A program made the position numbers and the translations under genes. From positions 1 through 64,000 of the forward strand of contig NZ_AQXR01000009.1 in NCBI RefSeq assembly GCF_000376885.1: a stretch of 64,000 bases of DNA, in the 5' to 3' direction. The notes under the pieces are model-generated. The model ran no database searches. It worked only from the letters and a program-made list of their open reading frames with translations, and had not been told where the DNA came from. The stretch is from Alloscardovia criceti DSM 17774 (GTDB lineage Bacteria > Actinomycetota > Actinomycetes > Actinomycetales > Bifidobacteriaceae). Shown here one piece after another: positions 1 through 64,000 of the stretch. Within the stretch, counting starts at the first letter, position 1; the number at the start of each line of letters is the position of its first letter.

Positions 1-4
1 GAAG

Positions 5-37
5 TGAGGGGTGGCACCGTGTTGGTGTCACCCCTCA
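5..37 (-). terminator. rRNA operon terminator
   Basis: A GC-rich inverted repeat with 14-bp arms (TGAGGGGTGGCACC paired with GGTGTCACCCCTCA, one G-T pair) around a 5-nt loop lies just past the 3' end of 5S. It probably ends the minus-strand rRNA operon. No strong T-run is visible. Confidence 0.75.
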
Positions 38-50
38 TCATACGTGTGAT

Positions 51-168
51 TGCGGCGGTTTGTTACTCTCCCACACCCTATCGAGTGCAGTACCATCACC
101 GTACTAGGTCTTAGCTACCAGGTTCGAAAAGGATACTGGGCGTTTCCCCTAGGCCATGACCACCGCAA
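51..168 (-). rRNA. rrf: 5S ribosomal RNA
   Basis: On the minus strand this is a roughly 118-nt 5S rRNA. It begins with TTGCGGTGGTCATGGC and ends with the complementary GCCGCAA, so the terminal helix I closes. The loop segment CGAACCTGGTAGCTAAG is also typical. It is the last gene of the rRNA operon, about 160 nt after 23S and directly before a strong hairpin. End positions are estimates from the closing helix. Confidence 0.9.
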
Positions 169-327
169 AATCTTCAATTATCAACCCCATCAATAATGGG
201 CTCATGTATCATTTGTTTCGTGTTTGTGGTTCGGGGACCGGCTAGTAGACGCGACACGTTTCGTGTTCTCATATAATGCTCCTTGTTGAGTATTAATCGT
301 ATTCGCATAAGGAGTGTTCAATAAGAG

Positions 328-5331
<5,004 letters not shown>

Positions 5332-5812
5332 AAAAACTTGCAAAAAGGCCATCAAAAATGACTCACAAAAATAAAATCAACGAAAAAACAAAAAGTTTCA
5401 ACGCACAAAAAAAGACACTCATCAAACCATCACAGTACCCAAACACAAAACAATATTCAGGCGAGCATCACTGGCATTATCAAAACAATAAAAAGTAGTA
5501 CAAAACACGCTCTTGAGTTCTCAAACCACCACAACACAAACCAGCACAACCACTCACAAACCAAGCAATCACACCGCATCAGGCAGCGAATAAAAACAAT
5601 ACACCAAACCACAACCCCACGCAAATATTCGGCGTGTTGCCCAGAAAATAAAGGCTTTTGCATTTTCGGGTATTTTTACAAAATATCAGCTCTCGACTGT
5701 CCACCTCCAAAAAAAAACACACTCAGGGCACACGAAAATGACCCACGAATTTCAGAATTCGCCTCACCGCGCTACACTGTATTTCTTGTACACACAGTTA
5801 TCGTATGTACAT
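5332..5812 (-). other. rRNA operon leader and promoter region
   Basis: This A/C-rich stretch of about 480 nt holds no credible gene. It contains a boxA-like palindrome at 5513-5525. The rRNA promoter should lie toward 5650-5780, for example TGGACA with TGTAAA 17 nt downstream on the minus strand, but neither hexamer is a good match and I do not mark it. The divergent tRNA-Pro promoter must share the right end. Confidence 0.6.
5513..5525 (-). promoter_or_regulatory. boxA-like element in the rRNA leader
   Basis: TTTGAGAACTCAA on the minus strand, about 180 nt upstream of 16S, repeats the core of the spacer element at 3542-3566. This leader-plus-spacer arrangement is typical of rRNA antitermination sites in actinobacteria. 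Confidence 0.55.
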
Positions 5813-5886
5813 CGGATTATAGCGCAGCTTGGTAGCGCACCTCGTTCGGGACGAGGGGGTCGTGGGTTCAAATCCCACTAATCCGA
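5813..5886 (+). tRNA. tRNA-Pro (anticodon CGG)
   Basis: A 74-nt cloverleaf. The acceptor arms CGGATTA and TAATCCG pair perfectly. The D arm is GCGCAGCTTGGTAGCGC. The anticodon arm CCTCG-TTCGGGA-CGAGG gives anticodon CGG, and the T arm is GTGGG-TTCAAAT-CCCAC. The CCA end is not encoded. It is divergent from the rRNA operon. Confidence 0.95.
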
Positions 5887-6127
5887 CTTGGCCCTTACGG
5901 GAAGCATTATGCTCTTTTGGAACGATACAAGCTAGTCCTCTGTCGTTTATCAAAATTTTGTTTCCTAAATCACAGTCAATTTTCCGTGAAATTCAATAGA
6001 TTCCCCCGCATCTAGAGGTCTTTTCCGCTACAATAAATAAACAGGTAGTTGCAACACAACAGATGTATTGTCTACCAAAGAATTAAACGATCACCACTTT
6101 ATGTGGATAACTAGGAAGGGAGCACTC

Positions 6128-6346
6128 ATGGATATTGTTGAGAACCTCAAGGACGCAGCTCAGGCAGCAGGCGACAAGATTGCAGATGTAGCCTCAGATA
6201 TCAAGGATAAGGCCGCTGACCTAGCAGATAAGGCTGGCGACAAGTTTGACGAGATCAAGGCTGATGCCGAGGTAAAGAAGGCAGAAGCTGAGAAGGCTGC
6301 AACTGAAATCAAGAACGACGTGAAGGATGAGCTGGACAAGGACTAA
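6128..6346 (+). CDS. small lysine/alanine/aspartate-rich helical protein
   Basis: A 72-residue, highly charged protein made almost entirely of Lys, Ala, Asp and Glu. It has quasi-heptad spacing (for example DKAADLADKAGDKFDEIKAD), so it should form one long amphipathic helix or coiled coil. It has no Cys, no membrane segment and no signal peptide. The start at 6128 is chosen because AGGAAGGGAG lies just upstream. An in-frame ATG at 6068 lacks a ribosome site. It stands alone, followed by a good terminator. Composition resembles CsbD-like, YtxH-like or LEA-like stress proteins and MT0933-type small proteins, but I see no diagnostic motif and assign no function. Confidence 0.75.
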   Translation: MDIVENLKDAAQAAGDKIADVASDIKDKAADLADKAGDKFDEIKADAEVKKAEAEKAATEIKNDVKDELDKD

Positions 6347-6420
6347 GAACGTACAACGCATGAAGTACGGCTTTATTTAGTACCTCGGTAGGTTCTACGG
6401 ACTGCTAAAAGTCCGACATA

Positions 6421-6468
6421 GCCCCATCAATAGTGAGAATGAGAATCTCCTCCATTGGTGGGGCTTTT
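6421..6468 (+). terminator. terminator of the small helical protein gene
   Basis: GCCCCATCAAT pairs with ATTGGTGGGGC (one G-T pair) and is followed by TTTT, 75 nt after the stop codon at 6346. Confidence 0.75.
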
Positions 6469-6722
6469 CATATTTGCTCCCGCGTGTGCTCTCATACCCC
6501 TCGTATAGTGCTCCATTGCGCTAACGACCAATGTGGACCCTTGTGCACCCCCACCTGCGCACCGCATGCCCTGTACACTTCATACCTTGTGCACCCGCTT
6601 CCTTATCAGCGTGATGTCAGCGTGATGTGCATTATCCCCGAACTAGGCCTTGAGCGCGAAAACGCAAGTTCGAAAAAAAACTGAAGAGTATTATCGCAAT
6701 CAGAAGTAGTTTGGAGGGATTT

Positions 6723-7460
6723 ATGGAATCTATCGCAGTTTTTACAGGCGCTGGCATCTCGACGTCTGTGGGCATTCCTGATTTTCGCGGCCCGGATGGA
6801 GTGTGGACAAAGCATCCTGAGCAAACGAGCGTCTACGATTATGACCTCTTTTTGAGTAATCAGCAGGCCCGCGAATACTCGTGGCGTTGGCAGAAAGAAT
6901 CTGCTGTATGGAATGCACAACCTGGCCCTGCACATAAGGCGCTAGTAGATCTGGAAAAAGCAGGCCTTTTGAGTGTTATTGCCACGCAGAACTTTGATGG
7001 TCTACATGAGCGCGCAGGAAATTCTTTAGACAAAGTCGTCAATTTGCACGGCACAATTGCCACCTCGCACTGCATTAACTGCCACGAAGGCTATCAAACA
7101 TCCGATGTGATGGATCAGCTCGAGGAGCATCCAGATCCGCGCTGCACGGTGTGCGGAGGCATGATTAAAACGGATGTCACGTATTTTGGGCAGGCCCTAC
7201 CGGATGGGGCAATGGAAAAGGCTGCCCAAGGTATTTCAAAAGCGGAGGAATTGTGGGTTATCGGATCAAGCCTCGAAGTTTATCCTGCGGCCTCTTTAGT
7301 TCCTTTGGCAGCACAGCTAGGAAAACGAATCCTTATCATCAATGCCGAGCCTACACATATGGATTACCTGGCAAATGCTGAAGATATTATTCGAGAGCCC
7401 ATTGAGAAAGTCATACCTGAATTGGTTCAGCAGAGGGTTGCACAGAAAAGTCATCAATAA
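6723..7460 (+). CDS. cobB: NAD-dependent protein deacylase, Sir2 family
   Basis: A 245-residue cytoplasmic sirtuin that removes acyl groups from protein lysines while consuming NAD+. The Rossmann motifs GAGIS (residues 9-13) and GIPDFRG lie near the N-terminus. TQNFDGLHERAG is the NAD/catalytic segment and His109 in VNLHG is the catalytic base. Cys117-x2-Cys120 and Cys141-x2-Cys144 form the zinc ribbon, and GSSLEVYPAA is the C-terminal NAD-binding motif. Length is normal for bacterial CobB. Start choice: ATG at 6723 has GGAGGG four bases upstream, while the in-frame TTG at 6711 would place that sequence inside the gene. It is convergent with ilvA across a bidirectional hairpin. Confidence 0.9.
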   Translation: MESIAVFTGAGISTSVGIPDFRGPDGVWTKHPEQTSVYDYDLFLSNQQAREYSWRWQKESAVWNAQPGPAHKALVDLEKAGLLSVIATQNFDGLHERAGNSLDKVVNLHGTIATSHCINCHEGYQTSDVMDQLEEHPDPRCTVCGGMIKTDVTYFGQALPDGAMEKAAQGISKAEELWVIGSSLEVYPAASLVPLAAQLGKRILIINAEPTHMDYLANAEDIIREPIEKVIPELVQQRVAQKSHQ

Positions 7461-7520
7461 TCAATAGAGCGTTTTAGCAGGATTGTCTTTTGCTCCAGCC
7501 TCCTGGCATGTACACCTGTA

Positions 7521-7563
7521 TTTTTGTGCCCACACAGCCATCTCAACCGTGTGGGCACAAAAA
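7521..7563. terminator. bidirectional terminator between cobB and ilvA
   Basis: TTTTTGTGCCCACAC pairs perfectly with GTGTGGGCACAAAAA (15 bp), with a 13-nt loop. The T-run on each strand lets it serve both convergent genes. Confidence 0.9.
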
Positions 7564-7591
7564 TAATGAAATCCGCTCCGTTTAGTATGCG

Positions 7592-8902
7592 TTAGTATAC
7601 GCGGTTAACCCTAAAGCCCTTCATATGTAAGGCATCCATAATTTGCTGGATATGATCTGGACCGTTCGTTTCTACCGTGACTTCCAAAAGCACCGCATTG
7701 GTGTAATGCGACTGCGCTTTGAACTGGTCGTGGTTCAGCTCGATAACGTTGGCGCGCAAATCCGCCAAAATCTGAGCAATCAAAGCAAGCTGTCCTGGCG
7801 TATCCGGAAGCTCTACACCAAACTGCATAATGCGACCGCGCGAAATCATACCGCGCTGGATAACTGCGCCAATGGTTACTGTATCGATATTGCCGCCAGA
7901 CAAAATGGGCACGATAACGCGCTTCGAAGGCTCAGGAACTTCCAAGAGCTGAGCGTCTGCACCATCGGATTCCAGTGAGGACACGGACTTAACGCGATCA
8001 AGCACATTTAAGGCGGCCAAGGACACCGCACCGGCGGCTTCGACCACGAGCTTGTGCTTTTCCAGCATGAGCAAGATCATTTCGGAAATATCGCGTTCAC
8101 TGACGGTGACGAAGCCATCCAAATACTTTTCGAGCAAAGCAAATGTGAGATCACCTGGCTCTTTGACAGCCACGCCTTCGGCGGACGTGCTGACTGTGGC
8201 GGCAGGATGCACAGTATGCGTGCCGGAAGTGAAGGACTGCCCGAATGCCACGGAACCTTCCGGCGTGACGCCGATGACACGCACATGCGGCGCAAAGGTT
8301 TTCACCGCCATGGCCACACCAGCGCCCAATCCGCCCCCGCCGAGCGGTACGAGAATATCCGTAACCTCTGGGCAGTCTTCCAGAATTTCCATAGCAATTG
8401 TGCCCTGTCCCGTGAGCACATCGTAGTCATTAAACGGATGAACGAAAGTCATGCCTTCTTTTTCCGATAATTGAGCGGCATACGCGCTAGATTCGTCGAA
8501 TACATCACCTTCCAGATCTACGCGCGCGCCTAATGCTCGGGTGGCGTCAACCTTCAACGGAGGTGTAATACGAGGCATCACGATGGTGGCTTGTGCGCCG
8601 CGTTCCCGAGCGGCATATGCCACACCCTGAGCGTGATTTCCCGCAGAAGCAGTAACAATGCCTCGGTCCAATTCTTCTTGGGACAGTGAGGCAATTTTGT
8701 TGTATGCGCCGCGTAGCTTAAACGAGCCTGTACGTTGCAAATTTTCTGGTTTGAGCAAAATCTTTGCACCGGTCATCTCCGATAAAATTTTGGATGGCTC
8801 AAGCTGTGTATGACGCACAACCTTCTTCAAGCGTTGTGCTGCTGCCTCTAAATCTGCAGCATGATCGCGATTGACGTACTGCGCGACTTCATCTGGTGTC
8901 AT
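7592..8902 (-). CDS. ilvA: threonine ammonia-lyase (threonine dehydratase) with ACT domain
   Basis: A 436-residue fold-type II PLP enzyme that converts threonine to 2-oxobutanoate and ammonia, the entry step of isoleucine synthesis. Lys62 in GSFKLRGAYNK should form the Schiff base. SAGNHAQGVA binds the substrate and VPLGGGGLGAGVA is the phosphate-binding glycine loop. The last 80 or so residues form one ACT-like domain (GVELPDTPGQLALIA), where isoleucine feedback could act. This is the short form with a single regulatory domain, not the longer E. coli form. The ATG at 8902 has GGAGGAGG upstream. It is divergent from the CLC gene over 114 bp, which must hold both promoters. Confidence 0.93.
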   Translation of the reverse strand: MTPDEVAQYVNRDHAADLEAAAQRLKKVVRHTQLEPSKILSEMTGAKILLKPENLQRTGSFKLRGAYNKIASLSQEELDRGIVTASAGNHAQGVAYAARERGAQATIVMPRITPPLKVDATRALGARVDLEGDVFDESSAYAAQLSEKEGMTFVHPFNDYDVLTGQGTIAMEILEDCPEVTDILVPLGGGGLGAGVAMAVKTFAPHVRVIGVTPEGSVAFGQSFTSGTHTVHPAATVSTSAEGVAVKEPGDLTFALLEKYLDGFVTVSERDISEMILLMLEKHKLVVEAAGAVSLAALNVLDRVKSVSSLESDGADAQLLEVPEPSKRVIVPILSGGNIDTVTIGAVIQRGMISRGRIMQFGVELPDTPGQLALIAQILADLRANVIELNHDQFKAQSHYTNAVLLEVTVETNGPDHIQQIMDALHMKGFRVNRVY

Positions 8903-9016
8903 TCTGCCTCCTCCACGTGTTTCTCATAGTCTAAACCCGAATAGAAACTGCTCAATGTATCTGACCGATGAGTAAGATAACAATCACGATAATAATGGCG
9001 ATTTTGGGGCGGCTTC

Positions 9017-10972
9017 ATGGCGATTCATGATGAAGATGCAGAGCACGAGACGGCGGCACAAGCGAGCGCGGGCAGCAGTGCAAAGGATTCGGACTATGAA
9101 CGTTGGCTTGAGCCGCAGAATCCAGCCGCTCGCGCAACCGCGAATTCTTTCTCTTCTTCCTCTGTTTATGACGATATCGATGATGATTTCGATCTCGAAT
9201 CCTCCACCTCGGACCAATCCACCGCGTTTACTGCGCACAATGCTCAGTCACCTGATCCCCACACTCAAAAACAACCTTATACTCAGAACCACGCCAATTT
9301 CGTATCCTACGGATTTCCGCTCTCCAATAGAAATAAACGACCGTCTTCTCTGCGCAGCGAGTCCACCGCTACGCCGGCTACGCAATTTGCCCGCAGAAAA
9401 AACTATCGTACGCATCTTCAAGAGCTGATGAGTGGCTCTTCAAGCCATCGCTGGAGTGTGGCATTGCGCGGCATTATGTGCGGCATCGCAGCCGGCTTGC
9501 TCGCCCTGGCTTACCGCGCCCTCATCGGGTACGGCAATACGTGGGCTGTCACCGCCTACACGTACATCCGCACCCATCCGTGGTCTGTACTGCTGTGGCT
9601 GGCCATTGCTGCGCTGAGCAGTTGGATTATTACCAAGCTCGTTCAATGGGAGCCTATGGCATCGGGCTCAGGCATTCCCCAAGTCGAGGGTGTACTGCTG
9701 TGGGGACTGAAGATGCGGTGGTGGTCCGTGCTTTTTGTGCGCTTTACGGCGGGTGTGCTGTGCGGGTTCTTCGGCATGAGCTTGGGCCGCGAGGGACCAT
9801 CTATACAAATTGGCGCAGCAAGTGCTTCCGCCATAAGCTCGCGCATGAGCACGAACACCGTGGAAAAGGATAATTACGTTACTGCAGGTGCGGCTGCTGG
9901 ACTGTCTGCGGCCTTTAGCGCTCCACTGTCTGGTGTGATGTTTTCGCTGGAAGAGGTGTACCGTAGTTTTAATCCTTTGGTGCTTCTTACGGCTACCACG
10001 GCTGCACTTACGGCGGATTTGCTGTCCAAGTTGGTGTTTGGGTTTACGCCGGTTTTGCAATTTGCACATATTAGTGCGTTGGATGCAGGCACCTATGTGT
10101 GGCTGATTCCTTTGGGTATCATCAGCGGTCTGGTGGGCGCTGCGATGAATAAAATGCTACTTGGTATGCAAACGCTGTTTAATCGCATTCCTACGCGCTG
10201 GCGCATGTTTGTATCTCTGGCTATTGCGCTTGCTGTGGGCGTGGCTTTCCCCTTAGCGTTGGGCGGTGGAGCACAATTAGTGCAGCTTGCGCAGACGGGC
10301 GCACCGAGCTTGGCTTTCCTCGCATTAATTTTGCTCATTAAAATGCTGTTTACCTCCACCAGTTTTGGAAGTGGAGCCCCGGGCGGTATCTTTTTGCCTA
10401 TTTTGGCCGTAGGCGCTGTGGCAGGCAGTTTGTGCGCGCGTATTTTAGACAGCCTATCCTTTGTGCATTTTTCTTCGGATAAGAATGTGATTATTACCTT
10501 TGCTATGCTGGCTATGGCGGGCACCTTGTCCTCCTCCGTAAAAGCGCCTATTACTTCGCTGCTTTTGGTTTCGGAAATGACCGGATCGTTTATCCATATG
10601 TTCCCGGTGGCAGTGGTGACGTTTACCGCGTTATTTGTGGCAGATCAGCTGAAAATTAAGCCCATTTATCATGAATTGCTCAACCGTTATATGGCCAGCC
10701 ACGCCAAACCACAGCAGACTACACCAACCGAGCAGTCGGGTATCCTCTCCCTGCCCGTTGAACTCGGCAGCGTCGCCATGGGCAAGAAGGTGGGTGATAT
10801 CGCGTGGCCGGAAGATATGTCATTAATAGCCATTCGCCGCGGAGGGCAGGAATTCGTACCACAAAGCTCCACCGTTATCCACCCAGGCGATGGCGTTGTG
10901 GTGCTCTTCTCAGGTAAGGATCAGATGAGTGCCCGGCAGGAATTGGGCTTAATCTGCTTGGCCGCCTATTAG
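9017..10972 (+). CDS. CLC-type chloride/proton antiporter with N-terminal extension and TrkA-C domain
   Basis: A 651-residue membrane protein. Residues 1-140 are a hydrophilic, Ser/Thr/Asp-rich cytoplasmic extension without recognisable fold. The CLC core follows, with selectivity motifs GSGIP (217-221), GREGP (257-261) and GSGAPGGIFLP (451-461). Glu259 matches the external gating glutamate, and the Glu312-Glu313 pair (SLEEVYRSF) matches the internal proton glutamate region, so a 2Cl-/H+ exchanger is more likely than a channel. The Ser in GSGIP argues against the fluoride-specific CLC-F branch. A RCK/TrkA-C-like domain ends the protein (PGDGVVVLFSG). It is convergent with crcB1, separated by 31 bp. 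The ribosome site (GGGGCGG) is imperfect. Confidence 0.88.
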   Translation: MAIHDEDAEHETAAQASAGSSAKDSDYERWLEPQNPAARATANSFSSSSVYDDIDDDFDLESSTSDQSTAFTAHNAQSPDPHTQKQPYTQNHANFVSYGFPLSNRNKRPSSLRSESTATPATQFARRKNYRTHLQELMSGSSSHRWSVALRGIMCGIAAGLLALAYRALIGYGNTWAVTAYTYIRTHPWSVLLWLAIAALSSWIITKLVQWEPMASGSGIPQVEGVLLWGLKMRWWSVLFVRFTAGVLCGFFGMSLGREGPSIQIGAASASAISSRMSTNTVEKDNYVTAGAAAGLSAAFSAPLSGVMFSLEEVYRSFNPLVLLTATTAALTADLLSKLVFGFTPVLQFAHISALDAGTYVWLIPLGIISGLVGAAMNKMLLGMQTLFNRIPTRWRMFVSLAIALAVGVAFPLALGGGAQLVQLAQTGAPSLAFLALILLIKMLFTSTSFGSGAPGGIFLPILAVGAVAGSLCARILDSLSFVHFSSDKNVIITFAMLAMAGTLSSSVKAPITSLLLVSEMTGSFIHMFPVAVVTFTALFVADQLKIKPIYHELLNRYMASHAKPQQTTPTEQSGILSLPVELGSVAMGKKVGDIAWPEDMSLIAIRRGGQEFVPQSSTVIHPGDGVVVLFSGKDQMSARQELGLICLAAY

Positions 10973-11003
10973 GCATGCTAGTGCAAAAGTCGCGTATGTA
11001 GCC

Positions 11004-11384
11004 TTAGCCGCGGAGCGCCACGAAAAACATGAGACCGCCGATAATTGCTAACACCGGCAATCCCACTGCAAGGAGCAGATAAATCGCAAAATCCACCCAG
11101 TGTTTCGCGCGTGCGAGGCTAATAATTTCGTTCATAGCGGTGGAAAAGGTGGAGAATCCACCCAGAAAGCCTGTAGTTGCCAGAGCGTAAAGGCCGATGT
11201 GGTTGTCTTGATGGAGGAAGGCGAGCGCGGCCGCAAAAAGCAAGCCTGCAGTAGTATTGATAATCAGCGTAGACCACGGAAAAATCGTAGCTTTGACACG
11301 TTTGATGAGCGTGTCCACTACGAAGCGCGCTATGGCGCCGAATCCGCCACACGCGCTAATAGCTAGAAGAGTGGTTATGCTCAC
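11004..11384 (-). CDS. crcB: fluoride channel subunit CrcB/Fluc (canonical subunit)
   Basis: A 126-residue, four-helix dual-topology-type protein of the Fluc family, which exports fluoride passively from the cytoplasm. Visible family features are GGFGAIARF near the N-terminus, the pore Asn43 in WSTLIIN, and the central GFLGGFSTFST with an intact Phe box (Phe77 and Phe80). Length is typical. It lies 108 bp downstream of the histidine kinase on the same strand, in a run that begins with a second crcB. The pair is probably two halves of a heteromeric channel. I see no crcB-type (fluoride) riboswitch in front of it. Confidence 0.92.
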   Translation of the reverse strand: MSITTLLAISACGGFGAIARFVVDTLIKRVKATIFPWSTLIINTTAGLLFAAALAFLHQDNHIGLYALATTGFLGGFSTFSTAMNEIISLARAKHWVDFAIYLLLAVGLPVLAIIGGLMFFVALRG

Positions 11385-11492
11385 GATGTTTATCCCTACT
11401 TGTGCTGATATCTTGTGCCTGTCCTCACGAATAGCCGCTCATCACTTGTACGCTAAGAAGCAGTCACCCGTTCATCCGTTCATGCCATCGCT

Positions 11493-12728
11493 CTAAATTC
11501 GAACAACGAAAACTATTGTATCGTCCGCGTAGCGCACGTCAATGCGCCCTTTAAAAAGCTTCACCATATTTTGTGCCATATTGAGGCCGATGCCGAATCC
11601 GGCGCTGGAGTGTGATTCATCGTCACGATAGAATCGTTCAAAGAATTGTGAATAATCTTTGTTTTTCCCCTCTGCATAGGTATTGGCCACTTCCAGATGT
11701 GCCGTGTAGCGAATGTCTCGGGATTTGCGTAGCTCCACGGAGACTTTGCCCTGCGGGTCGCAGTATTTATTGGCATTATCCACCAAAATGGTGGCAAGCT
11801 CATACGCGGATTTGGATTCGGCTTTGATATGAATATCAGGCACAATATTCATCTCGAAACGTTTTCCATCTTTGACAATCGAACTCTTAAAACTTTTTGC
11901 GGCTTGATACACCGTCTCGGAAAAATCTATGTCTGTTAGCTCCATATTTGGCTGTTCTTCGAGCCGTGCTAAAGCGACCATGTGGTTGATGAGCGAGGTC
12001 ATGCGTTCCACTTGAGTTTTGGTCGAAGCACTCCACTCATTTTCGCCTTCAATCATTTCTTGCAGCTCGGTATTTGCAGAAATAATAGCCAGCGGGGTTT
12101 TCAGTTCGTGCCCAGCATTGGTAATGAAACGCTTTTGCTTCTCATAATTTTCAACAAAAGGTTGCACAGCCCAGCGAGAGAGGATAGCTGCCACAATAGT
12201 AAACACGAGCAAGCCGAGCACAAAAAGAATGACGGAAAGATAAAACAGTCGGGTGCGATTGGCTATCTGAGAATTGATATTGATGGCCGAAATTCTCGTA
12301 CCGCTCTCCGTCACCTTAATTTGGTAGCTAAAGGACTGTTCCTCGATATCCGTTGTACCCTCAGTTATTGCAGCGCTAATCAGGCTCGAGGCGGCTTGTG
12401 TGATTTCATCATCGGTGAGATAGTCAAGATTGCTTTTATTCGTGACAGAAATATTGCCCTCGCTATCTTGGAAGGCGCTGAAATATTGATAATGCAATCC
12501 TTCTGTTTTGGTGAAGCTCAAGCCGAAAAATGAGGATTGCAATATTTTTTCTATACGATCTACGGGCAATGTGCCGTCGTTTTCGTTAATGACTTGAAGG
12601 ATGATGGTATTTTCCCGTCCGCTTTCCCACTGGGAGGTGAGATTCAGAAGAGCAATGGGCGCAATCAAAATGATGCTTAATGCCAATGTGGCAATAAGTG
12701 TGAAGCGGATGCGCAAGCTCCTAATCAT
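11493..12728 (-). CDS. sensor histidine kinase (OmpR-partner type)
   Basis: A 411-residue membrane sensor kinase. Helix 1 is at about residues 8-28 and helix 2 at about 161-187. They enclose an extracytoplasmic domain of about 130 residues with no family I recognise. A short linker without a clear HAMP domain leads to the H-box NAGHELKTPLA (His207), an N-box with DNANKYC, and the G-box GFGIGL. The start at 12728 overlaps the response regulator's stop (ATGATTAG) and has GGAGG upstream, so the two are translationally coupled. Partner and signal are not evident. Position between two fluoride-channel genes and behind an alarmone synthetase suggests a stress-related role, but that is inference. 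Confidence 0.9.
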   Translation of the reverse strand: MIRSLRIRFTLIATLALSIILIAPIALLNLTSQWESGRENTIILQVINENDGTLPVDRIEKILQSSFFGLSFTKTEGLHYQYFSAFQDSEGNISVTNKSNLDYLTDDEITQAASSLISAAITEGTTDIEEQSFSYQIKVTESGTRISAININSQIANRTRLFYLSVILFVLGLLVFTIVAAILSRWAVQPFVENYEKQKRFITNAGHELKTPLAIISANTELQEMIEGENEWSASTKTQVERMTSLINHMVALARLEEQPNMELTDIDFSETVYQAAKSFKSSIVKDGKRFEMNIVPDIHIKAESKSAYELATILVDNANKYCDPQGKVSVELRKSRDIRYTAHLEVANTYAEGKNKDYSQFFERFYRDDESHSSAGFGIGLNMAQNMVKLFKGRIDVRYADDTIVFVVRI

Positions 12729-13401
12729 GGACAGCCTCCAAACCGTAAGGTCCACCGTCATGCCCTGTGATTTTTACCTGAGCACCAATGGCCTTGAGCT
12801 TTTGCTTGAGATAAGAAATATAAATCCACACATATCCGGCATCTTTATCCTCATTGTGCTCAAAAATATGCGCATACACATCATCTTGTGTTACGGTCGT
12901 ATGCTGCGCATTCAAAATGAGGTATTCCAAAAGCTTTGACTCGTTGGCGCTTAACCGCATAGAACTGTGCGCGGCAACTTCTTGCTCGCGGACATTCAGC
13001 GTAATATTGCCGCAGTTGAGTTCTTTCTCCGTGAAGCTGGTTTCGAATCGTCTCTCCATCGAGCGCAGGCGAGCCAGCAATTCTTTCAGGGATATGGGCT
13101 TGGATAAATAATCGTCAGCACCCAAATCTAGGCCGGTTACGCGGTCATCGATTTCTGCCATGGCGGTCAGCATAATAATGTATGTTTTGTTGCCACTGGC
13201 ACGTATTTCTGCGAGGGCTTCCAACCCGGATTTCACGGGCATCATAATGTCCAAAATCATGATGTCAAATGCGTGATTTTTCGCCTGATCTACCGCTTCT
13301 TGCCCATTTGCCACGGCGGTAACCGCATATCCTTGCTTCTCCAACGCCACCTGATAGGCACGGCGTAAAGCTTGCTCGTCTTCGGCTATGAGAATCTTCA
13401 T
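12721..13401 (-). CDS. OmpR/PhoB-family response regulator
   Basis: A 226-residue DNA-binding regulator. The receiver domain occupies about 1-118, with the acidic pair in AEDE (residues 6-9), phospho-acceptor Asp51 in LDIMMPVKSG, Thr in MLTAMAEID and the Lys switch in LSKPIS. A winged-helix OmpR domain follows to the C-terminus (LSANESKLLEYLI). Its ATG overlaps the stop codon of the upstream synthetase gene by one base (TAATG) and its 3' end overlaps the kinase start, so the three genes form one operon. Target genes are unknown; the flanking crcB genes are the obvious candidates. Confidence 0.93.
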   Translation of the reverse strand: MKILIAEDEQALRRAYQVALEKQGYAVTAVANGQEAVDQAKNHAFDIMILDIMMPVKSGLEALAEIRASGNKTYIIMLTAMAEIDDRVTGLDLGADDYLSKPISLKELLARLRSMERRFETSFTEKELNCGNITLNVREQEVAAHSSMRLSANESKLLEYLILNAQHTTVTQDDVYAHIFEHNEDKDAGYVWIYISYLKQKLKAIGAQVKITGHDGGPYGLEAVHD

Positions 13402-14054
13402 TAGTCGTCATCTCCTTGAATGAGGTGTCGAATGGTTTGCATGCTCAGATCGCAGGATGCAAGCTCGTCCGCACACCTTTTGAGTTCCGCAGCTATGCGC
13501 TCTTGGTTATCGATGCCTTTTTTGTACTTCATCTGATGTTCGAGCGCAGCCCACGAATCCATGGCGATGGTGCGCACTTGTACTTCCACAAAATACGTGC
13601 CTGGCATATTCCCATCACAGTCGGCGTCGTCACAGGACACTTCAAGAATTGCATGATAAGAACGGTAGCCGTTGGGTTTTGCGTTGTATACATAATCTTT
13701 TTCGTTGTATACGCGCACGCCTGGGATAGCGCGCAAAACATCCACCACCCTATGGATATCTTCGATAAAGCCCGTCACTACGCGGATGCCGATGCCATCA
13801 TGAATAACTTTTAACGCATTATGCGGGGTAGCTTCTAATCCTTTGCGTTGACATTTTTCTCGCATGCTGTCTTCGGACTTAATGCGATAACTCACATGCT
13901 CATACAGCTTATAATGGGTTTCCTGATAGCTCTGCGCATTAGCGTTGCTCAGTTCTGCGATGATGCGGTCAAGGACGCTTTGCATGGTGAGGCGATGCGA
14001 TGCATAGATGGATGTATTCTGCTCACCTATGGCATTGCCCTTACTATCATCCAT
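13401..14054 (-). CDS. small alarmone synthetase (RelQ/YjbM-like GTP pyrophosphokinase)
   Basis: A 217-residue single-domain RelA/SpoT-type synthetase that should make (p)ppGpp from ATP and GTP or GDP. Recognisable segments are DGIGIRVV, YVYNAKPNGYRSYHA (substrate loop) and VEVQVRTIAMDSWAALEH near the end of the domain. It lacks the HD hydrolase, TGS and ACT parts of long Rel proteins. The ATG at 14054 is preferred because AAGGAG lies 7 nt upstream; the in-frame ATG at 14072 has none. It is the first gene of a tight synthetase-regulator-kinase operon and lies 99 bp after crcB2. An alarmone synthetase co-transcribed with a two-component system is unusual. Confidence 0.88.
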   Translation of the reverse strand: MDDSKGNAIGEQNTSIYASHRLTMQSVLDRIIAELSNANAQSYQETHYKLYEHVSYRIKSEDSMREKCQRKGLEATPHNALKVIHDGIGIRVVTGFIEDIHRVVDVLRAIPGVRVYNEKDYVYNAKPNGYRSYHAILEVSCDDADCDGNMPGTYFVEVQVRTIAMDSWAALEHQMKYKKGIDNQERIAAELKRCADELASCDLSMQTIRHLIQGDDD

Positions 14055-14152
14055 GAAAAACTCCTTGAACATCCGTGTACTTTACGTAGGTACTCCGCAT
14101 ATATACTCTGCGTTACGCAGTCCTTGTCATTCCATCGTAGTGAGTATCGAGC

Positions 14153-15160
14153 TTAGTGTCTACGCTTGCGCGCTTTGTCTCCACGCCTCGAATTTTCACG
14201 TTTATTTCTCCGTGAAGCACGCGTTTCACCCTGCGATGGTTGAGCTACGCGGTCTTCTCTGTCAGCTGCCTGATGGTGGAGCTCCTGCTGTGCCACCTTC
14301 TGATGACGTCGAGAAGCATTACGGCTTCTATTGCGCGCGTATTCTACAGTGGAGTTGCTGGAGGAACTTTTGAGAGCAGGCCGTGTAGCGGGTGAAGCAT
14401 CCTCCTGATGTGCCATATGCTCCCCATGCTGCGCTCTATGTGTATGTGCAGATTGCGTCGATGGCGCTAACTGACTATCCCGATGCGCAATATAGGACAC
14501 GGAAGATGACGAGGAGGAGGACGGGTGAGGATAAGCATGCACATTGTGCGTACGGGTCTGGTGATCAGATTCACGCCCTTGGCGTGAACGGTCTGTGCTC
14601 CGTGAATTGCGCGAAGATCTATCCGCACGCGCATCTTCCCGGGACCTCACCACGAAAGAACCCGCCCATGAGCCCAGCAAGCAGAAAATTAAACCGGATA
14701 GGATCGAAAAAACAGCGTACACCCAGCCATAATGGTTTGCCGTAATTTCCAAAGCAAGCGTAGACATCGTGGATAATCCACCACAAAAGCCCATGCCCAC
14801 TCCGCGAGAGAGAAGCTGCTCCATCCTGCGCGATGAGGCATGTGACGTGGGGTTAGCTCGCGTATGCTTCCTCCCTGATGCCCGTGAGCGATTGCGTTTT
14901 CTAGGCTGTGCTACGAGGATGGCTGCGAGCAGCGCAAAGATAAAGCATGCTACCATATTGGCGATAAACGTGCCCCAGTGAATGCCTAAGGTATATGGTG
15001 CCGTATTGAGAGCGGTGCCTAAGGAGTAGCGCACAGCCGTGCCGAAAAATCCGCCGACGAACACAACCACGTAAATCCACACGTCTGTCAGTGGATTATA
15101 TGCCATGGTTGTGCGTGGAGCGGGTGAAGAAATTCGGTGACTGTGTTTTGCCATAACCAT
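14153..15160 (-). CDS. crcB: divergent fluoride channel subunit CrcB/Fluc with long basic tail
   Basis: A 335-residue protein, about 2.7 times the normal Fluc length. Residues 25-171 form the channel fold: GGFFGTAVRYSLG, pore Asn68 in GTFIANMVACF, and GGLSTMST at 127-134. Here Leu and Met replace the two Phe-box phenylalanines present in CrcB1. An Arg/Lys/Ser-rich insert (about 85-115) separates helices 2 and 3. Residues 172-335 are a polar, Ser/Arg/His/Gln-rich tail that looks disordered. The first ATG at 15160 and ATG codons at 15154 and 15106 all lack a strong ribosome site, so the start is uncertain. It probably pairs with CrcB1 (11004-11384) as the pore-poor partner. Confidence 0.82.
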   Translation of the reverse strand: MVMAKHSHRISSPAPRTTMAYNPLTDVWIYVVVFVGGFFGTAVRYSLGTALNTAPYTLGIHWGTFIANMVACFIFALLAAILVAQPRKRNRSRASGRKHTRANPTSHASSRRMEQLLSRGVGMGFCGGLSTMSTLALEITANHYGWVYAVFSILSGLIFCLLGSWAGSFVVRSREDARADRSSRNSRSTDRSRQGRESDHQTRTHNVHAYPHPSSSSSSSVSYIAHRDSQLAPSTQSAHTHRAQHGEHMAHQEDASPATRPALKSSSSNSTVEYARNRSRNASRRHQKVAQQELHHQAADREDRVAQPSQGETRASRRNKRENSRRGDKARKRRH

Positions 15161-15303
15161 TATTGTACAAAGTGCACCACTGCCGAGTCTGAGTGTGTGC
15201 TCTAAACTTTCTGAAGATATGCACGTTCTTTACATGCGTGTGCGAGGTTTTTACACATAATTGAGGCCGGACTAAAAATTCTGCAAGCCCAGCGGAAACG
15301 ATG

Positions 15304-15353
15304 GGAAAAATCAAAGGGCAGATTCTACTGCACGTAGATATTCTGCCCCTTGA
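15304..15353 (-). terminator. terminator of purA
   Basis: On the minus strand TCAAGGGGCAGAATATCTAC pairs with the complementary arm ending GGGCAGA...CTTTGA, with a small bulge, followed by ATTTTTCCC. It starts about 50 nt after the purA stop. Confidence 0.8.
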
Positions 15354-15404
15354 TTTCATCATTTATCACAAGCGTTACGGATTTTTGCGCAGTGCCGTGC
15401 GCTT

Positions 15405-16808
<1,404 letters not shown>

Positions 16809-16870
16809 TTATGACACCTCTCAACTTTCTCAAATTCTGCATGCTGGACTGTGCAGCTGCGTAGGCAAAA

Positions 16871-16902
16871 GAAAAATCTGGCGACCTCTCAGCCACCAGA
16901 TT
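16871..16902 (-). terminator. terminator of the aldolase gene
   Basis: On the minus strand AATCTGG pairs with CCAGATT and is followed by TTTTTC. It lies about 50 nt past the aldolase stop and 160 nt before purA. Confidence 0.75.
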
Positions 16903-16948
16903 GTGTATATCTGATTGGGTATATCAGAGCCCGAAAAGCACCAAGCTT

Positions 16949-18004
16949 CTATTTCAGTGCTTTCCCTGCCGAGCCGAGGCGTTCGCAAGCTTCAACCACA
17001 CGCGCGGCCATGGAGCTTTCACCTTCCACACCCCAGGAGCGTGGATCGTACATCCCCTTCTCGCCTACCTCGCCGTCAATCTTGAGGACCTTGTCGTAAT
17101 TCGTCATCATATGTCCAGCAATGGCGCGGGTAAACGCATACTGGGTATCGGTGTCGATATTCATCTTGATGACGCCGTTGCGCACAGCTTCGGCAATCTC
17201 CTCTTTGCTGGAGCCGGATCCACCATGGAAGACAAGGTAGAATGGCTTATCTGCATGCGCTCCGGGCAGTTGAGCAAAGTTCTCAGCTGTGGCCTGCTGA
17301 ATTTCTTTGAGCAACTCTGGACGCAGCTTGACCACACCTGGCTTGTACGCACCGTGCACGTTACCGAAGGTGAAAGCCGCCATATAACGCGCATGGCCAT
17401 TGCTGTCCGTGCTTAATCCCAAACGCTGAGCTACAAGCGCCGCATCCTCCACTGTGGAGTAGAGTTTTTCGTTAATTTCCGCACGCTGACCGTCTTCTTC
17501 GCCGCCCACAGCGCCGATTTCAATCTCCAAAATGGTGTGAGCCTGTGCCGATTTCTCGAGCAAAGCCTCTGCTATATCCAGATTATGGTCGAGAGGCACC
17601 GTAGAACCATCCCACATGTGGGACTGAAACATTGGCTCCTTGCCCTGCTTGACCTGCTCGATTTCCATATCGAGCAGGGGCTCCACCCATTCGCCTAAAT
17701 ACTGCTCAGCGCAGTGGTCCGTATGGAAAGCCACGGTGATGTGGGGATACTGCTGAGCTACTTCGCGCGCGTAGCTTGCTAACGCGACGGAACCCACCAC
17801 ACGATTTTTGACGCTTTGTCCACTCAAATACGATGCTGAGCCTACAGAAACCTGAATAATGCCATCGGATTCGGCTTGCGCAAAACCCTGTAACGCTGCA
17901 TTCAATGTTTGAGAACTGGTGACATTGATGGCGGGATATGCGTAGCCACCCTCTCGAGCGGCGGCGAGCATTGCTGAATAACTTTCTGAAGTTGCAACTA
18001 CCAT
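16949..18004 (-). CDS. fba: class II fructose-bisphosphate aldolase
   Basis: A 351-residue zinc-dependent aldolase of lower glycolysis and gluconeogenesis, interconverting fructose 1,6-bisphosphate with dihydroxyacetone phosphate and glyceraldehyde 3-phosphate. FHTDHCAEQ supplies catalytic Asp96 and zinc ligand His97. A second zinc region includes EIEIGAVGGEEDG, and the phosphate-binding segments are FHGGSGS and NIDTDTQYAFTR. This is the longer class IIA form. The ATG at 18004 begins only 10 bp after the P-type ATPase stop, so the two may be co-transcribed. The ribosome site, overlapping the upstream stop codon, is weak (AAGTAGG). Confidence 0.95.
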   Translation of the reverse strand: MVVATSESYSAMLAAAREGGYAYPAINVTSSQTLNAALQGFAQAESDGIIQVSVGSASYLSGQSVKNRVVGSVALASYAREVAQQYPHITVAFHTDHCAEQYLGEWVEPLLDMEIEQVKQGKEPMFQSHMWDGSTVPLDHNLDIAEALLEKSAQAHTILEIEIGAVGGEEDGQRAEINEKLYSTVEDAALVAQRLGLSTDSNGHARYMAAFTFGNVHGAYKPGVVKLRPELLKEIQQATAENFAQLPGAHADKPFYLVFHGGSGSSKEEIAEAVRNGVIKMNIDTDTQYAFTRAIAGHMMTNYDKVLKIDGEVGEKGMYDPRSWGVEGESSMAARVVEACERLGSAGKALK

Positions 18005-18014
18005 AATTACTAAC

Positions 18015-20081
18015 CTACTTCTTATCTCGTACAGCGTTTAACGCCCACATAATAGAAATAACATCGATGGCCTCTTGCCCGAAAGCACCTAGCACGGCTG
18101 GAATGACGCCGAAGGAGGCAACAATCATGCCAATGGTGGCGAGCGCGAGACCGATGATCACGGCTTGATACATCACGTTTTGTGTGCGTCGTGCGATCAA
18201 GATGGACTTTGGGATAAGGCTGACATCGTCATTCATAATGACCATGTGTGCAGTTTCAGATGCGGCTGTGGAGGAGCCGTCTGTAATGGCCACGCCAATG
18301 TCTGCAGATGCGAGAACGGGCGCATCGTTGACGCCATCGCCCACCATCATGGTGATGGCGTGGGTGTTTTGGCGAGAGTTGTGCAGGATGCGTTGCTTAT
18401 TTTCTGGCAACAGCTTGGTGTACACGTCTTTTTGATTGATGCCTACTTGCTCAGCGATGCGATATGCCGAATCTTGGGAGTCTCCCGTAAGCATGGAAAT
18501 ATGGGTGACGCCCAGATCTCGTAGTGTTTTCACGGTATCCGCCGCATTGGCACGTGGGACATCGCGCAAAATAATGCGCCCCACCACGTCTCCATCGATG
18601 GAGACGTATGCGGCCATGGAGGCTGGCTCCAAATCGGAGAAGATATCATGCGAGGTGATGGCATCTTCGCGTTGCTTCGCTACATCTGGTAAGGTGCCGC
18701 GGACGGGTGCTTTCTGCTCGTTTGCCTGCAGCACATATTTGCGTGCAGGCGCAGAGGAATTGGATTTCTTAAATCCTTGGTTTGGTGCCTCTCCAAGCAC
18801 AAATGCGAATCGGCCCACTTTGACGGTATGACCGCTGACTTGTGCCGTAACGCCCATGCCGCTGCGCTCTACAACTTGAGAGACGTCATCGACATCGAAT
18901 TGAGCTAATTGCTCATCCGTAACGCGATCTCTTGCCTTTTTTCCTGCGGAGGCAATGCCTTGGGCCAAAATGTGGATGGAGTACGATTCCACTACACCGA
19001 CTGCGCTGAGCAACATGTCATCGCTGATGTGATTCCAGAGGTTCGCACGCTCATCGTGTGCGCGCTCGACACGAACGACCTGTGGTTGCTTTACTGTTAA
19101 TGTGCCTGTTTTATCGAAGAAAATTTGCGTAACTTTGGTCAGCTGTTCGATAATTTCCTGTCCCTTCACCAGTACGCCCGAGGCGGCCAAACGGGAGGTT
19201 CCACCGAGGTAGGCGACCGGTGCAGCAATCAGCAAAGGGCATGGGGTGGCAAGCACGAGCACCTCGGCAAAGCGCACGGGGTTGCCACTGAGGAACCAGG
19301 CGATGCCCGCAAGTGTGAACGCCACAACGGTAAAAGGCACTGCGAGCAGATCTGCCGTGCGCACCGATGCTGGGCGCGAGTTCTGAGCCGCTTCCACTAG
19401 GGACAAAATGCGCTGATACTGTGAATCCGCCGCCGCCGCTGTAGCACGTAACGTAAAGCTTTCGGAGTCGTTTATGGCTCCCGAAGGCACGCGCTGCGCA
19501 TTGCGCACGGTTTGCGGCAGAGGCTCACCATTAATCATGGAAAGATTGACCACCGCTCTGTCGCTCATGACCACGCCATCGACGGGCACCGTTTCACCCG
19601 GCTTCACGAGTAGCAAGTCCATGACCTGCACCTCGCTGACGTCGACGTCTTCGATGTCTGAACCTTCCGCATTACCACCCGCAAAGCGATGCGCAATGCT
19701 TGGAGCGGACTTCATGAGCATGGTGAGGTTATGCTTTGCAGAGCTTTGAGCATAGGCTTCGATGACAGATCCCGAGTAAATCATCAGCACCACAGTCCAC
19801 GATGCCCAATACTCGCCCACCGCAAGAGCGGAAATGATGGCCACCACCGCCAGCACATCGAGACCTACATGACCGTTTTTGATATCTTCAATCATGCCGA
19901 TCAGCGTGTCACCCACGGTAACGATGACCAGCGCAACGACTATCCACAATCTCCACGCAGCAAACGCGCTGAGCGCAGGAAGGCTAAGGATTACGAGCAG
20001 GATAAAAACACCTATGGTTACAAAGAGCATGGGAACATTTTTGGCGGACTCCCAAATATTGCGCCACACTGCATTTTTCAT
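18015..20081 (-). CDS. heavy-metal-type (P1B) cation-transporting ATPase
   Basis: A 688-residue P-type ATPase. Transmembrane segments lie at both ends of residues 10-110 and around 250-300, with two more near the C-terminus. TPCP in ATPCPLLIAAP is the metal-binding membrane motif (about 279-282), in place of CPC or CPH. Phosphorylation is at Asp323 of FDKTGTLT. MLTGDSQ and MVGDGVNDAPVLASADIG form the hinge. There is no N-terminal metal-binding domain. The usual TGES is NGEP, and the HP motif reads SIHIL rather than SEHPL, so metal specificity cannot be inferred. The TPC signature resembles the P1B-5 group. The start at 20081 is chosen for GGAGG 9 nt upstream. Confidence 0.86.
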   Translation of the reverse strand: MKNAVWRNIWESAKNVPMLFVTIGVFILLVILSLPALSAFAAWRLWIVVALVIVTVGDTLIGMIEDIKNGHVGLDVLAVVAIISALAVGEYWASWTVVLMIYSGSVIEAYAQSSAKHNLTMLMKSAPSIAHRFAGGNAEGSDIEDVDVSEVQVMDLLLVKPGETVPVDGVVMSDRAVVNLSMINGEPLPQTVRNAQRVPSGAINDSESFTLRATAAAADSQYQRILSLVEAAQNSRPASVRTADLLAVPFTVVAFTLAGIAWFLSGNPVRFAEVLVLATPCPLLIAAPVAYLGGTSRLAASGVLVKGQEIIEQLTKVTQIFFDKTGTLTVKQPQVVRVERAHDERANLWNHISDDMLLSAVGVVESYSIHILAQGIASAGKKARDRVTDEQLAQFDVDDVSQVVERSGMGVTAQVSGHTVKVGRFAFVLGEAPNQGFKKSNSSAPARKYVLQANEQKAPVRGTLPDVAKQREDAITSHDIFSDLEPASMAAYVSIDGDVVGRIILRDVPRANAADTVKTLRDLGVTHISMLTGDSQDSAYRIAEQVGINQKDVYTKLLPENKQRILHNSRQNTHAITMMVGDGVNDAPVLASADIGVAITDGSSTAASETAHMVIMNDDVSLIPKSILIARRTQNVMYQAVIIGLALATIGMIVASFGVIPAVLGAFGQEAIDVISIMWALNAVRDKK

Positions 20082-20230
20082 TCTCTTCATCCTCCACACA
20101 AGGCGGTAGACGCTTTATTTTTCGTTTTTTCTTGAATTTTCTTCTTGAGCAAACCTAAAGCATCTCAAGTATAATTACTCCTACAATCTTAGTACCTTTT
20201 TAACTTTCATTTGACCGTCAAGGAGCCCCT

Positions 20231-20656
20231 ATGTCGGATACCGTTTTGCCTCAAGAATTTGAGGAATATCTCGCTGGCCCACGCGTGCCAGATACTACTC
20301 GAGAGTTTCTGCGTGAGCTTCTCGAATGGATTTGCGAGAACCATCCTGAGCTGGACACCCGCATCGCATGGAATCAGCCCATGTTTACACATCACGGCAC
20401 CTTTATCGTAGGCATGTCTGCAGTCACAAAGCATTTGTGCTTTACTGGCGAGCAGGTGGCTTTGGAAAAGCTACGCGATACCTTTACCGAGCGCGGTTAT
20501 CGTTGCACGAAAAAGCTGGTGAATTTCCCATTAGATAAGCCTCTGCCTTTCGATCTCATCGAAGAGACTATACAGATGCAGATGAAGCTGAAGAAGGATA
20601 TTGATAATTACTGGCTGCCTCAAGACGTAATTATCAAGGAACTTGGGCAAGAATAG
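20231..20656 (+). CDS. DUF1801-family protein (iron-chaperone-like)
   Basis: A 141-residue soluble protein. It matches DUF1801/YdhG-like proteins in length and in segments such as RIAWNQPMFTHHGTFIVGM, VTKHLCFTG and the late NFPLDKPLPFDLIEE. Some relatives are described as frataxin-like iron chaperones, but I see no definite metal site beyond a His-His pair. AAGGAG lies just before the ATG at 20231. It is divergent from the P-type ATPase (150 bp between starts) and convergent with the frameshifted adhesin. A link to metal homeostasis with the ATPase is possible but only contextual. Confidence 0.8.
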   Translation: MSDTVLPQEFEEYLAGPRVPDTTREFLRELLEWICENHPELDTRIAWNQPMFTHHGTFIVGMSAVTKHLCFTGEQVALEKLRDTFTERGYRCTKKLVNFPLDKPLPFDLIEETIQMQMKLKKDIDNYWLPQDVIIKELGQE

Positions 20657-20710
20657 TTTTTAAATCAATTCTGCCGTTGTTTCGATAGAAAATAGAAATA
20701 AGAAATACGT

Positions 20711-20748
20711 TCAGGGCTCTCGACATGACACGAGAGCCCTGAACTTTT
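20711..20748. terminator. terminator between the DUF1801 gene and the Cna_B adhesin
   Basis: TCAGGGCTCTCG pairs perfectly with CGAGAGCCCTGA (12 bp), followed by ACTTTT on the plus strand. It can serve the DUF1801 gene and, from the other side, the adhesin remnant. Confidence 0.85.
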
Positions 20749-20774
20749 AGCTACCTTCAGCTGTTTCTGCGCAT

Positions 20775-21710
20775 CTATCGACGCGTATGACGCCCTAGCA
20801 TAGCCTCTCCAGCACGCTTGCGACGAACAACCAGCACAATTCCAGCAATGAGCACTGCGAGAGCAACTCCGGCTATTGCCAGTACATCCGCACCCGTTTC
20901 AGATAGCTTCTGCAGGATAGGACTCGTCGGCACAGGAACTGGGATGCGGCGGTTGACCACTTCTCCCAGAGAAATCTCTTGTCCCTGTTCAGCGATGTCA
21001 GCATCCGCAGACCATTCAGCCTTTTCAAAGCCTTCTGGAGATTGAGTTTCCACAACGGTGTACTTGCCGTAGGCGAGACCCGTGAAGGACACAGCACCGT
21101 TGTCATCCGATACCGCTTGCTTGATTGCCTTTCCATTGCCATCTCGCACCTCAAAGGTTGCGCCGCTGAGTGGCTGTCCGTTGCCATCGACCTTCTTTAA
21201 GCTGATGGATCCGCGAATCAAGGTATTCACCATGCTGAAACCATTCTCCATATCACCAGCACTATCCTCAGCCACGTAGCCTTCAACCGGCTCTTCTTCC
21301 ACGGAGTACTGGATTTCTTCACCCTGCTTATTAACCGGCAGGGATTCAAAGCTTCCCGTCCAATCAGACTCTGCACTCAAGCTGAGCTTCTGATCCGTGC
21401 GTTCACCATCCGCCAGCAGATAAACAGTAATGCTGTCTGGGCGCAGATTATCGATATTGTCATCATCTTGCCACGTCTTGCTTACCGAAATATCGCGCAC
21501 ATCCGGTGTGTGAGAATTGGTTACCACATATCCTTCTGCCACACTACCTGTAATCGCGGTGGTGTAGCCGGATACTGCGACCTCTTCAATTCCGTAAGTG
21601 ATGCTCTTACCCTTGGAATCGTAGGTTGGCAGATCTGTGAAGGAGAATGCCCACTGGGACTGTGCATCTGCTTCGGCGATGGTATTTGTACGCTCACTGT
21701 TTCGTAGCAG
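20775..21710 (-). pseudogene. displaced C-terminal part of Cna_B adhesin, out of frame
   Basis: This frame continues the adhesin at 21694-28188 after a one-base shift. Upstream of the first possible GTG at 21542 the frame stays open and encodes LLRNSERTNT and FSFTDLPTYDSKGK, which match the same place in other repeats. It completes Cna_B repeat 9, adds repeat 10 (KTWQDDDNIDNLRPDS), a SpaA/prealbumin-like domain (KVDGNGQPLSGATFEVRD) and the cell-wall sorting region: LSETG, a hydrophobic helix (VLAIAGVALAVLIAGIVLVV) and a basic tail RRKR. Without the shift this would be the end of a protein of about 2470 residues. It has no ribosome site or signal peptide of its own and is probably not made unless frameshifting or reversion occurs. 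Confidence 0.85.
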
Positions 21711-23905
21711 GTACCATTGTCACAGAGTCGGAACGAATGCCGTCCTGATTGTCCGCATCATCCCAGACTTTAGTGCCCTCAAAGCTGATCAATGGGTTGA
21801 CCATAGTGTTGGTAAAGGTGAAGCTGTGCGATGCCGCACTTCCCTCCACGGATACCGTGTACTCGTGGCCTGCCAGAGTAATCTTGCCGTTGGCGGCTCC
21901 CACTTCTTCCACGGTGTAAGCAATTTCCTTACCATCCTTGAACTGATCCAAGTCTGTAAAGGTATGCTTCCACTCGTTCGTTTGGTTGAGTTTCACCACC
22001 TGACCATCAACCGCCTCACCGTTGGCGAGGAGCTGCATCTGCACGTCAGGGGCAGCATCTGCATCAATACCGGACCACTGCTTCGTCACGCCCACAGAGA
22101 CCTTACCCTCAATAGTGTTTGTCACTGTGAAACCAGTCTCAGCAGTGCCCGTCTTAGCAGAAGAGTAATTGTTTACCGTTGCCTCTTCGACGTCATAAAC
22201 GATGGCCTTGCCCTGCTTAAACTTTGGCAAATCCTTGAAACTATCTGTCCAATTATTTGCATCGTCCAAGGTCAACTTCTGACCTTCGACAGCCGCACCG
22301 TCAGCAGTCAGCTGGATAGTCACGCTATCCGGACGCAGACCCTTTGCATTGTCATCATCTATCCACTGCTTGGTTACAGGCACATCCACGGTAGCTGGCG
22401 TATGAGTATTCTTCACTTCGAAGCCTGCATCTGCAGAACCCGTAATGTCAGCCGAATAACCCTCTACGTTATCTTCAGAAACGGTGTAGTTGATTGCCGT
22501 TCCACCAGCGTTGACTGGGAGATTCTCAAAAGTGTGCTTCCACTCATTCGAAGCAGAAAGCACAGCCGTAATAGCCACACCATCCACATCCTTTGCCGGT
22601 TCACCATTAGCAAGCAGGTTTACCGTAACGGAGTCAGGACGTACACCATCCTGATTGTCTGCATCATCCCAGGTCTTCGACACAGAAATGCTCCGTACAT
22701 CAGGTGTATGAGAATTCGCGACGATGAAACCATCAGCCATACTTCCACTAATTGCAGTCGTATAACCTTCTACAGCATTCTCCGTCACGCCGTACTCGAT
22801 GGCCTTGCCCTTGCTGTCATAGGTTGGCAGATTATCGAAGCTGAACTTCCAGTTACTCTCCGCATTGACCTGAGCATTCGTGCCTGCCTGCTCACCATTG
22901 CGTGTGAGATTTACGGTTACTGCATCTGGACGAATGCCATCCTGATTATCCGCATCTTTCCACACCTTCGAGCCTTGGACGCTCAAAGTTGGGTTGACGA
23001 TGGTATTCGTCACCGTGATAACGCGAGAGTCATCGATAGCACCAATAGCAACTTCGTAATCATGTCCGTCCAGAGTAATCTTGCCGTCGGCCGCGCCCAC
23101 TTCCGCGAGGCTGTAGACGATTTCCTTGCCAGCCTTGTACTGATCCAAATCTGTGAACTCAGACGTCCAGCCATTGTCTTCGGTCAAGCTTGCCGTCTTG
23201 CCGTCCACGACGCTGCCATCTGCAAGTAGCTGAACTGTCACAGCTGGAGCCGCATCCGCATCAATGCCCGACCACTGTTTCTTCGCAGTAACAGTAATCT
23301 TTCCTGTCAGGGTATTTGTAACGGTGAATCCTGCGCTTGCAGAGCCGGACTTCGCTGACGAGTAATTATTTACTGGATTTTCTGCAATATCATAGGCAAT
23401 TTCCTTGCCCGCCTTGAACTTTGGCAAATCTTGGAAGCTATCCGTCCAGTTGTTTGCTTCGTTCAAGGTCAGTGTCTGGTTTTCGACATTTACGCCATCA
23501 GCCGTGAGCTGGATAGTAACATCCGCTGGGCGCAAACCCTTGGAATTGTTGTCATCTACCCACTGCTTGGCGACTCGCACATTCACTGTAGCTGGCGTAT
23601 GCGTGTTTTTTACGACAAATCCAGCCTGTGCATCACCGCTAATCTCCGAAGTATAACCCTCTACCGTGTTTTCTGTAACGGTGTAGTTTATGGCTTGACC
23701 AGCATTATTTACTGGCAACTGCGAGAAGGTGTACTTCCACTCGTTGGCCGCATTCAGTGTAGCGGTTATCGCCTTACCATCGGCACCCGTCGCAGGCTGA
23801 TTATCGGCTAGCAGGTTGACGGTCACCGACTCAGGGCGTACTCCGTCTTGGTTGCTGGCGTCATCCCACGTCTTAGAAACCGTGATATCACACACGGCAG
23901 GCGTA
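21500..23905 (-). repeat. duplicated four-repeat cassette within the Cna_B array
   Basis: The Cna_B repeats fall into four types by their opening words: VSKTW..DGVRP, KQW..KGLRP, KQWSGIDADAAP and KVW..DGIRP. The order of repeats 2-5 is repeated exactly in 6-9, giving two units of about 1.19 kb (near 23900-22710 and 22710-21510). This indicates a past block duplication. The boundaries are approximate. Confidence 0.75.
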
Positions 23906-26900
23906 TGTGTATTCGTTACGATATAGCCTGCTGTGGCATCACCGGTAATGGCGGCAGTATAATGCGCTACCTCATCTTCGGTTACGGTATACGCAATTGC
24001 CGTGCCATTGTTATGCGTTGGCAGTCCGGTAAAGCTTCCCGTCCAATTACCTGCTGCATCCAGAGTCAGAGTTTTGCCCGTATCTGTGTTATCTGCGAGC
24101 AGGTGTACGGTCACGCTATCTGGGCGCAGGTTGTCGCGATTATTATCGTCATTCCACACCTTTGTCACCGACACCGTGGTGCGGTTCAACGCGTTCTCCG
24201 CATCAACTGTCACGTCCGGCACCTCACGTGTCAAGGTCACAGCGTGCTCTGTGTTATCCAGCGTGTACCCCACAGGTGCAGTCACTTCGACTACTTTGTA
24301 GTCATCCAGTGGCAGATTTTCCCACTTCAGCTGACCATTCGCATCGGTGGTAGCGATATCCAAAGCCTTACCGTCTAGATCCGTCACTGCACTTCCGTCA
24401 GCCTTGAGCACGCGAAAGACGGCTCCTGTCAATGGCGCAGCGGTATCGTTTCCGTCCTCCACCTTAGAAGTCTTCTGCACGGTAATCGATCCCGGTATAT
24501 CCTCTACTGGGATATCGCGCGCGGCAGTGCGGTTCACAGGATTCAGAGCCAATGTGGCAGTCAGCATGGTGTCACCGCTAGCGGTGGAAAGATCCAGATT
24601 ATTGTTCCCGCCCATGTTTTCAGAGAATTTTTCCGTACGCAGGCGTGTTGCCAGAATGCGATAACTACCACGCAAATACACAGGAGCGGAGTATAAGCCT
24701 TCGCTATCCGTGGTTATCGAAATCTCAGAACCATCAGGATTCGTGGCCTCACCCGGCAGCGTAGCCCGCGCTACGGTGTTACCCGCCTGATCTTCCATGA
24801 GTTTCAGCGTACGACCTGCCAGAGGCTTATCCGTACCCTCATCGTATGTACCGTTCTTATTCTTATCGAGATACATACGACCCGTCACCGTGTACGTAGC
24901 AAAATAAGTTTCCGTGCTATTGGCCTCAGAGTACGTTCTACCATCCAGTGCAAAGGCCGCCGTATTCACCGCCACATCCGGTTTCTCGCTCTGATCGTCC
25001 TTCAGCGAGGTATCGTACGGCACCTTCACAGGAATGTAGATATCCACTTCCGACTTACTGGCGATCTCTTGCCCATCCTTGAGCACCATCTTGACGGATT
25101 TCACCTGAGAGAAGTCGCTCACTTGATCAGCCGTCAGCCACTCACCGTCTCGCACAGATGCGATGGCGTCACCCTGAGGTGTCAGCTGATAGTAGAAGTC
25201 AAACTTCTCACTCAAATCAGGATTTGCTTCCTCCAGACTGCCGTTGAGCCCCGTGACATATGTAGACCCTCTGCTCGGGTATTCGCCATCGTTATTCGCC
25301 ACGATGGTGTGATCGCCCTTATATGGCAGCACATCAATAATCGACAGCGAATCCAGCGGTTTAATCGAATTATTGAAAGCATTAATCTTATATGTCGCCG
25401 GATAGCCCAAATCACCGGTAACCGTTGAGCTAAATTCCCCATCATAGGACACGGAGGTATTCAGCATCAGCTCCAGTGGTGGAATGTAGGTGATGTGACT
25501 GGTGGCAAATTGGAAGAGCTCCGTAGTATCCCCATCGTCATCCAGATCCAGCGCATCCTGATAGGTATTTGGGCCTCTACTACCATCTTTATCTATCGGA
25601 TGGTACCCGTATGGTCGAATCAGGTCGTTATTGGCGTAGGACATGTAAGTGACTACATCGTTTTGACCACGTTTGGCATACTTCGTAGCGCGCAAGGTCA
25701 AATCAATCGGAGCACGTTGAGCTGCCGGGATTGAGCCGTAATCGATGACGACAGCGGTCTTACCTGTACCTTTGTAATTCTTAATTTCCTGGACAGTCGG
25801 TTGCTGATCCGCACCATCCCACTTCCACGTATAGTACGGCGTGTTATACACCCAGCCGATGCCGTTACCAACTTCCGCTTTTTTCCACCGATCAAAGGTA
25901 AAGCCGTCCGGCAGAATTGTTACCGTGCGCACATTATCTATCGTCTTCACCGGCCCATAGGCGGCTGTTTCATCACTCATGTTTGGGAAATCCGGCCCCA
26001 CACGCACATCGACTGGCGTACCACCCTCTTGGTATGCCACGGTCTTATCTACATCCACTTTTTCATTGACTTTAGGCTGCAGCGGCGTGATGTTGTAGAA
26101 GTTCCACGGACCGGAATACGTTGCCGTTGCATTATCTACGACTGCGGATACGCTCGATCTGTACTCCCACGTCAGAGGCTCCGGCATGGCCTCAAGATCT
26201 TTCTGACCCTGAGCAGTCAAGTGTGTAAACTCAAACAGCCTCAATGTCATATTATCCAAGACAATGGGTTTAGCCGTTTCAAAGACCAGGGATACGAATT
26301 CTCGCTCGGTCTCTTCCTCGATTTTGATGTACTCGCGAAGCTGCACGCTCGACTTCAAAAGTTTACGCGAGCCATCAGCGCGAACGCCGTAAAGACTTAC
26401 ATTTCCATCCTCAAAAATGCTGTCCAAGTTCTTGATTTCATCTTCAGCATTCGATTTCCAAGTTTCGAAACCCTTGACATAAACGCCATTAAACTTTATG
26501 CTCTCTGCCCGTTCGCCATCCAGTGATAGCGAGAACTCCGTGACGGTGCTAGCATGCCCACCCGCATTCGGATTGCTGACCCCGGATCCGTTATTTGTAT
26601 TACTCAACCAAATGTTGTGCGCTAAGCCAGGCTCCGTCACATCACAAAGGTTCATATAGTAATGACCCTTAAAATACTGATAATGATGGTTCGCATGATT
26701 AGTGCAGTTATACACGGTGCCAAATTTGTCGTAAAAAGTGTTTCCCAACGTCCGCGCATTGCCGTCTTTGGCTATGTTAAACCTATACGTACCTTTGAAA
26801 ATTACAGGTTTCAGGAAGAATGTTTCATTTCTACTCGCGATAAAAGTACCGCCGGAGCCATCAGCATTGACATTATAATAATAATCAATAAGAACTGGTA

Positions 26901-28188
26901 AATCGGTATTTACTGGCAAACCGTTATCGAAACCAACTCTGACATATGGCCTGAACGACTTACGATAGTTTGTACTGTAATCTTCATTAGAATTAAAACT
27001 CGGGGTAGGCGTAATTGCAGTCAGCCTTGTCCTGCCGTCCGCCAAAGTTTCCTCTGTATAAGTGGTTTCTCGAGTAAACTCTTTATATGTAATAACCATA
27101 TTTTCGGGCAGAGTGTAAACGATTTTCACATTCTGCGGGTACGCAAGACCTTGAATCCCCGATTGCCCATTCTGTTTTGCAGAAATACTGGCAAAAATAT
27201 TGGTTTGTGCCGTCGAGCCGCTGACCGTTACACCGTCTTCTTCAGAATCGATGACAGCGGTGCCCATATTGCGGTGACCGTTAGAAACAAGGCCATCAGG
27301 GTTTCCCTTCTCAATGGCTACACCGTCTACGGCATCCAGAACCTCTCCACCAAATCCCGAGGCACCATGGCGCGAAAAAGCATCAAAGCCCGTAACCTTT
27401 GCTGTATATGTCTTTTCTGAGCTGGAAATAACCGTTCCATCTCGTGCATACAAGGTGGCATTCATTGTCACCTGATCGCCATTAGATGCATAGTGACCGT
27501 CAAAATCAAAGCTCACAGGATAGGTGTTGTGGTAGCCACCAGAAAGCGTGGGGAACGTGTACTTCACATACGTGTAGTTGTCGTCATCGTAGCGCTCCGT
27601 AGTACCCGTCTGAGAGTCCACGAAGGTAACGTTTTCGAGTTTGTTTGTTTTTGTGAGGCGAATGATGAGGTATGGATTGTCGATTACGTAGTCCTTACCC
27701 GATACATCCAAATCGACCACATCATCCACCGTTTCAAAGGTATAGTAGTCGGTTTTGCCGTCAGAGAGGGAATTGTCATCCGCTAATTGCGCAATCTTCA
27801 GACTTACTCTCGAAGTATCGTCGCTACTACCTGTAGCCGCAGGAGCTGTAGCGCGTTCCTGTGCTTGAGGTTGGGATGGCTGGGAAGCGCTAGAATCTTG
27901 CGCATCTGAACTCTCATCTAAACTCTCTGGGGAGCTTGCATCCTCAGACTGAGTAGACGAATCAGACTGTGCAGACGAGCCGTTCTGCGAATCTGCGTCG
28001 TTTTTCGTAGCTGTATCGTCCTGCGGCGTAGTCGACTCAGTTGTCGTTGTGGACTGCGGGGACGTCGTCGTCTGTGAAGTTGTATCTGGTGTCGTATTCG
28101 TATCTGGTGTTGCTGCCACGGCACTTGCAGCCGGCAGAATCATGGACACAGCCATTAATGCCGCCACCAAGAGTCTCTTAACTCTCAT
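21694..28188 (-). CDS. giant Cna_B-repeat surface adhesin, frameshifted before its anchor
   Basis: 2164 residues. The start at 28188 (MRVKRLLVAALMAVSMIL) has AGGAGAGGAAA upstream and begins a signal peptide ending near AVAA (25-28). Then come a Thr/Ser/Gln/Asp-rich linker to about 130 and a unique N-terminal region of about 950 residues homologous to that of the adhesin at 38976. An SdrD_B-like domain with DKNKNGTYDEG follows (about 1100), then a SpaA-like domain (about 1230) and nine Cna_B repeats from about 1333. Cna_B and SpaA domains usually hold Lys-Asn isopeptide bonds. After VTMV the frame shifts and stops at 21694, so the LSETG anchor in 20775-21710 is lost and the product should be secreted. 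Cause: natural mutation, phase switch or sequencing error. Confidence 0.88.
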   Translation of the reverse strand: MRVKRLLVAALMAVSMILPAASAVAATPDTNTTPDTTSQTTTSPQSTTTTESTTPQDDTATKNDADSQNGSSAQSDSSTQSEDASSPESLDESSDAQDSSASQPSQPQAQERATAPAATGSSDDTSRVSLKIAQLADDNSLSDGKTDYYTFETVDDVVDLDVSGKDYVIDNPYLIIRLTKTNKLENVTFVDSQTGTTERYDDDNYTYVKYTFPTLSGGYHNTYPVSFDFDGHYASNGDQVTMNATLYARDGTVISSSEKTYTAKVTGFDAFSRHGASGFGGEVLDAVDGVAIEKGNPDGLVSNGHRNMGTAVIDSEEDGVTVSGSTAQTNIFASISAKQNGQSGIQGLAYPQNVKIVYTLPENMVITYKEFTRETTYTEETLADGRTRLTAITPTPSFNSNEDYSTNYRKSFRPYVRVGFDNGLPVNTDLPVLIDYYYNVNADGSGGTFIASRNETFFLKPVIFKGTYRFNIAKDGNARTLGNTFYDKFGTVYNCTNHANHHYQYFKGHYYMNLCDVTEPGLAHNIWLSNTNNGSGVSNPNAGGHASTVTEFSLSLDGERAESIKFNGVYVKGFETWKSNAEDEIKNLDSIFEDGNVSLYGVRADGSRKLLKSSVQLREYIKIEEETEREFVSLVFETAKPIVLDNMTLRLFEFTHLTAQGQKDLEAMPEPLTWEYRSSVSAVVDNATATYSGPWNFYNITPLQPKVNEKVDVDKTVAYQEGGTPVDVRVGPDFPNMSDETAAYGPVKTIDNVRTVTILPDGFTFDRWKKAEVGNGIGWVYNTPYYTWKWDGADQQPTVQEIKNYKGTGKTAVVIDYGSIPAAQRAPIDLTLRATKYAKRGQNDVVTYMSYANNDLIRPYGYHPIDKDGSRGPNTYQDALDLDDDGDTTELFQFATSHITYIPPLELMLNTSVSYDGEFSSTVTGDLGYPATYKINAFNNSIKPLDSLSIIDVLPYKGDHTIVANNDGEYPSRGSTYVTGLNGSLEEANPDLSEKFDFYYQLTPQGDAIASVRDGEWLTADQVSDFSQVKSVKMVLKDGQEIASKSEVDIYIPVKVPYDTSLKDDQSEKPDVAVNTAAFALDGRTYSEANSTETYFATYTVTGRMYLDKNKNGTYDEGTDKPLAGRTLKLMEDQAGNTVARATLPGEATNPDGSEISITTDSEGLYSAPVYLRGSYRILATRLRTEKFSENMGGNNNLDLSTASGDTMLTATLALNPVNRTAARDIPVEDIPGSITVQKTSKVEDGNDTAAPLTGAVFRVLKADGSAVTDLDGKALDIATTDANGQLKWENLPLDDYKVVEVTAPVGYTLDNTEHAVTLTREVPDVTVDAENALNRTTVSVTKVWNDDNNRDNLRPDSVTVHLLADNTDTGKTLTLDAAGNWTGSFTGLPTHNNGTAIAYTVTEDEVAHYTAAITGDATAGYIVTNTHTPAVCDITVSKTWDDASNQDGVRPESVTVNLLADNQPATGADGKAITATLNAANEWKYTFSQLPVNNAGQAINYTVTENTVEGYTSEISGDAQAGFVVKNTHTPATVNVRVAKQWVDDNNSKGLRPADVTIQLTADGVNVENQTLTLNEANNWTDSFQDLPKFKAGKEIAYDIAENPVNNYSSAKSGSASAGFTVTNTLTGKITVTAKKQWSGIDADAAPAVTVQLLADGSVVDGKTASLTEDNGWTSEFTDLDQYKAGKEIVYSLAEVGAADGKITLDGHDYEVAIGAIDDSRVITVTNTIVNPTLSVQGSKVWKDADNQDGIRPDAVTVNLTRNGEQAGTNAQVNAESNWKFSFDNLPTYDSKGKAIEYGVTENAVEGYTTAISGSMADGFIVANSHTPDVRSISVSKTWDDADNQDGVRPDSVTVNLLANGEPAKDVDGVAITAVLSASNEWKHTFENLPVNAGGTAINYTVSEDNVEGYSADITGSADAGFEVKNTHTPATVDVPVTKQWIDDDNAKGLRPDSVTIQLTADGAAVEGQKLTLDDANNWTDSFKDLPKFKQGKAIVYDVEEATVNNYSSAKTGTAETGFTVTNTIEGKVSVGVTKQWSGIDADAAPDVQMQLLANGEAVDGQVVKLNQTNEWKHTFTDLDQFKDGKEIAYTVEEVGAANGKITLAGHEYTVSVEGSAASHSFTFTNTMVNPLISFEGTKVWDDADNQDGIRSDSVTMVPATKQ

Positions 28189-28613
28189 TTTCCTCTCCTC
28201 TTTCAGCTCAAAATGCGCATCCGCGTATTGTGGGCCCATCACGTCAGCGCTCTACTCTAAACACTTCGTAATAGCTCTAATCATACAGTTCAAAGCTTAG
28301 AAAATTGACGATGTCCTCAGATATGTTCAAAACTAGCCATAGGAAATTCAAAAATTTTGAAGTTATGGAGTACGCTCTTACAGCTCCGATATGGCGCAAA
28401 AATGTGACATTCATCACATGAAACTAATAGTGATTATCACCAAGGTTTAGTGATAATCTGTAAGAGGTAAATGGCATCGTTGCCATAGTCCCCATGCGCA
28501 CAGTATGCGAGACAGACACGGTAGTCATTATCCGCAATTAACTATGCGTGCGTGCTGTTCCCCGCAAACGAGACAGCTTCGCACCACTCAGAGCATCACA
28601 GAAAGGGTGCGCT
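28189..28613. other. divergent intergenic region, Cna_B adhesin and SDR gene
   Basis: 424 bp holding the promoters of both genes. It contains the TGTGA-N6-TCACA palindrome at 28403-28418 and two GTGATWATC motifs at 28430-28440 and 28449-28458. I cannot place a convincing pair of promoter hexamers for either gene. No gene is visible here. Confidence 0.6.
28403..28418. promoter_or_regulatory. CRP/FNR/Rex-like operator
   Basis: TGTGACATTCATCACA has perfect TGTGA and TCACA half-sites with 6-nt spacing. This matches the CRP/GlxR core and also the Rex (NADH-sensor) core. It is about 200 bp upstream of both divergent genes. A similar site stands before the alcohol dehydrogenase gene at 37419. Confidence 0.5.
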
Positions 28614-29399
28614 ATGGCAGAAAATAAGGTTGCAGTTGTTACTGGAGCTGCTCGCGGAATCGGTCAGGGAATTGCTCTTCAGCTCGCTGAGGATGGTTTC
28701 GACATTGCTGTGGCAGATTTGCCTACACAGCGTGAAGCAGCAGAGGACACAGTTTCACAAATTGAGGCACTAGGTCGCAAGGCTTTCTTCCGCCCAACTG
28801 ATGTTTCCGATAAGGATCAGGTTTTCGGACTTATCGACGACACCGTTGACACATTAGGTACCTTTGATGTTTTGGTAAACAATGCAGGCATTTGCCAGGT
28901 TGTGCCATTTACTGAAATTACTCCAGAGCAGTTGGAAACTATCTACCACGTCAATATTTTCAGCGTTGTATTTGGCATTCAAGCAGCAGCAGCAAAGTTT
29001 GAAGAGCTCGGCAAGGAACGCGGTCGCATCATTTCCGCTTCTTCGATTGCTGGTTTCGAAGGATTCCCTATTTTGGGTGCTTACTCCTCCACAAAGTTCG
29101 CAGTGCGCGGTCTTACTCAGGCAGCGGCACAGGAGTTCGCTCCACGCAACATCACCGTCAATGGCTATGCACCTGGCATCGTAGACACCCCAATGTGGGA
29201 TTACATCGATGAGGAAATGGGTAAGCTCAACGGCAAGCCAAAGGGCGAAAATATGAAGGCTATGAAGGATTCCATCGCATTGGGACGCTATGAGTATCCA
29301 CGCGATGTCGCTGGTGTTGTATCCTTCTTGGCAAGCGAAAAGGCTGACTACGTTACAGGCCAGACCATCATCGTCGACGGTGGTATGCAGTATCGCTAA
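28614..29399 (+). CDS. short-chain dehydrogenase, acetoin/diacetyl reductase-like
   Basis: A 261-residue classical SDR. The cofactor motif is TGAARGIG (10-17), with Asp35 after strand 2, which favours NAD(H). NNAG is at about 89-92, catalytic Ser143 in SASSIAG, and Tyr157-x3-Lys161 in YSSTK. The ending DYVTGQTIIVDGGMQYR is that of the acetoin reductase/2,3-butanediol dehydrogenase group (BudC/ButA), which reduces diacetyl and acetoin to regenerate NAD+. The ATG at 28614 has GAAAGGG upstream; an in-frame start 66 bases earlier has nothing. It is monocistronic and has a Rex/CRP-like palindrome upstream, in keeping with redox control. The exact substrate is inferred from overall similarity. Confidence 0.85.
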   Translation: MAENKVAVVTGAARGIGQGIALQLAEDGFDIAVADLPTQREAAEDTVSQIEALGRKAFFRPTDVSDKDQVFGLIDDTVDTLGTFDVLVNNAGICQVVPFTEITPEQLETIYHVNIFSVVFGIQAAAAKFEELGKERGRIISASSIAGFEGFPILGAYSSTKFAVRGLTQAAAQEFAPRNITVNGYAPGIVDTPMWDYIDEEMGKLNGKPKGENMKAMKDSIALGRYEYPRDVAGVVSFLASEKADYVTGQTIIVDGGMQYR

Positions 29400-29448
29400 A
29401 GTGCCGCAATACGCAAATGTAAACGCAAAATAGCATCGCTTAAAAATT

Positions 29449-29481
29449 CAGGGCTGGAAGAGTTTTACTCAACCAGCCCTG
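29449..29481. terminator. terminator between the SDR gene and the glutaredoxin gene
   Basis: CAGGGCTGG pairs with CCAGCCCTG. The T-run (AATTTTTAA) is on the minus-strand side, so it mainly ends the glutaredoxin gene, but the hairpin also sits 50 nt after the SDR stop. Confidence 0.75.
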
Positions 29482-29502
29482 TTGCGTATGTATTATTAGT
29501 CT

Positions 29503-29841
29503 CTAGTGGCAAGTGCCATCAATATCGCATGCACCTGAAGACTCGACCTTAATTGCATTGTCCGTGCGCGCATTCACGCTTGCTAAAGTCTCATTACGAT
29601 GGACATTGAATTCTTTCGCAAGGAAATCGATGATATCCAGGGATTCATACAGTGGCTTGCCATCGATGAAAAGGCATGGCACCTGAGGCTTCCCGCCAAC
29701 GCTGATAAGCCTTTCGCGTGCGTGAGGATTGGCAATCACATCGTTCATTTCTATGCGGATACCATTTTCCTCCATAAAATCCATCACCTTATGGCAGTAT
29801 GGGCAATCTTCCTTATAAAAAAGTTCTAAACTGTGTGCCAT
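29503..29841 (-). CDS. glutaredoxin-like protein
   Basis: A 112-residue thioredoxin-fold redox protein. The active site CPYC lies at 13-16 after LELFYKED, the cis-proline is in QVPCLFIDG, and the late motif ESLDIIDFL matches the GxD/E region of glutaredoxins. A C-terminal extension of about 30 residues ends in CDIDGTCH, giving two more cysteines spaced by five. It could reduce disulfides with a low-molecular-weight thiol or a thioredoxin-type reductase; the physiological donor is unknown. AAGGA precedes the ATG. Transcription is separate from its neighbours. Confidence 0.87.
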   Translation of the reverse strand: MAHSLELFYKEDCPYCHKVMDFMEENGIRIEMNDVIANPHARERLISVGGKPQVPCLFIDGKPLYESLDIIDFLAKEFNVHRNETLASVNARTDNAIKVESSGACDIDGTCH

Positions 29842-30138
29842 CGTGCTGTCCTTTGCTCATCTCGTCATTAATTAAAACAACGGATATTTCGCGTAATTAT
29901 TCCTCTTCTTACTGTATCGAAAATGCGCGAGGAAGTCCGTGATTATGCTCTGACCACAAACGAAAATTCTGTATTCTGTCGCTTACATGCACAGCAATTA
30001 TGATGAATTATAAAATTTTCTGAGAATTCTTCATCACTTGAAAAATAAGGCCTGCAGATAAGTCGATATAGCAATTCCTACTGTGCTGCTAGTGCTAAGG
30101 TGAGAAGGATAACATTTATCCAGGAGGGGGAAATTACC

Positions 30139-30783
30139 GTGTCCAAAGCCATCAATCCAAAGAAGGGCATGACGTCTCAGGATTTCGGCGCTGTGCTTGC
30201 TGAGGCAGAGAGCCATTATCCTATTAGCGATGCGTTAGAGAAGGAAATGCCACAGAAGAAGAAGCGCTACTGGTTCTCTTCACGTCTGCACGTGAGCGCT
30301 TTCTTTGAAGCAAAGATGTGCGAAATAGAGGCTCAAAAGGACGCGGCAAAGAAATTGGGCAAGAAGGGTGCTTTTCCTACGAAGAAGCGCGAAAATCTTG
30401 CTTACGCATTCTACGCCTTCCAAGGTTTGCAACGCCCTGAAGCCATTATTTGGATGTATGAAGCGTTGGATCTGGATGAGGCCATCATTCAGGAAACTGC
30501 CGAAACACTGCATCACATGCATACAGCAGGTTTGAAGCCAAGCAAGCTGGCCAAATTTGCTCGCGGAGCCTTCGAATGGGATGTCATCGAAGCCGCAGCA
30601 CTAGCCAAGCATGAGGAACTTGTGCAGCAGTCCATCGAAAACGGCCTCCCTCATTACTCCTTCGCCAAGGAATATGCGCCTGAAAGCGATGAAAATGCCG
30701 CCGAAGAAGGAAACACAGAAGCAGAAGAAATTTCGAACGCAGAAAATTCGAGTGCAAAAAATTCAACAGAAAGCGCTGAATAG
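30139..30783 (+). CDS. hypothetical protein with basic core and acidic tail
   Basis: A 214-residue protein of no family I recognise. GTG at 30139 is chosen because AGGAGGGGG lies 8 nt upstream; the in-frame ATG at 30100 has none. The N-terminal 90 residues are rich in Lys (MPQKKKRYWFSSR, KKLGKKGAFPTKKR). A central helical part contains FYAFQGLQRPEAIIWMYEAL and ETLHHMHTAGLKPSKLAKF, and the last 35 residues are Glu/Asn/Ser-rich and likely disordered. There is no signal peptide or membrane helix. It is a single gene between a glutaredoxin and a TetR regulator with its own hairpin downstream. The strong ribosome site suggests a real, well-expressed gene. Confidence 0.75.
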   Translation: MSKAINPKKGMTSQDFGAVLAEAESHYPISDALEKEMPQKKKRYWFSSRLHVSAFFEAKMCEIEAQKDAAKKLGKKGAFPTKKRENLAYAFYAFQGLQRPEAIIWMYEALDLDEAIIQETAETLHHMHTAGLKPSKLAKFARGAFEWDVIEAAALAKHEELVQQSIENGLPHYSFAKEYAPESDENAAEEGNTEAEEISNAENSSAKNSTESAE

Positions 30784-30805
30784 GTTCAGACTCCACCCTT
30801 AACCC

Positions 30806-30840
30806 AGATCCTCCACTGCACAGCCGTGCGTGGAGGATCT
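30806..30840 (+). terminator. hairpin after the hypothetical gene
   Basis: AGATCCTCCAC pairs perfectly with GTGGAGGATCT (11 bp). The following TTGTATCTCGT is only weakly T-rich. It lies between two convergent genes and may serve both. Confidence 0.6.
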
Positions 30841-30887
30841 TGTATCTCGTCTCCCTCGCCTGCACCATCACCCAGCGTCAGGTTTGT

Positions 30888-31448
30888 TCACCACATCAAC
30901 GCCATCGTTTCGCTTATAATCTCTGATTGACTCAGCCCACGCCTATAACGCTGGAACTCATAGGCATCACTTTTCAGCATGGCAATCAGCATATCTGCTC
31001 GAAATCTGCAGGCCTGCTCGCTCATCTGCGGATGACCAGATTTTATAATCTGCATAAAAATGTCGATAACCGATTGATAAATATCACTCGCATAAAAATA
31101 ACTGCCACTAGCAGCATCACTCGTCACGTCAATATTCATCAGTAATTCATGCTGATTCTCGCGAAATTCCAGATACTTCTTAAGAACTCTTGCAAACTGT
31201 TCTTGAGCCGGACGCTGCGTCTCCTCGAGATATGCCCGGCTTTCGTTTACAAAAGTTGCAAGACTGTCATATACGAGTGCAATGCACAGCGCAGATTTGT
31301 GGGCATAATGCCGATACAACGTGCCCGCGCCGACGCCCGCGGCATTCGCGATTTGATTCATACTAACTTTGGACACACCAAACTGCCTGAAAAGCCGGCG
31401 TGCCGTTTCAAGAATCTCTTCCTGATTTTTTCTGGCATCACTTCGCAT
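30888..31448 (-). CDS. TetR-family transcriptional regulator
   Basis: A 186-residue repressor-type protein. The N-terminal helix-turn-helix spans about residues 10-50 (ILETARRLF, MNQIANAAGVGAGTLYRHY), the standard TetR signature. The remaining residues form a helical ligand domain with no family assignment. ATG at 31448 or GTG at 31451 can both use the AAGGGG upstream; ATG is preferred. It is divergent from a TauE/SafE transporter gene with 74 bp between starts. A perfect inverted repeat sits inside the transporter promoter there, so it most likely represses the transporter and possibly itself. The ligand is unknown; the transporter suggests a small anion or organosulfur compound. Confidence 0.9.
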   Translation of the reverse strand: MRSDARKNQEEILETARRLFRQFGVSKVSMNQIANAAGVGAGTLYRHYAHKSALCIALVYDSLATFVNESRAYLEETQRPAQEQFARVLKKYLEFRENQHELLMNIDVTSDAASGSYFYASDIYQSVIDIFMQIIKSGHPQMSEQACRFRADMLIAMLKSDAYEFQRYRRGLSQSEIISETMALMW

Positions 31449-31465
31449 CACATTTCACCCCTTAA

Positions 31466-31495
31466 TTGACAAACGGACAGTTCTCCGTTTATTAT
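31466..31495 (+). promoter_or_regulatory. promoter of the TauE/SafE transporter gene
   Basis: TTGACA (31466-31471) and TATTAT (31490-31495) are separated by 18 nt, about 28 nt before the transporter start codon. Confidence 0.75.
31471..31490. promoter_or_regulatory. probable TetR operator
   Basis: AAACGGA-N6-TCCGTTT, a perfect 7-bp inverted repeat 20 bp long overall, fills the spacer between the -35 and -10 boxes of the transporter promoter. This is the expected place for steric repression by the divergent TetR protein. Confidence 0.75.
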
Positions 31496-31522
31496 ACACA
31501 CGTATCGTGTGGAGGCGATTAT

Positions 31523-32287
31523 ATGTACAATGCTTTGTTTGGATTTCTCATCGGCGTTTTTGTCAGCCTGATTGGCGGCGGTGGCGCCTCTTTGTATCTC
31601 GGCGTACTCAGCGGACAATTATCGACTGCGACTGCGGTGTCCACATCCTTATTCGTAGCATTGCCAGCTCTATTTTTTGGCACGTTATCCCAAATGCACA
31701 TCCATAACGTGCAATTTAAAACCGGGAATCGGCTTATCCTTGCGGCCCTGCCTAGCATCCTCGTTGGTACTTTTCTCAGCCGCTACATACCTGAAACAAT
31801 TTATGCCATCTTGATTGGCATGCTCCTCATCATCATGGGAGCAATTGTGCTCCGTAAAAATGTGCTGGCTCTAGGACATCACAGCGTGAGCAATGATTCC
31901 CCAGAACCACAGGAATCCAAGCATGGCCCTTGGTCCGCATACGGTCTGGGCGCATTAAGCGGTCTTATGGTTGGGCTCGGCGGTTTGAGCGGCGGAGCAA
32001 CAACCATGGCCGGGCTGTCCATCATGGGCTTGAGCACGTTTGAAGCTGCAGGGACTAGCACCTACGTGTTATGCGCCATGTCCCTCGTAGGATTTATCAG
32101 CCATGCGCTTACCGCGAGCATTGCGTGGTCGGCAGGTGCGACCTTAATGCTTGGGGCAATCATCGGTTCCGTCCTCACTCCTCTGATTCTTTCGCGCATT
32201 AACCTGAAGAAAATTGACAGTCGTTTTGGCATTTTCCTCGGCATCCTCATTATCTACTTCGGTGTGAAAATGTTCGTAACTCTGTAG
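31523..32287 (+). CDS. TauE/SafE-family membrane transporter (sulfite exporter-like)
   Basis: A 254-residue integral membrane protein with about eight predicted helices in two homologous halves. Each half starts with a glycine-rich motif, LIGGGGASLYLGVLSG near the N-terminus and VGLGGLSGGATTMAGL near the middle, as in the TauE/SafE (DUF81) family. Members export sulfite, sulfoacetate or other small organic anions; substrate cannot be read from sequence. GGAGG lies 7 nt before the ATG at 31523, and a TTG-type start upstream would overlap the operator. It is probably repressed by the divergent TetR gene product through the operator at 31471-31490. Confidence 0.88.
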   Translation: MYNALFGFLIGVFVSLIGGGGASLYLGVLSGQLSTATAVSTSLFVALPALFFGTLSQMHIHNVQFKTGNRLILAALPSILVGTFLSRYIPETIYAILIGMLLIIMGAIVLRKNVLALGHHSVSNDSPEPQESKHGPWSAYGLGALSGLMVGLGGLSGGATTMAGLSIMGLSTFEAAGTSTYVLCAMSLVGFISHALTASIAWSAGATLMLGAIIGSVLTPLILSRINLKKIDSRFGIFLGILIIYFGVKMFVTL

Positions 32288-32354
32288 CTTCGACGCGCCC
32301 AGGCTGCATAGCACAGGTAGCTCAACGCATCAGCTCCGAGGTCTTGCCTACAAA

Positions 32355-32411
32355 TAAAGGGTTGGATACCTGAGGTATCCAACCCTTTACGTTGCCTAGC
32401 TTTGACTAGGC
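32355..32411. terminator. tandem hairpins between the transporter and LASTG protein genes
   Basis: A perfect 16-bp stem (TAAAGGGTTGGATACC with GGTATCCAACCCTTTA, 3-nt loop, 32355-32389) is followed by GCCTAG-CTTTGA-CTAGGC (32394-32411). The genes are convergent. Neither hairpin has a long T-run, so bidirectional termination is likely but not certain. Confidence 0.65.
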
Positions 32412-32489
32412 TATTCAATTATTCTCACACAGTGTTTTGGATTTCGACTCACTCACGCAATTGTGAAAACCCAAAACTTACTGCCGAGC

Positions 32490-35400
32490 CTATGAGCGAG
32501 CCTGATCTGCGCGACGACGCTTGATTGCGATGACGCTGGACAAACCAGCAATGAGAGTCATGAGCGCAACTGCAGCGATTGTGGCCACGTCAGAACCGGT
32601 CGATGCCAATGCATGAGGCTTGGTGGTAGACACTGTGGTGTTTGGTCCAGTGATCTTTACTGAGAACTGGTCGATAACGTTGCCATCCTTGTCCTTGACG
32701 GTTACCGTAATGGTGTCGCCAGGCTTAGCATCATCATTTGGAGTTACAGTAATCGAACCATCTGGATTCAGCTCAGCTGTACCAGGACCATCCACAACTA
32801 CGGTGGTGCCATCTGGTACCTTACCGCCGTTGTTTGGTACGGTTACTGGCTCGCCAGGCTTGGTGGTGCCATCGTTCCAGTCAGGCTTCTCCCCCGGATT
32901 TCCTGGAGTCTTAGGCTCCGTAATTGTAACGACAACCTGGTCGATGTCATTGCCATATGGATCCTTTACCGTAACGGTAATGGTGTCACCAGGCTTTGCA
33001 TCATCGTTAGGAGTGACTGTAATCGAACCATCTGGGTTCAATTCAGCAGTACCAGGACCGTCGACTACAACGGTTGAGCCATCAGGAACGGTGGTTCCAT
33101 CGTTTGCATTTGGAACGTTCACTGGAGTCTTTGGCTCCGTGGTGGTGTCATTCCATGCAGGCAAGCACGCTGCGTTAGCCATGGACTTGAAGGTCCATGT
33201 CACCGTCTGCTCACCAGAGAACTGGTAACCATCCGCAGGTACAGCCGTGACCGTAACGGTTTCGCCGTATGCATAGGTGTAATGACCATCAGCGTCTGCT
33301 GTGAGTACATTGCCCTTCGAATCCTTTACGGTGTATACCACGCCCTCATCCTGTGGAAGCACTACGTATGGAGCAATGCTGCACTGGGATGGATCGTCCG
33401 CAGATGGGTTGATTACGAATGGGTTGCCATTGTCGTCCGTGCCATTTGGATCAAATGTAGGAGTGGTATCTGCCTTACCGATAGTGCTCTTACCTGTCTG
33501 AGGGTCGGTAGTCTTTGCAGACTTGTCACCATCAGGCTCGTTGTAGTTGATAACTACGGTGTAAGGCTTGTCGGTGACAGCCTCTGTAGGCGTACCGGAG
33601 ATGACGCACTTGCCATCCTTGTACGTAGCAGTCAAGCCAGCTGGCAAACCGGTAACGGTGCAACCCGTGATATCAGCCTTGCCTGGGTTCTTTACTTCAA
33701 TTTCCACTGGAGTAATTGGCTTGTTTACAGTACCGGTTACATCTGGCAAGGTGGTGTCAACGCTTGGCGCAACGGCGCAACCGTTCTCATCTACCAGAGC
33801 GCCTGCTGGCGTGTTTGCGCACTTATCAGAATCATCAGGTACGCCGTCGCCATCGCCATCCTTGGAATCGGCAGGATTGATGGTGTAGCTACCCTGAGCT
33901 GGGTCTGTAGTACCTGCAGTTGCAGAATCTGCTGGCTTGTAAGAAACGGTAACAGTGTAGTTTCCTGTGCCCTCTTCCGTTGGGGTACCGGAAATGGTGC
34001 ACTTGCCGTCTGCAAACGTAGCGGTCAAACCAGCTGGCAAACCGGTAATGGTGCAGCCAGTGATTTCTGCCTTTCCAGGGTTGTCAATGGTGACTTCCAC
34101 AGGAGTAATTGCGGTGCCTACCTTACCGGAAATGGCAGGAGCGCCATTGTCTGGAATTGTAGGAGCAACGGAGCAACCGTTTTCATCTACCTTCGCACCT
34201 TCTGGCGTAGCTGGGCACTTATCGTCCTTGTCTGGGACGCCGTCACCATCGCCATCCGTGTTGGTCTTTTCCGTCACCTTTACTGGTACGGAAACCGTGT
34301 CGGTAGAACCATCAGCATAGGTTACCTTTACAGGAATGCTGTAGTCACCTACGGTTGCATCATCGTTTGCAACCACGGTGATAGAACCATCTGCATTCAC
34401 AGTTACAGTTCCTGGGAAAGCACCCTTCGTACCATCTGGCAGAGTAATATCGCCATCCTGCTCATAGGACTTTACCTCTGGGTTTGAAGCCTCGCCCGTT
34501 GCAGAGTTCTTGAACGTAGGAGCTGGAACGGTAGCATTGCCGCCCTGAGCAACGGTGGTATCGGTTGCATACACAGGTTCATTGTCATCGGCAAGGGTAG
34601 GCTCAGCCTTCTTTTCTGTCACAGTAACTGGCACAGAAACAGTATCCGTAGAATCATCGCCATAGGTTACCTTTACAGGCACACTGTACTTTCCTACGGT
34701 TGCGTCATCGTTAGCAACAACAGTGATAGACCCATCTGCATTCACGGTTACAGTTCCAGGGAAAGCACCCTTAGTACCATCTGGCAGAGTGATATCACCA
34801 TCCTGCTCGTAGGACTTTACTTCAGGAGTTGTCGCCTCGCCGGTTTCCGTATCCTTGAAGGTAGGTGCTGGAACGGTAATCGTGCCGCCCTGCTCAACTG
34901 TGTTGTTATCTTGGTACACAGGCTCATTGTCATCAGCAAGAGTGTCCTCTAACTTAAGGAAATCAATGAACAGATTTGCCGTATTACCATCAATGGCGAT
35001 CGTCTCACCATCCTTGAGCTGGCTATCGTCAGCGATGGAATAGCCTGGGGTGCTACCCGAGATAGAAACGGTGTAATCACCCTTAGGGAAGTCTGCAAGA
35101 CCGAAGTTGTGTACAACTGGGTAACCGTCAGCACCACGCCATGTAGAAGCATCACCTGCGGTGAACACGGTACCAGCTGGTACGGTGACGGACTCGCCCG
35201 CTGCATTGGTGTAGGTCATCTCAGACTTTGCAGTCAAGGTCACCACGATATTGCGCAAAGCTGCTGGGAGCTCTGCACCGTTATCCGAGTTGTCGCCGTT
35301 GGAGTTCACGACCACTCCATCAATCTTCACACCCTGGGTGACGTGCTGGAAGTCCGCAGTCTTGGTGGTATCGTCTGGCGTGCCGTCGTTGTTGTTGTCT

Positions 35401-37121
35401 GGGTCAGTAGTGTCTGGATCACCATCGTGATCAGTGTCCTCTACAGCATCGAAGGAATCTGCATATAATGCACCATCAATTACAGAGTCATCAGACGGAT
35501 CCACAGAAAAGACCATTGCGGTGAACGTAGTACGACCATTCAGGGTATCAGGCACGGTGATTGGATCAGATGCCAATGCTCCAGTAGCATCGGATGTCTG
35601 AATATTTGGGTCGCCAACTTTCACCAAGGTACCAGTCGAATCAGTCTTGAACCATTGAATTGCATACTTAGTGTATGGCCTCAAGCCCTTAGTTTCAGTC
35701 TGAACCGTTGTACCTGGCGTTGCGAGGTTATCGTAGGAGTTGTACTCCAAGACGTCAAACAGTGGGTCAGCAATGAGGAATGCGAAGTTCTGGTCTTGAA
35801 TTGTGTAGTTATAGGCATCAATTTTGCCAAACTTAATCGCACCTCCCCACTCTTCCGCAGACTGGAACATGTTATCTTGATACATGTCCATCCAGACATC
35901 ATATCCACTATCAACCACAGGGTAAACATACATGTAATCATCGTTAATATGACGACGCTTAGCTGCGTTAATTAACCCACCAGTAAATACAGCACGATTG
36001 TTTGCAAAGTCAGTCGCAACGGTATGCCACTCATCAGCTGTCACCAAATTGTCAACCTGCGCAATTTGATTCATTCGCGTACGGCTAGCACCGTATGTCC
36101 CCTTAAATGGCAAATAGTATGAACCATCAGCTTTTACTGTTGCGACTACTGACTCTGCAATAGCCGAACCTGGAACTCCTGTTTCGGCTTCATACGCTTC
36201 TACAATTTGCTTTTGGGCGTCACGGAACTGAGAACGAGTATATCCCTTGTTCGCTGCTTTCCAGTCATCAAAGCGCTGGGCCACTTCATCGTTTACATAG
36301 GATCCTACAACTTTGACACCATTTGCAGCATGATCGCCTCTACGCGGATTCTGATGGTACACATAAGGCATACTTCCTTCCGCCTCTTGAGCCTCCCACC
36401 AAATAGAACTCTCTATGACACCTGAATCCCCTGTATTAGGGAACTGTCCATCAGAAGTGCCAGCCGTTGTCCAATCTGACTCAGGTTTTGCCAACCAACC
36501 ATCAAGATTAGGCCTCTCTTGTAAGACCATTGATTGACCAATAATTACGTTTACACCAACTGTGAAGTCCCAAGTTTCCACGGTGCGTTGTAATCGTTTG
36601 TGGAATGCTGCAGCCTTGAACGTATCACCCGTCATGGCAACAGAGTACTTAGATGGATCTGGGTTTTTTATCCACGTACGAATCTGGAAATTCGGGTCAC
36701 CAGCAAGCTTAAAGGATGGCGCACCATATTTGCTTGTAACTGAGTCTTGAACATTGAAATGATACGAACCATCTGTAGCTGTCACCGCCGAAAAGATTGG
36801 AGATACTTGTCCCTTACCGTTCATGTACTGCAAATACACCACAGCACCAGCAAGCGGCTCATCTCCTTCGTCAGTGTTCATCACAAAGATTGTGTTAGCT
36901 CTGTCAACATAAGCCGTTCCGCGGACCTGCTGAGTAGCACGATCCGCATCCTCGGAAATATTGATTGCTTTGATACCGTCAGTTGACGTAACGGACGTAT
37001 CATTTGAAGACGGTGTGGAGCTACCGCCATCAGCGGCGAACGCAAGGCTACCCACACCTCCCGTGAACAACATAGTGATTGCTGCTATACACGCAGCTAC
37101 ACTTTTCTTATTTATTTTCAA
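32490..37121 (-). CDS. large Rib/YPDG-type surface protein with LASTG anchor, probably phase variable
   Basis: 1543 residues from a TTG at 37121, chosen because GGGAAGGGG lies 5 nt upstream and the product starts with a clean signal peptide (MKINKKSVAACIAAIT...LAFAA). ATG codons at 37151 and 37139 lack good sites. Residues 30-560 are a unique region opening with a Cna-B/SdrD-like fold. Then follow a TSP3-type run DTDHDGDPDTTDPDNNNDG, two Rib-like repeats (LADDNEPVY), and two units of TSP3 (DGDGDGVPD..DKC) plus an Ig-like domain (ITGCTITGLPAGLTATF). Near the end are two nearly identical repeats (VVVDGPGTAELNPDGS), then LASTG, a hydrophobic helix and IKRRRADQ. It is cell-wall anchored. A poly-C tract lies in its promoter. 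Confidence 0.87.
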   Translation of the reverse strand: MKINKKSVAACIAAITMLFTGGVGSLAFAADGGSSTPSSNDTSVTSTDGIKAINISEDADRATQQVRGTAYVDRANTIFVMNTDEGDEPLAGAVVYLQYMNGKGQVSPIFSAVTATDGSYHFNVQDSVTSKYGAPSFKLAGDPNFQIRTWIKNPDPSKYSVAMTGDTFKAAAFHKRLQRTVETWDFTVGVNVIIGQSMVLQERPNLDGWLAKPESDWTTAGTSDGQFPNTGDSGVIESSIWWEAQEAEGSMPYVYHQNPRRGDHAANGVKVVGSYVNDEVAQRFDDWKAANKGYTRSQFRDAQKQIVEAYEAETGVPGSAIAESVVATVKADGSYYLPFKGTYGASRTRMNQIAQVDNLVTADEWHTVATDFANNRAVFTGGLINAAKRRHINDDYMYVYPVVDSGYDVWMDMYQDNMFQSAEEWGGAIKFGKIDAYNYTIQDQNFAFLIADPLFDVLEYNSYDNLATPGTTVQTETKGLRPYTKYAIQWFKTDSTGTLVKVGDPNIQTSDATGALASDPITVPDTLNGRTTFTAMVFSVDPSDDSVIDGALYADSFDAVEDTDHDGDPDTTDPDNNNDGTPDDTTKTADFQHVTQGVKIDGVVVNSNGDNSDNGAELPAALRNIVVTLTAKSEMTYTNAAGESVTVPAGTVFTAGDASTWRGADGYPVVHNFGLADFPKGDYTVSISGSTPGYSIADDSQLKDGETIAIDGNTANLFIDFLKLEDTLADDNEPVYQDNNTVEQGGTITVPAPTFKDTETGEATTPEVKSYEQDGDITLPDGTKGAFPGTVTVNADGSITVVANDDATVGKYSVPVKVTYGDDSTDTVSVPVTVTEKKAEPTLADDNEPVYATDTTVAQGGNATVPAPTFKNSATGEASNPEVKSYEQDGDITLPDGTKGAFPGTVTVNADGSITVVANDDATVGDYSIPVKVTYADGSTDTVSVPVKVTEKTNTDGDGDGVPDKDDKCPATPEGAKVDENGCSVAPTIPDNGAPAISGKVGTAITPVEVTIDNPGKAEITGCTITGLPAGLTATFADGKCTISGTPTEEGTGNYTVTVSYKPADSATAGTTDPAQGSYTINPADSKDGDGDGVPDDSDKCANTPAGALVDENGCAVAPSVDTTLPDVTGTVNKPITPVEIEVKNPGKADITGCTVTGLPAGLTATYKDGKCVISGTPTEAVTDKPYTVVINYNEPDGDKSAKTTDPQTGKSTIGKADTTPTFDPNGTDDNGNPFVINPSADDPSQCSIAPYVVLPQDEGVVYTVKDSKGNVLTADADGHYTYAYGETVTVTAVPADGYQFSGEQTVTWTFKSMANAACLPAWNDTTTEPKTPVNVPNANDGTTVPDGSTVVVDGPGTAELNPDGSITVTPNDDAKPGDTITVTVKDPYGNDIDQVVVTITEPKTPGNPGEKPDWNDGTTKPGEPVTVPNNGGKVPDGTTVVVDGPGTAELNPDGSITVTPNDDAKPGDTITVTVKDKDGNVIDQFSVKITGPNTTVSTTKPHALASTGSDVATIAAVALMTLIAGLSSVIAIKRRRADQARS
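32660..33150 (-). repeat. two near-identical wall-proximal repeats in the LASTG protein
   Basis: Two copies encoding VPDG(S/T)TVVVDGPGTAELN and NDDAKPGDTITVTVKD lie about 280 bp apart (roughly 32660-32850 and 32930-33110). Only a few codons differ, which suggests recent duplication or gene conversion. Confidence 0.7.
34260..34945 (-). repeat. two Rib-like repeats in the LASTG protein
   Basis: Two units of about 330 bp (near 34945-34610 and 34605-34265) each run from LADDNEPVY through EVKSYEQDGDITLPDGTKG to a TDTVSVPV ending. The shared core is almost identical at DNA level. Confidence 0.75.
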
Positions 37122-37187
37122 ATTTTCCCCTTCCCTCATACCACCTCGCATTTCGAAAAATGGCAGTGATATCTTTTAGGCAATAAA

Positions 37188-37219
37188 ATCCTAAACTCGA
37201 GGGGGGGGGGGGGGGCCAA
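37188..37219 (-). promoter_or_regulatory. candidate phase-variable promoter of the LASTG protein gene
   Basis: On the minus strand a weak -35 TTGGCC (37219-37214) and a -10 TAGGAT (37193-37188) are separated by 20 nt, of which 13 are part of the poly-C tract. Loss of three C residues would give the ideal 17-nt spacer. The start codon lies about 70 nt downstream. The hexamer assignment is my inference. Confidence 0.45.
37201..37215. repeat. 15-bp homopolymeric G tract
   Basis: An uninterrupted run of 15 G (C on the coding strand of the LASTG gene), 80 bp upstream of its start codon. Tracts this long mutate readily by slipped-strand mispairing. No other tract of comparable length was seen in the window. 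Confidence 0.95.
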
Positions 37220-37418
37220 ATTGCGTTTTGTATGTTGCGTACAGTATTAAGAATGAAAATACTTCCATATTTGGTAGATGTCCACATGTACGTTGCATAC
37301 TCGTTTAATGTTCCTGAGCAGTTGAAAATTAAGGAATTTTCCGTACACTATAGCACTCACTATTTTCCCAAATTGGATAAATTTTATATTTCTAAATAAA
37401 ATTTTGAACTTTGTTGAG

Positions 37419-37434
37419 TGTAATATATATCACA
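37419..37434. promoter_or_regulatory. CRP/FNR/Rex-like site
   Basis: TGTAATATATATCACA has one mismatch to TGTGA-N6-TCACA. It is about 285 bp upstream of the alcohol dehydrogenase start and about 300 bp upstream of the LASTG gene start. Confidence 0.35.
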
Positions 37435-37719
37435 AAATTTCTACTTTTGATACAAAAATTCGATTCGATTTCGATTCCGTCATTCAGGTACTATTCAGAA
37501 ATCATTCGTAAACCACATATCCTGCTTCAAGCTTCTCATTTCACCTCTCGGCGTACACAGTGCACGGTGAACTAAAATACAAATAAGAGGTTGGCTCGAT
37601 ATGCCACACCTTCACCCCATCGTGGCACACCCAGAGTAGGCTGCATCAGCCATTCGGCGTGTATCAATGACGCATTGCCATATGAGGATAATTAACCGTT
37701 TAACAGTTTAGGAGCAGTA

Positions 37720-38778
37720 ATGCCTCAAGTACTTGCATATGCTTGCGACGATAAAACAAGCAAGTTCCATAAAACAACCGTGGAAATCCGCGAGCCTGGT
37801 CCAAACGAGATTTATTTTGACGTGAAGTACGCCGGAATTTGCCACTCCGATATCCACACCGCACGCGAAGAGTGGGGACCAGCGAAGTTCCCACTCGTTC
37901 CAGGTCACGAAATTGCGGGCATCGTGGCAGCCGTGGGATCCGATGTCACAAAATTCAAGGTGGGCGACAAGGTAGGCGTGGGTTGCATGGTAAACGCGTG
38001 CGGTCAGTGCGATTTCTGTAAGGCTGGAGAAGAGCAGTTCTGCCAAGGCACACCGGGCGGATTGCAGGGCACCTTGTGGACGTATGGCGATGACGCTGAG
38101 GGCAATCCAACAGCGGGTGGATATGCCCAAGGTTTCACCGTTTCGGAGGATTTCGCCTGCCACATTCCAGACGAGATTCCATTTGAAACCGCTGCACCAC
38201 TGCTGTGCGCGGGCATCACCACCTACTCCCCTCTTGCCCGCTTCAACGCAGGACCAGGCAAGAAGGTGGCCATCGTAGGCATGGGCGGTTTGGGCCACAT
38301 GGGCGTGCAGATTGCTGCCGCTATGGGTGCTGAAGTTTCCGTCATTTCTCATGGCCGTTCTAAGGAAGCAGATGCCCGCAAGTTTGGCGCTACTTCCTTC
38401 TACGCCACCAGCGAGGAGGGTACGCTCGAGTCTCTTGCCAACACCTTCGATCTCATCTTGTGCACGGTTAGCGCCGATGACTTGGACTACACCGGCTTAA
38501 TCAATACCTTGCGCCCGTTCGGCGTCTTCGTGGATGTAGGTTTGCCAGAAGCACCATCAAACATTCACTTGGCATCGCTGGTGATGGGAAACAAGGTTCT
38601 GGCAGGTTCACAGATTGGCGGCATTCGCCAAACTCAGGAAATGCTGGACTTCTGCGCCGAGCACGGCTTGCATCCTCAGGTGGAAATGATTTCCGGCGAA
38701 GACATCACCGTAGCCTACGACAATGTGGTGGCTTCGAAGGTGCGCTATCGTTACGTAATCGATACGTCAACCTTCTAA
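37720..38778 (+). CDS. zinc-dependent alcohol dehydrogenase (cinnamyl-alcohol dehydrogenase-like)
   Basis: A 352-residue medium-chain dehydrogenase. Catalytic zinc ligands include Cys41 in GICHSDIH and His63-Glu64 in GHEIAG. Structural-zinc cysteines are Cys94, Cys97, Cys100 and Cys108. The nucleotide-binding motif is GMGGLGHMGVQ. The pattern, including the order of these motifs and GICHSDIH, is that of the NADP-preferring CAD/YahK branch, which reduces a broad range of aldehydes. AGGAG precedes the ATG at 37720. It is monocistronic, with a terminator downstream. It probably helps dispose of reductant during fermentation or detoxifies aldehydes; the physiological substrate is not known. Confidence 0.92.
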   Translation: MPQVLAYACDDKTSKFHKTTVEIREPGPNEIYFDVKYAGICHSDIHTAREEWGPAKFPLVPGHEIAGIVAAVGSDVTKFKVGDKVGVGCMVNACGQCDFCKAGEEQFCQGTPGGLQGTLWTYGDDAEGNPTAGGYAQGFTVSEDFACHIPDEIPFETAAPLLCAGITTYSPLARFNAGPGKKVAIVGMGGLGHMGVQIAAAMGAEVSVISHGRSKEADARKFGATSFYATSEEGTLESLANTFDLILCTVSADDLDYTGLINTLRPFGVFVDVGLPEAPSNIHLASLVMGNKVLAGSQIGGIRQTQEMLDFCAEHGLHPQVEMISGEDITVAYDNVVASKVRYRYVIDTSTF

Positions 38779-38796
38779 TCTGAACACTCAATTTTA

Positions 38797-38840
38797 TAAA
38801 CTCCGGATTGCAGAACATATCTGCGGATCGGAGTTTTTTT
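38797..38840 (+). terminator. terminator of the alcohol dehydrogenase gene
   Basis: AAACTCCG...TGCAGA pairs with TCTGC...CGGAGTTT and is followed by seven T, starting 19 nt after the stop codon. Confidence 0.9.
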
Positions 38841-38975
38841 AACGAAAGAGTGGGCTCACTCCAGCCTGTTTTCTTTTCACAATTGGTAAAATGAAAAGAG
38901 TTTATCCATACGACTGCGGGCAATGATGCGGTAGTTGCATATGGCGCTTTCGCAGTTTTGAGAGAAGAGGCCATC

Positions 38976-41900
38976 ATGGGTATCGGTAAACGCATTATTT
39001 CCATGCTTGTAACGATTTTCGTTGTTTTTGGAACGGCCGGAAGCGCATACGCGGCGGATTTATCCAGCGGCAGCACAGTAGCGGTAAGCCAATCAAGCGA
39101 GTCGGGCGAGGCGCCGCCACCAGAGTCATCTGATTCAACGCGCGACAGCTCAGAAGACACGTCTAAGGTAACACAAGGCAAGTCCACCGATGACATCGCG
39201 GGGGAAAGTACGTCTGATACGTCCATGAGCGAAACCCCAACGCCTCAGACTCCAGCAACCGAAACAGCCACTGAAGTTCCTGTCCCTTCCATGCAATCAA
39301 ATAACCAGACGGCAGAAGAACCCGCATCGACACCGTCCGAAGAAACTCAAACCCCAGATAAGGCGCCCGCACAAGCTTCTCCTGCAGCACCACAATCCAA
39401 CTCTGATGCAACGGAAGATAGCACCCTGAAGGTTGATTTCCGCATTTTTAATCTTGAGTCTGACAATTCAATTAACGATAAGTCTGAATTTTGGGTTGAA
39501 AATACGGTCAACGCCACGGCCAGCCTCCAAGTTTCTGGCTCAGGTGCGGATGCCATTATCCGAAATCCTTGGCTCAAAATCACCGTGCCGAAAGCACATA
39601 TTAAAGACCTGAAGCTCTCCGATTCGCAGAACGCGTATCAGACAATCCGCATTACTGAGAGCGCTGTAGACCCAGATAATGCCTATATCATTTACAAATT
39701 CACGGAATTCACAGGTGCGTCCAGCGCAGCTTATCCTGTACCGTTTGTGGTTAACGGCGCACGATCAGTCGATGGTGATACCATCACCGTCAAAGCCGAA
39801 ATTCTTGACGCCCAAGATGACAGCATCGTAGGTAATCGAAATGACAGCAACAAAGCAAATGTGCTGAAAACATCCAATAATCTTCCCGTACTGTATGAAA
39901 CTACGAAGACCTACACCATCCGTAAGGTGGAAGAATCCTTCAACCATGCAAGTGTAGCGGCCACAACCGGTAAAGCAGCGGATTCAGGCGAACCGCTTAT
40001 GCACCTGCGCTACGACAGCAACATCCCAGAGGATGAAAATAACGAAGTCTTTGTATATCGCAAAGTGGACGAGGACACAAGCACCACAACCGGAGACACT
40101 GGCGTACGCACAAACTTCTACTACAGCACCGTTATCGATCCTCCTACCGTGCCTGAGGGCCAAACGGCGTATTTCCTGAAGCCAAAACTTATCGTTTCGC
40201 AGTTCCGTCTCCCCGATAACGTGGAACCCGCGTGGCCGGAACTTTTTGAAAACGAAACCTTCGTAGACACGAGAAATAAGAGCATATGGTCATACGATGC
40301 GGAAAACCACATCCTCACCGTATCCGAACCGGAAAATCTCCTCACACCATGGCGCAACGGCGATTGGTATAGATGGTACAAAGATGGTCGCGATTTCATC
40401 GTAGAACTCGTGGTGAAAGATGCCACCTACTGGAATCCTGACACGGACACCACCGAGCAGATGATGGACAAGATAGTTGATATTCCTATCCAATCCACCG
40501 TAACAATGCCGGATAATTCGCAATACACACTGCCCGCAGTCACCGCTCACCTCCTCGTGCAAAGGGAGCCCTTCAAACGCCACGGAAATTTCTGGGCATA
40601 TAAGTCGTATAGGAGCTCCGGCACAACCTTGGAGGATGTGTACGCTGGAGGAGGCGATTATACCCAGCCACTGTCTGTTTATTCAGGCCACTACACCATT
40701 CGTAATGGTGTCATTTATGACCGTCTCGGCAATGACCAATCAAAGTTTGGCCTCTACTACAACACTGTGCTCAGGAATACGAACAATGGCTCCTCATCCA
40801 CAAATCCGGACGGTGGAGCGATAAGCAAGCTTCAATCCTATGAAGATTACCTAGATATCCCTGAAAAAATACAGAACGGAGAATACGGCAATACGTATTA
40901 CGAAAAATTCGAAATCGTAGATGTGGATACGACCAATCCTTTGCTACCTTCCCTCACCAATGAAAAGCGACAAGAAAAAGTCGACCAGACTATTCGCCAA
41001 ATTAACGAGGCTGGCAATGTACTTTACGCCATCGCAGAGGATGGCACGAAGGTCGAAATTGCAAGGAATGTGAAGTATCGCCAGGTCGTAAGCATCCATG
41101 ACACAAATCGCACTTACAAGGGAATTATCCTCGAATTCAATGATCCGATTGTCATGGATAACGTCAGCATAAACATCATTACGGGCGTCCAGCTCACTCA
41201 GGATGAATATGAACGGTATCAGGTGAAAGAATATGCCCCGCATCAGTATCGCACCGGCTACGAAGCCAAGTATCTGTCCGACAGCGACAGACAATACACG
41301 TGGAATAGGCCGACAGACGGCGCAGCACAGGCAACCGTTTCCAGAATCACTCCGCAGGTTCGAGGAAATGTGCCGGCAGACATGTCCCTACCGTATTCTT
41401 CCACAGGCAGCTTCATCAATTATAGATTCTCGGTCGGCGGCTACTCATACGAAGGCTCTTGGGGAAACTTGAAAGAATTCTCAGGATACGCCATACTACT
41501 CCTTCCTCCTGCGTTTGTATACGGCAATAAAACCGTTATGGTGGGAGACCGGAACGCTGGCACGCGAGTCGAGCCTCGCATAGTGGAGAACTTCAAGGGC
41601 ACGGGCCGTACGGCTCTCATCTACCCTTCCTTTGACTTCCAGCCACATCTCAGCACATTAGATGATGCAAACTTCGAAGCAACCATCGAGGCTACAAAAT
41701 ACGCGCAACGTGGAAATAACCAGGTTGATATGTATTTCGTGTATACGAATAACGATGAAATTCAACCAAAAAAGGATGTGAATCTGCCAGACATCTCATA
41801 CACGGATGAGCTCGATTTGGATAACGACGGAGACGTGAATGAGGTCTTCGTACACAGATGGTCACAGATTAACTACATACCATCCCTGGAAATGGTGGTC

Positions 41901-44900
41901 ACTCATCAAGTTGGACTAGACGCGCAAACCATGGCACTCGCCACCACTGGCGATCTGGGCTATGACTATATCTATGGCGTGACGATCACCAATAACACCA
42001 TTTATGAAGTACATAATTCCACCATTATCGGCGTCCTTCCTCAGAAGGGAGACAAAGTAGTGGCGCCGAACCAGGATGGAGAATACGCTGATCGCGGCTC
42101 CACATTTGGCGTAAGCTTGTCGAAATTCCTGGAGGATGAAGAGACGAATGCGGGACCTTTGGAGCGTTTTACTGTCCTCTACCAAACTGAATCTCACCAA
42201 GGGGATATCGATGGCTTGAGAGATGGCGCATGGCTTACCAAGAATCAAGTGGAAGATGTTTCCCAAGTCAAGGCTTTCAAACTAGCGCTCAAAGATGGCA
42301 GGACGATCGAGCCTAAGGAGGAGATAAAGATCTACTACACCTCGAAGCTGCCTTTTGATAAAACCTTGACGCCAGCAAATCAAGAGAACGCAGATGTGGC
42401 TGTCAGCACCCTCGCCATCTCCACAGACGGCACGGTGTATGCCGAGGGAAACAAGGTCGAAACCAAATACACCTCCTATGATGTGGATGGCACAGTGTAC
42501 ATCGATCGCAACCTCGATGGTGACTGCAACGTGTCCGGCCCGACCGCTCGTGCCGCTGGCTCTGCCGAATCTGAGGAAACCGTCGAAGGTATGCAGGTGG
42601 ACTTGGTAGATGCCACTTCCCTAGAGCCTGTCACCGATCCTGAAGGGAACCCGATTACTGCTACCACCGACGCGAATGGCTCCTATCATTTTGATGTCTA
42701 TAGGCGAGGGAGCTATCGCGTGCGCTTTACGAAGCTGGATACGCAGCGCTTTGCGCTGGTGAGCGGCGGCGCAGATGCTCTCACGCCTAACCAACTCGCA
42801 GCCAGCGATACTTCGGGCAATCTGGGCTACGGTCCTGTGCTCGCCTTGAATCCTGCACATCTCTCGGCAGTAAGCAATGCTGCAATCGAGTCGCGCATGG
42901 ACTTTACGGCAAGCAAGAAGTGGATTGGCATTACGCAGGATTCCACGACTGTAGAATTACTTGCAAACGGCACCAAGCTAGAGGTAGCCGCGGACGGCAC
43001 GATTACACCGGACTTGTTTAATGCCGGCACAGTAATTGAAGGACTCCAGAACCCTGTGACGCTGAATGCGGATTCCTGGTCTCATGTGTTTGCGAACCTG
43101 CCGAAGTACGACAAGGATGGTAACGCCGTCACCTACACGGCCCGCGAGCTAGGAGCAGATAATGTTGCCCTCAGTGATGCAGAGAGAATCACCATCAATG
43201 GCAAGAATTATACGGTGAGTTACGCAGACACTGCGGAAGCCACGACCGTGACAAACACCATGGATAATCCGAAAACTAGTGTTTCGGGCGAAAAAACATG
43301 GGATGATGCAAACAACCAGGATGGAAAGCGCCCCGCGTCGATCACCGTACACCTCATGGCGGATGGCGTAGATACTGGGCAAAGCGCCGTTGCTTCAGCC
43401 GATGCTGAAGGCAAGTGGACGTACAGCTTCGCGGATCTAAATACTTTCGATGAAGCTGGGCAGCCGATTACCTATAGCGTTTCCGAAGATGCCGTATCTG
43501 GTTATACGGCCACTTACAGCGGTATGAACGTCACCAACACGTACACGCCTGAAAAGGTCACGGTTTCGGGCACCAAAACCTGGGCGGATGCCAATAATCA
43601 AGATGGACTGCGCCCACCATCGATTACCGTGCATCTCCTGGCGGATGGCGTAGATACTGGGCAAAGCGCCGTTGTTTCAGCCGACGCTGAGGGCAAGTGG
43701 ACGTATTCTTTCGCTGGTTTGGATAAGTACCAGAACGGTAAGGAAATCGTTTACACCGTCACTGAGGAAGCCGTGACTGGCTATACCGCCACCTACAAAG
43801 GCCTGAACATCACCAATACGCATATGCCAGAGCAGATAACGGTTTCCGGCACGAAGACTTGGGAAGACGCCAATAACCAGGACGGCAAACGACCAGCGTC
43901 TATTACTGTGCACCTCTTGGCGGATGGCGTGGATACTGGCCGAAAAGCGGAAGTACGCGCAGATACCGAATGGAAGTACGCGTTTGCGAATGTCGACAAA
44001 TTTGCCGCTGGAAAGGCAATTGTTTACACCATTTCTGAGGACCGTATCGAAGGCTACACTTCAACGGTTAACGGTATGGATGTGACCAATACCTACACGC
44101 CTGAGAAGCTTACAGTTTCTGGTACGAAGACTTGGGAAGATGCCGACAATCAAGACGGCGTGCGACCTGAGACTATTACTCTTCATCTGTGGGCGGATGG
44201 CGTGGACACGGGTAAAACCACTACCGCCACCGCAGATACTGGATGGACATATTCCTTCGCAGATCTCGATAAATTCAAGGAAGGCAAGGAAATTACCTAC
44301 ACCATAACTGAGGATGCCGTGGACGCGTATTCCACCACCATCCAAGGTTTCAACATCACAAATACCCATAATCCTGAGAAGCGGGACATTACCGTAACGA
44401 AGCTGTGGAACGATGCTGATAATCAGGACGGCGCTCGCCCAGATAAGGTGACCGTCCATCTGTGGGCAAACGGCGAGAATACCGGCAAAACCCTAGATAT
44501 TTATGCCGCCACAGACGGCACGTGGACCGGCAAATTCACGGATCTCGATGTCTACAAGGCTGGGCAACGCGTGAATTACACAGTTTCTGAGGAAGCGATT
44601 TCCGGCTATACCACTGCCATTGATGGCTTTACCATCACCAATACTCATGAGATTGAGACCATCGATGTACCCGTTTCGAAGGTTTGGGTGGATAATGACA
44701 ATGCGAAGAATCAACGTCCGGACACTGTGAAAATCCAGTTGATGGCCGATGGTTCAGACGTGGAGGACGAGAGTCTCAGTCTCGATGCCCAAGGCGCGTG
44801 GAAGGGCACGTTCAAGGATTTGCCAAAGTATAAGGCAGGTGCCATAAAGCAAGAGCTGAACTACAGCATTGAAGAAATCGCCGTGCCGGGTTACTCCACG

Positions 44901-46325
44901 GTGGTGGAAGGTACTGCGGACGCTGCGGGCTTCACGGTGACAAACACCATTACCGGCAAGGTTTCTGTGGCCGTAACGAAGAAGTGGGAAGGCATCAATA
45001 CGGATGCTGCACCTGCCGTGACCGTGAATCTGCTGGCGGATGGCGTGAAAGTGTCCGAAGCTGTGCTCGATGGAAATGCTGAAGGCGGCAAGTGGGGTCA
45101 CACCTTCACCGATCTCGACCAGTTCACCAGTGAAGGACAGGAAATCATCTACACGGTCGAGGAGCACGGCGCCCAAGACGGGCACCTTACTGCCGAAGGG
45201 CATGAGTACACGGCTCAAATCGTTCAAACCGAAGGCACCAACACGTGGACTATCACCAATACTTTGGTCAATCCGGAGGTGCAGGTGCCCGTCCGCAAGG
45301 TTTGGGATGATGCCGGAAATCAAGACGGCATGCGACCTGAAACGATTGTGATGCGTCTGACTGCCTCCCCGGCTGGTGGGGACACGGCACTTACTGCAGA
45401 GACCCTGGATGGGATACCGGTTGGACCTCTAACGTTGACGGCTACCGGTGAATGGAAGGGCTCATTTGTGCATCTTCCACGCTTTGATGCGAAGGGACGC
45501 TCGATTACGTATACCGTGTTGGAAGACGAGGTCGATGGATACACCACTGAAATTACCGGGGATGCAGAGTCGGGCTTTGTGGTGACAAATAGCCACACGC
45601 CAGAAACAATCAGCATTCCGGTGACGAAGCAGTGGATCGCTGACGCAGATAATGCTGCAAGTTTGCGTCCTGACGGCATCACCGTGCATCTCATGTCCGA
45701 TAGTAAGCAGGTCGAGACCCAGGAATTGCGGATTACGCCTAACGAGGACGGCGTATGGGCAGGCACATTCAAGAATCTGCCAAAGTACGCTCCAGGTGAG
45801 GAAGGCCGCGAAATTGTGTACTCGCTCAGCGAAGATCCGGTCACAGGCTATGTCACGAGCGGCATAGTGGGCGATGCTACTGCAGGCTTCACCGTGTCCA
45901 ACACCCTCATCACCGGCACCATAAAACTGATGAAGGTGGATGAGGCCGGCAAACCACTGCAAGGCGCACAGTTTGAACTGCGCGATGCGGAGGGGAGCAT
46001 CGTGGCAACTGCCACCTCTGGCGAGGATGGCTTCGTAATCTTCGAAGGAGTCGTGTTCGGCAATTACACCGTAACCGAGGTGGCTGCGCCTGGAGGTTAC
46101 GAAAAGAGCGATTGGACGGCAGAGGGTGCGATTGACGAGCTCGGTCAGGTGCTTGATCTGGGGCGAGTAGTCAATAAGCAAATCCCTCATCCGGTCGTCC
46201 AGCTGGCTCGCACGGGGGCTGAGATCTCGATGATGCTGAGCTTGGCGGGCAGTTTGCTACTGGCTGGGCTTGTAGCCAGAGGCACAGGTCGCCGCCGCTC
46301 GGGAGGTGGTGCGCATAAAGACTAA
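38976..46325 (+). CDS. giant Cna_B-repeat surface adhesin with LARTG anchor
   Basis: 2449 residues. ATG at 38976 follows AGAGAAGAGG and begins a signal peptide ending near AYAA (residue 26). A Ser/Thr/Glu/Pro-rich linker runs to about 145. A unique N-terminal region of about 1000 residues follows, paralogous to that of the frameshifted adhesin: both contain LDLDxDGD, a TGDLGY segment and DGEYxxRGST. An SdrD_B-like domain (VYIDRNLDGDC) starts near 1167, ten Cna_B repeats run from about 1306 to 2310, then a SpaA-like domain (KVDEAGKPLQGAQFELRD). LARTG, a hydrophobic helix and RGTGRRR form the sorting signal. Repeats 2-5 are most alike (SGTKTW..NNQDG), indicating recent expansion. The protein should be wall-anchored and stabilised by isopeptide bonds; the ligand is unknown. 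Confidence 0.9.
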   Translation: MGIGKRIISMLVTIFVVFGTAGSAYAADLSSGSTVAVSQSSESGEAPPPESSDSTRDSSEDTSKVTQGKSTDDIAGESTSDTSMSETPTPQTPATETATEVPVPSMQSNNQTAEEPASTPSEETQTPDKAPAQASPAAPQSNSDATEDSTLKVDFRIFNLESDNSINDKSEFWVENTVNATASLQVSGSGADAIIRNPWLKITVPKAHIKDLKLSDSQNAYQTIRITESAVDPDNAYIIYKFTEFTGASSAAYPVPFVVNGARSVDGDTITVKAEILDAQDDSIVGNRNDSNKANVLKTSNNLPVLYETTKTYTIRKVEESFNHASVAATTGKAADSGEPLMHLRYDSNIPEDENNEVFVYRKVDEDTSTTTGDTGVRTNFYYSTVIDPPTVPEGQTAYFLKPKLIVSQFRLPDNVEPAWPELFENETFVDTRNKSIWSYDAENHILTVSEPENLLTPWRNGDWYRWYKDGRDFIVELVVKDATYWNPDTDTTEQMMDKIVDIPIQSTVTMPDNSQYTLPAVTAHLLVQREPFKRHGNFWAYKSYRSSGTTLEDVYAGGGDYTQPLSVYSGHYTIRNGVIYDRLGNDQSKFGLYYNTVLRNTNNGSSSTNPDGGAISKLQSYEDYLDIPEKIQNGEYGNTYYEKFEIVDVDTTNPLLPSLTNEKRQEKVDQTIRQINEAGNVLYAIAEDGTKVEIARNVKYRQVVSIHDTNRTYKGIILEFNDPIVMDNVSINIITGVQLTQDEYERYQVKEYAPHQYRTGYEAKYLSDSDRQYTWNRPTDGAAQATVSRITPQVRGNVPADMSLPYSSTGSFINYRFSVGGYSYEGSWGNLKEFSGYAILLLPPAFVYGNKTVMVGDRNAGTRVEPRIVENFKGTGRTALIYPSFDFQPHLSTLDDANFEATIEATKYAQRGNNQVDMYFVYTNNDEIQPKKDVNLPDISYTDELDLDNDGDVNEVFVHRWSQINYIPSLEMVVTHQVGLDAQTMALATTGDLGYDYIYGVTITNNTIYEVHNSTIIGVLPQKGDKVVAPNQDGEYADRGSTFGVSLSKFLEDEETNAGPLERFTVLYQTESHQGDIDGLRDGAWLTKNQVEDVSQVKAFKLALKDGRTIEPKEEIKIYYTSKLPFDKTLTPANQENADVAVSTLAISTDGTVYAEGNKVETKYTSYDVDGTVYIDRNLDGDCNVSGPTARAAGSAESEETVEGMQVDLVDATSLEPVTDPEGNPITATTDANGSYHFDVYRRGSYRVRFTKLDTQRFALVSGGADALTPNQLAASDTSGNLGYGPVLALNPAHLSAVSNAAIESRMDFTASKKWIGITQDSTTVELLANGTKLEVAADGTITPDLFNAGTVIEGLQNPVTLNADSWSHVFANLPKYDKDGNAVTYTARELGADNVALSDAERITINGKNYTVSYADTAEATTVTNTMDNPKTSVSGEKTWDDANNQDGKRPASITVHLMADGVDTGQSAVASADAEGKWTYSFADLNTFDEAGQPITYSVSEDAVSGYTATYSGMNVTNTYTPEKVTVSGTKTWADANNQDGLRPPSITVHLLADGVDTGQSAVVSADAEGKWTYSFAGLDKYQNGKEIVYTVTEEAVTGYTATYKGLNITNTHMPEQITVSGTKTWEDANNQDGKRPASITVHLLADGVDTGRKAEVRADTEWKYAFANVDKFAAGKAIVYTISEDRIEGYTSTVNGMDVTNTYTPEKLTVSGTKTWEDADNQDGVRPETITLHLWADGVDTGKTTTATADTGWTYSFADLDKFKEGKEITYTITEDAVDAYSTTIQGFNITNTHNPEKRDITVTKLWNDADNQDGARPDKVTVHLWANGENTGKTLDIYAATDGTWTGKFTDLDVYKAGQRVNYTVSEEAISGYTTAIDGFTITNTHEIETIDVPVSKVWVDNDNAKNQRPDTVKIQLMADGSDVEDESLSLDAQGAWKGTFKDLPKYKAGAIKQELNYSIEEIAVPGYSTVVEGTADAAGFTVTNTITGKVSVAVTKKWEGINTDAAPAVTVNLLADGVKVSEAVLDGNAEGGKWGHTFTDLDQFTSEGQEIIYTVEEHGAQDGHLTAEGHEYTAQIVQTEGTNTWTITNTLVNPEVQVPVRKVWDDAGNQDGMRPETIVMRLTASPAGGDTALTAETLDGIPVGPLTLTATGEWKGSFVHLPRFDAKGRSITYTVLEDEVDGYTTEITGDAESGFVVTNSHTPETISIPVTKQWIADADNAASLRPDGITVHLMSDSKQVETQELRITPNEDGVWAGTFKNLPKYAPGEEGREIVYSLSEDPVTGYVTSGIVGDATAGFTVSNTLITGTIKLMKVDEAGKPLQGAQFELRDAEGSIVATATSGEDGFVIFEGVVFGNYTVTEVAAPGGYEKSDWTAEGAIDELGQVLDLGRVVNKQIPHPVVQLARTGAEISMMLSLAGSLLLAGLVARGTGRRRSGGGAHKD
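42893..45915 (+). repeat. ten Cna_B repeats in the LARTG adhesin
   Basis: Units of about 90 residues start near 42893, 43260, 43555, 43835, 44105, 44380, 44655, 44950, 45280 and 45600. Units 2-5 share VSGxKTWxDAxNQDG and HLxADGVDTG and are almost interchangeable. Units 6-10 follow the more varied types seen in the paralogue at 21694-28188. Confidence 0.8.
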
Positions 46326-46380
46326 GGCCTCTCAGGCCTCGCGAGAGTTATAGGGAAGGAGGAGGGGCGGCAGGTGGTCG

Positions 46381-46492
46381 AAGCGTGATGACTGAAGTGC
46401 AGATGCCGAAGCGTGACAAGTGAAGCGTGACAAGTGGAGTGCGGAAACTGAAACGCGGCGGATGAGACACGAAACTAAAGCGTGACAGCTGA
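46381..46492. repeat. degenerate direct repeats AAGCGTGACAAGTG
   Basis: Four copies of a roughly 14-bp motif start at 46381, 46409, 46423 and 46479. The copies at 46409 and 46423 are identical and adjacent. The rest of the stretch is loosely related. It lies directly behind the adhesin stop codon. Confidence 0.6.
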
Positions 46493-46546
46493 AATGAGAC
46501 TGACGCGATGAAAGCACTTCCCTCTCTGATAACAAACAAAAATACA

Positions 46547-46587
46547 GTTGGTGGCAATCCGGATTTACGGGTTGCCACCAACCTTTT
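46547..46587 (+). terminator. terminator of the LARTG adhesin gene
   Basis: GTTGGTGGCAA pairs perfectly with TTGCCACCAAC and is followed by CTTTT. It lies unusually far (about 220 bp) after the stop codon, behind the degenerate repeats. Confidence 0.8.
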
Positions 46588-46695
46588 GTGCTCATGACTG
46601 GGTGCTGATAAGAATGGGATATGCACGAGAGTAGCTAGGGTGGTTGCGCTAGCGAATAGTTTTCAAACCGTATGTGAGTGAAAGTGATGAAGTTC

Positions 46696-46766
46696 TTTGC
46701 AGATGTGACCATTTTTTGACTCAATGAGGATGAAATGAGGGGTCAAAATGGGCACATTTACAAAAA
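46696..46766. repeat. inverted repeat pair 1 of the alternating array
   Basis: Forward copy TTTGCAGATGTGACCATTTT at 46696, reverse copy at 46745-46766 (its complement reads TTTGTAAATGTGCCCATTTT). The offset between copies is 49 nt and the inner spacer about 28 nt. Confidence 0.75.
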
Positions 46767-46881
46767 ACATAGCTCCATTGGGAGCCACACCGGGTTTTTC
46801 TGAGGTCGATGCGCACTGCGCATTCGCTGCTTCATCGGAAAGCCAGTTTGGAAAGGTCCTTGCGTGATTTCCACCTCGTTC

Positions 46882-46952
46882 TTTGCAGATGTGACCATTT
46901 TTATATTTGAGCACTCCGAAAGAGGACACCGAAATGGGTCAATCTGCAAAAT
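46882..46952. repeat. inverted repeat pair 2 of the alternating array
   Basis: Forward copy TTTGCAGATGTGACCATTTT at 46882, identical to that of pair 1. The reverse copy at 46931-46952 has complement TTTTGCAGATTGACCCATTT. The offset is again 49 nt. Confidence 0.75.
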
Positions 46953-46998
46953 ATCGTACTAAATCGAGCACCTTGCAAATTTTCCCCAAATTTTTGCA

Positions 46999-47071
46999 TT
47001 TTTTGCACATCAGCCCAACTTTGCCCCCCAATGACCCCAAACCGGTAATCGTATGGGTCAATCTGCAAAAT
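46999..47071. repeat. inverted repeat pair 3 of the alternating array
   Basis: Forward copy TTTTTTGCACATCAGCCCAA at 46999; reverse copy ATGGGTCAATCTGCAAAA at 47051-47071. The offset is 52 nt. Confidence 0.75.
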
Positions 47072-47129
47072 AACGCGCTCAAATCAGAAGTATTTCGATT
47101 TTTATCCCACAGTGCGCTTTCCGACCTAG

Positions 47130-47204
47130 TTTTTTGCACATCAGCCCACATCCGATTCACTGATTAGCAAGTTCGAATGCACAAATGGGTCAATCTGCAA
47201 AAAA
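47130..47204. repeat. inverted repeat pair 4 of the alternating array
   Basis: Forward copy TTTTTTGCACATCAGCCCAC at 47130, nearly identical to pair 3. Reverse copy AAATGGGTCAATCTGCAAAA lies at 47182-47204. The offset is again 52 nt. Confidence 0.75.
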
Positions 47205-47273
47205 TCCCAGCCAAAACCCCCTCATCCTCACATAATTTCAGCCACATCCCTTTTCAAACCCCCACACACAAAA

Positions 47274-47308
47274 TTTGTCCCCGGTAGGAATAACCTACCG
47301 GGGACAAA
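47274..47308 (-). terminator. terminator of the LVDTG giant protein gene
   Basis: A perfect 15-bp stem TTTGTCCCCGGTAGG / CCTACCGGGGACAAA with a 5-nt loop, followed by TTTTG on the minus strand. It lies 62 nt after the stop codon. Confidence 0.9.
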
Positions 47309-47369
47309 CTCAATCAATCAATCAGCGCCTTCTCACCGAGCGCCGAGCGCTTTCGACGCACGAGGTGAA

Positions 47370-50300
47370 TTACTCCTCATCACGGCGCTTGCGCGCAGCC
47401 AGAGCCATCCAGCCGAATGCGATGAATCCAAGTGTTGCCACTGCGATTGCTACCACATTTGCACCGGTGTCGACGAGAGCGGTAGAACGGTACTTACCGG
47501 TATTGGAGGTTGGTACGTTGTTTCCAGCGTTGCCCTTGTTTCCATTGCCGTTAGCATCGTTTCCGTTTTGATCGTTTTGACCATTCTGTCCGTTCTGGCC
47601 GTTGTTACCGTTGTCGGTGTCCTCTACGGTAACCTTGACCGTGATTTCTTCACTCGAGCCATCAGGATAGGTGATGCGCACCGTTCCTTCAGAGGTACCA
47701 GGCTTGCTGGTATCTGGGGTCTTCGTCCAGTCGATGACTGTGCCCGCAGGCAGGTCGTCGAGATTGCCAATTGCATCGGAAGGATTTGGAGTCTTATCAC
47801 CAGGCTTGGTGGTGATGTCCTTTCCTTCTGGATTGTAAATATCAGCATCGCTTCCGACCTTGACGTTGACTTCTACTTCTTGAGTGGAGCCATCAGGGAA
47901 TGTGACGAGCACGGAGCCCTTCTTAAAGCCTGCTTCAGTGGTGTCTGGAGCATTCTTCCATTCGACCGTGGTGCCTTGTGGGAGATCCGCCAAGTTCTTG
48001 ATGGCGTTGGATGCGTCAGGCAGCTGAGCACCCTTGTCCACCTTCACATCTTGACCGATAGCCGTGTAAGCATCGGCGTCAGAGGTGATCTTGACTGTGA
48101 CATCCACTGTGTCGCTAGAGCCATCAGGGTAAGTCACCTTCACCTGAGACGTGCTGGTGCCAGGCTTAGATGTATCCGGCTCGGTTACCCACTCAAACGT
48201 GGTGCCGTCAGGCAGGTCGCCCGCATTCTTGATGCCATCGCGAGCATCCGGTGTAGCGTCGCCCTTCTTCACCTCAATGGCTTGAGCTTCTGGATTATAA
48301 GCCTCAGCATCCGTACCCACCTTGACTGGAACCGTTACCGTATCCTTCGAACCATCCGGATATGTAATAGTCACAGTGCCCGTAGTAGAACCAGGCTTAG
48401 TAGTATCAGGCTTTGGCTCATCCCATGTCACAGTCGTGCCGTCAGGTAGCTTGTCTGCATCCTTGACGCCGTCCTTTGCATCTGGGAGATCCTTGCCCGT
48501 GTCCACCTTGACTTCCTGGCCCTGTGGATCGTAGGCGTCAGACATTGTCTTTACGGTGACGGTGACAGCAACCTCATCGGTGGTGCCATCTGGATAGGTG
48601 ACCACAACCGTGCCGGTCTTCTCACCCGCAGTTGAAGTGTCCGGAGCGACATCCTTCCACTCGTAAGTAGTACCCGCAGGGAGATCATCCTTATTGGCAA
48701 TGCCATCCGAAGCCACCGGTGCAGTACCGGCTGTTACTTCAATGCCTTGAGCAGTTGGAGTGTACGCATCTGAAGCATCACCGTAGGTCAATGGCACAGA
48801 CACAGCATCCGTGGAACCATCTGCGTAGGTGACGACCATCTGGACAGCCACATTCTTACCATTGGTTGGAATGCTCGTACCCTCAGCCAGCTTGATGCTC
48901 TTTACTACGCCTTCTGCAGGTGTAGGGCTGATGCTGACCTTTGCTGCCAAGGCTTCTTCTGTGACCTTCGTGCCGTAAGGGACATTCAATGCTTCGGCGG
49001 TGGCATCGTACTTGGTGGCATCCGTGCGGTTATCTGTCACGTTTACCGTAACGTCTACCTCATCGGTGGTGCCATCTGGATAGGTGACTACAACCGTACC
49101 GGTCTTCTCACCAGCATCAGAAGTGTCCGGAGCACCATCCTTCCACTCATAGGTGGTACCGTCTGGCAAATCATCCTTATTGGCGATGCCATCAGACGCA
49201 GCTGGAGTCTCACCCAAGTCAGTAGCAATTGGTGCAACCTCTGGGGTGTAACTATCGGCAGCATCGGCGTAGGACAGAGTGACGGTCACGGTATCGGAGG
49301 TGCCATCCCAGTAGTCAACGACCAAAACTACAGCATTATTCTTGCCACTTGATGGAATCGTCACCTTGTCGGCGAGCTTGATCCGATAATCGTTAGCCTC
49401 AGGCTTATCATCACCGGTGAAAGTGACCTGATCAGTCAGATCCTTTAGCGTTGCAGTCTGTCCGTAAGGCTTTGTGACTGTGCCGCCTTGTGGATTGTAC
49501 TTGATAGAGGCTGGTCGAGGATCAGAGACCACAACTGAAATCTCCTTCTCGTAAGTCGAGTTATCAGGGAAGGTGACCACAACCGTAGCCTTAACCGTGC
49601 CTGCCTTGCTGACATCCGGATCTTCCTTCCATGCGAAGGTGGTGCCTGCTGGCACGTCACTGTCGTCACCGGTGACGGTTTGAGTGCCCGCAGCGTCAGG
49701 CACCGTACCAATAGGCGTGTATATCGTATCCCTCAATTCGACTTCATAGATATCGTTATCCTTGCCTACCTTCACAGGTACGGTTACGGTATCCTTCGAG
49801 CCATCCGGATAGGTGACGGTTACAGTACCGGTCGTGTTGCCAGCCTTTGAGGTATCTGGTGTCTCTGTCCATTCGGCAGTTGTGCCTGAAGGCAGGTCGC
49901 CCCAGTTCTTGATGGTATCCGAGGCTGTTGGTACATCACCATTGACTGGGACGAGAATATCATCCTTAGCCTGTGGATCATACAAATCAGCATCCGAACC
50001 CACCTTGATCGGCACTTCTACGATATCCGAAGAATTGTCCGGATAGGTGACCTTCACGAATGCGGTGCTTTCACCCGCAGTGGATGTATCTGGATCCTTC
50101 ACCCATTCATACGTGGTGCCATCTGGCAAATCAGCTGCATTTTCGATGCCGCTCTTTGCATCTGGCACATCCGCGCCGGTCTGTACCGTGACCTGCTGAG
50201 CAGTTGGCGTGTATGCATCCGCATCGGTGCCAACCTTCACAGAAACGGTGACATCTTCCGTGCTGCCATCTGGATACGTGACGGTGATAACACCACTCTT

Positions 50301-53300
50301 CTCACCAGCCGTAGAGGTATCCGGCGAAGTGGTCCATGCAGCGGTAGTGCCGGCAGGCAACTCATCAAGATTAGTAATCGTGGTGTTTGCATCTGGCAGA
50401 GTACCGTTCAATGGCACGGTCACATCCTTAGCCTGAGGATTATAAGCATCCTTCTGTGGCTTCGCGGTGACGGTGACTTCCACCTCATCCGTGGTGCCAT
50501 CTGGATAGGTGACTACGACTGTGCCCGTCTTGTCACCCGCAGTAGAAGTGTCCGGAGCGCCATCCTTCCACTCATAGGTGGTGCCAGCCGGGAGATCATC
50601 CTTATTGGCAATGCCATCGGAAGCCACAGGTGTGGTACCTGCAGTCACTTCGATTGGCTGAGCGGTAGGCGTATAAGCATCTGCAGCGTCGCCATAGCTC
50701 AGGGTGACGGTAGCAGTATCTGTAGAACCATCCGCGTAGGTGACCACCATAGGCATTGGCAAATTCTTACCATTGCTTGGAATGGTTACACCATCAGCCA
50801 GCTTAGTGCTTGTGACTACACCATCGGCAGGTTCTGGGCTGATGTTGACCTTAGCTGCCAAGGCTTCTTCTGTGACCTTCGTGCCATAGTCAACCGACAA
50901 ACTGCCACCCGTAGCTTCGTACTTAGCAGCATCCTTACGGTTATCTGTGACGGTGACAGTGACAGGAACCTCATCGGTAGTGCCATCTGGGTAGGTGACT
51001 ACAACCGTGCCGGTCTTCTCACCAGCAGTAGAAGTGTCTGGAGCTCCGTCCTGCCACTCGTAAGTGGTGCCAGCCGGGAGAGCATCCTTGTTGGCAATGC
51101 CTTCTGAAGCAGATGGCGTGGATCCCAGATCAGCAGCAATCTCTTGTGCCTCAGGCGTATACGCATCCGAAGCATCGCCGTAGCTCAGCTTGACGGTTAC
51201 GGTATCCGTAGTCTTATCAGCGTAGGTTACGACGAACACAACGGCGTTATTCTTACCCGAAGTTGGGATGGTTACACCATCGGCGAGCGCGATTGAGTAC
51301 GAATTGTCGGCAGGTGCTTCACCGGTGAAGGTGATCTTGGCCTTGAGCTCATCCTCTGTGGCGGTCTGTCCGTAAGGCTTTGTCAGTTCGCCGCCCTGAG
51401 CATCGTACTTGTTGGAGTCCGCGCGGGTGTCCAAAACGTTCACCTTGACTGGTACTTCATCGGCAGTGCCGTCAGAGTACGTGATGACAACGGTGGCGTC
51501 CTTTTCGCCTACGGTGGAGGTGTCAGGAGCGCTGTCCTTCCACTCGATGCTAGAGACCTCGGTCAGCTCGGTTGGGTTTGCAATAGCTGTGGAAGCAGAT
51601 GGAGCATCACCATTGAGCACGGCGGTAACGTCTTGTCCCTGTGGGTTGTTGCGTTCTGCATCCGTACCGAAGATGACGCGCATTGGCACGGTATCGGTGG
51701 AGTCATCTGCATAAGTGACCACCATATCTACGGTGTTAATGCCGGAGGTTGGTAGTTCTTCGCCATCGAGTAGTGCAACGCTCTTCACATCGCTTGCATT
51801 GGCAAGTTCTGGTGAGTATGCGATGTTGTTTTGCAACTCTTCGAGGGTTACGGAACCCTCCATTGGCTTGCGGATGACTTCTTTCGCGGATGTCGTGTAC
51901 TTTTCTGTAGCTGTGCCGAATGCTACTGCTACGTTCACATTTTCAGACGAGCCATCCTTGTAGGTGACAACCATAGGAACCATGTTAATCTTGCCTGCTG
52001 TAGGCAGGTTGTCTGGATCTACTGGAGCGATGGTGCCTACGGCGCTCTTGTCTGGGGTGACGGTGACTGCATTCGCTAGTTCGTCTGCGGTGAGCGTGGA
52101 GCCGTATTCCTTTTCGATGGCGCCACCGGTTGCGGTGTACTTTTCAGCAGCTGTCTGGTAGGACAGGGTGACAGTGACGTCATCCGTAGAACCATCTGGA
52201 TAGGTGATGACGAGTGGAATATCGTTATCGATACCGCTGGTTGGAATGCTTGCGCCGTTTGCGAGTGCGACAGTTGGCGTTACGCCATCTGCGAGCTCAG
52301 GGTCATAGGTAATGGTTGCGGACAAATCATCCAGCGTTGCCATTTCGCCATATCCCTTGGTGAGGGAACCGCCGCGAGCGCTGTAGGTTTGAGCCTGGGT
52401 AGCGTTTTCGGTGACTGCAATGTTGATCGTCACCTTATCTGTGGAGCCATCAGGGTAGGTGACCACGATAGTGGCTGGCACCTCGCCTTCATTGCTCAAG
52501 TCTGGGGTGGTTTCCCATGTATAAGTGGTACCATCCGGCAGGTCAGACTTGTTGGTAATCAAAGTGGCAGGATCTGGTGCAGTATCGCCTGGTTTGGCAA
52601 CTGTATCCTTACCAATTGGCTCATACTGGTCAGCTTGGTTTTCCACGATGGTAATGACGGTGCCTGTGGAGGTGTTTACGCCCTTAGGATCGGAGCCCAC
52701 CAGCACAGCCTTGGTTACATTCGATGGAATGGTATTTGCTGGAATGCTGAGCGTAAAGGCGCCGGATTCCAAATCGTTGAGCGGGATGCTGTAGGTCGCG
52801 TAAACGGTACCATTTGCCGTTTCTGTGCCGTCCGCTTCCGCCTGGACGAGTTTGACGATGGCATTGCCCGCCGCCTCGTTGGTGGCGTGAATCTTCTGCG
52901 TGGTATCTGCAGGATTGTCATACACCGTCTTTGGCATAGTGCCCGTGATGGTGCTATCTGCAGAGCGAATCAGCGTGGTGGTTTGAGTAGTTGGTTCGTT
53001 GACCTTGTACTGGCCGCCATCTGTACCGACCGTGTTGTCATCGTACAGTTCCTGAGGATCTGGTACGCCATCGCCATCCGTGTCCACGTTCGTGTTGTTA
53101 TAACCAAAAGCAAACTCGACAAAGTCGAAGATGCCGTCGTTATCCGTATCATTCGACTGCACATACGAGTTTGCGTAGGAATTGGTCAGAACCTTAGGCG
53201 TGGCACCATTATCTGCTTTACCAACCAAGCCGCCGAAGATGTACTTATTTTGGTAATCTGCGACCAAATCAGACTGGAAGTTCAGTGTCTTTCCATCTTC

Positions 53301-54455
53301 TTGCACGAGCTTCTTGACGGTTTCGGTAAATTCTTTTAGCGATACCCCATCCTTGAGCTTATAAGAGATGGTGTAGCTTCGTGGCTGTCCAAGCGTACCC
53401 CAGAACACATCATTGGTGTTATCGCGCGCTTTATTTAACTGGGCAAGCGTCAGATCATCGCCATACTGCGCAATAGACAGTGCGGAATCCGTGCCCGTAT
53501 CGACTCTTCCATCCGCAGTCGTGTTGATGGACCACTTGGTACGGCCGGTATCTACGTACTTACCTTGAGCATCGGAATTGTAGAGCTGCGTACCCGTAGT
53601 ATCAATGAATGGCAGTAACTCTTCCGGAATTTGCTCACGAATGTAAACAACCCAACCGTAATCCGTCTGCAAGTAGTTTTCTGTAGGCTTGACGGTATGG
53701 ACCGAGTTGATGCGCATCGTGGTTGGATCCATCACGATAAGATCAGAGACGCCGCCGCCGACTGGCGAGTCAGAGAACTCGTTGTCTTTCTCATTGACCA
53801 GATCTGGATTGTTTTGTTGGATAAATCCGGTAGAAACAGCATCACTTGCGATGGCACCGTCGCCTTTAATCCACACGGATTCGAAATTCAGTTTCTCATC
53901 AGCGAGACCCAACGATTCAAGTGTCGCGCCATTTTTGAGCTTAATCGTCAGCATATGCTGAAGCGCACTACCAGCAGGTCCAGGACGAACGCCACCAGTT
54001 ACTGCGATAGGAACTGCCCACGTCGCACCATCAAAATATTTTTGGAGGTATGCGCCTGAGTCTTTGACCTGAATCGTGTCGATCTGCTTATAGAATTCAT
54101 CTTCCATAAAGCTGAGCACATACTTACCAGCCCACTCATTCGTGGTGCTGGTTCCCCAGCCAGTAATACCATCGGCCCATTTAACAATTTCGAGCGTGAT
54201 AGTGCCATCGGAATTCACACCAATGTAATTGGTCTTGGAATACCGAAGGTCGGAATCCTCGATACCGGTTGCGGAATAGTGGGTTTCTGTATCGATTGCT
54301 CGGGTAGACGTACCATCAGCAGCAAACGCTGCCCCAATACCTCCGACTCCTATTGCGCCAACTAATGCAAGAGCCGACAGCCCTGCAATAATTCGACGCC
54401 CTCCCCCTGCAATCTTGAAGATTGCTGCACTATGTGCATTCTCTTTCGGTCTCAT
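47370..54455 (-). CDS. giant Rib-repeat surface protein with LVDTG anchor
   Basis: 2361 residues. ATG at 54455 has TTAGGAG 9 nt upstream; the TTG at 54464 is too close to it. A long signal peptide (IAGLSALALVGAIGVGGIGAAFAA) ends near residue 46. Residues 50-430 are a unique domain, possibly the ligand-binding head. A TSP3-type calcium motif follows (DTDNDGIFDFVEF, DTDGDGVPDPQEL). After about 150 more residues come roughly 21 Rib/YPDG repeats (PAGTTYEWKDGAPDTSTAG, VVTYPDGTTDEV) of 70-83 residues in two types. An Asn/Gly/Gln-rich wall spacer, LVDTG, a hydrophobic helix and ARKRRDEE complete the sorting signal. Rib repeats form stiff stalks that project a head domain. No ligand can be inferred. 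Confidence 0.88.
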   Translation of the reverse strand: MRPKENAHSAAIFKIAGGGRRIIAGLSALALVGAIGVGGIGAAFAADGTSTRAIDTETHYSATGIEDSDLRYSKTNYIGVNSDGTITLEIVKWADGITGWGTSTTNEWAGKYVLSFMEDEFYKQIDTIQVKDSGAYLQKYFDGATWAVPIAVTGGVRPGPAGSALQHMLTIKLKNGATLESLGLADEKLNFESVWIKGDGAIASDAVSTGFIQQNNPDLVNEKDNEFSDSPVGGGVSDLIVMDPTTMRINSVHTVKPTENYLQTDYGWVVYIREQIPEELLPFIDTTGTQLYNSDAQGKYVDTGRTKWSINTTADGRVDTGTDSALSIAQYGDDLTLAQLNKARDNTNDVFWGTLGQPRSYTISYKLKDGVSLKEFTETVKKLVQEDGKTLNFQSDLVADYQNKYIFGGLVGKADNGATPKVLTNSYANSYVQSNDTDNDGIFDFVEFAFGYNNTNVDTDGDGVPDPQELYDDNTVGTDGGQYKVNEPTTQTTTLIRSADSTITGTMPKTVYDNPADTTQKIHATNEAAGNAIVKLVQAEADGTETANGTVYATYSIPLNDLESGAFTLSIPANTIPSNVTKAVLVGSDPKGVNTSTGTVITIVENQADQYEPIGKDTVAKPGDTAPDPATLITNKSDLPDGTTYTWETTPDLSNEGEVPATIVVTYPDGSTDKVTINIAVTENATQAQTYSARGGSLTKGYGEMATLDDLSATITYDPELADGVTPTVALANGASIPTSGIDNDIPLVITYPDGSTDDVTVTLSYQTAAEKYTATGGAIEKEYGSTLTADELANAVTVTPDKSAVGTIAPVDPDNLPTAGKINMVPMVVTYKDGSSENVNVAVAFGTATEKYTTSAKEVIRKPMEGSVTLEELQNNIAYSPELANASDVKSVALLDGEELPTSGINTVDMVVTYADDSTDTVPMRVIFGTDAERNNPQGQDVTAVLNGDAPSASTAIANPTELTEVSSIEWKDSAPDTSTVGEKDATVVITYSDGTADEVPVKVNVLDTRADSNKYDAQGGELTKPYGQTATEDELKAKITFTGEAPADNSYSIALADGVTIPTSGKNNAVVFVVTYADKTTDTVTVKLSYGDASDAYTPEAQEIAADLGSTPSASEGIANKDALPAGTTYEWQDGAPDTSTAGEKTGTVVVTYPDGTTDEVPVTVTVTDNRKDAAKYEATGGSLSVDYGTKVTEEALAAKVNISPEPADGVVTSTKLADGVTIPSNGKNLPMPMVVTYADGSTDTATVTLSYGDAADAYTPTAQPIEVTAGTTPVASDGIANKDDLPAGTTYEWKDGAPDTSTAGDKTGTVVVTYPDGTTDEVEVTVTAKPQKDAYNPQAKDVTVPLNGTLPDANTTITNLDELPAGTTAAWTTSPDTSTAGEKSGVITVTYPDGSTEDVTVSVKVGTDADAYTPTAQQVTVQTGADVPDAKSGIENAADLPDGTTYEWVKDPDTSTAGESTAFVKVTYPDNSSDIVEVPIKVGSDADLYDPQAKDDILVPVNGDVPTASDTIKNWGDLPSGTTAEWTETPDTSKAGNTTGTVTVTYPDGSKDTVTVPVKVGKDNDIYEVELRDTIYTPIGTVPDAAGTQTVTGDDSDVPAGTTFAWKEDPDVSKAGTVKATVVVTFPDNSTYEKEISVVVSDPRPASIKYNPQGGTVTKPYGQTATLKDLTDQVTFTGDDKPEANDYRIKLADKVTIPSSGKNNAVVLVVDYWDGTSDTVTVTLSYADAADSYTPEVAPIATDLGETPAASDGIANKDDLPDGTTYEWKDGAPDTSDAGEKTGTVVVTYPDGTTDEVDVTVNVTDNRTDATKYDATAEALNVPYGTKVTEEALAAKVSISPTPAEGVVKSIKLAEGTSIPTNGKNVAVQMVVTYADGSTDAVSVPLTYGDASDAYTPTAQGIEVTAGTAPVASDGIANKDDLPAGTTYEWKDVAPDTSTAGEKTGTVVVTYPDGTTDEVAVTVTVKTMSDAYDPQGQEVKVDTGKDLPDAKDGVKDADKLPDGTTVTWDEPKPDTTKPGSTTGTVTITYPDGSKDTVTVPVKVGTDAEAYNPEAQAIEVKKGDATPDARDGIKNAGDLPDGTTFEWVTEPDTSKPGTSTSQVKVTYPDGSSDTVDVTVKITSDADAYTAIGQDVKVDKGAQLPDASNAIKNLADLPQGTTVEWKNAPDTTEAGFKKGSVLVTFPDGSTQEVEVNVKVGSDADIYNPEGKDITTKPGDKTPNPSDAIGNLDDLPAGTVIDWTKTPDTSKPGTSEGTVRITYPDGSSEEITVKVTVEDTDNGNNGQNGQNGQNDQNGNDANGNGNKGNAGNNVPTSNTGKYRSTALVDTGANVVAIAVATLGFIAFGWMALAARKRRDEE
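47600..51410 (-). repeat. duplicated eight-repeat block in the Rib stalk
   Basis: Repeats 6-13 (about 51410-49500) and 14-21 (about 49500-47600) follow the same order of subtypes. Both begin with GGxxTKPYGQTAT and then alternate EWKDGAPDTS-type and YGTKVTEEALAAKV-type units. The period is about 1.91 kb, and DNA of matching units such as 9 and 17 is nearly identical. Boundaries are approximate. Confidence 0.7.
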
Positions 54456-54519
54456 TTTTTCCAACTCCTAAACTTTCAGGAAATTAATATGAGATTTAAT
54501 TTTGCATACTGCACTTTCT

Positions 54520-54548
54520 ATTGTAATGTTTTGTTTTCGTGTGTCCAA
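54520..54548 (-). promoter_or_regulatory. promoter of the LVDTG giant protein gene
   Basis: On the minus strand TTGGAC (54548-54543) and TACAAT (54525-54520) are separated by exactly 17 nt, about 65 nt before the start codon. Confidence 0.7.
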
Positions 54549-54904
54549 AAATGGGGATACCGAGAGAAAGATGACACACGTAATGCGATTTCAAGCCATT
54601 GTGTCTCCGTAGAAGCCCGAAAATACAATCCTTACGGAGCTTTTATGACGGGAGCACTCATAACGTGAAATCTATAAGAATCATCATGTATGAGCCGAAA
54701 CATGCGTAAAAATTCTATTATTCCTACAACAAATAATGAGATATTTTATGAGTGTTCTACAAGAGTTTTTTGAGATGATTCGTTGTGGGATTGCTAAATT
54801 TTTCTAAGAACCATGTAAAAATTATTTACACCCCGGACTTCTTCCCGTATGGTTTTCCTTTTCCACATCGGCTATACAGGTCCGCAGAGACTCCTCTATT
54901 CACA

Positions 54905-54937
54905 AAAATCCTCTCGAAAGACATTTCAAGAGGATTA
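54905..54937 (-). terminator. terminator of the tRNA-Gly gene
   Basis: On the minus strand AATCCTCTTGAAA pairs with TTTCGAGAGGATT, followed by TTTG. It starts 6 nt after the tRNA. Confidence 0.75.
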
Positions 54938-54942
54938 ATTCG

Positions 54943-55013
54943 AGCGAATGACGGGAGTCGAACCCGCCTCTAGAGCTTGGGAAGCTCTCGTTCTACCGAT
55001 GAACTACATTCGC
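54943..55013 (-). tRNA. tRNA-Gly (anticodon CCC)
   Basis: A 71-nt cloverleaf. Acceptor GCGAATG pairs with CATTCGC. The D arm is GTTCATCGGTAGAAC. The anticodon arm AGAGC-TTCCCAA-GCTCT gives anticodon CCC, and the T arm is GCGGG-TTCGACT-CCCGT. The CCA end is not encoded. A hairpin terminator follows. Confidence 0.94.
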
Positions 55014-55101
55014 GATTTCGTGCTTCTAAAGTGCACACGAAGCACCAGATAAGTGTACCACGCCTCAGGACGGAATCCAGCGAAGTATCACGCCAGCTCT
55101 C

Positions 55102-56055
55102 CTACGACTGCCGGTAAGGTGTCTGCTGGAAAGGCTGACCCTGATCATATGAGCCGTAACTAGTACCCATAAACGGCGTTTGGCCCATATCTGCTGCCAT
55201 TTGCTGCAAACGAGCAATGCGCTCAGCTGTTGGCGGATGAGTAGAAAACAGACGGTTGATATCTGCAGCGCGGAACGGACTTGCAATCATCGAAGCAGAC
55301 ATATTCTCGGTAGCTGCAGTCTTGCGCAAAGGCGCGGTCTGCACACCCCGCTCGATTTTGGCCAGCGCCGATGCCAAAGCGAGAGGATCTTCACTCAGCG
55401 TAGAGCCATCCTCATCCGCGTCAAATTCGCGCGTACGAGAAATGGCCATCTGAATCAGGCTTGCGCCAATGGGAGCGAGGATTAAAGCCAACAAACCGCC
55501 AATGGCTGCAAACGGGCCATTATCGCGGCTATCTCGGGAGGAACCAAAAAACCGCATGGAGTATGCCAAGTACGTGATGACCATAGACATAGCAGAAGCA
55601 ATGGCCGAGGTAAGGATATCGCGATTGTACACATGCATGAGCTCGTGGCCGAGCACACCGCGAATTTCCCGATCGTCAAGCAGATTCAAAATGCCCTGCG
55701 TGCAGCACACGGCAGCATGCTTCTCGTTGCGCCCCGTAGCAAAAGCATTCGGAGACATCGTAGGCGCCACGTAAATGCGTGGCATAGGCTTGCCGGCCTT
55801 CTGAGCCAGTTCGCGCACGATAGCGTAGAGCTGTGGCTGCTCCTGCTCACTCACCGCCACGGCTTGCATCGAAGCGAGCGCGAGTTTATCCGAAAACCAG
55901 TAGCTACCGAAGGTCATAGCCACGGCGATGGCCACATAAAAACCGAGCGTGCTCACCGATCCGCTGGCAAAATACCAGACGAGAAAAATAAGCACCCACA
56001 TAAAGCTAAAAAGCGCTAAAGTTTTGAGACCATTGGCATGTCCGCGAATCTTCAT
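55102..56055 (-). CDS. htpX: membrane zinc metalloprotease HtpX (M48 family)
   Basis: A 317-residue protease of the cytoplasmic membrane that takes part in quality control of membrane proteins. Two N-terminal helices lie at about 11-31 and 36-53. The zinc motif HELMH is at 137-141, followed by a pair of hydrophobic segments at 148-168 and 183-204. The third zinc ligand is Glu210 in TREFDADEDG. The C-terminal 40 residues are Gln/Gly/Tyr-rich. Length is near the family's norm. GGGAGG precedes the ATG. It lies 66 bp after the ferredoxin reductase gene on the same strand and may be co-transcribed with it. Confidence 0.93.
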   Translation of the reverse strand: MKIRGHANGLKTLALFSFMWVLIFLVWYFASGSVSTLGFYVAIAVAMTFGSYWFSDKLALASMQAVAVSEQEQPQLYAIVRELAQKAGKPMPRIYVAPTMSPNAFATGRNEKHAAVCCTQGILNLLDDREIRGVLGHELMHVYNRDILTSAIASAMSMVITYLAYSMRFFGSSRDSRDNGPFAAIGGLLALILAPIGASLIQMAISRTREFDADEDGSTLSEDPLALASALAKIERGVQTAPLRKTAATENMSASMIASPFRAADINRLFSTHPPTAERIARLQQMAADMGQTPFMGTSYGSYDQGQPFQQTPYRQS

Positions 56056-56121
56056 ACATCCTCCCTGTTCGCGCGCATTTGGTTACAATTTTTCGGCATA
56101 AAGCTAAAACGCCGCCGCTTT

Positions 56122-57552
56122 TTACTCGTTGCCATACGCAATTTGACGCAGCTGATCCGCATTGATGACCTTGATATGCTCACGCCCCACCTGTGCACCC
56201 ATGTCGCGTTCAAACTTGTCCACGCGCTGCCATGCCACATAGTCGAGCGGCTTGATTCCCTTGTCCGACAAAATTTGCGCGATATCATCCTCTGGCTGCG
56301 GCGCAATGCGTCCGTGAGACTCGGACTGTGCCCAGTCGGCGAGCAGATTTTCTACTGTTTCCAACGCATCTGACTTAGTAGAGCCAATCAATCCTACAGG
56401 TCCGCGCTTCGCCCAACCGGTAGCATATACAAAAGGCATACCAGCAATGCGTCCGCCCGCATTTTCGAGGGTATATGCCTGCTCATCGTAAGGAATGCCC
56501 GGCACTTGAGCCGGCTTGTAGCCAATAGCATGATACACGGCCTGCACAGGGATAGTTTCAAATTCTCCCGTGCCACTCATCGTGCCATCCGCAGCCGTGC
56601 GCGTTTTTTCGATTTTTACTGCGCTGACTGTGCCGCTATCATCGTTGTCCGTCAGGATTTCCACTGGATTTGCGTTGAAGTGCAAGAAGAAACGACGCTG
56701 TGCAGGTTTTCCTTCAAAGTCCGTATTTTTCTCCATCATTTCAAGGCTCATTTCGCGCACTAGCACGAGTTCATCGACCATCTGTCGCGTCAGCTTGTCT
56801 TTGCTTGCCTCTTCCATGTGTTCATCAGTCAGCACTTCAGGGCTGAAGTCTGCTTCATCCGTGACGATTTGTACGCCTGGTAATGCTTCGAGTTCGCGCA
56901 ATTCTTGTACAGAAAACTTTGCATGGGTAACGTCACGGCGGATGAAGACATGCACGTCTTTTGCCTTGTTCGCAGCTAAGCCGTCATAGACGTTCTGCGG
57001 AATATCCGTATGGAGCAAATCATCTGGATAGCGCACCAATAGGCGGGAGATATCCATAGCCACGTTGCCACCACCCAGCACAGCCACCTGCTGAGCTTCG
57101 AGCGGCCACTGTGGGCTAGCCGTTGGGTAGCCGTCATACCACTCCACAAAGCGAGCTGCACCATACACGCCTGCCGCCTGCGCTCCGGCGATCTCCAATG
57201 GTCGATCGTCTACTGCGCCGGTAGCAAAAATCACTGCATCATAGCGAGGCTTTAAATCGTCCAAAGTAATATCGCGACCAAATTCCACATCGGCGAGCAA
57301 ACGAATCTTTGGGTTATTCAAAGTCTTTTCCAAAGCGCCAATAATGTACTTAATAGCAGGATGATCCGGTGCCACACCATAGCGCACCAAGCCAAAAGGC
57401 ACGGGCAATTTTTCAAAAATATCAATCTGAGCTGTAGCATCTGCTCCAAAGCCCAGTTCTTCGCGCTTTTCTTCAATTTGACGCAACAAAATATCAGACA
57501 CGTACACGCCTGCAGGGCCTGCGCCGATAACAGCTACTTTAAAATCTCTCAT
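56122..57552 (-). CDS. fprA: ferredoxin-NADP+ reductase, FprA/adrenodoxin-reductase type
   Basis: A 476-residue flavoprotein. The FAD-binding motif is VIGAGPAGVYVSD near the N-terminus. KLPVPFGLVRYGVAPDHP is a diagnostic stretch of the adrenodoxin-reductase/FprA group. The NADP motif is VLGGGNVAMDISR, and FVYATGWAKRGPVGLIGSTK near the end contacts both cofactors. It transfers electrons between NADPH and a ferredoxin or similar carrier; the partner is not encoded here. The ATG at 57552 has GGAAG upstream. It starts about 140 bp after the htrA terminator and precedes htpX. No truncation is seen. Confidence 0.92.
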   Translation of the reverse strand: MRDFKVAVIGAGPAGVYVSDILLRQIEEKREELGFGADATAQIDIFEKLPVPFGLVRYGVAPDHPAIKYIIGALEKTLNNPKIRLLADVEFGRDITLDDLKPRYDAVIFATGAVDDRPLEIAGAQAAGVYGAARFVEWYDGYPTASPQWPLEAQQVAVLGGGNVAMDISRLLVRYPDDLLHTDIPQNVYDGLAANKAKDVHVFIRRDVTHAKFSVQELRELEALPGVQIVTDEADFSPEVLTDEHMEEASKDKLTRQMVDELVLVREMSLEMMEKNTDFEGKPAQRRFFLHFNANPVEILTDNDDSGTVSAVKIEKTRTAADGTMSGTGEFETIPVQAVYHAIGYKPAQVPGIPYDEQAYTLENAGGRIAGMPFVYATGWAKRGPVGLIGSTKSDALETVENLLADWAQSESHGRIAPQPEDDIAQILSDKGIKPLDYVAWQRVDKFERDMGAQVGREHIKVINADQLRQIAYGNE

Positions 57553-57633
57553 GTGCTTCCATCTATAAGCTATCTGTTTATTTTCTGCCCTCTAGCTTAT
57601 AGGAAAGGGCATGAAAAGGGAATGAATATATAA

Positions 57634-57691
57634 AAGCCTTACTGCCTATCCACATGCAATGGCATGACAACTGGAGAGCGCAGTAAGGCTT
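57634..57691 (-). terminator. terminator of the HtrA protease gene
   Basis: AAGCCTTACTGC pairs perfectly with GCAGTAAGGCTT around a long partly paired loop, followed by TTTATATATT on the minus strand, 40 nt after the stop codon. Confidence 0.85.
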
Positions 57692-57730
57692 GAGTACCCA
57701 TTCGTTATACGGTGAGCTTTAGTTTTATTT

Positions 57731-59566
57731 TTAGTTTGAGCCGCTTCCGCCGAAGAACTGCTCAAATGGGTTGTTTGAGCTGTTTCCGTTGTTGTTATTT
57801 TGGCTGTTGGAGTCGTTGTTGCTCTGGCTGTTGGAATTCGAGGAAGACGTGGTGGTGCTTTCCTCCTTATCCATGTTTACGGTCAAATCCAAGGCCTTGC
57901 CATCGCGGATGATGGTCAGTGTGACCTGCTCGCCCTTCTGGGTGGCGCGTACGTAGCCGAGCAATGCGGCGTTAGAGCCTACGGAATGCTTGTTATACGC
58001 CACGATGGTATCGCCCTGCTGAACGCCCGCGTCTGCCGCAGCAGAGCCGGATACTACGCTTTGCACCTGGGAGCCGGAGACCGTTACGCCATCAGCCGTT
58101 GCCGTAGCAGACTTCACGGTCACACCCAAGGACACATGTGTAGCCGAACCATTTTCGATGATGGAGCTCGTAACCCACTTCACCAGGTTTGCAGGAATGG
58201 CAAAACCAATGCCGATAGAACCCGACGAGCCTTCAGAAGACGAAGACGAGCTAGTGGTAGCGATAGAAGAATTAATACCAATCAACTTACCGTCCGTATT
58301 GAAGGTTGGGCCGCCGGAATTACCAGAATTAATAGATGCATCAATCTGTACAGCGTTCGTTACGACCACGTCACCACTATTGTCCTCACTCGATACGGAT
58401 ACTGGACGGTTCAGTGCGGACACAATACCGGTGGTTGCCGTATTTTCGTAACCCAGTGGGCTACCAATGGCCATCACAGACTCGCCGACTGCCAAGTCAT
58501 CAGAGTCCGCAAAGGTCACAGGTGTGAGATTGCTTGGTGGGTTTTGCAGCTTGATAACGGCCAAATCCGTGGTTGGATCCGTGCCTACGACCTCGGCCTC
58601 ATACATAGCACCATCGGATAAGGTGACCTGAAGATTCGAGGCGCCAGATACCACGTGATTGTTGGTGACGATATCGCCGTCTGTGTTCAAAATTGCACCC
58701 GAACCGATAACTGTGCCGCCGGAAACCGTGCCCTGAATGGAAACTACGGATGCGGACACTGCCTTCGCTACAGCAGACCAGTCGCTGGACGAGCTGGTGG
58801 CGCTGGCACTGCCGGAGCCGCCGGTGGAGCTGGTGATAGAGCTCAAGGATGAGGAGCTTGGGATGGTGAGAATGCCGCTACGAATGCCCGCAAAACCTAA
58901 GCCGGCGACGAGCACGGCTGCGGCGGCCGCAGCACCAATGGAGGTCCAAATCGTGGTAGTGCGGTTCTTCTTTATCAAGCTTTCCACGGTGTGTGCGTTT
59001 GCATTCACACCCGCTGCGGTGACGCTGGCTTCGGTGCCGAAAGCATTGGCAGGATCAGCGAAGGCATTACCGTTCTTTTCACGGGAATTCTGCGCATTCT
59101 GTCCGTACATTGGGGCGCCTGGGTTCCTGTACTGGTTGGCATTCTGGGCGTGCTGCGCATTCTGAGCAGCCTGTGCTGTCTGTGGCGTTTGCGGAGCTCC
59201 ATAGACGCCAGCCTGAGCCTGTTGCTGCGATTGCTGTGGCTGCTGGGCATAAGGGAACTGTGCAGTTGGCTGCTCCTGCGCACTGCGATAGTTTCCCTGA
59301 GCAATCGGCGTAGTTGGTTGAGAAGCGTAGCCTTGGCCATTATTCTGGCCGTACTGTACAGGTGGGATTGGCTGCGTTGGTTGAGATTGCGCATACTGGG
59401 CAGGTGTCACCGGACGCAATGGTTGCGTTGGAGCCGCGAATTGCGAGGACTGCTGATTATATGGCTGAGCCGTATTCCTGTAATCAGAACGAGTCTGCTG
59501 AGAGTCGTTTGTGGAATTATTGGTATTCTGATCGTTTTTGGCCTCATCGAAATATTCGTTTGCCAT
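57731..59566 (-). CDS. htrA: HtrA/DegP-type membrane-anchored serine protease
   Basis: A 611-residue protease. Residues 1-200 are a cytoplasmic, Gln/Asn/Pro-rich disordered region full of QYAQ, AQNAQ and PTQP words. One transmembrane helix spans about 205-228. The trypsin-like domain lies outside the cell, with catalytic His304 (TNNHVVSG), Asp334 (DPTTDLAVI) and Ser417 (NSGNSGGP). A PDZ domain follows (about 475-575), then a Ser/Asn-rich tail ending in NPFEQFFGGSGSN. It should degrade or hold damaged exported proteins, relevant in a strain exporting several proteins over 1500 residues. AAGGAG precedes the ATG at 59566. Confidence 0.93.
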   Translation of the reverse strand: MANEYFDEAKNDQNTNNSTNDSQQTRSDYRNTAQPYNQQSSQFAAPTQPLRPVTPAQYAQSQPTQPIPPVQYGQNNGQGYASQPTTPIAQGNYRSAQEQPTAQFPYAQQPQQSQQQAQAGVYGAPQTPQTAQAAQNAQHAQNANQYRNPGAPMYGQNAQNSREKNGNAFADPANAFGTEASVTAAGVNANAHTVESLIKKNRTTTIWTSIGAAAAAAVLVAGLGFAGIRSGILTIPSSSSLSSITSSTGGSGSASATSSSSDWSAVAKAVSASVVSIQGTVSGGTVIGSGAILNTDGDIVTNNHVVSGASNLQVTLSDGAMYEAEVVGTDPTTDLAVIKLQNPPSNLTPVTFADSDDLAVGESVMAIGSPLGYENTATTGIVSALNRPVSVSSEDNSGDVVVTNAVQIDASINSGNSGGPTFNTDGKLIGINSSIATTSSSSSSEGSSGSIGIGFAIPANLVKWVTSSIIENGSATHVSLGVTVKSATATADGVTVSGSQVQSVVSGSAAADAGVQQGDTIVAYNKHSVGSNAALLGYVRATQKGEQVTLTIIRDGKALDLTVNMDKEESTTTSSSNSNSQSNNDSNSQNNNNGNSSNNPFEQFFGGSGSN

Positions 59567-59830
59567 TATTCTCCTTCAGCATATTAATCGCCGTAATGGC
59601 GTTATTCATTTCTGATTAATAGGTAAACGTATAAAACTGAGAATAGTCTGAGAATGGGCTAAAAAGTTTCTATTCATCCCTTGAACACATAAAAATTACA
59701 GAAATTATCAAGAAAATATCAACTCTGCGAGGATCTCGCTGCGGCCTTATCACTTTGAAATTTGCTCTTCTTGCACATTCTTCGGGTTCCTGCTTTCAAA
59801 GATACCCACGTATGGAATACAGTAGAGTAA

Positions 59831-61288
59831 ATGAGCGATTTGAGTAATGATAGCAAGGCATTAACGCCTACCGAGGAGCAGACGGGCACACAGGACACAC
59901 AGCCCGTTCCAGCGGAAGCTCCCGTAAAGAAGAAGCGCAAGAAGCGCCGTAAGAAGAAGAGTGTTCCTCAATTCACCTACGTCGAGGTGATGACGAAGGC
60001 ACCCGAAGGCACAGTACGCCCACAGCAAAAATTCTCTCCACTTGGAGCGCACGAGGGCCAGCCGGGCGACCGATCCGCCTTTGGTTTCGACATTCACACC
60101 CGTCTAGAAGGCAAGCATGGACGTACGGGCGTTATTCACACGCCACACGGCGATATCAAGACACCCGCCTTCGTACCGGTAGCCACGCAGGCCACCATGA
60201 AGGCCGTAACCCGCGAGCAGATGGAAGACAACGGCGCACAGGTAATGCTATCCAATGCTTTCCACCTGTATGAGCGCCCCGGAGAGGCCGTTTTGGACGC
60301 GGCTGGAGGCCTCAACGAATTTATGAATTGGGATAAGCCAACCTTCACGGATTCTGGTGGATTCCAGGTCATGAGCCTCGGTGCAGGATTTAAGAAGACC
60401 TTGGCTATGGATGTCGAAGGCATGAAAAGCGACGATGTCATCGCCGAAGGTCGCGAGCGCTTGGCTTTTGTGGATGAGGATGGCGTGAGCTTTAAGTCTC
60501 CACTCAACGGTGGCATGCATCGTTTTTCTGCGGAAATTTCCATGCGCGTGCAGCACAATATCGGCGCAGATATCATGTTTGCCTTCGATGAGCTAACCAC
60601 ACTGATGAATACGCGCCGCTATCAGGAGCAATCCGTGGAGCGCACGTATCGCTGGGCTCAGCGCTGTGTTGCGGAACACAAGCGCCTCACCGAGGAGCGC
60701 TTAGGCAAGCCATATCAGGCTTTGTTTGGCGTCGTACAAGGTGCGAATTACGAGGATTTGCGTCGCAAGGCGGCATCCCAGATTGGCTCTTTGGATTTCG
60801 ATGGTTTCGGCATCGGTGGCGCTATCGAGAAGCGCATTTTGGGCGAAACCTGCGCGTGGATTTGCGATGAATTGCCAGAAAACAAGCCCCGCCACGTGCT
60901 GGGCATTGCGGCTGTGAACGATATTTTTGCGGGCGTGGAAAACGGCGGGGATACCTTCGACTGCGTAGCTCCTGCGCGTACCGCGCGTAACGGTGCCGTG
61001 TTTACGAAGGATGGCCGTTGGAATATCAAGCGTGCAGCATATAAGTTTGACTTCTCCCCTATCGAGGACGATTGCGACTGCTATACCTGCCGCAATTACA
61101 CGCGTGCGTACGTGAACCATTTGCTGCGTGCGGGCGAAATGACGGGTTCCACGCTTGCTACGATTCACAATGAGCGTTTCTTCATCCGATTGCTGGATGA
61201 TATTCGCGCGTCTATCGATGGCGGTTATTTCTACGAATTTAAGGACCAGTACTTGGCGCGTTTCTACGCAAACGGTTCTCGCGGCTAG
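59831..61288 (+). CDS. tgt: tRNA-guanine transglycosylase with basic N-terminal extension
   Basis: A 485-residue enzyme that exchanges guanine for a queuosine precursor at the wobble position of GUN tRNAs. The core starts near residue 82 (FGFDIHTRLEGKHGRTG). TDSGGFQVMSLG, the catalytic region around DIMFAFDELTT, GGAIEKRILGE and zinc ligands in CDCYTCRNYTRAYVNHL are intact. The first 80 residues are an extra, disordered part with the basic run KKKRKKRRKKKS, which could bind RNA. There is no Shine-Dalgarno sequence before ATG 59831, and a -10-like TACAGT lies about 8 nt upstream, so the mRNA may be leaderless. An alternative start inside the extension cannot be excluded. Confidence 0.92.
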   Translation: MSDLSNDSKALTPTEEQTGTQDTQPVPAEAPVKKKRKKRRKKKSVPQFTYVEVMTKAPEGTVRPQQKFSPLGAHEGQPGDRSAFGFDIHTRLEGKHGRTGVIHTPHGDIKTPAFVPVATQATMKAVTREQMEDNGAQVMLSNAFHLYERPGEAVLDAAGGLNEFMNWDKPTFTDSGGFQVMSLGAGFKKTLAMDVEGMKSDDVIAEGRERLAFVDEDGVSFKSPLNGGMHRFSAEISMRVQHNIGADIMFAFDELTTLMNTRRYQEQSVERTYRWAQRCVAEHKRLTEERLGKPYQALFGVVQGANYEDLRRKAASQIGSLDFDGFGIGGAIEKRILGETCAWICDELPENKPRHVLGIAAVNDIFAGVENGGDTFDCVAPARTARNGAVFTKDGRWNIKRAAYKFDFSPIEDDCDCYTCRNYTRAYVNHLLRAGEMTGSTLATIHNERFFIRLLDDIRASIDGGYFYEFKDQYLARFYANGSRG

Positions 61289-61404
61289 CCGAGGCTGGCT
61301 AGGCTAGGTAGTCTCGGTCATATCCGAAGAATTCTGGAATTTTTTCAACACTTCAACCCCACACTTTGCGTATGACGTCGTTATATGCTAGTGTGGGGTT
61401 GTTT

Positions 61405-61488
61405 GCGCACATGGCGGAATGGTAGACGCGCTGGCTTCAGGTGCCAGTGACCGTTAAGGTCGTGGGGGTTCAACTCCCCCTGTGCGCA
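61405..61488 (+). tRNA. tRNA-Leu (anticodon CAG)
   Basis: An 84-nt class II tRNA with a long variable arm. Acceptor GCGCACA pairs with TGTGCGC. The anticodon arm CTGGC-TTCAGGT-GCCAG gives CAG. The variable arm is TGACCGTTAAGGTCG, and the T arm GGGGG-TTCAACT-CCCCC is perfect. The CCA end is not encoded. Confidence 0.95.
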
Positions 61489-61683
61489 CGATAATGTATC
61501 GTGCACGGGTTTGCATTGTGTACGTTTTATTGAGTCGCCTTTCTGCGCTTTTAAGATGTCTCATAGGATATTTGTTTATCCGTTTATATTGCCTTCATTT
61601 CGGCAATTTTTATTTTTCATTCTGAGATTTTATGAATCTTAAAGCGAGCGCGACTAAAATCTAATACAAAGAAGAAGGGTATT

Positions 61684-62001
61684 ATGTCGCACTATACGTT
61701 TAACCGCTTGACTACCACGGATATTGATATTTACACATATCCCAATGGGGATAAACTCCTGACCATTACCCGCTCGGGCCTGCTGAGTTTCCTTCTTTTT
61801 GGCAATCATAAGGAAACCAAAGTACTGAGCAACACCATCGATGGTGTGGCTTTTAAGGCTTCACATCACCGTCCGGGTTCTATGAAATTTACTATTAACG
61901 GTAAAAAGCAGCACGATGCTACCGTGTATTTCTGGGGCAGTCAGGAGCAGGACAAGGCTTTGGCTTTGTACGACGAATTATCGGATATTATCAAAAAATA
62001 A
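61684..62001 (+). CDS. small hypothetical protein, beta-rich
   Basis: A 105-residue soluble protein. It alternates short beta-like segments (DIDIYTYPNGDKLLTITRSG, MKFTINGKK, ATVYFWGSQEQ) and ends in a helix (KALALYDELSDIIKK), the overall plan of bacterial pleckstrin-homology-like domains. I do not recognise a specific family and assign no function. GAAGGG lies 7 nt before the ATG at 61684. It stands alone between tRNA-Leu and the aldo-keto reductase gene, on the same strand, with 148 bp to the next start. Confidence 0.7.
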   Translation: MSHYTFNRLTTTDIDIYTYPNGDKLLTITRSGLLSFLLFGNHKETKVLSNTIDGVAFKASHHRPGSMKFTINGKKQHDATVYFWGSQEQDKALALYDELSDIIKK

Positions 62002-62149
62002 GTGTTCAATATTTGACGTCGCACTGTGTTCGTTCTGCGTTGAAAACATTATAGGTGTATCGTTTTACAAGGAAGCGTATTTGGGTCGACGATGTGGCCT
62101 GAATGCGCACGAAACGTGGTCGCAGCTATACAACGATTGGAGCACAATC

Positions 62150-63052
62150 ATGACAGACACCACACAACAGCGCACAATTACACTCAGCAATGGCGTAGAA
62201 ATGCCTTTGGTAGGTTTTGGCACCTTCCAGCCTTCTGCTAGCGCAGGCGAGGGAGTCAATGATAACGATGCTGAAACCGCCGTATTTGAAGCCCTTAAAG
62301 CTGGCTATCGTCTCATCGATACCGCTGCTTTTTACCAGACAGAGGCTGCCGTAGGTCGTGCAGTGCGCCGCGCCGAGGACGAGCTCGGCATCCAGCGCTC
62401 CGATATTTTCATTACCACTAAATTGTGGTGGACGTCCGCTACTTATGACAAGGCTGCTCATGCGTACGAGCGTTCGCTGGAGCGTGCGGGCTTGGATTAC
62501 TATGACCTGTATCTCATCCACAATCCGCTCAATGATATGTATGGCGCTTGGCGCGCGATGATGGAGCTGTATAAGAACGGTCAGGTGCGTGCCATTGGCG
62601 TGAGCAACTACTCGCGAACGCGTCTCGAGGATTTCATCACTTTTAATGAAATCGCACCTCACGTCAACCAAATTGAGGTGAATGTTTACCATCAGCAGGA
62701 TCTGGATGTGAACTATATGAACGAGCACGATATTCGAATCCAGGCTTGGGGGCCGTTTGCACGTGCCAAGCATGATCTTTTCCATAATGAGACTCTGATG
62801 CAGATTGCGGAAAAGTACCAGAAAACTACCGCTCAGGTGGTGGTGCGCTGGCTTGTGCAGCGGGGCATTACGGCTCTGCCAAAGAGCGTCAACCCACAAC
62901 GTGTGCGTGATAATTTCGATGTGTGGGATTTCGAGCTGACGGCTGAAGATATGGAGCTCATCCATACGCTGGATACGGGCACGAGTCAATTCTTTGATTG
63001 GTCTGATCCTGCGGCTTACAGCCGTTTGGTGAAGTTGCCTTTTGAAGACTAA
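62150..63052 (+). CDS. aldo-keto reductase (2,5-diketo-D-gluconate reductase-like)
   Basis: A 300-residue NADPH-dependent reductase of the AKR5 type by overall layout. The catalytic tetrad is complete: Asp57 (RLIDTAAFY), Tyr62, Lys91 (FITTKLW) and His124 (LYLIHNP). GVSNYSRTRLEDF and the cofactor-binding ALPKSVNPQRVRDNFDVWDF near the C-terminus are typical. It reduces small aldehydes and ketones; the true substrate is not clear. ATG at 62150 has GGAG 8 nt upstream, and the frame further upstream (to 61916) overlaps the preceding gene without a ribosome site. It is monocistronic and convergent with the pyruvate-oxidase-like gene. Confidence 0.92.
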   Translation: MTDTTQQRTITLSNGVEMPLVGFGTFQPSASAGEGVNDNDAETAVFEALKAGYRLIDTAAFYQTEAAVGRAVRRAEDELGIQRSDIFITTKLWWTSATYDKAAHAYERSLERAGLDYYDLYLIHNPLNDMYGAWRAMMELYKNGQVRAIGVSNYSRTRLEDFITFNEIAPHVNQIEVNVYHQQDLDVNYMNEHDIRIQAWGPFARAKHDLFHNETLMQIAEKYQKTTAQVVVRWLVQRGITALPKSVNPQRVRDNFDVWDFELTAEDMELIHTLDTGTSQFFDWSDPAAYSRLVKLPFED

Positions 63053-63115
63053 TGCGTTGTTTGCTTTGAGATAATCAGACGCAACACGGTTCAATACATC
63101 CATAAAGCAATGAAG

Positions 63116-63155
63116 AAGTCCCGTTATCTCTAGCCCAAGAGATAACGGGACTTTT
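63116..63155. terminator. terminator between the AKR and pyruvate oxidase genes
   Basis: A perfect 15-bp stem AAGTCCCGTTATCTC / GAGATAACGGGACTT with an 8-nt loop, followed by TTG. It lies between convergent genes (stops at 63052 and 63176) and can act on both. Confidence 0.85.
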
Positions 63156-63175
63156 GTGTGAGCCTGAGTATGAAA

Positions 63176-64000
63176 CTAGGCTTCTACTCCTTCTTGCTCG
63201 AAGTAGTAGGTCATTGGCAGAAGTTCCTCACCATCATAGGATGCGAAGAATTCTTCCAAGCTATCTGGATGCTTCAAAGTACCGTTGGAATTGTACTTTG
63301 GATTAATCGTCTCCACGAACTTGCCATCTTCCACATGGAATTCAAGCTCTTCTACAGGCAAACCACGCTTATCCGTAATTTTGGCATCGATGAGGAATGG
63401 GCGACCTGCCTGGGTTACTTCAATTGCCTTGTCGAAAGCGGCTGGAAGTTCATCAGAGGAACGCACTGTAACGGACTCTACGCCCATGCCCTGCGCAATC
63501 ATGGCAAAGTCTTGATCTTCTAGGAAGATGCCCGAATGCTGTGGGATCGGCAAATCATCCTGCTCCGACTTGATGAAGTTCAAGGCCGCGTTCGACGTAA
63601 TGACGTTGATGACAGGCAGCTTGTACTTCTTCTGAGTGATAAGGTCCTGCATCACCATGGAGAATGCGCCATCGCCGGAAATATTGAAAATCTGGCGTTC
63701 TGGGAAGCTCAGCGCGCCTGCCAGTGAACCTGGCAAACCGTACCCCATGGAAGCGAAGAGCGCAGAGATAGTCCACTTATTCTTTGGCGTCAAGTGCAGG
63801 TAACGGAAGGAGTTGATAATGTTGTCACCCACATCGATGGAGAAAACAGCATCCTCCTCAGCGACACGGTTGATTTCCTTGTACACGGCTTCGAATTCGA
63901 GTGGATTCGATGGACGGTTAGTCATCTTATCCAAGTATTCGCGCCAATTCTTGTTGGCAGCCACTACTGCGCGGTAGAACGGGGAGGATGGCGATGGCTC
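63176..64000 (-). CDS. pyruvate oxidase-like TPP enzyme, C-terminal part (gene cut by window edge)
   Basis: The last 275 residues of a thiamine-diphosphate enzyme. The frame stays open to the window edge, beyond the GTG at 63964, so the N-terminal and central domains lie outside. The TPP/Mg motif GDGAFSMVMQDLITQKKY...NVITSNAAL and the segments FASMGYGLPGSLAGALSF and FNISGDGAF are those of the pyruvate oxidase/acetolactate synthase superfamily. Details such as ALNFIKSEQ and the late EEFFASYDGEELLPMTYYFEQ favour the SpxB-type oxidase. If so, it turns pyruvate, phosphate and oxygen into acetyl phosphate, CO2 and hydrogen peroxide. Acetolactate synthase is the main alternative. Confidence 0.8.
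   Translation of the reverse strand, partial: EPSPSSPFYRAVVAANKNWREYLDKMTNRPSNPLEFEAVYKEINRVAEEDAVFSIDVGDNIINSFRYLHLTPKNKWTISALFASMGYGLPGSLAGALSFPERQIFNISGDGAFSMVMQDLITQKKYKLPVINVITSNAALNFIKSEQDDLPIPQHSGIFLEDQDFAMIAQGMGVESVTVRSSDELPAAFDKAIEVTQAGRPFLIDAKITDKRGLPVEELEFHVEDGKFVETINPKYNSNGTLKHPDSLEEFFASYDGEELLPMTYYFEQEGVEA

Follow-up and report, generated by a model that had tools for sequence, protein, structure and literature searches.

A poly-C tract between candidate promoter boxes of a Rib-domain surface protein gene in Alloscardovia criceti: a putative site of phase variation with a counterpart in another genus

Introduction

Homopolymers in promoters are known from Neisseria meningitidis, in which poly-G or poly-C runs lie between the -10 and -35 boxes of porA, fetA, and opc (PMC2791445). 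The length of the run matters for expression, with opc expressed at a low level with C11 and at a high level with C12 (PMC3447861). A related arrangement is attributed to hifA/hifB of Haemophilus influenzae in a short summary of earlier work (cited in PMC9187656), according to which changes in the length of a TA repeat between -35 and -10 switch a surface structure.

G/C tracts have also been described in Bifidobacteriaceae. In Bifidobacterium breve UCC2003, slippage at intragenic G-tracts of bbr_0113 and bbr_1889 switches pili, and additional tracts inside promoter spacers are noted in the same study (PMC9187656). G/C tracts are abundant in Gardnerella, where about 70% of those of at least 8 nt lie within 300 bp upstream of open reading frames (ORFs); many of the tract-associated ORFs encode Rib, GA, or LPXTG proteins, and Sanger sequencing of one tract showed its length to vary between 9 and 10 (PMC11287997). 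Here, we analyze a 15-nt tract upstream of a large surface protein gene in A. criceti DSM 17774, within a stretch of 64,000 nucleotides (hereafter the window), and compare it with tracts in other genomes of the family.

Results

The gene and its upstream region

The features considered in the window are as follows, all on the minus strand:

32490..37121, minus: surface protein gene, likely starting at TTG 37121; the ORF opens at ATG 37151 (1553 aa); from profile and sequence evidence
37122..37187, minus: probable leader with G-rich ribosome-binding sites GAGGTGG and GGGAAGGGG; read from the sequence
37176..37178, minus: in-frame TAA between the tract and the start codons; from the sequence
37188..37193, minus: proposed -10 box TAGGAT, 4/6, keeping TA at positions 1-2 and the final T; from the sequence, with TATAGT (5/6) as its counterpart in the G088 ortholog
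37194..37213, minus: spacer in its assembled state, 20 nt (13 C plus TCGAGTT); from the sequence
37201..37215, minus: C15 homopolymer (G15 on the plus strand), proposed slippage tract in the promoter spacer; from the sequence, and the longest G/C run in the genome
37214..37219, minus: proposed -35 box TTGGCC, 4/6, its last two C shared with the tract; from the sequence, with TTGACA (6/6) as its counterpart in the G088 ortholog

The most likely start of the surface protein gene is TTG 37121: its ribosome-binding site (GGGAAGGGG) is the best of the candidates, and the resulting protein begins with a normal signal peptide. The initial annotation had placed the tract 80 bp from the start of the protein, which is right for this codon (79 nt between them); the alternative starts ATG 37139 and ATG 37151 lie 61 and 49 nt from the tract. 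Counted from the first ATG, the 1553-aa product has a signal peptide, four long Rib/YPDG repeats, putative Ig domains, and a C-terminal wall anchor consisting of LASTG, a hydrophobic segment, and RRR. Profile scores were above the curated cut-offs (RibLong 123 bits versus 27; YPDG 114 versus 40). With its signal peptide, Rib-type repeats, and C-terminal sorting signal, the product belongs with LAXTG/LPXTG sortase-anchored Rib-domain proteins, LAXTG being the signal of class E sortases (PMC5148588). The signal peptide, Rib repeats, and LASTG anchor also predict a surface-exposed protein, as is the case for targets of the porA/opc type. The gene is one of four very large surface protein genes within 33 kb of the window (21694-54464), which encode products of 2182, 1553, 2455, and 2364 aa with Cna_B, RibLong, and Rib repeats.

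Rarity of the tract and other G/C runs in the genome

The uninterrupted G15 on the plus strand (C15 on the coding strand) reported in the initial annotation was confirmed at 37201-37215. All remaining G/C runs in the window are 6 nt or shorter, and no other run in the 1.88-Mb genome is as long. Under a first-order Markov model, runs of at least 15 are expected about 3e-5 times per 64 kb and about 9e-4 times per genome, so this repeat is far longer than chance would provide, as is typical of porA/opc-type contingency loci. Long runs are in excess more generally, with 9 runs of at least 10 in the genome (versus about 1.4 expected) and 5 of at least 11 (versus about 0.3).

Three of these five longest runs (C15, G12, and G11) lie upstream of genes for sortase-anchored proteins; the other two are a C13 before a thiamine-pyrophosphate (TPP) enzyme gene and a C11 before a periplasmic binding protein gene. 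The G12 (L074 2825-2836; G000:C10:256324-256335) is on the coding strand about 135 bp upstream of the gene for an 895-aa SpaA-domain LPLTG surface protein, and the G11 (L066 2937-2947; G000:C8:46436-46446) is on the coding strand about 490 bp upstream of the gene for a 620-aa signal-peptide protein with a LANTG anchor. Clear flanking boxes resembling -35 and -10 were found at neither of these G-type tracts. The C13 (L067 2696-2708; G000:C9:65195-65207), on the coding strand about 130 bp upstream of a gene with a metabolic rather than a surface product, had no promoter-like flanks. We also observed a G9A7 sequence (L076 3062-3070; G000:C11:48561-48569) within an ORF of 286 aa; this ORF ends some dozen codons further on while an overlapping frame continues, which could reflect a slippery site of the frameshift type or an error in sequencing.

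Candidate promoter boxes around C15

On the coding strand, the tract is embedded in the order 5'-CGCAAT-TTGG-C15-TCGAGTT-TAGGAT-3'. The coordinates of the TTGGCC and TAGGAT boxes (37219-37214 and 37193-37188) and their 20-nt spacing agree exactly with those proposed initially, as does the arithmetic by which three fewer C (C12 in place of C15) would give a 17-nt spacer. The promoter-like arrangement is real. It is less striking than had been implied: an equally good TTG/TANNNT pair around C15 arose in 2.75% of flank shuffles (P about 0.03). A generic promoter scan, with spacers limited to 16-18 nt, did not list the TTGGCC/TAGGAT pair. Because each box matches the consensus at only four of six positions and shuffles reproduce the pair at this rate, the window's own boxes, taken alone, are modest evidence for a promoter.

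An ortholog in another genus

Among 151 family genomes we found one ortholog of the surface protein gene, in another genus (G088:C18, 1392 aa). The two proteins are 68% identical across 714 aa of the C-terminal half; a longer, second alignment, which also covers the N-terminal part, gives 39%. Their upstream DNA does not align beyond the tract. Upstream of the ortholog, the sequence reads gagtTTGACA-C11-TACTCCGCTT-TATAGT, with a perfect -35 box (6/6) and a nearly perfect -10 box (5/6) situated 94 nt before the likely GTG start. Only 0.015% of flank shuffles matched this arrangement (P 1.5e-4). At the window gene a C15 tract goes with a 20-nt spacer, and in G088 a C11 tract goes with one of 21 nt.

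Both genes thus appear to carry a repeat between two boxes, as at porA/opc-type loci, with P 0.03 for the window's own boxes and 1.5e-4 for those of the ortholog. The same arrangement kept in otherwise diverged DNA is the pattern that would be expected from selection for the arrangement itself, and the best support for reading the region as a promoter is this comparison. The promoter role suggested in the initial annotation gains independent support because the ortholog has C11 between TTGACA and TATAGT in spite of non-aligning flanks, and because the same architecture precedes genes for other secreted proteins (see below); we consider it the best reading of the sequences rather than a proven one.

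Both in the window (29503-29841) and at the ortholog locus in G088 (L086 11253-11582), the surface protein gene has a glutaredoxin-like gene (112 aa, CPYC motif) downstream of it, a hint that the neighborhood is shared or was transferred together.

Searches for further homologs returned little. In four congeners, no homologs of the promoter DNA were found, and the nearest relative of the protein within the genus is a Rib protein of 1920 aa with 26% identity, in G002. A G10 on the coding strand (L088 9243-9252; G002:C15) lies 170 bp upstream of the gene for that protein, with no clear boxes. Among genome contigs of named organisms, the only matches were distant repeat matches outside the family, and viral contigs searched with the promoter sequence contained no match.

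A recurrent promoter pattern in the family

We searched 189 family genomes for the pattern TTGANA-C7-N4..14-TANNNT, using the reversed pattern and a G-for-C version as controls. The pattern occurred at nine distinct sites in eight of the genomes, compared with no site for the reversed control and one for the version with G on the coding strand, and all nine precede genes for signal-peptide proteins. One site is that of the G088 ortholog, seven belong by alignment to a single promoter family, and an eighth, in G186, resembles that family. Because these sites share ancestry, they amount to closer to two or three independent origins than to nine.

Members of the promoter family begin with TTGATA or TTGAAA, followed by C7, C8, C9, or C10, 9 nt, and TACAAT, TATAAT, TATACT, or TATGTT. 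In the main family, 9 nt invariably separate the tract from the -10 box, giving spacers of 16, 17, 18, and 19 nt. Two paralogous copies in one genome (G133) differ in tract length, with C10 and C7. The seven family sites are in genomes of 1.5-1.7 Mb, with 38-47% G+C in the stretches fetched, and have the ribosome-binding site AGAGGAGAGG, unlike that of the window gene. At the loci of this promoter family (L162, L164-L169, and L115), most downstream proteins are of one related kind (MNAKLA...SLGASSLALF). These C7-C10 promoters may be the same loci as the tracts described in Gardnerella.

Tract lengths therefore vary between species and paralogs (C15 and C11 at the orthologs, C7-C10 in the promoter family), as seen in one genome per species. 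A search of the family for TTGNNN-C9, which placed no requirement on the -10 box, gave no clear excess over its reversed control, so that only a minority of family tracts are of the -35/-10 spacer type. A pattern of the TTGGCC type had no match in the family under a gap limit that was one base too short for the window's own site.

Discussion

A model for switching by promoter spacing

Phase variation through promoter spacing, as in porA and opc, is in our view the probable explanation of C15. Slipped-strand mispairing during replication would add or remove C residues, and the changed number of C would alter the distance between -35 and -10, with consequences for RNA polymerase binding and promoter strength. 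In individual cells, expression of the surface protein would then shift between levels in a heritable and reversible manner. In this model the assembled 20-nt spacer would represent a weak or OFF state, and loss of about three C (to C12) would restore the usual 17 nt and give stronger transcription, predicted to be the strongest. We infer here that the boxes form a working promoter, that the tract varies within the strain, and in which direction length acts. The on/off switching by slipped-strand mispairing put forward in the initial annotation is thus upheld as the best interpretation of the sequence data, short of proof.

One alternative is that a promoter lying farther upstream places the tract in the mRNA leader, where its poly-C pairs with the G-rich ribosome-binding site, such that tract length tunes translation or mRNA stability. 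There is a promoter-like TGGACA-17-TATTTT at 37284-37256, and predicted folding pairs tract C residues with the GGGAAGGGG region at the window gene and with AAGGGG in the G088 ortholog. However, these folds are no better than those of shuffled sequences (z -1.35 for the window gene and -0.66 for G088), and we rejected pairing with the ribosome-binding site on this basis. In the ortholog, the tract lies between the consensus boxes and would thus precede the start of the transcript; members of the related promoter family use another ribosome-binding site; and with 15 C present, one or two more or fewer would hardly alter pairing. We consider control through the leader unlikely.

The tract could instead lie outside the core promoter and act on a regulator or upstream element, altering how it is spaced or bound, as known from nadA and sabA (PMC2791445, PMC4081817). 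Given the weakness of the window's own boxes, the true core promoter could be elsewhere, and other surface protein genes have tracts nearby that lack flanking boxes. At the ortholog and in the promoter family, however, the tract is immediately adjoined by consensus boxes, and we regard an effect on a regulator as quite unlikely.

Long G/C runs are common in the family, with at least one run of 10 or more in 142 of 151 genomes, and some stand in no clear context. The poly-C might accordingly be a neutral mutational relic that drifted to its present length without function, or an artefact of sequencing or assembly. Both seem very unlikely for a run that is the longest of its genome and sits at a surface protein gene promoter, and whose ortholog in another genus keeps both tract and position despite diverged flanks. 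The length of 15 C in the assembly may itself include an assembler or sequencer error.

Translational (frameshift) phase variation, although demonstrated experimentally in the genus Bifidobacterium for the pilus genes of B. breve (PMC9187656), is scarcely credible here and was rejected: the tract lies upstream of an in-frame stop and of the start codons, no frame crosses it into the gene because TAA 37178-37176 precedes every start codon, upstream of the first ATG the frame stays open for just 8 codons, and in the G088 ortholog, too, tract and start are separated by an own-frame stop, with a TGA placed two codons ahead of the first ATG.

Implications

If the tract does act through promoter spacing, individual cells of the same clone would not be alike with respect to a large surface protein. 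A culture would then be heterogeneous in adhesion, immune recognition, and phage sensitivity, and a given assembly would capture just one of the states. The comparison also supplies a rule for the family, in which spacer length is the C count added to a constant remainder, and it points to candidate genes in several genomes. Taking all sites together, we lean slightly toward a broader interpretation: a recurrent design, TTGAnA-poly(C)-about 9 nt-TATAAT with C on the coding strand, may place unrelated secreted and wall-anchored proteins of the family under independent transcriptional switches, as an actinobacterial counterpart of the meningococcal porA/opc promoters that was acquired or kept independently of flanking DNA.

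Comparison with known systems

The repeat of hifA/hifB is a dinucleotide repeat in divergent promoters. In this it differs from C15; as far as the summary of that system goes, the two share a repeat in the spacer of a surface-structure promoter. The B. breve pilus loci resemble our proposal in that slippage of G/C tracts controls sortase-dependent surface structures, but the switches demonstrated there are intragenic frameshifts, a mechanism excluded at the window gene by its in-frame stop. The Gardnerella tracts likewise lie upstream of surface protein genes, though they were not placed relative to -35 and -10 boxes (PMC11287997). Meningococcal porA, opc, and fetA resemble the arrangement proposed for the window locus in having a G/C homopolymer within the promoter spacer of a gene for a surface protein; they differ in encoding Gram-negative outer-membrane proteins and in having a measured relation of length to expression, which for the window locus is a prediction, and the likeness implies no claim of sequence homology. 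The principle has long been known in Neisseria and Haemophilus and was already indicated for Gardnerella and B. breve; what is new here is the comparative placement of tracts between recognizable, putative promoter boxes at both orthologous and unrelated surface protein genes.

Follow-up and report, generated by a model that had tools for sequence, protein, structure and literature searches.

The window analysed here, which comprises the first 64,000 nucleotides of contig C9 of Alloscardovia criceti (G000:C9:1-64000; the whole genome, G000, is 1.88 Mb long and consists of 11 contigs), contains an array of eight arms of about 19 nt arranged as four facing doublets with the arms 53-54 nt apart. 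We consider it probable, at about 0.58, that this array is part of a REPIN/RAYT-like partnership between a protein and its repeats, built on an AbiEi-type DNA-binding nuclease. The arms are dispersed and paired with a cognate gene, whose product would bind, cut and copy them. Most of the family genes examined keep arrays of their own arm on both sides, and further arrays are found elsewhere in the genomes that were searched as a whole or over 200 kb.

When all arms are placed in one 19-nt register, the forward ones begin at 46694, 46880, 47000 and 47131 and the reverse ones at 46748, 46934, 47053 and 47185, which gives within-pair offsets of 54, 54, 53 and 54 nt and interiors of 35, 35, 34 and 35 nt for doublets 1-4. 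These values replace those of a preliminary description of the stretch, in which offsets of 49, 49, 52 and 52, which arose from mixed registers, and inner spacers of about 28 nt were reported; the eight repeats in alternating orientation that it described are all present. With at most one mismatch, TTTTGCANATNNNNCCA has 9 matches in the 64-kb window, eight of them being the array arms, compared with a mean of 0.49 and a maximum of 3 in shuffled windows, and as none of 100 shuffles reached 9, the array is not a product of chance. Of the eight arms, the right one of doublet 1 (TTTTTGTAAATGTGCCCAT) has diverged furthest. The features of the region are as follows.

38958..46325, plus strand: neighbouring gene outside the system, 2455 aa, repeat-rich surface protein as judged by eye
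46547..46582, plus strand: terminator-like hairpin of the upstream gene, before the array, from the terminator scan
46694..46712, plus strand: arm 1, left arm of doublet 1, TCTTTGCAGATGTGACCAT
46748..46766, minus strand: arm 2, right arm of doublet 1, diverged; interior 46713-46747, 35 nt
46880..46898, plus strand: arm 3, left arm of doublet 2
46934..46952, minus strand: arm 4, right arm of doublet 2; interior 46899-46933, 35 nt
47000..47018, plus strand: arm 5, left arm of doublet 3, TTTTTGCACATCAGCCCAA
47053..47071, minus strand: arm 6, right arm of doublet 3; interior 47019-47052, 34 nt
47131..47149, plus strand: arm 7, left arm of doublet 4, TTTTTGCACATCAGCCCAC
47185..47203, minus strand: arm 8, right arm of doublet 4; interior 47150-47184, 35 nt
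47274..47308, minus strand: 15-bp perfect hairpin beyond the 3′ end of the downstream gene, absent from the terminator-scan list
47370..54464, minus strand: convergent neighbouring gene outside the system, 2364 aa, repeat-rich surface protein as judged by eye

The array is placed between the 3′ ends of the two convergent genes (38958..46325 and 47370..54464). A promoter scan found no promoter-like match at the array, and an Rfam search returned three matches, all below the gathering score. Both giant proteins have, by eye, signal-like starts and membrane-anchor-like ends, and at 46380-46500, just past the stop codon of the upstream gene, there are repeated GAAGCGTGACAAGT-like units unrelated to the arms.

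When the arm TTTTTGCANATNNGACCAT was searched throughout the A. criceti genome, 117 sites were found with up to three mismatches compared with 6 for a reversed-pattern control, and 42 with up to one mismatch compared with none. As counted from the match list, with a binomial check of the distribution, 33 of these 42 lie at C9:46.0-143.2 kb, six at C9:240-258 kb and three on other contigs. Most of the arm sites are in doublets with interiors of 34-35 nt or about 107 nt, i.e. the genome does hold the further paired copies for which the preliminary description had proposed a search. Among 37 scripted pairings, 24 have a spacing of 53-55 and seven a spacing of 125-127, while the two with spacings of 101 and 45 are probably cross-pairings; on the whole of C9, facing arms show the same two distance peaks, which are absent in the other orientations. 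The elements occupy gaps between the larger C9 ORFs, convergent and same-direction gaps alike. More than 12 naive ORFs overlapping them were judged spurious or over-extended by eye only, and no target-site duplication was noticed by eye at the elements.

For the covariation set the cross-pairings 101 and 45 were dropped and two weaker pairs, at 89168 and 90988, were added. In the resulting 37 pairs the outer TTTTTGCA and the inner CCA are nearly invariant, and the middle six positions are looser. The arms of the window-type family are 71-76% identical pairwise, compared with 30-36% for the interiors and 28-33% for the flanks, and taking both A. criceti families the arms are at 71-86% and the interiors at 27-36%, which is near chance; the fixed pair geometry with free spacers noticed earlier holds for the elements dispersed in the genome.

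The partner gene lies outside the window, 44 kb away from the array, at C9:91173-92348 on the minus strand, and encodes a protein of 391 aa. Doublets of the window type, TTTTTGCA..CCAT, bracket it on either side, which provides the tie to a dedicated DNA-binding protein that had been suggested for the repeats, and its 49% identical relative in A. theropitheci has window-type doublets on both sides, too. The partner appears to consist of an AbiEi-like DNA-binding part followed by a putative nuclease part of the DUF559/Vsr-like (PD-(D/E)XK) type. When seven proteins were compared with the PADLOC AbiEi models, the best three E-values were 3.6e-9, 7.9e-7 and 1.4e-4, the last one belonging to the window's partner; four of the seven matched at E <= 0.001 and one had no match up to E 1. 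The Pfam AbiEi models match the family below the cut-off only, and DUF559 (PF04480) gives E-values of 0.02-0.05, below the Pfam cut-off in every protein scanned, with four of 17 members matching at E up to 1 (best 0.02). As in DUF559/Vsr-like nucleases, to which the profile matches are weak, there is a conserved E, D, E-x-D-G core: E230, R273, D275, E296, D298 and K302 (numbering of the A. criceti protein) are invariant in the C-terminal half of 19 aligned proteins, and E230, D275, E296, D298 and K302 are predicted to be catalytic. In a PDB profile search the best match of profile A1 was an endonuclease-like protein at E 0.42 and A2 had none, and single-sequence structure prediction of the partner was uninformative (pLDDT 33.6). 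In Pfam/NCBIfam no family was above the cut-off for the members of the partner family save one Alloscardovia frame (L116, G004:C19, 3953-5665), which continues into a LuxS domain (PF02664, 1.2e-46), being either a fusion or a frame continuation.

A second family of doublets in A. criceti, TTTTGGGCAAAAATGCCCAT, has its own gene at C11:440851-441990 and includes 12 doublets at 55-56 nt with unrelated interiors, all of them located at C11:395.5-464.5 kb (340-540 kb was scanned). The doublets of both families form clusters that reach no further than about 50 kb from the respective gene, with the exception of three doublets at C9:255-257 kb. In the genus, copies of the partner-family gene number two in A. 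criceti, seven in G002 and nine to ten in G004; the two genomes without such a gene, G001 and G003, have one and no doublet, respectively. In an unbiased inverted-repeat scan most paralogs had doublets of a different arm next to them, on one side or on both, the types including TTTTTGCTAATCGGCGCATT, GTTGTTTGTAAATCATCTCA, CATTTGTAGTCACGAATGAC, TTTTGGGCGNNAATGAC and others, and four loci (L109, L113, L114 and L118) had no clear bracketing repeats. At G004:C20:151k the arms on both sides of the gene are identical at 20/20 positions, and at G004:C16:409k the flanking arms are at 20/20 plus 19/20.

The window doublet itself is narrowly distributed, its pattern being present in two of 189 Bifidobacteriaceae genomes, both from Alloscardovia. 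Within the genus, a relaxed arm search detected a small number of copies in G001 as well as in G004, whereas G003 had none, and one G002 contig has the same element sites as A. theropitheci NZ_RXLP01000021.1. A pair-pattern scan of the contigs of 84,980 species, which may leave out the A. criceti genome itself, found nine stretches, three from A. theropitheci and six single matches in unrelated taxa that look like chance.

The partner family is far more widespread: profile A1 detects a gene, often in several copies, in 101 of the 189 Bifidobacteriaceae genomes, and most of the 27 loci examined have arm arrays on both sides of the gene. The preliminary description knew of no bifidobacterial counterpart; partner-family genes with cognate repeats of their own are in fact common in Bifidobacterium. 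At the level of the class, relatives were found in 165 of 394 genomes, most of them matching the second half of the profile only. Each species was represented by one genome in these comparisons. A word of at least 16 nt was common to both flanks at 6 of 18 Alloscardovia loci, 19 of 27 other Bifidobacteriaceae loci and 13 of 25 loci from other Actinomycetes (four short-contig loci, in which the two flanks overlap, were excluded from the last set). The corresponding values were 4/306, 33/702 and 22/600 for mismatched flanks, some of which share words because several loci have the same arm type or the same site, 0/180, 0/270 and 0/250 for shuffled flanks, and 2/129, 0/77 and 2/86 for nearby unrelated ORFs taken as a control, where both cases on C9 lie between elements. 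There was no shared word even at 14 nt at 9/18, 6/27 and 9/25 loci; half of the Alloscardovia loci fail the strict word test, though many show doublets in the inverted-repeat scan. In Bifidobacterium G066 a scan of 200 kb showed another arm at four places, none more than 30 kb from its gene, with the copies alternating strictly at 30/34 nt. Several loci outside Bifidobacteriaceae that belong to family f35 (L188, L193, L194, L195, L196 and L200) have similar-looking bracketing repeats in different species, most of them containing an AATGATCAYGTT-like core; some arm types may therefore persist for a long time.

Dispersal is best seen in Bifidobacterium G053, a single contig of 2,211,039 bases, in which 89 sites were found for the arm that belongs to the gene at 2184105-2185127, compared with none for the control; in G066 there was one site compared with two for the control. 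The sites make up 26 arrays spread round the chromosome, namely 21 four-arm arrays of 118 bp (+0, -35, +63, -98) and five partial ones, and two of the four-arm arrays bracket the gene. Not only the arms are conserved in G053 but also the gaps, which are 73-80% identical pairwise with only the central 8 nt free (41%), so the arrays are copies of one element. At 10 of 20 array loci there is an overlapping naive ORF of at least 120 aa. At one locus (L215, G053:C1:901988-905561) two arrays lie 1.65 kb apart with identical left flanks, and the right flanks differ from the end of the last arm onward, which is possibly a trace of recombination or duplication at the edge.

According to the report on AbiEi and the AbiEi-type protein Rv2827c (PMC7319586), AbiEi monomers bind 23-bp inverted repeats, and Rv2827c has four 23-bp inverted repeats separated by 13-bp and 4-bp gaps, i.e. 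starting at 0/36/63/99, compared with 0/35/63/98 in the G053 array. Due to this similar spacing, one monomer per arm would be the natural reading. AbiEi and Rv2827c resemble the partner as AbiEi-type winged-helix proteins, and they bind inverted repeats of about 20 bp (PMC7319586); the partner differs from them in its greater length and its nuclease-like end, in having arrays on both sides of the gene and far from it, and in its adjoining genes, which in A. criceti code for a tRNA synthetase and a rhomboid-like protein. In an AbiE type IV toxin-antitoxin system an AbiEii (DUF1814) toxin gene would adjoin. The window array would accordingly represent four copies of a dispersed protein-binding doublet, most likely with one protein monomer on each arm of about 20 bp, as suggested by the AbiEi family, and each doublet would carry two facing monomers at a fixed distance with the DNA between them left free. 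Monomers bound one per arm, in pairs or fours at a fixed phase, would lead to conserved arms and to free interiors of fixed length. The gene and its repeats would persist as RAYT and REPIN do, the protein and the repeats co-evolving. The nuclease may also help to copy or homogenise the arrays, which is the weakest step of the proposal (repairing or simply policing them are conceivable roles as well), and the interiors, being unrelated between copies in both Alloscardovia families, count against simple copying.

It is unlikely that the repeats are operators only, with the AbiEi-like protein repressing its own gene, the distant arrays being regulatory or decoy sites and the nuclease-like end taking no part in their spread. 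AbiEi and Rv2827c do autoregulate from inverted repeats in their promoters, with a closely similar four-site geometry, as stated in the same paper (PMC7319586), and the Alloscardovia arms are conserved and the interiors are not, as expected of binding sites. However, the arrays are on both sides of the gene and not upstream alone, and there is no promoter to regulate at the window array, as it lies between convergent 3′ ends and has no promoter-like match.

The doublets were also described at the outset as hairpin-forming, and an element acting as hairpin RNA or single-stranded DNA in the manner of true REP/REPIN sequences, with the folded doublet being recognised, is an improbable explanation. 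Folding is indeed better than in shuffled sequences for each of the four window doublets (z -2.3 to -3.5), and in G053 the outer arms covary (0.914 complementary compared with 0.860 permuted, 0/1000). The covariation expected of a hairpin is unsupported in the window's family, where the six variable nucleotides match between the arms of a pair in 53% of cases compared with 48% with the arms reshuffled (p about 0.05), and none was found in G053 for the inner arms (p 0.87) or for the whole hairpin (p 0.41). An interior of constant length but free sequence is more easily explained by two bound proteins.

A matS- or parS-like role in organising the chromosome around the replication origin was suggested by the distribution on C9 and has very little probability. 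All the window-type pairs found in A. criceti are on C9, at 46.7-143.2 and 255.6-257.6 kb, on either side of dnaA (174.4 kb), but the second family surrounds its own gene on another contig, at C11:395-465 kb, and the G053 arrays are spread round the chromosome, so the clustering follows the partner gene and not the origin, and this candidate was rejected. The position of dnaA and a GC-skew minimum at about 170 kb place the origin region about 110 kb beyond the end of the window. Six perfect copies of what we take to be the parS motif lie in this region, at C9:134-194 kb.

Genuine REPINs with an unseen RAYT, a decayed coding gene and an assembly artefact can be practically dismissed in spite of the superficial geometry, as the RAYT domain (Y1_Tnp, PF01797) was found in none of five Alloscardovia genomes with 5 of 14 control genomes matching, the interiors are random between copies and hold no shared coding sequence, and the family recurs in independent genomes. 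With no RAYT in any of the five, membership among REPINs is ruled out, and the RAYT-like transposase that the preliminary description had named as one possible support falls away, as does the decayed gene that it had named as a refuting case. A CRISPR-like or integron-like nature of the fixed-length interiors was considered as a further possibility.

What the protein-repeat partnership proposed here has in common with REPINs and RAYTs is the short dispersed inverted doublets of distinct flavours, each beside its own protein gene, and for REPINs and RAYTs co-evolution of the repeat flavour and the protein has been proposed (PMC3116915). Here each repeat type is found beside its own protein gene at many loci, not at all of them. 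Moreover, the partner is not a Y1/HUH transposase but an AbiEi-like protein with a DUF559-like end, up to four or six arms follow each other at strict steps, and the Alloscardovia copies cluster near the gene. In TIRtrons and TIRYTs (PMC3733652) a gene is likewise bracketed by inverted repeats that recur elsewhere as families, but these are RAYT genes with long TIRs, and their protein is a tyrosine transposase, not one of the partner type. In the open-licence PMC literature, represented mainly by titles and abstract openings, neither AbiEi/DUF559-type genes accompanied by dispersed repeats nor repeats of this kind in Bifidobacterium were described, and papers naming DUF559 did not mention repeats in their titles or abstract openings.

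The REPIN/RAYT system is the standing example of a long-lived partnership of a protein and dispersed repeats, the benefit of which is unknown, and the same arrangement with an unrelated protein family would be a second independent case, present in many bifidobacteria. As the paralogs have readable repeat codes of their own, the maintenance of the pair, the action of the protein on the repeats and the change of specificity become testable, and many natural protein-to-DNA-site pairs are provided for the uncharacterised AbiEi-type domain.

More tentatively, the repeats of Actinomycetes may form a RAYT-independent self-paired class, in which AbiEi-type nucleases would cut or nick their own arm arrays, thereby spreading, homogenising and rewriting them, and new specificities would arise by joint replacement of gene and array at fixed chromosomal sites. 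In favour of the main proposal of a cognate partnership, loci with more similar proteins also have more similar arms (Mantel rho 0.46, 496 pairs, 32 loci, 0/1000 permutations), with orthology contributing to the correlation and some arm lists containing chance repeats; the input was all 27 loci from outside Alloscardovia and 12 of the 18 from within it, and of these 39 loci seven were dropped as having no clear ORF or arms. Five loci (L129, L131, L132, L133 and L137) have one neighbour in common (82-94%) and genes about 67-75% alike, and their arms have one part in common (GTACGTT) with the rest different. In another five, L126, L135 and L143 together with L130 and L142, both neighbours are common, mostly at 83-89% nucleotide identity (79-80% in two comparisons with L143), and the gene between them is of two types about 65-70% alike with differing arm types. 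Gene and arm type have been swapped together between species at this one chromosomal site: when L126 is compared with L130, the diverged stretch comprises the gene plus both arrays.
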